A stretch of DNA of 33,955 bases, from positions 1 to 33,955 of the forward strand of contig JAIMAE010000017.1 in the NCBI GenBank assembly GCA_023512105.1, in the 5' to 3' direction. Shown here piece after piece: positions 1 to 33,955 of the stretch; within the stretch, counting starts at the first letter, position 1, and each line of letters begins with the position of its first letter. Source of the DNA: Bacillota bacterium (GTDB taxonomy: Bacteria > Bacillota > Sulfobacillia > Sulfobacillales > Sulfobacillaceae). Position numbers and translations under genes: made by a program. The notes under the pieces were generated by a model, which was given only the letters and a program-made list of their open reading frames with translations, searched no databases and was not told where the DNA came from.

Positions 1-116
1 TCCCGCGTCACCACCCCGTACAGCACCGTCCACAGCGGACTGAGCTGCAACGGGCGAATCGCCTCGTAAAACGCCGCCAACCGTTCCTGCGCCCCTTGGG
101 TCTGGGTGGTGTCCAT
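1..116 (-). CDS. N-terminus of a probable gentisate/salicylate 1,2-dioxygenase-like cupin (partial)
   Basis: Only the first 38 codons lie in the window; the gene runs off the left edge. The visible protein starts MDTTQTQGAQERLAAFYEAI and continues with a short segment ending PLWTVLYGVVTR. The pattern of an acidic/aromatic helix followed by x-P-L-W-T resembles the N-terminal helix that precedes the cupin domains in gentisate and salicylate 1,2-dioxygenases, which cleave the ring of dihydroxylated or monohydroxylated aromatic acids. The identification rests on this short stretch alone and is tentative. AAGGAGG at 130-136 lies 13 bases from the ATG at 116 and 4 bases from an in-frame TTG at 125, so either start is possible. 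A sigma-A promoter at 237-265 drives it separately from the upstream aldolase-like gene. Confidence 0.45.
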   Translation of the reverse strand, partial: MDTTQTQGAQERLAAFYEAIRPLQLSPLWTVLYGVVTR

Positions 117-236
117 GACTTGCAATGCGCCTCCTTGCCTTCGGCGGTGGGAAAGCGAACCTCCCCCCGCTCATAGAGTGGCCTTTATTTTACGGTTTGA
201 GAACCGGGCCGAGGTCTCAGCCCGAACCTGCCCCCC

Positions 237-265
237 ATTGTAAAACCACCTAATGAACACGTCAA
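237..265 (-). promoter_or_regulatory. sigma-A promoter for the left-edge dioxygenase-like gene
   Basis: On the minus strand TTGACG (265-260) is separated by exactly 17 bases from TACAAT (242-237). Predicted start is near 230, leaving a leader of about 110 bases. The leader contains an inverted repeat with CGGTT/AACCG arms and a 4-base loop (193-206), a possible operator or hairpin. Both boxes are close to consensus. Confidence 0.65.
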
Positions 266-287
266 TTCATATTGCGAACCCGAAGAA

Positions 288-315
288 CCCCCGCACGGCC
301 TTGCCGTTGCGGGGG
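288..315 (-). terminator. Hairpin just after the class II aldolase-family gene
   Basis: CCCCCGCACGGC and GCCGTTGCGGGGG form a stem of about 12 pairs with one bulge and a tiny loop, starting a few bases past the stop codon at 322. On the minus strand it is followed by TTCTTC rather than a pure T run, so it is either a weak intrinsic terminator or an mRNA-stabilising stem. A new promoter starts directly downstream, which fits transcription ending here. Confidence 0.5.
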
Positions 316-321
316 AAGCTC

Positions 322-1020
322 CTACTCGGCGTGCAATTTACTGTGGTGGTTGTCCCAGACCTTGCGAATGATCTTGGGCTGCCAGACGCTTTTGGCCATA
401 CGCTCAATCTCCTCCGGGGAGAGCGCATGCGCCCATCCCAGCTGACTGGCCATGTACTGGCGGTAGGCGTTTTCCTCCAGGTAATAGGCCAAGACAAAGG
501 CTTCCTCGACGCTGCCGCCGGCCACCACCGCGCCGTGGGCCCGCATCAAGACCGCCCGGCCGTCGCCCAACCGCTCGGCCAAGGCGTCCCCCAGGGCCCG
601 GTTGTTGATCAGGTCGGGGCGGTCGAACACCGGCACCTCGCCCAGCACCGCACCTTGGATGATCACCGGGCGCAGGGGCACGCGGGCGATCGAGAACAAC
701 GTCGACCATTGCGGGTGGGTGTGGGCCACCGATTGCACATCCGGGCGGCGCCGGTAGATCGAGGTGTGGATGAAATGCTCCGAGGGAGGTTCCACCTCCC
801 CCTCTAAAAGGTGGCCCTCGAGGTCGATCATCACGATGTCGGCCACCGTCAAGGCACTGCGGCTTGACTTGCGGGAGTTGATCAGCACCCGGTCGGGATA
901 TCCTGGAACGCGCACGCTTTGGTGGCCGTTGAAGTCAACCAGGCGGGCGCGTTCCATCATGCGAATCGAGTCCACCAACCGCGCCTTTAACGCCTCGAGA
1001 TCGGAGCCGGACTCGGCCAT
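322..1020 (-). CDS. Class II aldolase/adducin-family decarboxylase or aldolase
   Basis: A 232-residue protein with the zinc-site layout of the class II aldolase (fuculose-1-phosphate aldolase-like) fold: an acidic catalytic residue at E81 (PPSEHF), H100 and H102 in AHTHPQW, and the third histidine at H162 (RAHGAVV). An N-terminal NGHQSVR segment (31-37) matches the usual phosphate/substrate loop only loosely. Members act on sugar phosphates, but a subgroup decarboxylates hydroxylated aromatic acids (for example 3,4-dihydroxyphthalate decarboxylase). A ring-cleavage-like gene downstream favours the second role by context; that is inference. The start is ATG at 1020, 8 bases after AAAGGAGG. It lies 117 bases downstream of trpA on the same strand. 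A GATAAT -10-like box lies in that gap, without a convincing -35, so transcription may come partly from the trp operon. Confidence 0.75.
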   Translation of the reverse strand: MAESGSDLEALKARLVDSIRMMERARLVDFNGHQSVRVPGYPDRVLINSRKSSRSALTVADIVMIDLEGHLLEGEVEPPSEHFIHTSIYRRRPDVQSVAHTHPQWSTLFSIARVPLRPVIIQGAVLGEVPVFDRPDLINNRALGDALAERLGDGRAVLMRAHGAVVAGGSVEEAFVLAYYLEENAYRQYMASQLGWAHALSPEEIERMAKSVWQPKIIRKVWDNHHSKLHAE

Positions 1021-1054
1021 GGGACGTTCCTCCTTTTCCCAATCTTCACCCTCG

Positions 1055-1083
1055 CCTGGCGTTTAGGATCCAACGCCGCCAGG
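1055..1083. terminator. Inverted repeat between trpA and the aldolase-like gene
   Basis: CCTGGCGTT and AACGCCGCCAGG pair with one extra base around a loop containing GGATCC. There is no T run on either side, so it may be a weak terminator for the trp operon, a processing site or an operator for the next gene. Only the dyad is certain. Confidence 0.3.
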
Positions 1084-1137
1084 GTGTCTGAGATGGGCTT
1101 ATTATCGCACAACCCCCTTCCCCTGCGGGTAGGCGAA

Positions 1138-1929
1138 TTAGGCCTCGAGGGCTTGGCGCAGACTTCGCGTAAACCGAAAGGCTTGTTCCGCCGCCTCGGC
1201 GGGCGCTTCCATGATGCGGGCCATCAGCGCGCTGCCCACGATCACCCCGTCGGCCACCTTCCCGACCTGACGCGCCTGCTCCGGGGTGGAGATGCCAAAC
1301 CCGATCGCCACCGGCAAGTCGACCCGTTCTCGCACCCGCCGCACCAACTCCTCGACTCCCGCGGCGACTTCCTCCCGCATCCCGGTCACGCCGGTGACCG
1401 ACACGGCATAGACGAACCCCTCGCCTTGGGCGATGGCCTCGAGGTGTTGGTCGGTGGAAGTCGGCGCCACCAGCGGGATCACCGCCAACCCGGCGGCTTG
1501 TGCGGCTCGACGCACCTCCAGTCCCTCGATCCAAGGCAAGTCCGGGATGATCGCTCCGGCCAAATGGGCCCGGGCGGCCTCCCCCATAAAGGTCTCAGGC
1601 CCTCGGCGCAGCACCGTGTTGACATAGGTGAGGGCGACCCGCACCGGACCGTCCACCACCCCGTTCAACGTCTGCCAGATGTCGGCCAGCCGCACCCCCT
1701 GGGCCAAGGCCCACGTGGCAGCGCGCTGGAGCACCGGCCCGTCGGCCAAGGGGTCGGAGAAGGGAATGCCCACCTCCACCAGGTCGGCCCCTGCCTCCCC
1801 CAAGGCCCGGAGGATCTCTGGCAAGGCCCGAAGGTCGGGGACGCCGGCGGTGACGTAGGGAATCAGGGCGGCCCGCCCTTGTTGCCGAGCCTTGCGGAAG
1901 GCCTCCGCGATCTGCTCCCGTCCGGTCAT
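1138..1929 (-). CDS. trpA: Tryptophan synthase alpha subunit
   Basis: A 263-residue TIM barrel, the usual length. It cleaves indole-3-glycerol phosphate to indole and glyceraldehyde 3-phosphate and passes indole to TrpB. Catalytic residues are visible as E52 in [12 protein letters not shown] and D63 in PLADGP; the phosphate-binding end GFGIST and GSALM are also present. The start is ATG at 1929, whose ATGA overlaps the TGA stop of trpB by four bases, typical of translational coupling. The longer open frame upstream lies inside trpB and is rejected. It is the last gene of the trp operon. Confidence 0.97.
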
Positions 1930-3134
1930 CTCCCCGTCGCCTCCTTCCCTTCCTGCGCCAATACGGCGTCGACGTCCTTGTCGCCTCGCCCGGACAAGTT
2001 GACCACCACCAAGGCCTCTTCGCGTCTGAGCTGCTCCTGCTCGCGCAGCACCCAAGCCACCGCGTGCGCGCTTTCCAGGGCAGGCAAGATGCCCTCCAGC
2101 TGGGTCAGCCGGTAAAAAGCCTCCAGGGCCTCCTGGTCGGTGACCGCCTCGTACCGGGCGCGACCAATCTCGTGGTAGTAAGCGTGCTCCGGACCGACGC
2201 CAGGGTAGTCGAGGCCGGCCGAAATGGAATGGGCGGGGGTGATTTGCCCGTCCTCGTCTTGCAAGAGATAGCTCATCGCCCCGTGCAGCACCCCGATACT
2301 CCCTCGGTTGATGCTGGCGGCGTGCCGACCGCTGTCCAAACCTTCGCCGGCCGCCTCCACGCCGATTAACGCCACCGGGTCGTTGCGGAAGGGATAGAAG
2401 ATCCCCATGCCATTGGATCCGCCCCCAATCGCCGCCACCACGTGGCTGGGCAGCCGCCCGGCCTGGCGGAGGACCTGGGCCCGGGCCTCCCGCCCGATCA
2501 CCGACTGAAAGTCTCGCACCATCATCGGATAGGGGTGAGGTCCCACCACCGAACCGATCACGTAAAAGGTGTCGCGGACGTTGGCCACCCAGTCGCGTAT
2601 CGCCTCGTTGGTCGCATCTTTCAAGGTGCGGGTGCCGCTGTCCACCGTGTGCACGGTGGCTCCCAACAGGCGCATCCGATAGACGTTTAAGGCCTGGCGG
2701 CGCACGTCCTCGGCCCCCATGTAGACCTCTGCCTTCAAGCCAAAGAGGGCGGCGGCGGTGGCGGTGGCCACCCCGTGCTGCCCAGCCCCGGTCTCGGCGA
2801 TGATTCGCCGCTTGCCCATCCGCTGCGCCAGCAGCACCTGGCCAATGGTGTTGTTGATCTTGTGCGCTCCGGTGTGGTTAAGGTCTTCGCGCTTGAGAAA
2901 GACCCGAAACCCCACCTCTTGGCTGAGCCGACTGGCCTCCCACAGGGGGGTCGGGCGCCCGACGTACTCCCGCAACAGGCGCGCGAGCTGGCGCCGGAAG
3001 CTCGGGTCGCGGCGAGCCGCCTCATACGCCGTCTCCAATTCGCGAACGGCCGCGACCAACGTCTCGGGCACGTAGCGCCCGCCAAACCGGCCAAACCGCC
3101 CCTGATGGTCCGGCACCGAGTGTACTGCGTTCAC
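1926..3134 (-). CDS. trpB: Tryptophan synthase beta subunit
   Basis: A 402-residue PLP enzyme that condenses indole with serine to give tryptophan. The N-terminus [14 protein letters not shown] is typical of the TrpB1 type. The PLP lysine is K92 in [10 protein letters not shown] and the catalytic glutamate is E114 in AETGAGQHG. The phosphate-binding glycine loop GGGSNGMG is intact. The start is GTG at 3134, overlapping the trpF stop as GTGA. trpA follows with a four-base overlap, consistent with equal synthesis of both subunits. Confidence 0.97.
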
Positions 3135-3694
3135 GCGGATTTTGCCTCCTCAATAAATCGTGCAATTAACGCGGGATCCTTGCGGCCGTCCCGCTCCACC
3201 CCGCTGGACACGTCCACCCCATCGGGGCGAAGGCGGCGAACCACGTCGGCGACGTTGTCCGGAGTCAGTCCTCCCGCCAACCAGTAGGTGCGGCCATCGC
3301 GCGGCAGCTGCCAGTCCCACGGGCGCCCGGACCCAGCCTGGGGGCCATCAAACAGCCAGATGTCGGCCCCTTGCTCCTCTCGATGGGTGGCAATCGCCAA
3401 CAGACCCAGGCCGTGCACGGCCTGGATCCACCCAGGCGGACAACTTCCGTGGCACTGCACCCCCATCACCGGCACCTCTTGCAGGACCTCGGCGATTTCC
3501 GGCCAGTTGGCGTCTTTAAAGACCGCCACCCAGCGCGCCGGCACCGCCTCGACGATCCGGCGAGCCTCCCGGGGGGCGATGCGGCGGGAGCTCTGCGGCC
3601 AGAACACCAATCCCAGATAGTCGGCCCCGGCCTCCACCGCCGCCTCGGCCACCTCGGCCTCGCGAATCCCGCAGATCTTGACCGTCACCGCCAT
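3131..3694 (-). CDS. trpF: Phosphoribosylanthranilate isomerase
   Basis: A 187-residue TIM barrel catalysing the Amadori rearrangement of phosphoribosylanthranilate. Catalytic cysteine C8 is in VKICGI, and the C-terminal aspartate is in [21 protein letters not shown] and [10 protein letters not shown] are further family signatures. The start is ATG at 3694, 7 bases after GAGGAGG. This overlaps the end of trpC by 10 bases; the longer frame upstream is inside trpC. It sits between trpC and trpB as a separate gene, not fused. Confidence 0.95.
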
Positions 3695-4455
3695 TGGGCG
3701 ACCTCCTCTAACAACCCCGCCCCGCGCATCAGCGCCTCCCCCACCAAGACGGCCTGATAGCCCCAGGCGCGAACCTGCTCCACATCCTTGAGGCTGCTGA
3801 TTCCGCTCTCGGCGACCGCAAGCACCCCCTCGCCCAGATAGGGGCGTACCTCCCGGCAAACCTCAAGCCGCGTCTCAAATGTCTCCAGGTCGCGGTTGTT
3901 CACCCCCACCAACCGCGGCCCTTCGGACAGCGCAAAGTCCACCTCGCGCAGGTTGTGCAGTTCCACCAAGGCCTCCAGCCCGGCGGCATCGGCAGCCGCC
4001 AAAAGCTCCCGGTAGCGTACCCGGTCGTTCTCTAAAATCCGCGCGATGATCAGCACCGCGTCGGCCCCGAAGGCTCGCGCCTCGGCCACCTGCAGCGGAT
4101 CTAAGATGAAGTCCTTGCGGAGCAGCGGAAGCTCGACCGCCTCGCGGACTTGGGTCAGGTGTTCCAGCGAGCCCTCGAAGAAGTTGGGCTCGGTCAGCAC
4201 CGACACCGCCGAAGCTCCGGCCTCGGCATAGCGGCGCGCAATCGCCACCGGGTCGTAATCGGCGGCAAACAAGCCCTTAGACGGCGAGCGCCGCTTGCAC
4301 TCGGCGATCACCGCCATCGGGGCATGGCCGGCGATGGCGGCCACCAGGGAGCGCGCCCGACCTCCCTGGGCCAATCCCGGTTGCCACCGGTCCGGTTGCT
4401 GGCGCAGCTGCGCCACCCGCTCCCGCACCGAATGCAGGATGTCGTCCAAAAACAT
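3685..4455 (-). CDS. trpC: Indole-3-glycerol-phosphate synthase
   Basis: A 256-residue TIM barrel closing the indole ring. Signatures include VIAECKRRSPSKG (E52, K54), LLRKDFILDPLQVAEA with the catalytic lysine, VGVNNRDLETF and AVAESGI. Length is normal. The start is ATG at 4455, about 10 bases after GAGGGAGG, and the gap to trpD is 18 bases. It is the fourth gene of the operon. Confidence 0.96.
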   Translation of the reverse strand: MFLDDILHSVRERVAQLRQQPDRWQPGLAQGGRARSLVAAIAGHAPMAVIAECKRRSPSKGLFAADYDPVAIARRYAEAGASAVSVLTEPNFFEGSLEHLTQVREAVELPLLRKDFILDPLQVAEARAFGADAVLIIARILENDRVRYRELLAAADAAGLEALVELHNLREVDFALSEGPRLVGVNNRDLETFETRLEVCREVRPYLGEGVLAVAESGISSLKDVEQVRAWGYQAVLVGEALMRGAGLLEEVAQWR

Positions 4456-4473
4456 CGATGCCTGCCCTCCCTC

Positions 4474-5511
4474 TCACGCCCCGACGGTCCGCTCGGCCTC
4501 TCCCCAGGCTTGCAGGCGCTCCAACACCGCCAGCGCCGCCCCTTGGTCGATGGCGCGGGCCGCCCGCGCCACGCCCTCGCGAACCTCTTCCACCGCTCCC
4601 GCCGCCCACAGGGCCGCGCCGGCGTTGGCCAGCACCATTTGCCGGTACGGTCCTGGCTCACCCCGCAAGACCTTCAGACAAATGGCGGCGTTCTCTTGGG
4701 GGTTTCCTCCGCGCAAGGCCTCCACCGGCACCGGCTCCAAGCCCAACTCGCTGGGGTCCAGACGCCCCAGCTCGACCTTGCCTTCCGCCACCAGGCCGTA
4801 GTCGGTCGGGCCGGCCAGCGAGACCTCGTCCAGGCCTCCGGCGCCGTGCACCACCAGTGCCCGCTCCGTTCCCAGACGGGCCAAGACCTCGGCCAACGGG
4901 CCCACCCACTGCGGGTCGGCCACCCCTACCAGCTGTCGCTCCGGCCGGGCCGGGTTGGTCAGGGGTCCAAGCCAGTTGAAGGCGGTCCGCACCCCAAGCT
5001 CCCGCCGGGCTGGGGCCGCGTAGCGCATCGAACGGTGCACCGCTTGCGCGAACACAAAGCCAAACCCGATCTGATCGACCGCCTCAGCCACTCGGACCGG
5101 CTCCACCTCCAGCGGGATGCCCAGCGCTTCCAGAAGGTCGGCGCTCCCACTGCGGGAGCTGGCGGCTCGGTTGCCGTGTTTGGCCACCGGGATGCCAGTG
5201 GCGGCAATCACCAGCGCCGCGACGGTAGAGACGTTGAAGGTGTGGGACCCGTCGCCTCCCGTGCCAGCGGTATCCATCACCGGGCGGCGGCGAACCGGCA
5301 CCGCCAGGGCATGGCGCCGCATGGCCCGGGCGAAGCCGGTCAGCTCCTCCACCGTTTCCCCCCGCACCCGAAGGGCCATCAACAAGCCGCCCACCTGGAT
5401 CGGCGTGGCCTGGCCGTCCATGATGGCATCCATGAGCGCCTCCGCCTCTCCCTCCGACAAGCGCTCGCCGGTGGACAGGCGCTGCAACATCTCGGATACT
5501 ACTTCACTCAT
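4474..5511 (-). CDS. trpD: Anthranilate phosphoribosyltransferase
   Basis: A 345-residue enzyme that transfers phosphoribose from PRPP to anthranilate. The PRPP loop GTGGDG (83-88) is followed by HTFNVST, and KHGNR (111-115) is the second family signature. The start is ATG at 5511 (MSEVVSEMLQ), preceded by AGGAGG 10 bases upstream. It is separated from trpG by 32 bases, so the glutaminase and transferase are not fused here. Confidence 0.96.
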   Translation of the reverse strand: MSEVVSEMLQRLSTGERLSEGEAEALMDAIMDGQATPIQVGGLLMALRVRGETVEELTGFARAMRRHALAVPVRRRPVMDTAGTGGDGSHTFNVSTVAALVIAATGIPVAKHGNRAASSRSGSADLLEALGIPLEVEPVRVAEAVDQIGFGFVFAQAVHRSMRYAAPARRELGVRTAFNWLGPLTNPARPERQLVGVADPQWVGPLAEVLARLGTERALVVHGAGGLDEVSLAGPTDYGLVAEGKVELGRLDPSELGLEPVPVEALRGGNPQENAAICLKVLRGEPGPYRQMVLANAGAALWAAGAVEEVREGVARAARAIDQGAALAVLERLQAWGEAERTVGA

Positions 5512-5543
5512 GGGGAACCTTCCTCCTCTCCCTCTCCCCAGGC

Positions 5544-6155
5544 TCAGACGTCGTGGGGGACGCGGTCGCCCTGTCGGGCGAAGTGCTCCGCCCAACGCAC
5601 GAAATTGCCGAGCAGCTCGATGCCGGCAGGCGTCAGCACCGATTCCGGGTGAAATTGAATGCCCCAGACCGGGTATTCTCGATGGCGAATCGCCATCACC
5701 GTACCGTCGCTGGCCGTCGCCTCGACCACCAGGTCGTCCACGCCCTCGACGTCCACCGCCAACGAATGGTAGCGTCCGGCCGGAAATGGGTTGGGAAGCG
5801 AGGCGAACAACCCCCGCCCGCTGTGGTAGATGGCATCAGCCTTCCCGTGCATCAAGCGCGGCGCCGGCACCACCCTGCCCCCAAACGCTGCGGCGATGGC
5901 CTGATGCCCGAGGCACACCCCTAAAATCGGCACGGTGGAACCCAGCTGCTGGATCAGCGGGACCGAGATGCCCGCCCCCTCCGGTCGCCCCGGTCCCGGC
6001 GAGATCACCACCGCCATCGGCTGCAGTCGGGAGCACTCCTCCACGCTTAAGGCGTCGTTGCGAACGACTTTGAGCGTCTGGCCCAAAATCCCGAGATACT
6101 GGACCAGGTTGTAGGTAAAGGAGTCGTAGTTGTCGATCACCAGCACTACAGCCAC
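5544..6155 (-). CDS. trpG: Anthranilate synthase glutamine amidotransferase subunit
   Basis: A 203-residue class I glutaminase supplying ammonia to TrpE. The triad is C81 in GVCLGHQ, H169 and E171 in QFHPES. The oxyanion loop SPGPGRP is present. The start is GTG at 6155, 6 bases after a G-rich Shine-Dalgarno stretch, overlapping the end of trpE by 10 bases. A linked PabB is not visible, so whether this subunit also serves folate synthesis, as in Bacillus, is open. Confidence 0.94.
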   Translation of the reverse strand: MAVVLVIDNYDSFTYNLVQYLGILGQTLKVVRNDALSVEECSRLQPMAVVISPGPGRPEGAGISVPLIQQLGSTVPILGVCLGHQAIAAAFGGRVVPAPRLMHGKADAIYHSGRGLFASLPNPFPAGRYHSLAVDVEGVDDLVVEATASDGTVMAIRHREYPVWGIQFHPESVLTPAGIELLGNFVRWAEHFARQGDRVPHDV

Positions 6156-7588
6156 TCTTCGTCCCCCCGTCTGTCCAACACCGCCAGCCCTGCCGCCGCC
6201 TTGTTCAAAGACTCTCGATACTCCCCATCGGCCGAGGAATCGGCCACCACGCCGCCGCCTGCCTGCACCGAGGCTTCGTGACCCCGCACCTCAATGGTCC
6301 GGATGGTGATGCAGGCGTCCAGATCTCCGCGATGGGAAAGATACCCGACCACCCCTCCGTAGGCGGCCCGGGCCTCGGGCTCCAACTCCTCGATGATCTC
6401 CATGGCCCGGATCTTGGGAGCGCCGGTCAAGGTGCCGGCCGGGAAGACGGCGGCCAAGGCGTCCAAGCTGTCCAGCCCGGGTTCCAGCTGCCCGCGCACC
6501 TCGGAGACGATGTGCATCACGTGCGAATAGCTCTCCCGCTCCATCAGGCGCGTCACCTCCACCGTGCCGTAGCGCGAGACCCGCCCGAGGTCGTTGCGCG
6601 CCAAGTCGACCAACATCATGTGTTCGGCCCGCTCCTTGGGGTCGGCAATCAGCTCCTCCCACAAGCGGCGGTCTTCCGGTTCCGTGCGTCCCCGCGGTCG
6701 AGTGCCGGCGATCGGCCGGCTGGCGGCCCATTGCCCCTGCACGCGAACCAACGCCTCCGGCGAGGATCCGACCAGGGTGACGTCGCTGGCTTCGACCAGG
6801 AAGAGGTAGGGAGAGGGATTCAGCCGGCGAAGGCGGCGGTAAAGGTCAAAGGGGTCGCCGGCGATGGGAGCGCTAAGGCGCTGGGATAATACCACCTGGA
6901 AGATGTCCCCCGCCCAAATGTATCGCTTGGCCTGCTCCACCATCTCCAAGTAGCGCTCCCGAGTCACGTTGGATTGGACCTCCCCGGCCCGTACGGCCGC
7001 CGGGGGCGGCAGCACCAAGGGGGTGCGCAGGCGGTCGACGATTTGAGCCACCCGCTCGATCGCCACCTGGCCGGCTTCCTGGGCAGCCTGAGCGATCACC
7101 GTCAGCTGTTGCCGCCGATGGTCAAACGCCACCACCGCCTCCGGCCACACCCATTCCCACAGCCGCCCGCGAGGCTGATGACAGCGGGGCAAGGCCTCAA
7201 GCCGCCGCACCCAGTCGTAGCCAAAGTAGCCCACCGCCCCCCCGGTGAACGGCAACTCGGTGGACTCCGGCACTGCCACCGCCACCTGGCGGCTGAAACG
7301 GCGCATCAAGGGTAGGGGGTCCGGCCCGCGCAGGGTGGGACGACCGGCCTGCCACAAAATCGCTTCCCCGCCCTCTTCGGTCAACCGCCCTAGCTCCCCG
7401 AGGGCGATGAAGGAGAACCGGGCCACTTTCTCGTCTCCCTCCACGCTCTCCAACAACGTGTGGGCGCCGAGAGGCCGCAGGCGTGCGTACGCCCCGATTG
7501 GGGTCAAATGGTCCTGAGCCCATTGGGTCACGGCCGCTACATGGGGATGGTCGTCGCCTTGCCATAGGATTACCTTGCTTGGATCCAC
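6146..7588 (-). CDS. trpE: Anthranilate synthase component I
   Basis: A 480-residue chorismate-using enzyme. The N-terminal LLES motif (45-48) is the usual tryptophan feedback site. The catalytic half shows RPIAGTRPRGRT, SHVMHIVSEV, FPAGTLTGAPKIRAM and GGGVVADS, all standard chorismate-binding signatures. The start chosen is GTG at 7588 (MDPSKVILWQ), with GAGGG five bases upstream. Frames beginning further upstream would lie inside the T-box terminator and are rejected. This is the first gene of the trp operon and is controlled by the T-box leader. Confidence 0.95.
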   Translation of the reverse strand: MDPSKVILWQGDDHPHVAAVTQWAQDHLTPIGAYARLRPLGAHTLLESVEGDEKVARFSFIALGELGRLTEEGGEAILWQAGRPTLRGPDPLPLMRRFSRQVAVAVPESTELPFTGGAVGYFGYDWVRRLEALPRCHQPRGRLWEWVWPEAVVAFDHRRQQLTVIAQAAQEAGQVAIERVAQIVDRLRTPLVLPPPAAVRAGEVQSNVTRERYLEMVEQAKRYIWAGDIFQVVLSQRLSAPIAGDPFDLYRRLRRLNPSPYLFLVEASDVTLVGSSPEALVRVQGQWAASRPIAGTRPRGRTEPEDRRLWEELIADPKERAEHMMLVDLARNDLGRVSRYGTVEVTRLMERESYSHVMHIVSEVRGQLEPGLDSLDALAAVFPAGTLTGAPKIRAMEIIEELEPEARAAYGGVVGYLSHRGDLDACITIRTIEVRGHEASVQAGGGVVADSSADGEYRESLNKAAAGLAVLDRRGDEEWL

Positions 7589-7610
7589 AGCCGCCCTCGC
7601 CTTCTTCCGC

Positions 7611-7645
7611 AAAAACAAAAAGCCCTCCGTCCTCGGGACGGAAGG
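7611..7645 (-). terminator. Intrinsic terminator of the trp T-box leader
   Basis: TCCGTCC and GGACGGA pair perfectly around a 3-base loop, extended by three pairs at the base, and are followed by CTTTTTGTTTTT. It lies directly after the T-box sequence and before trpE, so it is the regulated terminator that forms when tRNA-Trp is charged. Confidence 0.9.
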
Positions 7646-7889
7646 AGACTTCCGTGGTGCCACCCCAATTAGGTCGAAACTCGACCTCACTCCTCGCCGG
7701 TACAGGAACCTAGGTCCGATACCGCCTCCTTGGATAACGGGAGAGGACCCCGTCCGAGCCTACTGGACGAACCGTCGTTGGGTCGGAAGCTCCCAGGCCC
7801 ATTCCCATCGGATCCTGCTGCCGGCCTCTCACCTGCCGCCGACTCTCTGTAAGCCTTCCCCGACGGTACTCTTCCTGTTCTTCGCCGTC
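7611..7889 (-). promoter_or_regulatory. T-box leader responding to tRNA-Trp
   Basis: The minus strand carries the T-box sequence AATTGGGGTGGCACCACGG at 7670-7652, overlapping the 5' side of a terminator. Upstream, stem I shows AGGAAGAGTACCGTC, an ACAGAGAGTCGGCGGC / GGTGAGAGGCCGGC pair of the type forming the k-turn region, and GGGAATGGGCCTGGGAG at the 3' specifier side. The codon UGG at 7801-7799 sits where specifier codons lie, giving tryptophan specificity that agrees with the downstream trp genes. Uncharged tRNA-Trp would stabilise the antiterminator and allow trpE transcription. Confidence 0.93.
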
Positions 7890-7895
7890 TCTTTC

Positions 7896-7924
7896 ATCCT
7901 AGTCGGGAATCGGTTGCCCGTCAA
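7896..7924 (-). promoter_or_regulatory. sigma-A promoter of the trp operon
   Basis: TTGACG (7924-7919), a 17-base spacer and TAGGAT (7901-7896) lie just upstream of the T-box leader. The start is predicted near 7889, at the 5' strand of stem I. Confidence 0.75.
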
Positions 7925-8105
7925 GGCCTTCCCCCAAGGCCGATTCGCGCCCGCTGTCGGCTACAGGTCAAGTCCAGGCGGTGGGAAGATCAGGGATCGC
8001 GCCATTTCCCAGGCAAGGCGTACCGCGATTCTGCTAAAACGCGATGAGCTGACCCGACATCCCGGCGGTCGCCCCCTCACAGGTCGGTCCGGATAATTCT
8101 CCACC

Positions 8106-8134
8106 CTGACAGCTCGCCGATGATGGCTTACACT
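8106..8134 (+). promoter_or_regulatory. Promoter for the riboswitch-controlled wall hydrolase
   Basis: CTGACA (8106-8111), 17 bases, TACACT (8129-8134). Transcription would start near 8140, right at the riboswitch 5' end, leaving almost no extra leader. A GATAAT at 8092-8097 is an alternative -10 but lacks a matching -35. Confidence 0.55.
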
Positions 8135-8137
8135 CGA

Positions 8138-8243
8138 CCTGCCGAATCGTGACAAGGTCACGACCGGGGGAACCAATCTTGGGGTGAATTCGCTAGCCGA
8201 TAGGGCTGCCTCGCGGCCCGAACCCGTCAGCTAACTCCGGAGG
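8138..8243 (+). promoter_or_regulatory. ydaO-yuaA (c-di-AMP) riboswitch
   Basis: The sequence holds the conserved blocks of the ydaO class: GACCGGGGGAACCA, TTGGGGTGAATTC, GATAGGGCTGCC and CCCGAACCCGTCAGCTAAC. A P1 stem can form between CCTgCCG at 8138-8144 and CGGAGG at 8238-8243. That 3' strand contains the GGAGG Shine-Dalgarno sequence of the next gene. The family binds cyclic di-AMP and commonly controls wall hydrolases and potassium transport, which fits the downstream 3D/NlpC-P60 gene. No terminator lies between aptamer and ATG, so control is probably at translation. Confidence 0.93.
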
Positions 8244-8248
8244 CAACC

Positions 8249-9247
8249 ATGCGAGGTGGAGAATCTATGAGACCCCTGTATCGGTGGGCCCCAGTGGCCA
8301 CCGGTGTCCTCTTGGGCGCCGGGCTGTCCCTGTCCGGCCCGGCCTTCGCGGCCCCCATCGCCGGGCAGACGTTGACCGTGAAAGCCACGGCCTACGGGCC
8401 CACCCTGCGCGAAAACTTCCCCTATGGGCCGGTGGACCGGTACGGACGACCCCTAACGGCAGGGGACGTGGCCGTAGACCCCCGGGTGGTCCCTCTGAAG
8501 TCCTGCCTGTACATCACCGGCTACCACACGCCGTATCTGCCTGCAGGCGGGTACATCGGCGAGGCTGACGACCAAGGAGGAGCCATCAAGGGAAGGCACG
8601 TAGACCTCTATATCCCGGGCACCCAATCCCAAATCAACCGTTTTGGGATTCAAAAGGTCCAGGTGACGGTGCTCGGACCGGCCACCAACCCTTCCGCCGC
8701 CGGGACCGCGGCCTGCGCGGGCTACCAGGTCAGCCAAGCGGGAGGCATTCCCGCCTTGATGGGCCACACCGCTGCGCTGGCGGCCAAGAGCCTCTCTCCG
8801 TCGCTTCCCGTCACCGGCGCGGCCAGCAACCGCACCTCGCCAACATTCTTGGCGTCCAACGGGTTTGGCGCCTCCGTGGTGGCCGTGGCCAAGACCCAAC
8901 TGGGAGACCCCTATGTCTGGGGAGGCACCACACCGGCGGGTTTCGACTGCTCAGGGTTGGCCCAGTGGGTGTTCGCTCAGCTGGGGGTGAAACTCCCGCG
9001 ACTGTCTGGGCAGCAGTTTCGCGTCGGCACGCCGGTCAGTCGAAGCAATTTGCAGCCGGGTGACCTGGTTTTCTTCACTACCTACAAACCGGGCCCTTCC
9101 CATGTGGGGATCTACATCGGTTCCACCCCTACCATTGCCCACGCCTTCATCGCCGCCGATAACCCGACGGTGGGAGTGAGAATCGACAACTTGGATGCCC
9201 CTCGCTGGAGTCAGCGCTTTGTCGGCGCAAGGCGCATCTCCCCCTGA
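8249..9247 (+). CDS. Secreted 3D-domain + NlpC/P60 cell-wall hydrolase
   Basis: A 332-residue exported protein. A signal peptide (basic start, hydrophobic core about 15-30, cleavage near AFA-AP at 33-36) is followed by a 3D domain (about 42-145) with DPRVVPL, GEADDQGG and HVDLY supplying the conserved aspartates. A low-complexity linker leads to an NlpC/P60 peptidase (about 207-332) with C234 in GFDCSGL, H285 in SHVGIYIG and H298. It probably cuts peptide stems in peptidoglycan outside the membrane. The ATG at 8249 is 5 bases after the GGAGG in the riboswitch P1 stem; a second in-frame ATG at 8267 with GGTGGAG ahead gives a more standard signal peptide start. Expression is likely set by c-di-AMP. 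It is transcribed divergently from trp. Confidence 0.92.
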   Translation: MRGGESMRPLYRWAPVATGVLLGAGLSLSGPAFAAPIAGQTLTVKATAYGPTLRENFPYGPVDRYGRPLTAGDVAVDPRVVPLKSCLYITGYHTPYLPAGGYIGEADDQGGAIKGRHVDLYIPGTQSQINRFGIQKVQVTVLGPATNPSAAGTAACAGYQVSQAGGIPALMGHTAALAAKSLSPSLPVTGAASNRTSPTFLASNGFGASVVAVAKTQLGDPYVWGGTTPAGFDCSGLAQWVFAQLGVKLPRLSGQQFRVGTPVSRSNLQPGDLVFFTTYKPGPSHVGIYIGSTPTIAHAFIAADNPTVGVRIDNLDAPRWSQRFVGARRISP

Positions 9248-9261
9248 GACGAGGTCGGAGC

Positions 9262-9290
9262 AGGACGGGGGCCTGGCTCCCGTCCTCTTC
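9262..9290 (+). terminator. Terminator after the wall hydrolase
   Basis: AGGACGGG and CCCGTCCT form an 8-pair stem with a loop of about 9 bases, followed by CTTCCC. It lies 15 bases past the TGA stop and would also oppose the convergent gene at 9317-9880. Confidence 0.55.
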
Positions 9291-9316
9291 CCTGACGTGT
9301 CCACGGGCCAGGCCTG

Positions 9317-9880
9317 CTAGCGCAGTTGGCCGACCACGTAGACCGGAACGGACTCCTGACCCAAGACCCACGCCAGATACAGGCGCAGGCGCCCGTCGAC
9401 CACCCGGGCCCGCGAACCGTCCTCGATGGCGACGGCCAGGCGATAGGCTTCAAGCCAGCCCGCGCCCAGGCGATGGTAGGTCAGCGCCCAAACCGCCATC
9501 CGCCGTCCCACCGCGTCGGCCCAATGCCGACGGAAGCGGGCCAGCCGCGATCCTCCCTCCGCCGCCAGGCCATCCAAGCGCCAGATTTGCCCCTGCGGGG
9601 GATAGCAGGGAACCACCGCGCCTTCCCGGCCGCGGGCAGCAGGAAACGTGGGCCAGAGGTGCCGGGTGCGGGCAAACCATCGGGTCATTCGGAGAACCTT
9701 CTCCGGCTCTGGCAAAGCCTCCAGGTCGCTCAGCACCCTTTCCAACTCGGCGCGGAATCGCTCCCGACTCCAAGCGGCCGGGGACATCCGCCAGCGGCGC
9801 GCCGCTCCAGTCGGCGGCTCCATGCCCAGCCATCGCCACTCCCCGATGCCTTGCCCATGGGCCCACAACCCCATTTCCAT
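9317..9880 (-). CDS. Hypothetical protein, 187 residues
   Basis: No family recognised. The ATG at 9880 is preceded by AAAGGAGG 10 bases upstream, which supports real translation. The protein is rich in Trp, Arg and Ala and appears soluble: no signal peptide or membrane segment is evident. Residues about 35-70 look helical (ERFRAELERVLSDLEALPEP), and the C-terminal third has mixed hydrophobic strands ending in VLGQESVPVYVVGQLR. It is a single gene between two plus-strand transcription units. Its opposite strand also has a long open frame, but that has no ribosome site; the minus frame is favoured for its Shine-Dalgarno sequence. Confidence 0.6.
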   Translation of the reverse strand: MEMGLWAHGQGIGEWRWLGMEPPTGAARRWRMSPAAWSRERFRAELERVLSDLEALPEPEKVLRMTRWFARTRHLWPTFPAARGREGAVVPCYPPQGQIWRLDGLAAEGGSRLARFRRHWADAVGRRMAVWALTYHRLGAGWLEAYRLAVAIEDGSRARVVDGRLRLYLAWVLGQESVPVYVVGQLR

Positions 9881-9992
9881 TTGCGTGGCGCCTCCTTTGC
9901 CAACCCTCTACCGTCATCGTAGGCCGGATCTATGAAGGAAATGTTGCAAATCCGGGATCCTTTTTGTCCAGCAAAGCTTCGCCCCTCTCGCC

Positions 9993-10021
9993 TTCCCTGC
10001 AAGGGCGCGGACGGCTATAAT
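9993..10021 (+). promoter_or_regulatory. Promoter of the CMD-cupin-decarboxylase-DLH operon
   Basis: A perfect TATAAT at 10016-10021 with a weak -35 (TTCCCT, 9993-9998) at 17 bases. The poor -35 suggests the promoter may need an activator. Start predicted near 10028, leaving about 135 bases of leader. Confidence 0.6.
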
Positions 10022-10036
10022 GTGGAAAGAGTCCTA

Positions 10037-10048
10037 CAGTTGCAACTG
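10037..10048. promoter_or_regulatory. Perfect palindrome, candidate operator
   Basis: CAGTTGCAACTG is a perfect 12-base dyad about 10-20 bases downstream of the predicted transcription start. The position fits a repressor site controlling the four-gene operon. No regulator gene is linked in the window. Confidence 0.4.
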
Positions 10049-10162
10049 CTTTCCCCGGCCTAGCAGCTGGCCCGGTCACCTCGTTGAGCTTCTCTGGATG
10101 CGAAGGACTTGGCCGGTAGGCTCAGCCGTCCTTACCGGGAAGCAATCACTTGGAAGGAGGCA

Positions 10163-10534
10163 ATGGCGGTGGACGGTTTGTCTAAGACCACCGAAGCGGC
10201 TGAGCTGACCTTGGCGTCCCGCTTCCCCCGACTGGCTCAGGCTTACCGCGCCCTGCGGGAGGCGGCGAGCGAAGAGGCGAGCGCGCTCAGCCCCCGGGAC
10301 AAGATGGTGGCGGAAGTGGCCTGGGCGCTGGCCTCCGGCTCCCAGAACGCCGTCAACGCCGCCGTGCGCCGAGCCCAGGAGCAGGGGCTTACCCCCGAGA
10401 CCCTCCTGGCCATCGCGCAGTGGGGGATAGGCGTCCTCGGCCATTCCCAATTTCTTAAGGCTTTCAGTTGGATGTTGGAGGCGCTGGGCGAGCAGCCCTT
10501 ATATTGTTCAACCTGCGGGATTCCCATCCGCTAG
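10163..10534 (+). CDS. Carboxymuconolactone decarboxylase (CMD/AhpD-fold) family-like protein
   Basis: A 123-residue, all-helical protein. Residues 42-108 (LSPRDKMVAEVAWALASGSQ, then a helix and QEQGLTPETLLAIAQWGIGV) follow the CMD/AhpD fold: a K-x-x-V-A-E helix, a turn where AhpD has CxxC, and a G-L-T-x-E-x-L helix. The redox CxxC of AhpD is absent at the turn (SQNAV), so peroxidase-type chemistry is unlikely. A separate CSTC (115-118) sits in the C-terminal tail. ATG at 10163 lies only 2 bases from AAGGAGG; GTG at 10169 has ideal spacing (8), so the real start may be two codons later. It is the first gene of the operon. Function is inferred from fold and neighbours only. Confidence 0.7.
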   Translation: MAVDGLSKTTEAAELTLASRFPRLAQAYRALREAASEEASALSPRDKMVAEVAWALASGSQNAVNAAVRRAQEQGLTPETLLAIAQWGIGVLGHSQFLKAFSWMLEALGEQPLYCSTCGIPIR

Positions 10535-10591
10535 TGGCTTGCATCCACCAGCCGCGCTGGGAGATCCCACGACCACGGGCAAGGAGGAACT

Positions 10592-11113
10592 ATGCCGGCT
10601 TTATTGGAACAATACCTCAAGAGCGTCCAAGCCAGCTGGGACCGGCTTGGCGGCCACCCTCAAGCGGCCGAGGCGATCCGCAAGGCCATGGAGGAGCTGT
10701 TTGCGGCCACCCCACCGGACCAAGACTGGGCGCTTTCCCTGCTCGAGGAGCGTCCTCGGGCCAAGGAACTCTACCGCGACCCCGACCGGGGGTTTATCCA
10801 AATGGGTCACTTCCATGGTGCCGGCCACGCCACGCCGCCCCATGACCATGGTCCGGGATGGGTGGTGTACGGGGTCTACCGCGGGGAGCTGGAGATCAGC
10901 ACCTATCAACCGGTCCCGAACGCCCCCGACCGCCTGAGGCTGCAAACTGCCGAGCGCCTTGGACCAGGGCAGGCCCGGGTCTACCTTCCCGGCACCATCC
11001 ACGCCACCCGCACCCTCAGTCCCGACGGAGCGGTGGTCTTCCGCTTTTTGAGCTTGGACCTCAACGCGGTAACCCGCTCGCACTATCGCTGGGACCAGGT
11101 GGTGGCGGGATGA
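10592..11113 (+). CDS. Cupin with a three-histidine metal site (cysteine-dioxygenase-like)
   Basis: A 173-residue protein: a helical N-terminus (about 1-60), then a single cupin barrel. H84 and H86 in TPPHDHGPGW and H137 in LPGTIHAT form a three-His site with spacing close to that of cysteine/thiol dioxygenases (two His about two apart, the third about 50 later); no acidic fourth ligand is obvious. Such proteins usually bind Fe(II) and oxidise a small thiol or aromatic substrate; the substrate here is unknown. ATG at 10592 follows AAGGAGG by 4 bases. Its stop overlaps the next start as ATGA, so the two are translationally coupled. Confidence 0.8.
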   Translation: MPALLEQYLKSVQASWDRLGGHPQAAEAIRKAMEELFAATPPDQDWALSLLEERPRAKELYRDPDRGFIQMGHFHGAGHATPPHDHGPGWVVYGVYRGELEISTYQPVPNAPDRLRLQTAERLGPGQARVYLPGTIHATRTLSPDGAVVFRFLSLDLNAVTRSHYRWDQVVAG

Positions 11114-12096
11114 CCGGGCGCTACCCCGACGGCCCCTTGGTAATGGCCTTGGCCCACTACGACCGCCACGTCCCCTTCTTTGAGGGCGCGGTGATCGTCG
11201 GCGCCGAGCCGTTGCGGGTGTTGGAGGTCGGACAAAACGAACCGGGGCGGTGGGGCCGGGGTCGCCACGAGCGGATGTTGCGCCACCAAGAGTTTGACGT
11301 GGCCGAGGTCTCGCTCTCCTCGTACCTGATGGCCAAGGACCGCGGCCAGCCCTTCCTCGCCATCCCCGTCTTCCCCCGCAGGCTTTTCAGCCTCTCCCAG
11401 ATCTGGGTGCGCCGGGACGGCGCCATCCGCCACCCGCGGGACCTGGTCGGGCGCCGGGTCGGCCTCAACACCTTCCAGACCACGTTGTCGGTCTTGGCCA
11501 AGGCCGACCTGAAGCGGGTGTTTGACATCGACTGGCGCCATATCACCTGGGTGGTGGCTCGGGAGGAAACCATTGCCTTCCAGCCGCCGCAAGGTTGCCG
11601 GATTGAGAGCTTGCCGGAAGGGATGCGCCTTCACCAGGCCTTAAAGTCGGGTCTGATCGACGCGGTGATCGTCCCCCATCCTTCCCCGGCCATGTTGTCC
11701 GACCCAGAGGTCGGGCGGCTGTTGGACGACCCGGTGGCCCATGAGCAGGCGTATTTCCGAGAACATGGCTACTGGCCGATTATGCATGTCGTGGTCTTTC
11801 GCGAGGCGGTGTTGCAAGCCCGCCCGGACCTGGCCCGCCAAGTCTTCACCGCCTTCGAGGAAGCCTTTTCGCTGTGCCAGGCCCGATGGCAGGACCCCAA
11901 CTGGTCTTGGCTGGCCTTTGGCCGCCACGCCTTCGAGGCGCAGCGCCGCGAGCTGAGCGCCGAGGTGTGGCGCAACGGGCTGTCCGCCAACCGACCCAAC
12001 CTGGAATGGTTCTTGGCCCAGTCGCGCGACCAAGGGTTGATCGACCGCCTTGACTCGGTGGAGGCCTTGTTTCACCCTAGCACATGGGACACCTAA
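11110..12096 (+). CDS. 4,5-dihydroxyphthalate decarboxylase-like / substrate-binding-fold protein
   Basis: A 328-residue protein without a signal peptide. It opens with ALAHYDRHVPFFEGAV, then RMLRHQEFDVAEVSLSSYL, IPVFPRRLFSLSQIWVRR and PRDLVGRRVGLNTFQTTLSV. This string of segments is that of the 4,5-dihydroxyphthalate decarboxylase group, enzymes built on the periplasmic-binding-protein fold. Cytoplasmic location fits an enzyme rather than a transporter component, and no ABC permease genes are nearby. Start is ATG at 11110, overlapping the cupin stop. The true substrate may be any hydroxylated aromatic acid; annotation as an ABC binding protein is the main alternative. Confidence 0.8.
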   Translation: MTGRYPDGPLVMALAHYDRHVPFFEGAVIVGAEPLRVLEVGQNEPGRWGRGRHERMLRHQEFDVAEVSLSSYLMAKDRGQPFLAIPVFPRRLFSLSQIWVRRDGAIRHPRDLVGRRVGLNTFQTTLSVLAKADLKRVFDIDWRHITWVVAREETIAFQPPQGCRIESLPEGMRLHQALKSGLIDAVIVPHPSPAMLSDPEVGRLLDDPVAHEQAYFREHGYWPIMHVVVFREAVLQARPDLARQVFTAFEEAFSLCQARWQDPNWSWLAFGRHAFEAQRRELSAEVWRNGLSANRPNLEWFLAQSRDQGLIDRLDSVEALFHPSTWDT

Positions 12097-12152
12097 GGGC
12101 GGGGGAGACTGGAAACGGTCCCCCACTGGTTTACAGCAAGGAGGCGAAACCG

Positions 12153-12932
12153 ATGGCAGTCCCTGGACAAGTGACCGACCTAAGCCGCATCGAAGCGGCC
12201 ACCACCCCCTATCCAGACCACCACGGACATCAAGTGGAGGGTTATCTGGCCCGGCCGCGCGGCGTCGACCACGCCCCCGGGCTTATCGTCATCCACGAGG
12301 CCTTTGGCTTGAACGAACATATCCGGGATTTGGCCCGGCGCTTTGCCAATGCCGGATTTGCCGCGCTCGCGGTCAACCTCTACGCCGATGTCGGCACCCC
12401 CGATGCCAGTAACATGAACGACGTGATGGCCAAGATGTTCAGCCTGCGGGATGAGGACGTGGTGCGTCACCTGGAGTCGGCCATCAACTGGCTCAAAGGC
12501 GGACCGGTGGCGGCGCCCAAGGTGGGGGTGATCGGATTCTGCTCGGGGGGCAGGCAGACGCTGTTGGTGGCCTGCAAGAGCACCGCCGTGGACGCTGCCT
12601 GCGACTGCTGGGGAGGCTTCATCACCCGGGCCACTCCGGACCGCGAGACCACCCCGGAGCGCCCGGTTCCGGTGATCGACCTCGTCGAGGGGTTGCAGTG
12701 CCCGCTCTTCGCCGTCTTTGGCGCCGAGGACCAAAACCCCTCCCCCCAAGACGCGGATCGGCTGCAAGATGCTCTGATTCGCCACGGCAAGGCGGCCACC
12801 ATCAAGATCTTCGCCGATGCCGGCCACGCCTTCTTAGCCGATTATCGGCCAAGCTACCGGGAGAAGGCGGCGTTTGAACTCTGGCCCCAGCTGATCCAGT
12901 TCTTCCAGCGCCATCTGACCCCCAACGACTGA
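12153..12932 (+). CDS. Dienelactone hydrolase family protein
   Basis: A 259-residue alpha/beta hydrolase. E49 in IHEAFG, nucleophile C130 in GFCSGG, D193 in FGAEDQNPS and H225 in DAGHAF give the Cys-His-Asp triad plus the gating glutamate typical of dienelactone hydrolase. These enzymes open lactones formed in aromatic ring-cleavage pathways, though many relatives have broader esterase roles. ATG at 12153 is 8 bases after AAGGAGG. A longer frame starting at 12084 overlaps the previous gene and lacks a ribosome site. It is the last gene of the operon, ending at a strong terminator. Confidence 0.9.
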   Translation: MAVPGQVTDLSRIEAATTPYPDHHGHQVEGYLARPRGVDHAPGLIVIHEAFGLNEHIRDLARRFANAGFAALAVNLYADVGTPDASNMNDVMAKMFSLRDEDVVRHLESAINWLKGGPVAAPKVGVIGFCSGGRQTLLVACKSTAVDAACDCWGGFITRATPDRETTPERPVPVIDLVEGLQCPLFAVFGAEDQNPSPQDADRLQDALIRHGKAATIKIFADAGHAFLADYRPSYREKAAFELWPQLIQFFQRHLTPND

Positions 12933-12938
12933 CCGGCC

Positions 12939-12968
12939 GGGGGCGGTCTGCCGACCGCCCCCCGCTTT
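12939..12968. terminator. Bidirectional terminator between the DLH gene and recG
   Basis: GGGGGCGGTC and GACCGCCCCC form a perfect 10-pair stem with a TGCC loop, closed by a further C-G pair. CGCTTTC follows on the plus strand. It lies between convergent genes and touches the recG stop. Confidence 0.8.
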
Positions 12969-15034
12969 CAGTGCAGCACTTGACCCGGCAGGTCGTCTTG
13001 GAAGGCGGCCTCCACCCACGCCCGCAACGCTTGGTGTTCCGGCTGGCGCAGTCTCGGATCCTCGGCCAGGAGCGCAATCGCCAGCTCGCGCGCCTCTTGG
13101 AGCCAGTCCAGGTCCTCCAGCGGTCGGGCCAACTGAAACCCTGCCACTCCGTGTTGCCGCAGGCCTAAAATCTCTCCGGGACCGCGGAGCGCAAGGTCGC
13201 GCTCGGCCAGTTCCAGCCCGTCTTGGGTCTCCACCATGGCCTGTAGGCGGGCCATCGCCTCTTCGCTGTCGGTTTGGGCGATGAGATAACAGGTGGCCGG
13301 GGCCTGGCCGCGACCGACCCGCCCCCGCAACTGATGGAGTTGGGCCAACCCGAAGCGGTCCGCGCTCTCCACCACCATCACGGTGGCGTTGGGCACATCC
13401 ACCCCCACCTCGACGATGCTGGTGGCCACCAGGACGTCAATGGTATGGCGGCGAAAGGCCTCCATCACCGTCGCCTTCTCCTCAAGCGGAAGCTGCCCGT
13501 GCAACAACCCGATTCGCCATCCGGGTACCTTGCGCATGCCAGCGGCCAACGACTCGGCCGCCTTGGCGGCCTGTCCCTCCTCCTCGTCCCCGGCCACCCG
13601 CGGGCAGACCACGTAGGCCTGATGCCCCTGCTTGACGGCTCGCCAGACCGCCGCGTAGGCCTCCCGGCGCCCCTCGGGGCCGACCAGGACGGTGCGTATC
13701 GGCTTTCGGCCAGGCGGTAGCCCCACAATCCGCGAGATCTCCAGGTCCCCGTAGACGGTCAGGGCCAAGGTGCGGGGAATCGGGGTGGCCGTCATCACCA
13801 ACAGGTCCGGGGAGAGCCCCTTGGCGGAAAGTCGAGCCCGCTGGCGGACGCCGAAGCGGTGTTGCTCATCGACCACGATGACGCCGAGCGAGCGGAATCG
13901 CACCTGCTCCGAGAGCAGGGCTTGGGTGCCGACCACGACCTGAAGCCGGCCGGAGGCCAGAGCGGCGCGCACCTGCTGGGCCCCTTTTTCCTTGCCGCTC
14001 AAAAATCCGACCGTCACTCCGAGCGGTTCCAACCGCTCTCGCAAGACCTGGAAATGCTGTTCGGCCAAAAGTTCGGTCGGGGCCATAAAGGCCGCCTGAT
14101 GGCCGGCATCCACCCCGGCGGCCAGGCACAAGAGGGCCAGGGTGGTTTTGCCTGACCCCACCTCCCCCTGAAGCAGGCGAGCCATCGGCCGCGGCGCCAG
14201 GAGGTCTCGGCGAATCTCCTCCCAGGCCGCCTGCTGTCCCGGGGTCAGCTGGTAGGGCAGCCGTGTGAAGAGGCCCCGGGAGACGGGCCCGTCGGGATTT
14301 TGCACCAAGCCGTTGGCCCCCTGGCCCAGGCCGGAGCGCAGCCGAACCGCCAGGGCGATGCGCAGAAACTCCTCAAACACCAGGCGCCGGCGCGACTGCT
14401 CCCATTCCTTCTGGCTGCGGGGAAAGTGCAGATGATGCAAGGCCCAACCCCGTTCCGGCAGCTGATAGCGAGAACGGATGGCCTCGGGCAGCGGGTCGGG
14501 GGCCAGCGCGGCCAGCCGAGGCACCCACTGGCGCATGAACTGCAGCAGCCAGCGGGGCTTCAACTCTTGGGTGGTCGGGTAGACCGGCAAAAGCCCCAAC
14601 TCGGGGCGCTCGCCCGGCTCCAACAGGGCGTAATCCGGGTGGGTCATGCTGTAGCCGCGCCCGCGCCATTCTACCCGTCCGCTTAAGAGCACCGTCTTGC
14701 CCACCGTCAGCTGCTGGCGCAGCCAATCGGCATGAAAGAAATAGGCCGCCAGCGTGCCGGTGCCGTCGTTGACCAGGACTCGCAGGTGTCCCTGGCCGGG
14801 TCCGCGGGGCTCGTAGTGGGCCAGGGTAATGCGACCGACCACCGTCGCCTGCTCCCCCGCGGTCAGCTCCAAGATGGCGCGAATGGCCGTGCGATCTTGG
14901 TGCCGGCGAGGCCAGAGGGTCAGCAGGTCTCCCACCTGCTCCACCCCAAGCCGGCGAAAGGCCTCTAGTCGCCGCGGGCCGATCCCCGGCAGGCGACTTA
15001 ACGGATCTTGCAGCGCCGGCGTCACTCCGGCCAA
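12968..15034 (-). CDS. recG: ATP-dependent DNA helicase RecG
   Basis: A 688-residue branch-migration helicase that remodels stalled forks and Holliday junctions. N-terminal wedge region with SRLPGIGPRRLEAF and LLTLWPRRHQDRT, OB-fold about 60-140, Walker A GEVGSGKT (290-297), DEQH box (389-392) followed by RFGVRQRA, then helicase motifs including TATPIPRTLA, LLHGQLP and QLRGRVGRG. The start chosen is TTG at 15034, preceded by AGGAG about 10 bases upstream; this gives the normal family length. The frame remains open for another 143 codons, but that stretch reads through the Asp23-family gene and is low complexity (Gly/Arg-rich), so it is rejected. Confidence 0.93.
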   Translation of the reverse strand: MAGVTPALQDPLSRLPGIGPRRLEAFRRLGVEQVGDLLTLWPRRHQDRTAIRAILELTAGEQATVVGRITLAHYEPRGPGQGHLRVLVNDGTGTLAAYFFHADWLRQQLTVGKTVLLSGRVEWRGRGYSMTHPDYALLEPGERPELGLLPVYPTTQELKPRWLLQFMRQWVPRLAALAPDPLPEAIRSRYQLPERGWALHHLHFPRSQKEWEQSRRRLVFEEFLRIALAVRLRSGLGQGANGLVQNPDGPVSRGLFTRLPYQLTPGQQAAWEEIRRDLLAPRPMARLLQGEVGSGKTTLALLCLAAGVDAGHQAAFMAPTELLAEQHFQVLRERLEPLGVTVGFLSGKEKGAQQVRAALASGRLQVVVGTQALLSEQVRFRSLGVIVVDEQHRFGVRQRARLSAKGLSPDLLVMTATPIPRTLALTVYGDLEISRIVGLPPGRKPIRTVLVGPEGRREAYAAVWRAVKQGHQAYVVCPRVAGDEEEGQAAKAAESLAAGMRKVPGWRIGLLHGQLPLEEKATVMEAFRRHTIDVLVATSIVEVGVDVPNATVMVVESADRFGLAQLHQLRGRVGRGQAPATCYLIAQTDSEEAMARLQAMVETQDGLELAERDLALRGPGEILGLRQHGVAGFQLARPLEDLDWLQEARELAIALLAEDPRLRQPEHQALRAWVEAAFQDDLPGQVLH

Positions 15035-15084
15035 GGCGCCTTTGCTCCTAGGAGAAGAAGAAGGATTGGCCAATCCGTTCGCCC

Positions 15085-15480
15085 CTACATCTGTGGTTTG
15101 GCGGCCTCGGAGTCGCGGGCGGAGGACGTCCGGGAGCTGGCGTAGCTCGGGTAGACGTCCACCACGTGGACCACCACCTCTTGTGGATGTTGTTCCACCG
15201 CCTCCCAGAGCGCCCGATCCACCACCTGGCTGACCACCCGGGCGATCTCGGACAGCTTGCGGCCAAATTCCACCGCCAGGTGAAGGTGGATGTGAAGAGC
15301 GCCCTCTGCCTCCTCCACGACCACCGCGTGGCTTTCGTGGCCACGCAGCAAAGCCCGCAATCCTCGTTCGCCGGAAACCAGTCGAAAGCCGTGGGCCACC
15401 TGCTCCACCGCCTCGCTGACCACCTCGGCCAGGACCTCGGGGTGGACGCTCAACTTCCCCCAACCGGTGTCGCGCTCCAT
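15085..15480 (-). CDS. Asp23/Gls24 family envelope stress protein (YloU-like)
   Basis: A 131-residue member of the Asp23 family: LSVHPEVLAEVVSEAVEQV, then a long beta/alpha region with HIHLHLAVEFGRKLSEIARV and VVVHVVDVY. Members are abundant cytosolic or membrane-associated proteins linked to envelope homeostasis in Bacillota. ATG at 15480 follows AAGGAGG by 5 bases; the open frame upstream of this has no ribosome site. In Bacillus the gene pairs with yloV (fakA); here recG follows after 50 bases and yloV is absent. It is transcribed divergently from rpmB. Confidence 0.85.
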   Translation of the reverse strand: MERDTGWGKLSVHPEVLAEVVSEAVEQVAHGFRLVSGERGLRALLRGHESHAVVVEEAEGALHIHLHLAVEFGRKLSEIARVVSQVVDRALWEAVEQHPQEVVVHVVDVYPSYASSRTSSARDSEAAKPQM

Positions 15481-15493
15481 GGCTCCTCCTTGC

Positions 15494-15522
15494 TTGCCAG
15501 CCTTTTCGCTATATGGTACCAT
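15494..15522 (+). promoter_or_regulatory. Promoter of rpmB
   Basis: TTGCCA (15494-15499), 17 bases, TACCAT (15517-15522). Start predicted near 15529, about 35 bases before the rpmB ATG. The -10 box lies within a perfect palindrome (15512-15523). Confidence 0.5.
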
Positions 15523-15523
15523 A
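15512..15523. promoter_or_regulatory. Perfect palindrome over the rpmB -10 region
   Basis: TATGGTACCATA is a perfect 12-base dyad in the 82-base gap between the divergent Asp23-family gene and rpmB. It could be a repressor site, or a symmetric -10 region serving both directions. Confidence 0.35.
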
Positions 15524-15562
15524 CCGTGGAATGTCTCCGTATCCTGATTGAAGGAGGACATC

Positions 15563-15754
15563 ATGGGTTACCATTGCGAGGTTTGCGACAAAAAGACGGT
15601 ACACGGAAATAACATCAGCCACTCGCACCGCAAGACCAAGCGGGTGTGGAAACCCAACATTCAACACGTCCGGGTCCGGGTCAACGGCCAAACCCGATAC
15701 ATGTACGTGTGCACGCGCTGCCTGCGCTCCGGTCGAGTAGAGCGGGCCATCTAG
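15563..15754 (+). CDS. rpmB: Ribosomal protein L28 (zinc-binding form)
   Basis: A 63-residue L28 of the 50S subunit. It carries two cysteine pairs, C5/C8 (HCEVCDK) and C50/C53 (CTRC), so it is the zinc-ribbon (C+) type. Family signatures NNISHSHRKTKRVWKPN and RYMYVCTRCLRSG are intact. The start is ATG at 15563, 5 bases after AAGGAGGA; a start at 15548 would overlap the Shine-Dalgarno and is rejected. In Bacillus rpmB also lies next to spoVM and the Asp23-family gene. Confidence 0.97.
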   Translation: MGYHCEVCDKKTVHGNNISHSHRKTKRVWKPNIQHVRVRVNGQTRYMYVCTRCLRSGRVERAI

Positions 15755-15778
15755 TCCCCGCTCTCTCCGCGCCGGCGG

Positions 15779-16612
15779 CTAGCCGGATTGCAGTTGCCTA
15801 AGCTCGGCTTCGGTGAACCGGTAACGCCGCCGGCAGTAGTGGCAGACCACTTCAGCGCCGTGTTGCTCCTCGATCAAGGCGGTAAGCTCCTCCGGCGGCA
15901 GCCCTTTTAGCAGCGAGAGGCTACGGCGGCGGCTGCATTGGCAGCGAAACCGCAACGGCTCGCGCGGGGACCACGCGATCGGCTCCGGCAACACCGAGCG
16001 AATCAAATCCTCGGGGCTCTCTCCGTCGTTCAGGCGCTGGCTGAGCGCGGCCAGGCGGGCAAACCGCGCGCTCACCGCCTCCACCTCGCCCTCGCTGCCC
16101 GGCAGGGCTTGCACCACCACGCCTCCGCTCGCCGCCACTAAGCCGGATGGGCCCACCAGGACCCCGAGGGCGACCGCGCTGGGCACCTGGACCGACTGCC
16201 AGTAGTAGTGGGCCAAGTCCTCGCCGATTTCCCCGGAGACCAGCGGTACCTGGCTCTGATAGCGGACCCCTCCTGCGTCCTCGTACCAGACCACCAATTC
16301 CCCGTTCCGGCCAATGGCTTGTCCCACCGCCAATTTGCCGTCGGGCCGCAACGGCAAATCCACCTCGGGGTGGTCGACCCGCACCCGCAACCACTGTTCT
16401 CCCTCGGCTTGGCGAATCTCTGCCGCCACCAAACCCAACGGTCCACCGCCCTGCAGGCGCACCTCGAGGCGAAACGCCTCTTTGACGTCGGCCGCCAACA
16501 AGGCGGCAGCCGCCAGCGCCCGCCCCATCGCGGCGGCGGCCAGCGGGCCGGCGCGGTGCACACGTTGGGCGGCCCGAGCAGACTCGGTGGTGACCACCGC
16601 GACGGCGCGCAA
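15779..16612 (-). CDS. hslO: Hsp33 redox-regulated chaperonin
   Basis: A holdase chaperone activated when its zinc cysteines oxidise. All four are present: C224/C226 (RCQC) and C257/C260 (CHYC). The boundaries given use the first canonical start, TTG at 16612 (277 residues), but this is too short: the 14 codons upstream, in the same frame and without a stop, encode TDYRIRATWAEGA, which matches the conserved Hsp33 N-terminal strand (compare DYLVRA...G in the family). The codon where a start is expected is GTT at 16654-16652, 6 bases after GGGAGG. Translation may begin at a non-standard codon there, or the base could be a sequencing error for GTG. The full protein would be about 291 residues, the normal length. 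It lies 28 bases downstream of the spoVM-like gene. Confidence 0.9.
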   Translation of the reverse strand: MRAVAVVTTESARAAQRVHRAGPLAAAAMGRALAAAALLAADVKEAFRLEVRLQGGGPLGLVAAEIRQAEGEQWLRVRVDHPEVDLPLRPDGKLAVGQAIGRNGELVVWYEDAGGVRYQSQVPLVSGEIGEDLAHYYWQSVQVPSAVALGVLVGPSGLVAASGGVVVQALPGSEGEVEAVSARFARLAALSQRLNDGESPEDLIRSVLPEPIAWSPREPLRFRCQCSRRRSLSLLKGLPPEELTALIEEQHGAEVVCHYCRRRYRFTEAELRQLQSG

Positions 16613-16681
16613 GGCGCCTTCAGCCCAGGTCGCCCGAATCCGATAATCCGTAACCCTCCACCTCCCGGGTTCAAGGCCTGG

Positions 16682-16768
16682 TCACTTTTTCCCCTTGGCC
16701 CAAAACCCTACCACAAATTGCAAAACCTTGCCCACCAATCGCGGCACCCGCACTACCGTGATTCGCAA
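16682..16768 (-). CDS. spoVM: Probable stage V sporulation protein M (28 residues)
   Basis: A tiny gene, TTG at 16768 to TGA at 16682. AAAGGAGG lies 10 bases upstream. The protein is an amphipathic cationic helix: MRITVVRVPRLVGKV, then LQFVVGFWAKGKK. Without gaps it aligns with the 26-residue SpoVM of Bacillus subtilis: M1, P9, G13, G21 and K25 are identical, and most other positions are conservative (K/R at 2, 7 and 10; aliphatics at 6, 8, 11, 12, 15, 16 and 20). P9 is the residue known to matter for recognising membrane curvature of the forespore. The location is also right: in Bacillus spoVM lies between rpe/thiN and rpmB. SpoVM anchors the SpoIVA ATPase of the spore coat basement layer. 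Identification rests on alignment by eye plus synteny. Confidence 0.8.
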   Translation of the reverse strand: MRITVVRVPRLVGKVLQFVVGFWAKGKK

Positions 16769-16787
16769 TGTCCCCGCGCCTCCTTTG

Positions 16788-17006
16788 TCAGACCGCAATC
16801 AGGCGCCACCCCAGCCAGATCAGCGCCCCTGCCGCCAAAAGGGGACCTAAACCGGCCCATACCAACCACAACCCAATGCCTACCGGCCACAAGCCCAAGG
16901 GTACGATCTTGATCAGCACGATGGCGCCGGCCACAATCAACGCCACTCCCACCAACCGGACCCGGCCCCGCCCATGCCGGTGCCACCGGTATCGGATGGT
17001 CCGCAT
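16788..17006 (-). CDS. Small membrane protein, 72 residues
   Basis: ATG at 17006 is 7 bases after GGAGG, supporting expression. A basic N-terminus (MRTIRYRWHRHGRGRVR) is followed by hydrophobic segments at about 18-35, 39-56 and 57-70, so two or three membrane spans. The repeated pattern of Leu/Gly/Trp with LWPVGIGLWLVWAG resembles the LiaI/LiaF-type transmembrane domain, but the match is loose. It occupies the place where thiN lies in Bacillus (between rpe and spoVM) and is 19 bases upstream of the spoVM-like gene, so a sporulation or envelope role is possible but unproven. Confidence 0.75.
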   Translation of the reverse strand: MRTIRYRWHRHGRGRVRLVGVALIVAGAIVLIKIVPLGLWPVGIGLWLVWAGLGPLLAAGALIWLGWRLIAV

Positions 17007-17118
17007 GCTACTCCCTCCGCTTTCTCACCTGTCGCCAATCACCTTGGCGGTCCGCCAGCCGAGCGGCCGCGGGTGACCGTGTAGCGACATACTACGGAGG
17101 TCGCGGGTCCGATGACAC

Positions 17119-17763
17119 TCATCCGGTGCGAATGGCCTCGATGGCCGCCACCGGGTCGGGAGCTCCAAACACGGCCGAGCCGGCCACCAGGATGTCGGCC
17201 CCGGCCGCCTTGACCAGGCGCGCCGTCTCGCTGTTGATCCCGCCGTCGACTTCGATCAGCGGACGGTCTCGCCCGCCGCGCAGGGTGGCCAAGCGTTCAA
17301 TCTTATCCACCGCCCGCGGCCAAAAGGCCTGCCCGGCAAAACCCGGGTTGACACTCATCACCAGGATCAAATCGACTTCGGGCAAGATGTCGGTCAAGAG
17401 TTCGACTGGAGTCGCCGGATTGACGGCCACCCCGGCCAGCGCCCCCATCTCGCGAATGGTGCTGACCACGCGCTCGAGGTGGGTACAAGCCTCCCAATGG
17501 ACGGTGATCAAGTCGGCTCCGGCCCGCCGAAAATCGGCGAGATAACGTTCCGGTTCCGCCACCATCATATGCACGTCGAGGGGAAGTTCAGTCGTTCCTC
17601 GCAACGCCTCTACCACCATCGGGCCTACGGTAATGTTTGGCACAAATCGCCCGTCCATCACGTCGACGTGCAACAGGTCCGCCGCATCCGCCACGCGCCG
17701 GACCGAGTCGGCCAACCGGGCAAAGTCGGCGGATAAGATGCTGGGCGCCACTTGAACCGTCAT
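17119..17763 (-). CDS. rpe: Ribulose-phosphate 3-epimerase
   Basis: A 214-residue TIM barrel interconverting ribulose 5-phosphate and xylulose 5-phosphate. Signatures: VAPSILSADFARL, LLHVDVMDGRFVPNITVGP, DVHMMVAEPERY, VNPGFAGQ and EVDGGIN supply the metal-binding His/Asp residues and phosphate loop. The usual GFGGQ loop reads GFAGQ, a mild change. ATG at 17763 follows GAGGGGG by 5 bases. It lies 69 bases after rsgA in the same direction, the normal Bacillota order. Confidence 0.96.
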   Translation of the reverse strand: MTVQVAPSILSADFARLADSVRRVADAADLLHVDVMDGRFVPNITVGPMVVEALRGTTELPLDVHMMVAEPERYLADFRRAGADLITVHWEACTHLERVVSTIREMGALAGVAVNPATPVELLTDILPEVDLILVMSVNPGFAGQAFWPRAVDKIERLATLRGGRDRPLIEVDGGINSETARLVKAAGADILVAGSAVFGAPDPVAAIEAIRTG

Positions 17764-17832
17764 CGCAACCCCCTCTGTGTAAGCTCTTCTGCTGCCGGCT
17801 CTACCCTTCGCGACGGCGCGATTGGCCTGGCC

Positions 17833-18705
17833 TCATCGGCGGGGCTGATACCACTCGTCCAGCAGTTGACAGTAGTGGCGATAGCGGACGGGATCGATCT
17901 GTCCCGCCGCCACCGCCGCCTGCACCTCGCAGCCAGGCTCGCGCAGGTGCCAACAATCGCTGTAGCGACAGCGCACGGCCGCGATCTCGGGAAAAGCGGC
18001 CAAGATCTGACGACGGTCGGCAACCTGATAGGACAGCTGGGTAAACCCCGGCGTGTCGGCCAACCAAGCCTCGGGACCAAACGGCCACAGCCGCACGGTG
18101 CGGGTGGTCTGTCGCCCTCTCCCGATTCGGCTCAACCCCTGCGACTCCACGGTGGCCTCCGGCAAGGCGGCGCGGATCAGCGACGACTTCCCCACCCCGC
18201 TCTCGCCGGTTAAGACCCAGATCCCCCGTCGGCTGCCTTCCAGCCAGGCCTGGACCCCGCTCAGCGTCACCGCCGAGACCAGCCATACCCGGTAGCCGGC
18301 TCGCTCGTACACCGCCTTCAGCGCAAGGGCCGGGCTTGGGTCCTCCAACAGGTCGACCTTGGTGATCGCCACCTCCGCCGCCAGATCCATCAGGTGGGCA
18401 ATCGCCAACCGCTTGTCCAACAACTCGCGGTTGCCCCGGGGGCTGACCAGGGAGAAAAGGGCGAACATCCCCTCCACGTTGGCCACCGGAGGCCGCACCA
18501 ACTGGTTGCGGCGCGGCGCCACCTCCAGCACCACCGCCTCGCCGGGATCGGTGGGGGCAAACCGCACCCGGTCTCCCACCAAGACCTGTCCTACCGTCTG
18601 CCGCAGTTTGCCCCGCAAGAGGCCGAGATAGGTGGTGCCGTCGGAGGCCTGGATGGTGGGGCGATTGGCCTCCAAGGCCACCACCAACCCTTCCTGCCCG
18701 CTCAC
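17833..18705 (-). CDS. rsgA: Ribosome small-subunit maturation GTPase RsgA
   Basis: A 290-residue circularly permuted GTPase. Motif order is G4 (TKVD, 115-118), G1 (GESGVGKSS, 167-175) and G3 (DTPGFT, 217-222), preceded by an OB-fold (VLVGDRVRF). A C-terminal zinc site is formed by C246, C251, H253 and C259. It checks late 30S assembly and releases immature subunits. Start is GTG at 18705, overlapping the kinase stop as GTGA. The kinase-phosphatase-rsgA linkage is common in Bacillota, and RsgA is a known PrkC substrate in Bacillus. Confidence 0.96.
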   Translation of the reverse strand: MSGQEGLVVALEANRPTIQASDGTTYLGLLRGKLRQTVGQVLVGDRVRFAPTDPGEAVVLEVAPRRNQLVRPPVANVEGMFALFSLVSPRGNRELLDKRLAIAHLMDLAAEVAITKVDLLEDPSPALALKAVYERAGYRVWLVSAVTLSGVQAWLEGSRRGIWVLTGESGVGKSSLIRAALPEATVESQGLSRIGRGRQTTRTVRLWPFGPEAWLADTPGFTQLSYQVADRRQILAAFPEIAAVRCRYSDCWHLREPGCEVQAAVAAGQIDPVRYRHYCQLLDEWYQPRR

Positions 18706-20561
18706 CGCTTCGGCGCCGGCGTTGGCACCGCCGGCGAGGGGCTGGCCGGAGGAGCCGGTTGATTGGCGCCCAGCGTCACCACCGTCTGCTTTTGCCCATT
18801 TAAATAAGTGGTGACCTGAGCCGAGGTCCCGTACCAGGTGAACGGCTGCCGCACCGTCACTCCCGGATTCACCGCCTGATAAAATACCTCCTCATTGCCA
18901 GCGCTATCCATCACCACCACCTTCATCAGCGAGCCCGGGGGCACCGTGCTGGGGATGGTCCAAGAGGGCTCGGCTTGGTGGGCTTCCAGCCCGCTGCTGG
19001 CCGGGCTGGGTCCGTCGGAGACCCACACGTCCACCGTCGGCTGTCCGTGCAGGGTCTGGTAGGGCATGGGATTTTGGTCGATGATGGTATTCACCGGCTG
19101 GGTGCTATAGGTGGAAATCGGCGAACTCACGGATAGGTTTAGCCCCACCAAGGTGCTGGCGGCCTGGGAAACCGACATCCCGACCAGGTTGGGCATGGTT
19201 ACGCTGGCCGAAGGCTGACCCTGGGAGACGGTCAGCTCGACCGTCGAGCCGACCGCCACCGACTGGTTGGGCGGCGGATTTTGTCCGATCACCTGCCCGG
19301 CCGGAGCAGGGTTCTCCACCTCGCTGACCTGGGATTTTAGCCCCAGGCTCTGCAACGCCGCCTTGGCTTGAGCCAGGTCCTCCCCGGCGAAATTGGGCAG
19401 CACCACCGTAAACGGCCCGGAGCTGAGCACCAAGGTCACGGTTTGGTGAGACTTGACCGCGGTCCCGGGAGCCGGGCTTTCGTAGAGCACGCGCCCCTTG
19501 GCCACCGTATTGGAGGGGGATTGGCCGGCCACCGTGGGCTGAAGCCCGGCCGAAGCCAACTTGGCCTGGGCTTGATCCAACGGCAGATTGCGCACATCGG
19601 GCACACTCACCGTGGGCACGTTGTACCAATGCTCAAACCCATAGATGCCACCGCCGATCGCCAGCGCCGCCAGCGCCGCTACCGCCCACGGCCACCGCCG
19701 GCGCCGGTGGGCCCGGCGGCGGCGCCGCAGCACCTCCCCCTCGCCCTCGTCGAGTTGGCCCAGCGCGCGGCGAAAACTCTGCGCGGTTTGGAAGCGGTCG
19801 GCGGGGTCTTTGGCCAAGGCCCGCTGCACCACCGCGGCCACCGCCGGTGGCACCTCCGGGTTTAAGGAGCGAACGTCAGGCGCCTCGTCCTGCAAGTGCT
19901 TGATCGCCACCCCGATCGCGCTGTCCCCTTCGAACGGCAGCCGCCCGGTCAACATCTCGAAGAGCACCACCCCCACCGAGTAGAGGTCGGATTGGGCGCT
20001 GACCATCCGCCCCCGGGCCTGCTCGGGGCTGAAGTACTGCACCGTACCGAGCAGCGAGCCGGTGTTGACCAGGGTGCCGGTGGTGGCGGCGTAAGCAATC
20101 CCGAAGTCGGCCACCTTGACCGTGCCGTCTTCGCTGATCAAGATGTTTTGCGGCTTGATGTCGCGATGGACCAGCCGGCGGCGGTGCGCCGCCTCCAGGC
20201 CGGCCAGCACCTGGTCGGCAATCGCCAGCGCCTCTGCCACCGGCAGCGCCCCCTGCCGGTCCAGCTTTTGGCGCAAGGTCTCGCCCTGCACCAACTCCAT
20301 CACGATGTAGTGGAGGTCGGGCTCCTCCTGGCCGACGTCGTAGACTTGGACCACGTTGGGATGCACCAGGGAGGCAGACGCCCGGGCCTCCTGATCGAAC
20401 CGGCGCACCACCTCCTCGTCCTCGCTCCACTGATGTTTGAGGATCTTTACGGCGACCAGGCGATGAAGGCTCAAGTCGCGGCCGCGATAGACCAGCGACA
20501 TGCCGCCGGTCCCTATCCGCTCCAATATCTCGTAGCGACCCCCGAGTACTCTACCGACCAT
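18702..20561 (-). CDS. prkC: Ser/Thr protein kinase with three PASTA repeats (PrkC/PknB type)
   Basis: A 619-residue receptor kinase. The cytosolic kinase domain (about 10-268) has the glycine loop IGTGGMSLVY, K39, HRDIKPQN with D134, and DFG (152-154). A very basic juxtamembrane stretch (279-289) precedes one membrane span (about 290-308). Outside are three PASTA repeats (about 317-385, 386-455, 456-525) starting VPDVRNLPL, LPNFAGEDL and MPNLVGMSV, which sense muropeptides or lipid II. A further beta-rich segment of about 70 residues and a Pro/Ala-rich tail follow. The start is ATG at 20561, overlapping prpC by 11 bases. In Bacillus this kinase governs germination and wall responses. Confidence 0.96.
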   Translation of the reverse strand: MVGRVLGGRYEILERIGTGGMSLVYRGRDLSLHRLVAVKILKHQWSEDEEVVRRFDQEARASASLVHPNVVQVYDVGQEEPDLHYIVMELVQGETLRQKLDRQGALPVAEALAIADQVLAGLEAAHRRRLVHRDIKPQNILISEDGTVKVADFGIAYAATTGTLVNTGSLLGTVQYFSPEQARGRMVSAQSDLYSVGVVLFEMLTGRLPFEGDSAIGVAIKHLQDEAPDVRSLNPEVPPAVAAVVQRALAKDPADRFQTAQSFRRALGQLDEGEGEVLRRRRRAHRRRRWPWAVAALAALAIGGGIYGFEHWYNVPTVSVPDVRNLPLDQAQAKLASAGLQPTVAGQSPSNTVAKGRVLYESPAPGTAVKSHQTVTLVLSSGPFTVVLPNFAGEDLAQAKAALQSLGLKSQVSEVENPAPAGQVIGQNPPPNQSVAVGSTVELTVSQGQPSASVTMPNLVGMSVSQAASTLVGLNLSVSSPISTYSTQPVNTIIDQNPMPYQTLHGQPTVDVWVSDGPSPASSGLEAHQAEPSWTIPSTVPPGSLMKVVVMDSAGNEEVFYQAVNPGVTVRQPFTWYGTSAQVTTYLNGQKQTVVTLGANQPAPPASPSPAVPTPAPKR

Positions 20562-21300
20562 CGGGGACCTCCACCGGGCTCTGGTCCTCCACCAATATCA
20601 CCGTCACGTTGTCTTGTCCGCCCTCGTCCAAGGCCGCCTGAATCAGGGCATCCACCCCGGCCTGCCCGCGGAACCGGCGCAACAGCTCATGAATCCGCCG
20701 CTCGGGCACGGCGTTGAACAAGCCGTCGCTGCAGAGCAACAAGCGGTCTCCCGGCCGCCACGGCCAGTGGGTCATCTCCACCTCGACCGCCGGGAAGGGC
20801 CCAAGCGCCCGGGTCAGGACGTGCCGCTGCGGATGCTGTTCGGCCTCTTCGGGGGACAGGGTACCGCTGCGCTCCATCTCCGCGGCCACCGAATGGTCGG
20901 TGGTCAGCCGCTCCAACCCTTCCGCTCCCACCCGGTAGGCGCGGGAGTCGCCCACGTGGGCCACCCACACTCCGGATGCAGCCACCCAACACACGGTCAG
21001 CGTGGTCCCCATCCCATTCAGCTCGGGCCGGCCCCGCCCCACCTCAAAGATCGTGCGGTTGGCGGCCTCCACCGCCCGGCGCAGGCGCTGCGGGCCCATC
21101 GCCTGGGCCGCCCCGAGTTCTCGGGCCAGCACAGCCACTGCCAAGGCGCTCGCCTCCGCGCCGCCCTGGTATCCGCCGATCCCGTCGGCCACCGCCACCA
21201 CCACACCCCAGGGCTGGGTGGCGATCCAGTACTGGTCCTGATTTTGGGAGCGCACCCGCCCCCGGTGGGTCGCCCCGACCGCTGTTAAGGCGACGTCCAT
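20551..21300 (-). CDS. prpC: PP2C-type protein phosphatase partner of the PASTA kinase
   Basis: A 249-residue metal-dependent phosphatase. The PP2C motifs are in order: RGRVRSQNQDQYW (D22), AVADGIGG (D39, G40), AHVGDSRAYR, LLCSDGLFNAVP and GGQDNVTVILV. It reverses phosphorylation by the adjacent kinase. ATG at 21300 overlaps the end of rlmN by 16 bases, and its end overlaps the kinase start, so rlmN, prpC and prkC appear coupled. Confidence 0.95.
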   Translation of the reverse strand: MDVALTAVGATHRGRVRSQNQDQYWIATQPWGVVVAVADGIGGYQGGAEASALAVAVLARELGAAQAMGPQRLRRAVEAANRTIFEVGRGRPELNGMGTTLTVCWVAASGVWVAHVGDSRAYRVGAEGLERLTTDHSVAAEMERSGTLSPEEAEQHPQRHVLTRALGPFPAVEVEMTHWPWRPGDRLLLCSDGLFNAVPERRIHELLRRFRGQAGVDALIQAALDEGGQDNVTVILVEDQSPVEVPDGR

Positions 21301-22361
21301 GCCTCCTCCCCGCGGCGCCGCAGTTGCCCGCAGGCCGCCTCGATGGTCTGCCCCATCTCTCTCCGTATGGTACAGGAAATTCCCGCCGCCTGCACCACCT
21401 CTAAAAAGGCCTCCACTTGCCGGCGCGAAGACGGCCGGAAGGGGTGCTCGGGGACCGGGTTCCAGGGAATCAGGTTGACGTGACAGGGAAAGTGTCCCAA
21501 GAGTCGGACCAACCGGCGCGCTTGGTCGAGCGAGTCGTTGACCCCCTCCAACATCGCGTACTCAAAGGTCACCCGGCGGCCGGTGCGCTCGGCGTAGTGG
21601 CGAGCGGCCGCCAGCAACTGGGCCAGCGGATAGGCTCGGTTGACCGGCATCAGCCGGGTGCGCAGCGCGTCATCCGGAGCGTGCAGGGAGATGGCCAGGG
21701 TCACCGGACGCGCCCCCTCAGCCAACCGGTAGATCGCCGGGACCAGTCCGCTGGTCGACACCGTGAGATGGCGGTAGCTGATCCCAAACCCTAAGGGCTC
21801 GTGGACCAAGTCGAAAAAGCGCTCCACCTGGTCTAGATTGTCCAGCGGCTCGCCGATTCCCATCAGGTCCACGCGGGTAAGGCGGCGTCCCTGTCTCTCG
21901 GCCCAGGCGTGGGCCACCCGCACCTGCTCCATCATCTCCCCGGCATCCAGATTGCGGATGCGCTTGACCAGCCCCGAGGCGCAAAAGCGGCAACCCATGT
22001 TGCACCCCACCTGGGTGGAGATGCAGACGGCGTCGCCCCACCGGTGGGGCAGGTAGACGGCCTCCACCCGCTCCCCATCTGCCAATCTCAGCAGCCACTT
22101 AGTAGTGCCGTCGGTGGCCGTCTGCTGGGTGACCACCGCAACCCGCGAAAACGGAAAGCGCTCCGCCATCGCCTCCCGCAACCGCGCCGGCCATACCGAG
22201 ATCGCTCGATAGTCCAAGACCCCGTGCCGCCACAACCATTCAAACCACTGCCGGCCCCGAAACGAGGGCTCGCCCGCCTCCTCCATCTTCTGCGCCAGCT
22301 CCTCGGGCAGCCGGCTCAAGGGATTGAAGGACGAGGCTTGAGGCAAGGTCGCAGGGTGCAT
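21285..22361 (-). CDS. rlmN: 23S rRNA/tRNA adenine-C2 methyltransferase RlmN
   Basis: A 358-residue radical SAM enzyme methylating A2503 of 23S rRNA and A37 of some tRNAs. The iron-sulfur cluster triad is C120, C124, C127 (VGCNMGCRFCAS). MGIGEPLDN is the SAM-binding GEP motif, and C344 near the C-terminus (EAACGQL) is the second catalytic cysteine. ATG at 22361 is preceded by AAGGAGG at 8 bases. The gap to rsmB is 32 bases. Confidence 0.96.
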   Translation of the reverse strand: MHPATLPQASSFNPLSRLPEELAQKMEEAGEPSFRGRQWFEWLWRHGVLDYRAISVWPARLREAMAERFPFSRVAVVTQQTATDGTTKWLLRLADGERVEAVYLPHRWGDAVCISTQVGCNMGCRFCASGLVKRIRNLDAGEMMEQVRVAHAWAERQGRRLTRVDLMGIGEPLDNLDQVERFFDLVHEPLGFGISYRHLTVSTSGLVPAIYRLAEGARPVTLAISLHAPDDALRTRLMPVNRAYPLAQLLAAARHYAERTGRRVTFEYAMLEGVNDSLDQARRLVRLLGHFPCHVNLIPWNPVPEHPFRPSSRRQVEAFLEVVQAAGISCTIRREMGQTIEAACGQLRRRGEEAWTSP

Positions 22362-22393
22362 CGAATCGCCTCCTTATCCAGGGATGGCTTCGG

Positions 22394-23731
22394 CTACGGC
22401 TTCAGCTCCGGCAGCGGCCCGGTGTCCCCAAGCCGGCGCAGCCGGGCGATGAAGAACCCATCCATTCCGAATTCCCCCGGCAACAGGCGCAGATACGGCC
22501 CATCCAGGGCCTGTTTGAGGTCGGGATGCGGCAGGTACGGTTCCACCGTCTCCACCGCCACCGCCGCTCCGCTCGCTCGCACCGCCTCGATCACCGCCTC
22601 GGTCTCCTCCGGTTCCACCGAACAGGTGCTGTAGACCAAGACGCCCCCCTCCTCCACCTTGGCCAGGGCTGCCGCCAACAGCTGCTGCTGCAACTGCTGA
22701 TGCCGCGGCAGGTCTTCTTCCTTGCGTCGCCAGCGGGCGTCGACCCTGCGGCGCAAGACCCCGAGCCCGCTGCAGGGCGCATCCAACAGCACCCGATGGT
22801 ACCGCTCGGGCAGGCGCGGCAACAGCTGACGGGCGTCGCCCACCTGGGTGCTCCAGCCGGTCAACCCCAGTCGCTGGCAGTTGTCGGCCAGCTGCTGTAA
22901 CCGCCGCTGCGACTGGTCGATGGCCAACACCGAGCCGCGGCCTCCCAGGCGCTCCAACAAATGGGTGGTCTTGCTGCCAAGACCGGCGGTGGCATCCAGC
23001 AGCCGTTCTCCGGGCTGCGGGTCCATGACCCAGGTGACCAGCATGCCGCTTTCATCTTGCACGCTTACCCACCCCTGGCGAAAGGGCGGGAAGTCCTCCA
23101 GCCACAAGGAGCCGGTCACCCGCACCGCTTCTGGCAGGTAGCGCGACGGTTCCGCCCCCACTCCGAATCCCGCCAGCGCCTCCAACACCGCCTCGCGGGT
23201 GGCCTTCAGCGGGTTGACCCGCAGGGTCAGCGGGGGGACCTCGTTGTCGGCCTTGAGGATGGACTCCACCTTCAGGCCGTAACGCCTTTGCCAGCGCTCC
23301 ACCAACCAGTCGGGATGCGAGTAACGCACCGCCAGGGGCAGGTTTTGCGGAGGTTTTCCCACCCCTCGCCGCAAGATGGCGTTGACCAGGCCGGCCGCCT
23401 CCGGTTGCACGCTCTTGGCCAGTTCCACGGTGGCGTGCACCACCGCGTAGGCGGGGATCCGGGAGAGAAAGCCCAGCTGAAAAAACCCTAGGCGCAAGAT
23501 ATCCTCGACCTTGGGCTCCAGCGACCCTCGGCGGAAAAGTCGTATCCAGGCGTCCAGATACCGCCTTTGCCGCAACACCCCGTAGACCAACTGGGCCATC
23601 AAGGCCCGGTCATTCGGGTTGAGTCCTCGCTGCCGGGCCCGTTGGGTCAACGCCTCGGCCGCCGGCATGCCTTCGCGAATGAGCTCCAGCGCGGCCAAGG
23701 CCTCCTCGCGGGCAGGTCCCGCCCCTGTCAT
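22394..23731 (-). CDS. rsmB: 16S rRNA cytosine-967 methyltransferase RsmB
   Basis: A 445-residue protein with an N-terminal NusB-like helical domain (about 1-130) and a C-terminal SAM methyltransferase. The catalytic cysteines are C370 in STCSVEPEE and C320 in DAPCSGLG. The SAM loop reads DATAGLGSKTTHL rather than the more common CAAPGGKT. The start is ATG at 23731, overlapping the fmt stop as ATGA; longer frames run into fmt and are rejected. Its place between fmt and rlmN is standard. Confidence 0.95.
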   Translation of the reverse strand: MTGAGPAREEALAALELIREGMPAAEALTQRARQRGLNPNDRALMAQLVYGVLRQRRYLDAWIRLFRRGSLEPKVEDILRLGFFQLGFLSRIPAYAVVHATVELAKSVQPEAAGLVNAILRRGVGKPPQNLPLAVRYSHPDWLVERWQRRYGLKVESILKADNEVPPLTLRVNPLKATREAVLEALAGFGVGAEPSRYLPEAVRVTGSLWLEDFPPFRQGWVSVQDESGMLVTWVMDPQPGERLLDATAGLGSKTTHLLERLGGRGSVLAIDQSQRRLQQLADNCQRLGLTGWSTQVGDARQLLPRLPERYHRVLLDAPCSGLGVLRRRVDARWRRKEEDLPRHQQLQQQLLAAALAKVEEGGVLVYSTCSVEPEETEAVIEAVRASGAAVAVETVEPYLPHPDLKQALDGPYLRLLPGEFGMDGFFIARLRRLGDTGPLPELKP

Positions 23732-24645
23732 GTCAGCTTCACCGTCGCTTCCGCCCCCGCTCGCCCCCGCAACCATTCGGCTGGACGCATCCACCGCCTG
23801 CCCGCCGGTTGCACCTGGGCGATTCGCAGGCTGCCCACGCCGCAGCCTACGATCCAGTCTTCCCCGCTCAGGCGCGCCTCACCGACCGGCAGCGAGACCG
23901 CCTCGGCGCGGGCTCCGGCCAATTTCAGCCGCTGGTCGCCCCAAAAGGCGTAGGCGCCAGGCTCGGGGGAGACGGCGCGAATTCGCCGCGCCTCCTCCTC
24001 GGCCGCGCCCTCCCAGCGGACGCGTCCCATCTCGGGAGGAAATTTGGGGGCATAGGTGGCGTCCTCCTCCGCTTGCGGGCGCACCGGCAACGTCGGGTCG
24101 CACAGCCGCGGCCAAAAGGCGCGGATCAGCTCAGCCGCCTCCTCCGCCAAGGCCGCAGTCAACTGCCCACAGTCCCACTCGGGTGCTATCGCCAAGGGAC
24201 GGCTGGCCACGATCGGGCCGGTGTCCACCCCCTCGGCCATCTTCATCAAGGTGACGCCGGTCACCGAATCACCGGCCCACAGCGCCCACCCCACCGGGTT
24301 GGGGCCCCGCCAGCGCGGAAGCAGCGAGGCGTGTAGATTGTAGGCCCCGCAACGGGGCAGGCGGAGCAGCCACGGGGGCAGGATGCGCCCGTAGGCGGCG
24401 GTGATCAGCAGGTCCGGAGCGAAGGCTTGCCAACTGTCGGCAAAATCCGACAGTCGCTGGGGACGGTCTAAGGGCAAACCGTGGTCTTGGGCCCAGGCGC
24501 TGACCGGCGACGGCTGCAGCCGCATCCCTCGTCCCTTCGGGCGGTCAGGTTGGGAGACCGCGCGGACGGTGTTGCCTGGCAACGTCGCCAACGCCTCTAA
24601 CACCCTCCGCGCATACTCCGGGGTTCCCATGAAGAGTACCCGCAT
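23728..24645 (-). CDS. fmt: Methionyl-tRNA formyltransferase
   Basis: A 305-residue enzyme that formylates initiator Met-tRNA. The formyl-transfer residues N103, H105 and D141 lie in YNLHASLLPRWRG and GVDTGPI. The N-terminal MGTPEYARRVLEAL is the Rossmann start, and a C-terminal tRNA-binding domain is present. ATG at 24645 lies one base after the def TAA stop. Confidence 0.96.
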   Translation of the reverse strand: MRVLFMGTPEYARRVLEALATLPGNTVRAVSQPDRPKGRGMRLQPSPVSAWAQDHGLPLDRPQRLSDFADSWQAFAPDLLITAAYGRILPPWLLRLPRCGAYNLHASLLPRWRGPNPVGWALWAGDSVTGVTLMKMAEGVDTGPIVASRPLAIAPEWDCGQLTAALAEEAAELIRAFWPRLCDPTLPVRPQAEEDATYAPKFPPEMGRVRWEGAAEEEARRIRAVSPEPGAYAFWGDQRLKLAGARAEAVSLPVGEARLSGEDWIVGCGVGSLRIAQVQPAGRRWMRPAEWLRGRAGAEATVKLT

Positions 24646-24646
24646 C

Positions 24647-25126
24647 TTAATCCAAAACCACGGCTTCCCGGTCCGGGACCTCTTCCGGCGGCATGACTCG
24701 GATCGCTAAGTCGGTGAACAGTACGCCATTGAGGTGGTCAATCTCGTGTTGGAAACACCGGGCCAAAAGCCCGTCCGCCTCGATCCAGACCCGGTGGCCG
24801 CTGGGATTGAGCCCAGTGACCTGCACCGCCTCGGCCCGCTCCACCTCCCCCACCAAGCCGGGAATCGACAAACACCCTTCGAAGCCGAGGGCTTTGCCCG
24901 TCCACCACACAATTTCAGGGTTCACCAGCGCGATTAACCCGTCCCCGACGTCCGCCACGATCACCCGCTTGGCCACCCCGACCTGGGGAGCGGCCAAACC
25001 AACGCCATGGGCGGCGTACATGGCCTGCGCCATGTCCTCTATCAGCTGGCGGATCGCCCGGGTGACCTTCGGCACCGGCTTGGCCACCGTGCGCAACACC
25101 GGATGTTCGGCATGCAGGATATCCAA
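24647..25126 (-). CDS. def: Peptide deformylase
   Basis: A 159-residue metalloenzyme removing the N-formyl group from new proteins. All three motifs are intact: GVGLAAPQVG (41-50), EGCLSIP with metal ligand C85, and QHEIDH with H127, E128 and H131. The start chosen is TTG at 25126 (MDILHAEHPV), 8 bases after GAGGAG. The frame stays open upstream for 110 codons, but that part lacks family similarity and crosses the predicted promoter. It begins the def-fmt-rsmB-rlmN-prpC-prkC-rsgA operon. Confidence 0.95.
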   Translation of the reverse strand: MDILHAEHPVLRTVAKPVPKVTRAIRQLIEDMAQAMYAAHGVGLAAPQVGVAKRVIVADVGDGLIALVNPEIVWWTGKALGFEGCLSIPGLVGEVERAEAVQVTGLNPSGHRVWIEADGLLARCFQHEIDHLNGVLFTDLAIRVMPPEEVPDREAVVLD

Positions 25127-25192
25127 GGGCGCCACTCCTCTGTGCAGCCGCGGGAGGCTTGCGCCTTGCGGCCCCCTCAAATTTACGCCAAG

Positions 25193-25221
25193 AGCATAGC
25201 ATGCCGCCCCGGTGGCGTCCA
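25193..25221 (-). promoter_or_regulatory. Probable promoter of the def operon
   Basis: TGGACG (25221-25216), 17 bases, TATGCT (25198-25193) on the minus strand. The start would be near 25186, about 60 bases before the def TTG. The -35 matches four of six consensus bases. Confidence 0.45.
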
Positions 25222-25411
25222 CACCTACCCCGCCGCACCGTGGGCTGGGGCGATTCACGCCGGGTCCGGGCTGCGCTCGCGCCGAGCTTGGGATAGGAAT
25301 TTTTTCTCGACATTTCCAGTCGTCCCCTTTTCCCGGCCCAGCCGGCACCCTATCATCGAAGAGAGCACGGTGTAAAGACCGCTTTCGGGAACCCAAGAAA
25401 GGAGCATGGCG

Positions 25412-26587
25412 ATGGCCTCGCGGCGCCAGCAAGCCCTGCATCACCGCTTGATTCACCTCGCCGAGGTGGCGATGGGCGAGGACGAGTCGTCGCGCCGAGG
25501 TGCGGCCGAGGTGGAGTTGGTGGCCCTGGTCGAGCAGTGCCTGGACCGCGGTGCCGACGAGCCCATCTACCGGGCGGTCTCCGAATTGGAAAGACAGGGC
25601 CGCACTTCCGCCGCCGACTACCTGTTCGCGTGGGCCGAGACCGCCACCGAGGTGTTGAGCGGCCAGTGGCTAGGCTCGGAGGGCGAGGCGCAGCGCGGGA
25701 CGTTCAACTTGTTCTGGCTGCCGTTGGTCTTGGCCCAGGACCGGCCGCTGGCTGACGCGGCCCTCCGACCTTCGGGAGTGCGGCGCCTCCTGCAGTCGCT
25801 GCGCCGCCACCAGCTGATTGGCCCCCGGGTGGGCGCCTGGGTGTGGCCCCGCCTCTGGCGGCTCGACGAGTTGCCCGGAGGGTTGGCGGAGCGCCGACGG
25901 TGGCTGCACCGGCTGGCGGCGTTGGCAGGCGCCCAAGCTCCTGACCTGCCGGAGCTCGCTGGTGCCCCCGAGTTGCCGTCTGCCTCCGAGGGCCTCATCT
26001 CGCTGCGCTTTTTGGCCCTGATCTTGGCGGTGCGGGAGGACGACCTCGACCCTGGCCCCTTGGCCGACGACCGCTTTAGCGACACCGCCGGCGAAGCGTC
26101 GCCGCAGGAATGGCAGGCCTTCGACCGCTGGCAACAAGCGGTGGCCGGCTTCCTTCCCGGCGCGATTTCCGGGGTCAGCCTGCTCTGGGCGGCCATGCCC
26201 GCCCCCTGGGACGAGGCGATTTTGCACGGGACCGAGTTGATGAACTCGGTGTTGTTAAGTCACGCCCTGCTGGCCTTGGGCCCCGAGGCCAGACCGGTGG
26301 CGGCCCTGGCCGGGTACGGGCAGGAACCGTCGGAATGGCGCATCGGGCTGCGCGACGTCCAAGGTCAGTACACCTGGTCGTCCTGGTTTTGCCTGGAGGA
26401 GCCCCGAGTCGAAGAAGACAAAATCCGCTCGCTGTTGGCGGCCGAAGGGATTCCGGTCGCCTATACCATTTCCGCCTTTGGGCGCGACGCCCGCTGCCCC
26501 AAATGTACCGGCCCGCAGTTTCCCGACCCGATCGGAGACCCCGGCACCTTTCTTCCCTGCCTGTGCACCGAGCCGGCCTCCCCCTAG
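25412..26587 (+). CDS. Hypothetical protein with C-terminal cysteine cluster, 391 residues
   Basis: No family recognised with confidence; length and a C-terminal cysteine motif faintly recall DUF2863, which I cannot confirm. The protein appears cytosolic. The N-terminal half is helix-rich with many Leu, Arg and Trp residues, and the C-terminal half has YTWSSWFCLEEPRVEEDKI and ends with CPKC (362-365) and CLC (383-385), a possible zinc site. ATG at 25412 is 7 bases after AAAGGAG; ATG at 25406 is too close to it. A TATCAT box at 25351-25356 could be its -10. It is the only plus-strand gene in this stretch and interrupts the usual priA-def adjacency. Confidence 0.75.
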   Translation: MASRRQQALHHRLIHLAEVAMGEDESSRRGAAEVELVALVEQCLDRGADEPIYRAVSELERQGRTSAADYLFAWAETATEVLSGQWLGSEGEAQRGTFNLFWLPLVLAQDRPLADAALRPSGVRRLLQSLRRHQLIGPRVGAWVWPRLWRLDELPGGLAERRRWLHRLAALAGAQAPDLPELAGAPELPSASEGLISLRFLALILAVREDDLDPGPLADDRFSDTAGEASPQEWQAFDRWQQAVAGFLPGAISGVSLLWAAMPAPWDEAILHGTELMNSVLLSHALLALGPEARPVAALAGYGQEPSEWRIGLRDVQGQYTWSSWFCLEEPRVEEDKIRSLLAAEGIPVAYTISAFGRDARCPKCTGPQFPDPIGDPGTFLPCLCTEPASP

Positions 26588-26597
26588 CCAGTCGAGA

Positions 26598-28748
26598 TCA
26601 CAGCATAAAGTAGGGGTCCACGGTCACGGTCAGTGGGCCCAGGCGGTCTGCCACCTCGGCCAGGGACGGATTGACCCGCTGGAGGTCATCGGCTTTGACC
26701 AGGATGTGAAAGCGCCACCAGTTGCGCATGCGGGCGATCGGGGCGGGAGCTGGACCCAGCACCTCGGCGCCCTGGTCCAGCAAGCGCTCGCGCACGGCCG
26801 CGGCGACCGCCTCCGCCTTGCTCCGAGCTGCCTCCGGGTACTCCCCGCGCACCTCCAGCAGCCACAGGTGGCGGTAGGGCGGGTAGCCGGCGCTTTCCCG
26901 AAACGCCAACTCCTCTTCGATCATGACCTCAAAGTTTTGTTGCGCGGCGCTGGTGATGGCGTAATGCTCGGGGTTGTAGGTCTGTATCACCACCCGCCCC
27001 GGGATCTCGCCGCGACCGGCCCGCCCCGAGGCTTGAACCAGCAGCTGAAAGGTCCGCTCGCCGGACCGAAAATCGGGAAGGTTCAAGGCCACGTCGGCCG
27101 CGATCACTCCCACCACCGTCACCCGCGGCCAGTCCATGCCCTTGGCAATCATCTGGGTACCCACCAAGATGTCGACTTGCCCGGCCAGCATCTGCCGGTA
27201 CAGGCGCTCTTGGCTGCCGCGTCCACTCATGGCATCTCGGTCGGCTCGGGCCACCCGGGCGGCCGGCCAGCGCTGGCGAACCTCCTCCACCACCCGCTCG
27301 GTGCCCGCCCCAAAGTAGCGAATCCTGCGGCTGCCGCAGGCTGGGCAGCGCTCGGGCACCGCCGCTTCGTGAAAGCAGTAGTGGCAGTGGACCCTCTGGT
27401 CCTGGGCGTGGAAGGTCAAGCTGACGGCGCAACTGGGACATTTGAGGGCCTCGCCACAGTCGCGACAGATCACAAAGGTGGCGTAGCCGCGCCGGTTGAG
27501 CAAGAGAATCACCTGCTCTCGGCGCTGCAGCGCCTGGTCGACCACCTCTTGCAGGCGACGGCTGAAGATGGTGCGATTGCCGGCCCGAAGCTCCTCGCGC
27601 AGGTCGACCACCTCCACCGCGGGCAGCGGCCGCTCCGCCACCCGTTCCGGCAGCCGGCACCAACCGATGTGCCCGCGGCGGGCTCGCCAGGCCGTCTCCA
27701 CGTCGGGGGTGGCGCTACCCAACACCACGGTGGCCCCTTCCAGGCGGGCCCGGGCCTCGGCCACTTCCCGGGCGTGATAACGCGGGTGTTCCTCTTGCTT
27801 GTAGGTCGCCTCGTGCTCTTCGTCTAAGATGATCAAGTCCAGGCGAGGAAAGGGTACGAACACGGCGGAGCGAGCGCCCACCAACACGCCGATCTGGCCA
27901 AGCCGGGCCCGGTGCCAGGTCTTGGCCCGCTCGCGGTCGCCCAGCCCGGAATGCCAAACCCCGACCGCCTCGCCGAAGCGACGTTGGAAGCGTTCCACCG
28001 TCTGCGGGGTCAGCGCGATCTCGGGGACCAAGACCAAGGCCTGGCGCCCGGCCCGCAGGCGGTCGGCGATGAGCTCCAGGTAGACTTCGGTCTTGCCGGA
28101 ACCGGTGACCCCCTCCAACAGCCAGGTTCGCTCGCCTCCCCCGGCGATCGCCTGGTAGGCCGCCTGCTGCCAGCGGTTGAGGGGCAATCCCGGATGAACC
28201 GGGTAGGTGGTCGGCGTCTCCCGCCGCTGGGCGATTAACGTCCCTGCACGGGTCATCTGGCGCAACAACGGTCCGGCATCGGGAAATTGGGCCCGCAGCA
28301 CCTCTGGAGTCACCACTCCCTGGGAGGCCACCCACGCCCAGATCGCCTGTTGGCGCCGAGCCCGCGCCGAGGGGGGCGAGCCGGCGGCGATCCACGCCAA
28401 CTCCGCTTCGGGAGAGCCGCCGCTCCGCACCGCCTGGGGGACCATGGCCCGCAAGACTTGTCCGAGATACGCCAAGTAGCGCCCCTGAATCCAAAAGGCC
28501 AACTCAATCAAGGCCGGGGTGAGGAGCGGGTAGGGGTCCAGCACCTCCAACACCGCCTTGACCTGGGCCGGGTCGCGCACGCTGGCGGTGGACTGACGCA
28601 TCACGTACCCCTCGACCGCGCTCGACCCCAACGGGACCTTGACCCGGTAGCCTAGCAAATCGCCTTCCAGGGCCTCGGGTACGCGATAGGTCCACAGCCG
28701 ATTGAGAGGACCGACCGCGCGATCGAGGGCCACCTCGACCCAACTCAC
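26598..28748 (-). CDS. priA: Primosomal replication restart helicase PriA
   Basis: A 716-residue helicase that reloads the replisome at repaired forks. An N-terminal 3'-DNA-binding domain (WVEVALDRAVGPLNRLWTYR) precedes Walker A GVTGSGKT (213-220), DEEH (309-312) and the family insert TYKQEEHPRYHAREVA. Eight cysteines at about 427, 430, 436, 439, 454, 457, 467 and 470 bind two zinc ions. The start is GTG at 28748, 7 bases after GGGGTGA and 7 bases past the coaBC stop. A longer frame upstream overlaps coaBC and is rejected. Confidence 0.95.
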   Translation of the reverse strand: MSWVEVALDRAVGPLNRLWTYRVPEALEGDLLGYRVKVPLGSSAVEGYVMRQSTASVRDPAQVKAVLEVLDPYPLLTPALIELAFWIQGRYLAYLGQVLRAMVPQAVRSGGSPEAELAWIAAGSPPSARARRQQAIWAWVASQGVVTPEVLRAQFPDAGPLLRQMTRAGTLIAQRRETPTTYPVHPGLPLNRWQQAAYQAIAGGGERTWLLEGVTGSGKTEVYLELIADRLRAGRQALVLVPEIALTPQTVERFQRRFGEAVGVWHSGLGDRERAKTWHRARLGQIGVLVGARSAVFVPFPRLDLIILDEEHEATYKQEEHPRYHAREVAEARARLEGATVVLGSATPDVETAWRARRGHIGWCRLPERVAERPLPAVEVVDLREELRAGNRTIFSRRLQEVVDQALQRREQVILLLNRRGYATFVICRDCGEALKCPSCAVSLTFHAQDQRVHCHYCFHEAAVPERCPACGSRRIRYFGAGTERVVEEVRQRWPAARVARADRDAMSGRGSQERLYRQMLAGQVDILVGTQMIAKGMDWPRVTVVGVIAADVALNLPDFRSGERTFQLLVQASGRAGRGEIPGRVVIQTYNPEHYAITSAAQQNFEVMIEEELAFRESAGYPPYRHLWLLEVRGEYPEAARSKAEAVAAAVRERLLDQGAEVLGPAPAPIARMRNWWRFHILVKADDLQRVNPSLAEVADRLGPLTVTVDPYFML

Positions 28749-28755
28749 CGGACGC

Positions 28756-29970
28756 TCACCCCAGTTTCGGTTCCTGACGCTTAGCGGCCAAACGCGCCGC
28801 CACCCGGTCGAGCAGGATTTGCGCCACCGTCCGCTTGTCGCCGACCAACCGCTCCGGCGGCCGGTCCACCTCCACCCACAGCGCCTCGTAGGCGCCATCC
28901 CCAAACCCCCGGCCAGAGCCCACTCGGTTGGCCACCACCGCGTCCAGCCCTTTCTCCCGCAGCTTGCGGCGGGCCGAGGCCTCAAGGTCGTCGGTCTCAG
29001 CGGCAAACCCGACCCGGACCGCGCCTGGGCCGAGCCTGCGGCTGATCTCGGCCAGCACGTCCGGATTGGGCACCATCTGCCACTCCAGGCCGAGATCCCC
29101 CTTGTGTCCTTTGCCAGGTAGCGGCTGGGCGGGCCGGAAGTCGGAGACGGCGGCGGCGGCCACCACCACGTCTACCGCGGGCTGACCGTCGAGCCGTTCC
29201 AGGCACCGCTCAAGCATCTCGCGGGCGCTCACCACCGGCCAGGCAGCCAGACGAGGCAGAGCGGGCACCGCCACCCGGGGGCCGTGTACCAAGTCCACTG
29301 CGGCGCCGCGATGGACCGCTTGACGGGCGATTTCCACCCCCATCACCCCGGTCGAGGGGTTGGTCAAGATCCGCACCGGGTCAAAATGCTCCCACGTCGG
29401 TCCGGCGGTGACCAAAAAATGCACGCCCTCGAGGTCCTTGGGAGCCAGGACGCCCTCTAACACCTCCAGGATCGCCTCGGGTTCGGCCATTCGCCCAAGC
29501 CCCACCCGCCCGGAGGCCATGCGCCCATAGGTGGGGCCGACCCAGTGCACCCCGTCGGCGGTCATCGCCGCCACCGCCCGGCGCACCGCGGGATGCTGCC
29601 ACATCTCGGGCTCCATCGCCGGCGCCACCACCCGCGGGCCAGAGAAGCCCAGGTAGACCAACCCCAACATGTCGTGGGCCACCCCCGCCGCCAACCGGGC
29701 CAACAGCTCCCCAGGCGCCGGCGCCAAGACCAACGCCTCCGCCCAATGGGCCAGGGCGACATGGCCGATCGGTCCCACGTCGGTCGGGTCTTCGGCGGTG
29801 ACGGTCACCGCGTGGCCACTTAACGCGTGAAACGTCAAAGGGGCCACGAAACGGGTGGCGGCCTCGGTCATCACCACCTGCACTTCGTGGCCCTTTTGCA
29901 CCAACTGGCTGACCAGATGGCACGTCTTATAGGCGGCGATTCCGCCTCCGACTCCCACAACGATGCGCAC
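28756..29970 (-). CDS. coaBC: CoaBC: phosphopantothenoylcysteine decarboxylase/synthetase with altered CoaC site
   Basis: A 404-residue bifunctional coenzyme A enzyme. The C-terminal CoaB half looks intact: VTAGPTWEHFDPVR, TNPSTGVMG (N204) and AAAVSDFRP. The N-terminal CoaC flavin half keeps GGGIAAYK and H70 (GHVALAHWAEA), but three diagnostic positions differ from the family: the Asn of the PASAN/PATAN motif is E88 (APAPGELL), the Asn of PAMNxxMW is E120 (PAMEPEMW), and the catalytic Cys of the ACGxxGxGRM clamp is S153 (MASGRVGLGRM). The Ser codon is TCC at 29514-29512, one base from TGC. The CoaC step may therefore be impaired or altered. ATG at 29970; rpoZ ends 2 bases upstream. Confidence 0.9.
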   Translation of the reverse strand: MRIVVGVGGGIAAYKTCHLVSQLVQKGHEVQVVMTEAATRFVAPLTFHALSGHAVTVTAEDPTDVGPIGHVALAHWAEALVLAPAPGELLARLAAGVAHDMLGLVYLGFSGPRVVAPAMEPEMWQHPAVRRAVAAMTADGVHWVGPTYGRMASGRVGLGRMAEPEAILEVLEGVLAPKDLEGVHFLVTAGPTWEHFDPVRILTNPSTGVMGVEIARQAVHRGAAVDLVHGPRVAVPALPRLAAWPVVSAREMLERCLERLDGQPAVDVVVAAAAVSDFRPAQPLPGKGHKGDLGLEWQMVPNPDVLAEISRRLGPGAVRVGFAAETDDLEASARRKLREKGLDAVVANRVGSGRGFGDGAYEALWVEVDRPPERLVGDKRTVAQILLDRVAARLAAKRQEPKLG

Positions 29971-29972
29971 GA

Positions 29973-30182
29973 TTACTTAATGCCAACCGGAGGAATCTCT
30001 ACCACCAGCTTGTGGTTGCGGATCTCTTCCAACGCGATGGTCACCGGCTTGGAGGCATGGGGTTCCAGCAAGGGCGGTTCGCCATCCATCAAGGCACGGC
30101 CTCGTTTGGCGGCCGCCGCCACCAAGGCGTACTTGCTCTGTTGCCGTTCGGCGAGTTCGTGCAAGGTCAGTCGACGGCTCAT
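29973..30182 (-). CDS. rpoZ: RNA polymerase omega subunit
   Basis: A 69-residue omega subunit that helps assemble the beta' subunit. The segment [16 protein letters not shown] is the conserved core, and [10 protein letters not shown] is the following helix. ATG at 30182 overlaps the remA stop as ATGA. In Bacillus gmk lies between remA and rpoZ; here it is absent. Confidence 0.94.
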
Positions 30183-30463
30183 TGGCTTTCCTCCTCGTCC
30201 TCCTCGCTGCTGGCCGCCGCCTCGCGACTGGCCAAACGATTGGCCACCGTCTCCGGCTGCACCGCGGACAGGATCACGTGGTCGCTATCGGTCACGATCA
30301 CGGCGCGGGTGCGCCGCCCGTAGGTGGCGTCGATCAGCATCCCCCGGTCCCGCGCTTCCGTGATGATCCGTTTGATCGGCGCCGAATCGGGGGAGATAAT
30401 GGCCACGATCCGATTGGCGGAGACGATGTTGCCAAATCCAATATTCACCAATTTAATGTCCAA
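30179..30463 (-). CDS. remA: RemA-like extracellular matrix regulator (DUF370)
   Basis: A 94-residue DNA-binding protein. The body from [20 protein letters not shown] through [27 protein letters not shown] and [16 protein letters not shown] is nearly identical to Bacillus RemA, which activates biofilm matrix genes. An acidic tail ([10 protein letters not shown]) is added. The start is TTG at 30463, 7 bases after AGGAGG, which places the family N-terminus correctly; longer frames lack similarity. It is the first gene of the remA-rpoZ-coaBC-priA operon. Confidence 0.95.
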
Positions 30464-30560
30464 CGCCCGACCTCCTACGCACCGACACGGCGAAGCAATC
30501 GAAAAGATCTTGCGATCGCTCCCGATTTCCCGCGTTCTCACCGTTTTTCGCTCTTGACAT

Positions 30561-30589
30561 ATCATAGGTTACCGTCCTGGGGCTGTCAA
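30561..30589 (-). promoter_or_regulatory. Near-consensus sigma-A promoter of the remA operon
   Basis: TTGACA (30589-30584), a 17-base spacer and TATGAT (30566-30561). This is the strongest promoter in the window. A second TTGACA faces the other way at 30554-30559, forming an inverted repeat with it, but no -10 fits that copy on the plus strand. Confidence 0.8.
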
Positions 30590-30668
30590 CCAACCCCCGC
30601 TTGGGGGCAGGCGCTGAAGAGCCATCGCCTCGGCGCTGAGGGTTGCCACCCCGCGGATCCCTGTCCCA

Positions 30669-30677
30669 TGGTATACT
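30669..30677 (+). promoter_or_regulatory. Extended -10 promoter upstream of the DedA-family gene
   Basis: TGGTATACT gives a TG-n-TATACT extended -10 about 50 bases before the GTG start. No -35 is seen at normal spacing, which extended -10 promoters can tolerate. Confidence 0.45.
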
Positions 30678-30726
30678 GAAACCACCGGGTTGCGGAGGCC
30701 ATGGGCGTCAAGAGAGGAGGCCAACC

Positions 30727-31347
30727 GTGATCGAAGCGATACAGCTGGTGGCCGGGTGGCTTTCTCACGCCGGGTATTTCGCGGTGTTTTTGGTCTTGCT
30801 GGCTGAAAGCCTCGGCATTCCCGCTCCCTCGGAGTTGGTCTTGCTGTTCTCCGGCTACTTGGTCTGGCAGGGGCGGTTCTTTTACCCTTGGGTGATCTTA
30901 GTCGGGGCGATCGGCAGCACGGTGGGGGCCATGGTGGCCTATCAACTGGCCCTCAAAGGCGGTCGTCCGCTGCTCTTAGGTCCCTTGCGCTGGATCTTTC
31001 GCCGCCCCGAACAACTGGAGGTTTGGGAGCGGTACTTCCTCGACCGAGGCCATCGGGTGGTCTTGATTGGGCGGCTGATCTCCGGAGTCCGCATGGTCAT
31101 CTCCTACCCGGCGGGGCTGTTTGAAATGCCCTGGTGGCGGTTTGTCGGCTATACCTTTCTCGGCTCGGTGGGCTGGCCGCTTTTGGCGGTGACCGCCGGA
31201 TATCTGGCCGGTCCCCACGTGGTCGCCGCCGCCCGGGCCCTGTCCCACCTGGAAGCACCTGCCCTGGTGGGGCTGGCCATGGCGCTGGCCGCGCTGTTCG
31301 TGCTCGACCGTCATCGTCGGGCCCGCCGGCAGCGTGTAGAACCATAG
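30727..31347 (+). CDS. DedA-family membrane protein
   Basis: A 206-residue integral membrane protein of the DedA/SNARE-associated (VTT) family, likely a lipid flippase: members recycle undecaprenyl phosphate or phosphatidylethanolamine. Signatures: AESLGIPAPSELVLLFSGYLV with the E and P of the first re-entrant loop, and RLISGVRMVISYPAGLFEMPWWRF with the conserved arginines and glycine. Four to five hydrophobic segments are visible. The start is GTG at 30727, 7 bases after GAGGAGG. The lipocalin-like gene follows after 33 bases. Confidence 0.9.
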   Translation: MIEAIQLVAGWLSHAGYFAVFLVLLAESLGIPAPSELVLLFSGYLVWQGRFFYPWVILVGAIGSTVGAMVAYQLALKGGRPLLLGPLRWIFRRPEQLEVWERYFLDRGHRVVLIGRLISGVRMVISYPAGLFEMPWWRFVGYTFLGSVGWPLLAVTAGYLAGPHVVAAARALSHLEAPALVGLAMALAALFVLDRHRRARRQRVEP

Positions 31348-31380
31348 GACAAGGAACCGTCTGATAAGGGGGTCGTCGAC

Positions 31381-31824
31381 TTGACCATCCCGCCCTCCGC
31401 GTTGGTCGGCAGTTGGAGACTGGAGAGCTTTCACATTGTGGCCGAGGACGGAGCCGTTTACCACCCTATGGGAGAGCAACCCCAGGGGTATATCACCTAC
31501 GGGGCCGACGGCTACATGCAGGTCAACATCCAAACCGCTGGACGGCAGCGGTTTCTAACCGACGACTTTTTGGACCCCAAGCCGGCCGATCTCGCCGCGG
31601 CGATGCGCTACATCGCCTACGCCGGCTCTTACCGCATCGAACACGACCGCATCGTGCACCAGATTGAAGTCTCGTTTTTCCCCAACTGGATCGGCGTCGA
31701 GCAAGTGCGCTACGCCAGTCTGGAAGGCGACCTGTTGAGCTTGTCCACCCCCCCGCTGACCTATCGCGGGCGGCCAGGGCGCGCCGCCTTGCGATGGAGA
31801 CGGGTCGCCCCGTCCCTACCGTAG
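31381..31824 (+). CDS. Lipocalin-like domain protein
   Basis: A 147-residue beta-rich protein. ALVGSWRLESFHIVAEDG and GYITYGADGYMQVNI are the two halves of the lipocalin-like (Lipocalin_5 type) pattern, a barrel thought to bind small hydrophobic molecules. No signal peptide, so it is probably cytosolic. The start is TTG at 31381, 8 bases after AAGGGGG. Its 3' end overlaps the convergent dapF by 9 bases. Confidence 0.8.
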   Translation: MTIPPSALVGSWRLESFHIVAEDGAVYHPMGEQPQGYITYGADGYMQVNIQTAGRQRFLTDDFLDPKPADLAAAMRYIAYAGSYRIEHDRIVHQIEVSFFPNWIGVEQVRYASLEGDLLSLSTPPLTYRGRPGRAALRWRRVAPSLP

Positions 31825-32676
31825 ATGAAACGTGCCCTGACACACTTCCACCGCTGGGCCCTCCAAGAAGACGTGGCCGGTGGTTTCGTCCCACTCCGCT
31901 CTCAGCTGGCCCCCCGGCACCTCGACCGACACCTGTCGCCGCGTCTGCCCGGTGAGCACCCCGGCCACGGTGGCGGCGCACACCCCGGTGCCGCAGGCCA
32001 AAGTCAAGCCGGCGCCACGCTCCCAATGGCGCATCTTGAGGTGTTCGGGGTCGACCACTTCCACCGAGTGGACGTTGATGCGCTGGGGAAAGAGGGGATG
32101 GCGTTCGAGCGCGGGGCCCCGGCGCGCCATCGTCTCCACGTCCCAACGCGGGCCAAAGATGACCAGGTGCGGGTTGCCCATCGAGACCCCGGTGCCCGTG
32201 AAGGTCTCTCCTTGCGCCTGCACCGTCACCGCGGTGGCCGGCGCATCCGGATCCTCGGTCATCCCAATCGCCCCCCGGGTCCACCGCGGCATTCCCATGT
32301 CCACCCGGATCCAGGTGGCCCTGCCGCCCTCGCTCGCCACCACCCGGGGGTGGAGCACGCCGGCCCCGGTTTCAATCGCCTGCTCTGTCCCCATCTCCCC
32401 GCGGTCGTAGAGCCACTTGGCCATCGCCCGAAGCCCGTTGCCACACATCTCCGACTCGCTGCCGTCGCTGTTGAAGATGCGCATCCGCACCGGCGCCACC
32501 GCCGAGGGAGCGATCAGGATGATGCCGTCCGAACCCACTCCAAAGTGTCGGTCCGACATCTGGGTCGCCACCTGGCCCCAATCCACCTCCTCCCATCCCG
32601 GCCAGCGGCGCACGTCGATGTAAAGGTAATCGTTGCCACAGCCGTGCATCTTCGTAAACGCGATCGGTCCGTTCAC
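31816..32676 (-). CDS. dapF: Diaminopimelate epimerase
   Basis: A 286-residue epimerase making meso-diaminopimelate for peptidoglycan and lysine. The two catalytic cysteines are C78 in SEMCGNGLRA and C228 in LACGTGVCA. The N-terminus FTKMHGCGNDYLYID is typical. The start is GTG at 32676, 7 bases after GGGAGG. It is a single-gene unit, divergent from the egtB-like gene. Confidence 0.96.
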   Translation of the reverse strand: MNGPIAFTKMHGCGNDYLYIDVRRWPGWEEVDWGQVATQMSDRHFGVGSDGIILIAPSAVAPVRMRIFNSDGSESEMCGNGLRAMAKWLYDRGEMGTEQAIETGAGVLHPRVVASEGGRATWIRVDMGMPRWTRGAIGMTEDPDAPATAVTVQAQGETFTGTGVSMGNPHLVIFGPRWDVETMARRGPALERHPLFPQRINVHSVEVVDPEHLKMRHWERGAGLTLACGTGVCAATVAGVLTGQTRRQVSVEVPGGQLRAEWDETTGHVFLEGPAVEVCQGTFHLR

Positions 32677-32714
32677 CCTACCGCCTCCCGTAGCCCCTGT
32701 CGTGCTTCCCAGGT

Positions 32715-32730
32715 TAGGACTGCAATCCTA
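32715..32730. promoter_or_regulatory. Imperfect inverted repeat in the dapF-egtB gap
   Basis: TAGGAcTGCAaTCCTA is symmetric at 14 of 16 positions. It lies midway between two divergent genes with no other recognised control element, so it may be an operator. Confidence 0.3.
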
Positions 32731-32792
32731 CTCGTCTCGCCCCGCCCCGTGGGCGCGTCGCCTGGCCAAGGCCGCTGCCTTGAGGAGGTGTC

Positions 32793-33955
32793 ATGATGCT
32801 CGACCAAGACTTCCCTGCCCCCTTTCCGACGGCGCTGCGAGGCGTCGACCGAGCCCAAGTAGCTCGTTCGTATCGTACCATCCGCGCCACCAGCCTACAA
32901 TTGACCGAACCCTTGGCCACCGAGGATTGGGTGATTCAAGCCTGCCCCGAGGCCAGTCCGCCGAAGTGGCACCTCGCCCACACCACCTGGTTCTTTGAGA
33001 CCTTCTTTTTGGCCGCTCAACCCGGCTACCGCCTGTTCCACCCCCAGTACCCGGAGCTCTTCAACTCCTACTACGAGTCTCAAGGCCCCTACTTTCCCCG
33101 CCCGCGTCGCGGAACCCTCTCCCGTCCCACCGTCAACGAGGTGTTGACCTACCGACAACACGTCGACCAGGCCGTGCTCGAGGCGGTGGCCCAACGCTCC
33201 GAGCCCGACGTGCTCCAGGCGGTGGAGGTGCTGGCAGTCGGCCTGCAACACGAACAACAACACCAGGAGCTTTTGCTGATGGACATCCTGGCCAACTTCG
33301 CCGCCAACCCGCTGGCCCCCGCCTACCGCCCGGCCCCTGAACCCAGGACGGAAAGCGCGCCTGCTCGCCTGGAGTGGTTGGAGGTCCCCTCCGGGGTGGT
33401 CTGGATCGGCCATCGGGATCCGGGCACCTTCGCCTTCGACAACGAAACCCCTTACCACCCAACCTACTTGCCTGGCGCGCTGTTGGCCAATCGCACGGTG
33501 ACCAACGGCGAGTTCCGCGAATTTGTGGAGGCCGGCGGGTACCAACAGCCGCAGTGGTGGTTGTCCGACGGCTGGACCTGGGTGCAGACCCAAGGGCGGC
33601 GCCATCCCCGGTACTGGCGCCAACTGGACGGCACCTGGTGGGAATTTACGCTCTACGGCCTGGTGCCGCTCGACCCCGCCGCCCCCCTGACCCACGTGAG
33701 CTTCTACGAAGCCGATGCCTACGCGCGTTGGCGCGGCGGCCGGCTGCCCACCGAGGCGGAGTGGGAATGGGCCGCGCTCCATCTGCCGACCACCCCAGGC
33801 CCCACCCTGGAAGAGGGGATTCTCCGGGCTCCCCCGCCGTCCCCCGCCCCCGGTCACCTGCTCCACATGCTGGGGGGGGTCTGGGAGTGGTGCGCCTCCC
33901 CCTACCTTCCCTACCCCGGCTACCGTCCTTGGCCGGGCGCGCTCGGCGAGTACAA
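32793..33955 (+). CDS. egtB: EgtB-like ergothioneine sulfoxide synthase (partial, 3' end missing)
   Basis: The first 387 residues are visible. An N-terminal DinB-like helical domain carries WHLAHTTWFF (59-68) and HEQQH (H153, H157), the usual iron-binding histidines, followed from about residue 195 by a formylglycine-generating-enzyme-type domain with VPSGVVWIG, NRTVTNGEF, VSFYEADAYARWRGGRLPTE and GGVWEW. This two-domain order is that of EgtB, which oxidatively joins gamma-glutamylcysteine or cysteine to hercynine. EgtD, the partner methyltransferase, would be expected beyond the window. OvoA or SenA relatives are alternatives. ATG at 32793 or 32796 follows AGGAGG (4 or 7 bases). Confidence 0.85.
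   Translation, partial: MMLDQDFPAPFPTALRGVDRAQVARSYRTIRATSLQLTEPLATEDWVIQACPEASPPKWHLAHTTWFFETFFLAAQPGYRLFHPQYPELFNSYYESQGPYFPRPRRGTLSRPTVNEVLTYRQHVDQAVLEAVAQRSEPDVLQAVEVLAVGLQHEQQHQELLLMDILANFAANPLAPAYRPAPEPRTESAPARLEWLEVPSGVVWIGHRDPGTFAFDNETPYHPTYLPGALLANRTVTNGEFREFVEAGGYQQPQWWLSDGWTWVQTQGRRHPRYWRQLDGTWWEFTLYGLVPLDPAAPLTHVSFYEADAYARWRGGRLPTEAEWEWAALHLPTTPGPTLEEGILRAPPPSPAPGHLLHMLGGVWEWCASPYLPYPGYRPWPGALGEY

Follow-up and report, generated by a model that had tools for sequence, protein, structure and literature searches.

A highly diverged spoVM orthologue in a Sulfobacillaceae bacterium and its probable partner gene for a small membrane protein

In Bacillus subtilis, SpoVM binds the convex outer forespore membrane through a helix kinked at Pro9 and tethers SpoIVA, and Gly486 of SpoIVA is tied genetically, by suppression, to Ile6 of SpoVM (PMC5607322). 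Pro9 is the sole residue that is invariant in the published SpoVM alignments (PMC5607322). In Clostridioides difficile, spoVM is co-transcribed with CD25622, a gene of about 50 aa that was reported to be unique to the Peptostreptococcaceae, and a CD25622 insertion mutant, polar on spoVM, has the same phenotype as a spoVM mutant (PMC5607322). It is already known that SpoVM is small and often omitted from annotation; a 2012 survey did not find spoVM in several clostridial genomes, and distant versions were suspected, their existence being left open (PMC3533761). Our literature search for SpoVM together with Sulfobacillus found no report within the limited collection that was searched.

The window analyzed here, a stretch of 33,955 nucleotides, is one contig of the 3.48-Mb genome (97% complete) of a Sulfobacillaceae species. 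This family takes in Sulfobacillus thermotolerans Kr1, S. benefaciens and S. harzensis. The G+C content near the locus is 66%. The features are shown in Table 1, together with two regulatory RNA elements located elsewhere in the window.

Table 1. Features of the spoVM locus and two RNA elements in the window
Feature	Coordinates	Strand	Remarks
rpmB, ribosomal protein L28	15563..15745	+	convergent; syntenic marker; found by tblastn with an L28 probe, 46% identity
hslO (Hsp33)	15779..16651	-	inserted between spoVM and rpmB in this lineage
spoVM, amphipathic peptide	16682..16768	-	28 codons; TTG start at 16768, stop TGA at 16684-16682; assigned by conservation, profile comparison and synteny
Ribosome-binding site of spoVM, AAAGGAGG	16779..16786	-	10 nt 5' of the TTG
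ORF72, small membrane protein, 72 aa	16788..17006	-	conserved partner gene upstream of spoVM; ends 19 nt before the spoVM start codon
Promoter-like motif CATC-N14-CGTAGTAT	17089..17114	-	ahead of ORF72 and spoVM
rpe, ribulose-phosphate 3-epimerase	17119..17763	-	syntenic marker
T-box leader	7631-7891	-	above the Rfam gathering score
c-di-AMP (ydaO/yuaA) riboswitch	8130-8260	+	above the Rfam gathering score

The preliminary description of this DNA had presented the 28-codon TTG-start frame, with its upstream ribosome-binding site, as an unusually small spoVM-like gene. The frame, the product of which is MRITVVRVPRLVGKVLQFVVGFWAKGKK, is real, but its size is not unusual, since SpoVM normally has 26-28 residues. 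In a genome of the same genus an ATG stands at the same codon in place of the TTG, which indicates that the start is correctly placed, and GTG or TTG starts were met again in other spoVM genes. An in-frame TTG farther upstream, at 16798, would give a peptide of 38 aa, but we did not adopt it, as relatives begin at 16768.

The gene order in the window, rpe-ORF72-spoVM-(hslO)-><-rpmB, corresponds to the canonical order rpe-spoVM-><-rpmB with hslO inserted. That is, the gene lies beside rpe and rpmB as in B. subtilis and as had been claimed, although hslO separates it from rpmB. The TTG start, the position of hslO before rpmB and the membrane-protein gene upstream distinguish this locus from that of B. 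subtilis. The hslO gene of the window has no in-frame ATG, GTG or TTG ahead of its conserved N-terminus DYRIRATWAEGA, and its start is likely the ACG at 16651. A standard start is likewise missing from hslO at L013 and L014 (ATT or ACG) and L021 (CTG).

We then compared the peptide with B. subtilis SpoVM (26 aa; PDB 2MVH; NCBIfam model NF033436), the reference sequence of which was checked against the PDB 2MVH entry. The ungapped alignment that had been proposed was recovered with a score of 33; 5 of the 26 positions are identical and 17 are positives. The length, the residues P9, G13 and G21 and the alternation of basic and aliphatic residues are common to both peptides. In 300,000 composition shuffles, a score this high came up 11 times, and among the 3,221 frames of the window that start with ATG, GTG, TTG or CTG, the next-best scored 7. 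The helical hydrophobic moments are similar (0.54 in the window peptide, 0.59 in B. subtilis); for residues 10-25, the observed value is reached by 2% of the shuffles of the window peptide and by 2.9% of those of B. subtilis SpoVM. In contrast, Phe3, Tyr4 and Arg17 of B. subtilis SpoVM are replaced in the window peptide, Val8 takes the place of Leu8, and Gln17 and Trp23 are invariant in the Sulfobacillaceae.

The low identity is reflected in the searches with existing models. Profile searching for SpoVM, which had been suggested as a check, was successful only in part: NF033436 (SpoVM_broad) matched nothing in the genome of the window with the E-value limit relaxed to 10, but it weakly matched 14 of 24 family members (best E 0.0014). 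A second SpoVM model, PRK14741, matched 2 of the 24, and no non-SpoVM model matched any of them. An hmmscan of the 28-aa peptide alone against Pfam and NCBIfam gave no match. The curated NF033436 cut-off of 31 bits, below which the window peptide falls, says something about the model and not about the biology, and many syntenic SpoVMs in other Bacillota likewise score below it; therefore, we do not regard the cut-off as decisive.

A comparison of profiles gave a clearer result. When the family alignment (A1) was compared by hhalign with an alignment of canonical SpoVMs sampled across the phylum without Sulfobacillia (A2), the two matched over all 28 columns without gaps, with a probability of 96.7% and an E-value of 3.7e-10, which is a rough value, as are all E-values from 28 columns. 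When 17 relatives were searched genome-wide with A2, the best match fell on the syntenic locus in 12 of them; A2 gave no match in the window's own genome. A profile search of the PDB sequences did not reach 2MVH, and the link was thus made through the profile-profile comparison and synteny. There are also intermediates that bridge to canonical SpoVM, such as MRFYTVRVPKVIGKILKGFFGIWQK, and further members from the class, such as MKVQVIRLPKVVGRVLLAVVGVLARRPS. At the syntenic place, class genomes without a profile match possess an ORF that resembles spoVM and has a ribosome-binding site, for example MRVVVWKPPGLVRALLRGLMGLARLFRRRETAA in G042 and MAVRVIVVRLPGFLGRIFRRGRRGNA in G068. No second, better SpoVM was found elsewhere in these genomes with NF033436 or A2. 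The SpoVM-like peptides of L131 and L132 (MKIYAVKLHPILSAIV...) carry His9 and Pro10, and are an exception to the invariance of Pro9.

The frame was found in 32 of the 34 genomes of the family, and the two that lack it are only 63% and 61% complete; the absence of conservation in close relatives, which had been named as grounds for refutation, was thus not observed. Mean entropy at codon positions 1, 2 and 3 over 30 loci of relatives was 0.63, 0.23 and 1.46 bits, respectively, and 15 of the 18 spoVM codons that differ between the window and another member of the genus are changed synonymously. Among 24 distinct family sequences, M1, V5, V8, P9, G13, L16, Q17 and W23 are invariant.

The genome was also searched for spoIVA and other spore genes, and spoIVA (E 1.5e-111), sigE (411.7 bits; cut-off 348.6) and spo0A (379.5 bits; cut-off 200) were all found over their curated cut-offs; the absence of spoIVA and all other sporulation genes, the other ground for refutation that had been named, was thus not observed either. 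From these genes we infer that the organism sporulates. Its SpoIVA, as in B. subtilis encoded in the same genome as spoVM, has 492 aa, and its C-terminal RIINEGSGGLICI keeps Gly486; the position of Ile6 in B. subtilis SpoVM is occupied by Val6 in the window peptide.

SpoIVA was found in 57 of 61 relatives. In G036, which has no spoIVA, both spoVM and ORF72 are missing between rpe and hslO while the site is otherwise intact; in its congener G037, all three genes are present. In G047, also without spoIVA, rpe directly faces rpmB, and spoVM and ORF72 are missing. The same direct arrangement of rpe and rpmB was seen in G334 of the same genus, where spoIVA status was not searched. G058 (85% complete) possesses spoVM and ORF72 without a detected spoIVA, which is probably due to the incompleteness of the genome.

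These observations bear on two other explanations of the frame. According to one, translation of the downstream hslO is governed by the frame, which would be a leader peptide or a spurious ORF; this might be suspected because hslO comes next on that strand and has no standard start codon in the window. However, the same kind of peptide occurs in distant genomes without an adjoining hslO (L048-L077), what is conserved is the amino-acid sequence and not mere translation, and G036 keeps hslO, yet has lost the peptide where spoIVA is gone. We consider this explanation very improbable. The other is that an unrelated cationic amphipathic peptide, antimicrobial or toxin-like, has converged on the SpoVM pattern. 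Such a case would account for the small number of residues shared with B. subtilis SpoVM and for the lack of a curated-model match in this genome, but the occupation of the same syntenic slot, the graded intermediates, the same upstream partner gene, the exclusive matching of SpoVM models and the co-absence with spoIVA all speak against convergence, which we regard as hardly credible. Taken together, the results strongly suggest, with a probability that we put at about 0.96, that the frame of this Sulfobacillaceae bacterium is a genuine spoVM orthologue, although a highly diverged one.

The preliminary description did not mention the conserved ORF72 upstream of spoVM. ORF72 has a basic N-terminus followed by the pattern GxxLxxxGx7LPxWxW...GxxLIWxGWxL; in the alignment of its family (A3), this corresponds to a hydrophobic helix 1 with GxxLxxxG, a turn with LPxWxW and a helix 2 with GxxLIWxGWxL. 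The members from Sulfobacillales have approximately 14 additional hydrophobic residues. When 25 partner sequences were searched against NCBIfam and Pfam, only isolated matches to unrelated membrane families and no model describing the family were obtained. The AlphaFold prediction of ORF72, one long helix with a pTM of 0.32, was uninformative.

Genes related to ORF72 immediately precede spoVM not only in the Sulfobacillaceae but also in many distant Bacillota. A3 matched 77 of 299 genomes (E up to 0.01). We examined 44 other SpoVM loci, which were matches in the phylum sample with E up to about 0.001, and 30 of them have a family member 14-80 nt upstream of spoVM; the loci without a family member include those of Bacillus type. 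Conversely, 32 of the 40 A3 matches outside the seed adjoin a SpoVM-like ORF, defined as 18-36 codons with a K/RxP pattern and a ribosome-binding site, compared to 2 on the opposite strand and 0.6 in shuffles; seeds and matches partly share genera, so that the counts are not all independent. In three more matches (L127, L131 and L132) the neighboring SpoVM was judged by eye, and the matches at L152, L157, L158 and L160 do not adjoin spoVM. The partner gene was the only route to the SpoVM-like peptides at L149, L151 and L155, which are extended at the N-terminus (MSKKKEPKIYYIRIPDFIKKFLSS...).

The CD25622-spoVM pair of C. difficile resembles this arrangement in its layout, with a gene of about 50 codons directly upstream of spoVM, near rpmB and under sigma-E control (PMC5607322).

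A promoter-like motif precedes ORF72 (Table 1). In the family its form is CACC-N15/16-CGTA(C/G)NAT, about 70-90 nt before ORF72 in most loci, and a loose form was present in 23 of 30 loci, compared to 0.08 in shuffles. A wider form, CAYY-N14-17-CRTA, was present in 28 of 30 spoVM operons, in 10 of 15 spoIVA regions and in 3 of 716 control tiles. The occurrence of the motif at both the spoVM operon and spoIVA hints that the two share a sigma factor of the mother cell; it is not proof, because the pattern was written after viewing the sequences on which it was counted and the genomes are related. Between the motif and the ribosome-binding site of spoIVA there is a strongly conserved leader, GGGTGATCCCGGGACAGGCGAGGACCGGCGCCAACCC, in Sulfobacillaceae and relatives (L110-L120, L122). 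This leader had no match in Rfam and could be a structured leader RNA.

ORF72 might instead be a gene of some other function and a mere neighbor of spoVM. The C. difficile mutant described above would fit this explanation, since the CD25622 insertion is polar on spoVM and phenocopies the spoVM mutant (PMC5607322), and so would G289 (L146), which keeps an ORF72-type gene beside a convergent rpmB-like end with no recognizable spoVM. Against it stand the placement of the gene 14-80 nt upstream of spoVM in so many loci, its loss along with spoVM and spoIVA in G036 and G047, and its position behind the shared promoter motif. We therefore think that a mere neighbor is rather unlikely. It seems fairly probable to us that spoVM, except in the Bacilli, commonly stands second in an old sporulation unit of two genes. 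The first gene, formerly thought to be confined to a single family, would encode a membrane hairpin of 50-75 aa that works with SpoVM and SpoIVA on the outer forespore membrane, and it would lead to SpoVMs missed by standard searches.

We propose that the unit functions as follows. By analogy with SpoVM biology (PMC5607322), the mother cell would make the peptide during sporulation, and its amphipathic helix, kinked at Pro9 and with polar positions 14, 17, 21 and 25, would bind the positively curved outer forespore membrane and tether the SpoIVA ATPase, the polymer of which would form the base of the coat. The spoVM gene is probably co-transcribed with the upstream gene for the hairpin-type membrane protein from one promoter, which resembles that of spoIVA and most likely depends on sigma-E. 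As a working guess, the partner may sit in the outer forespore membrane and aid SpoVM or SpoIVA in settling or acting there.

The novelty of these findings lies in their extent: a gene for a small membrane protein, widely conserved, is paired with spoVM, and there are SpoVMs that fall under the curated model. Distant SpoVMs occur at the same site in the Sulfobacillus class and in other Bacillota even where that model fails, and SpoVM thus appears to have been retained by more spore-formers than one would gather from annotation. The ORF72 family offers a concrete candidate for a component of the spore-coat base outside Bacillus.
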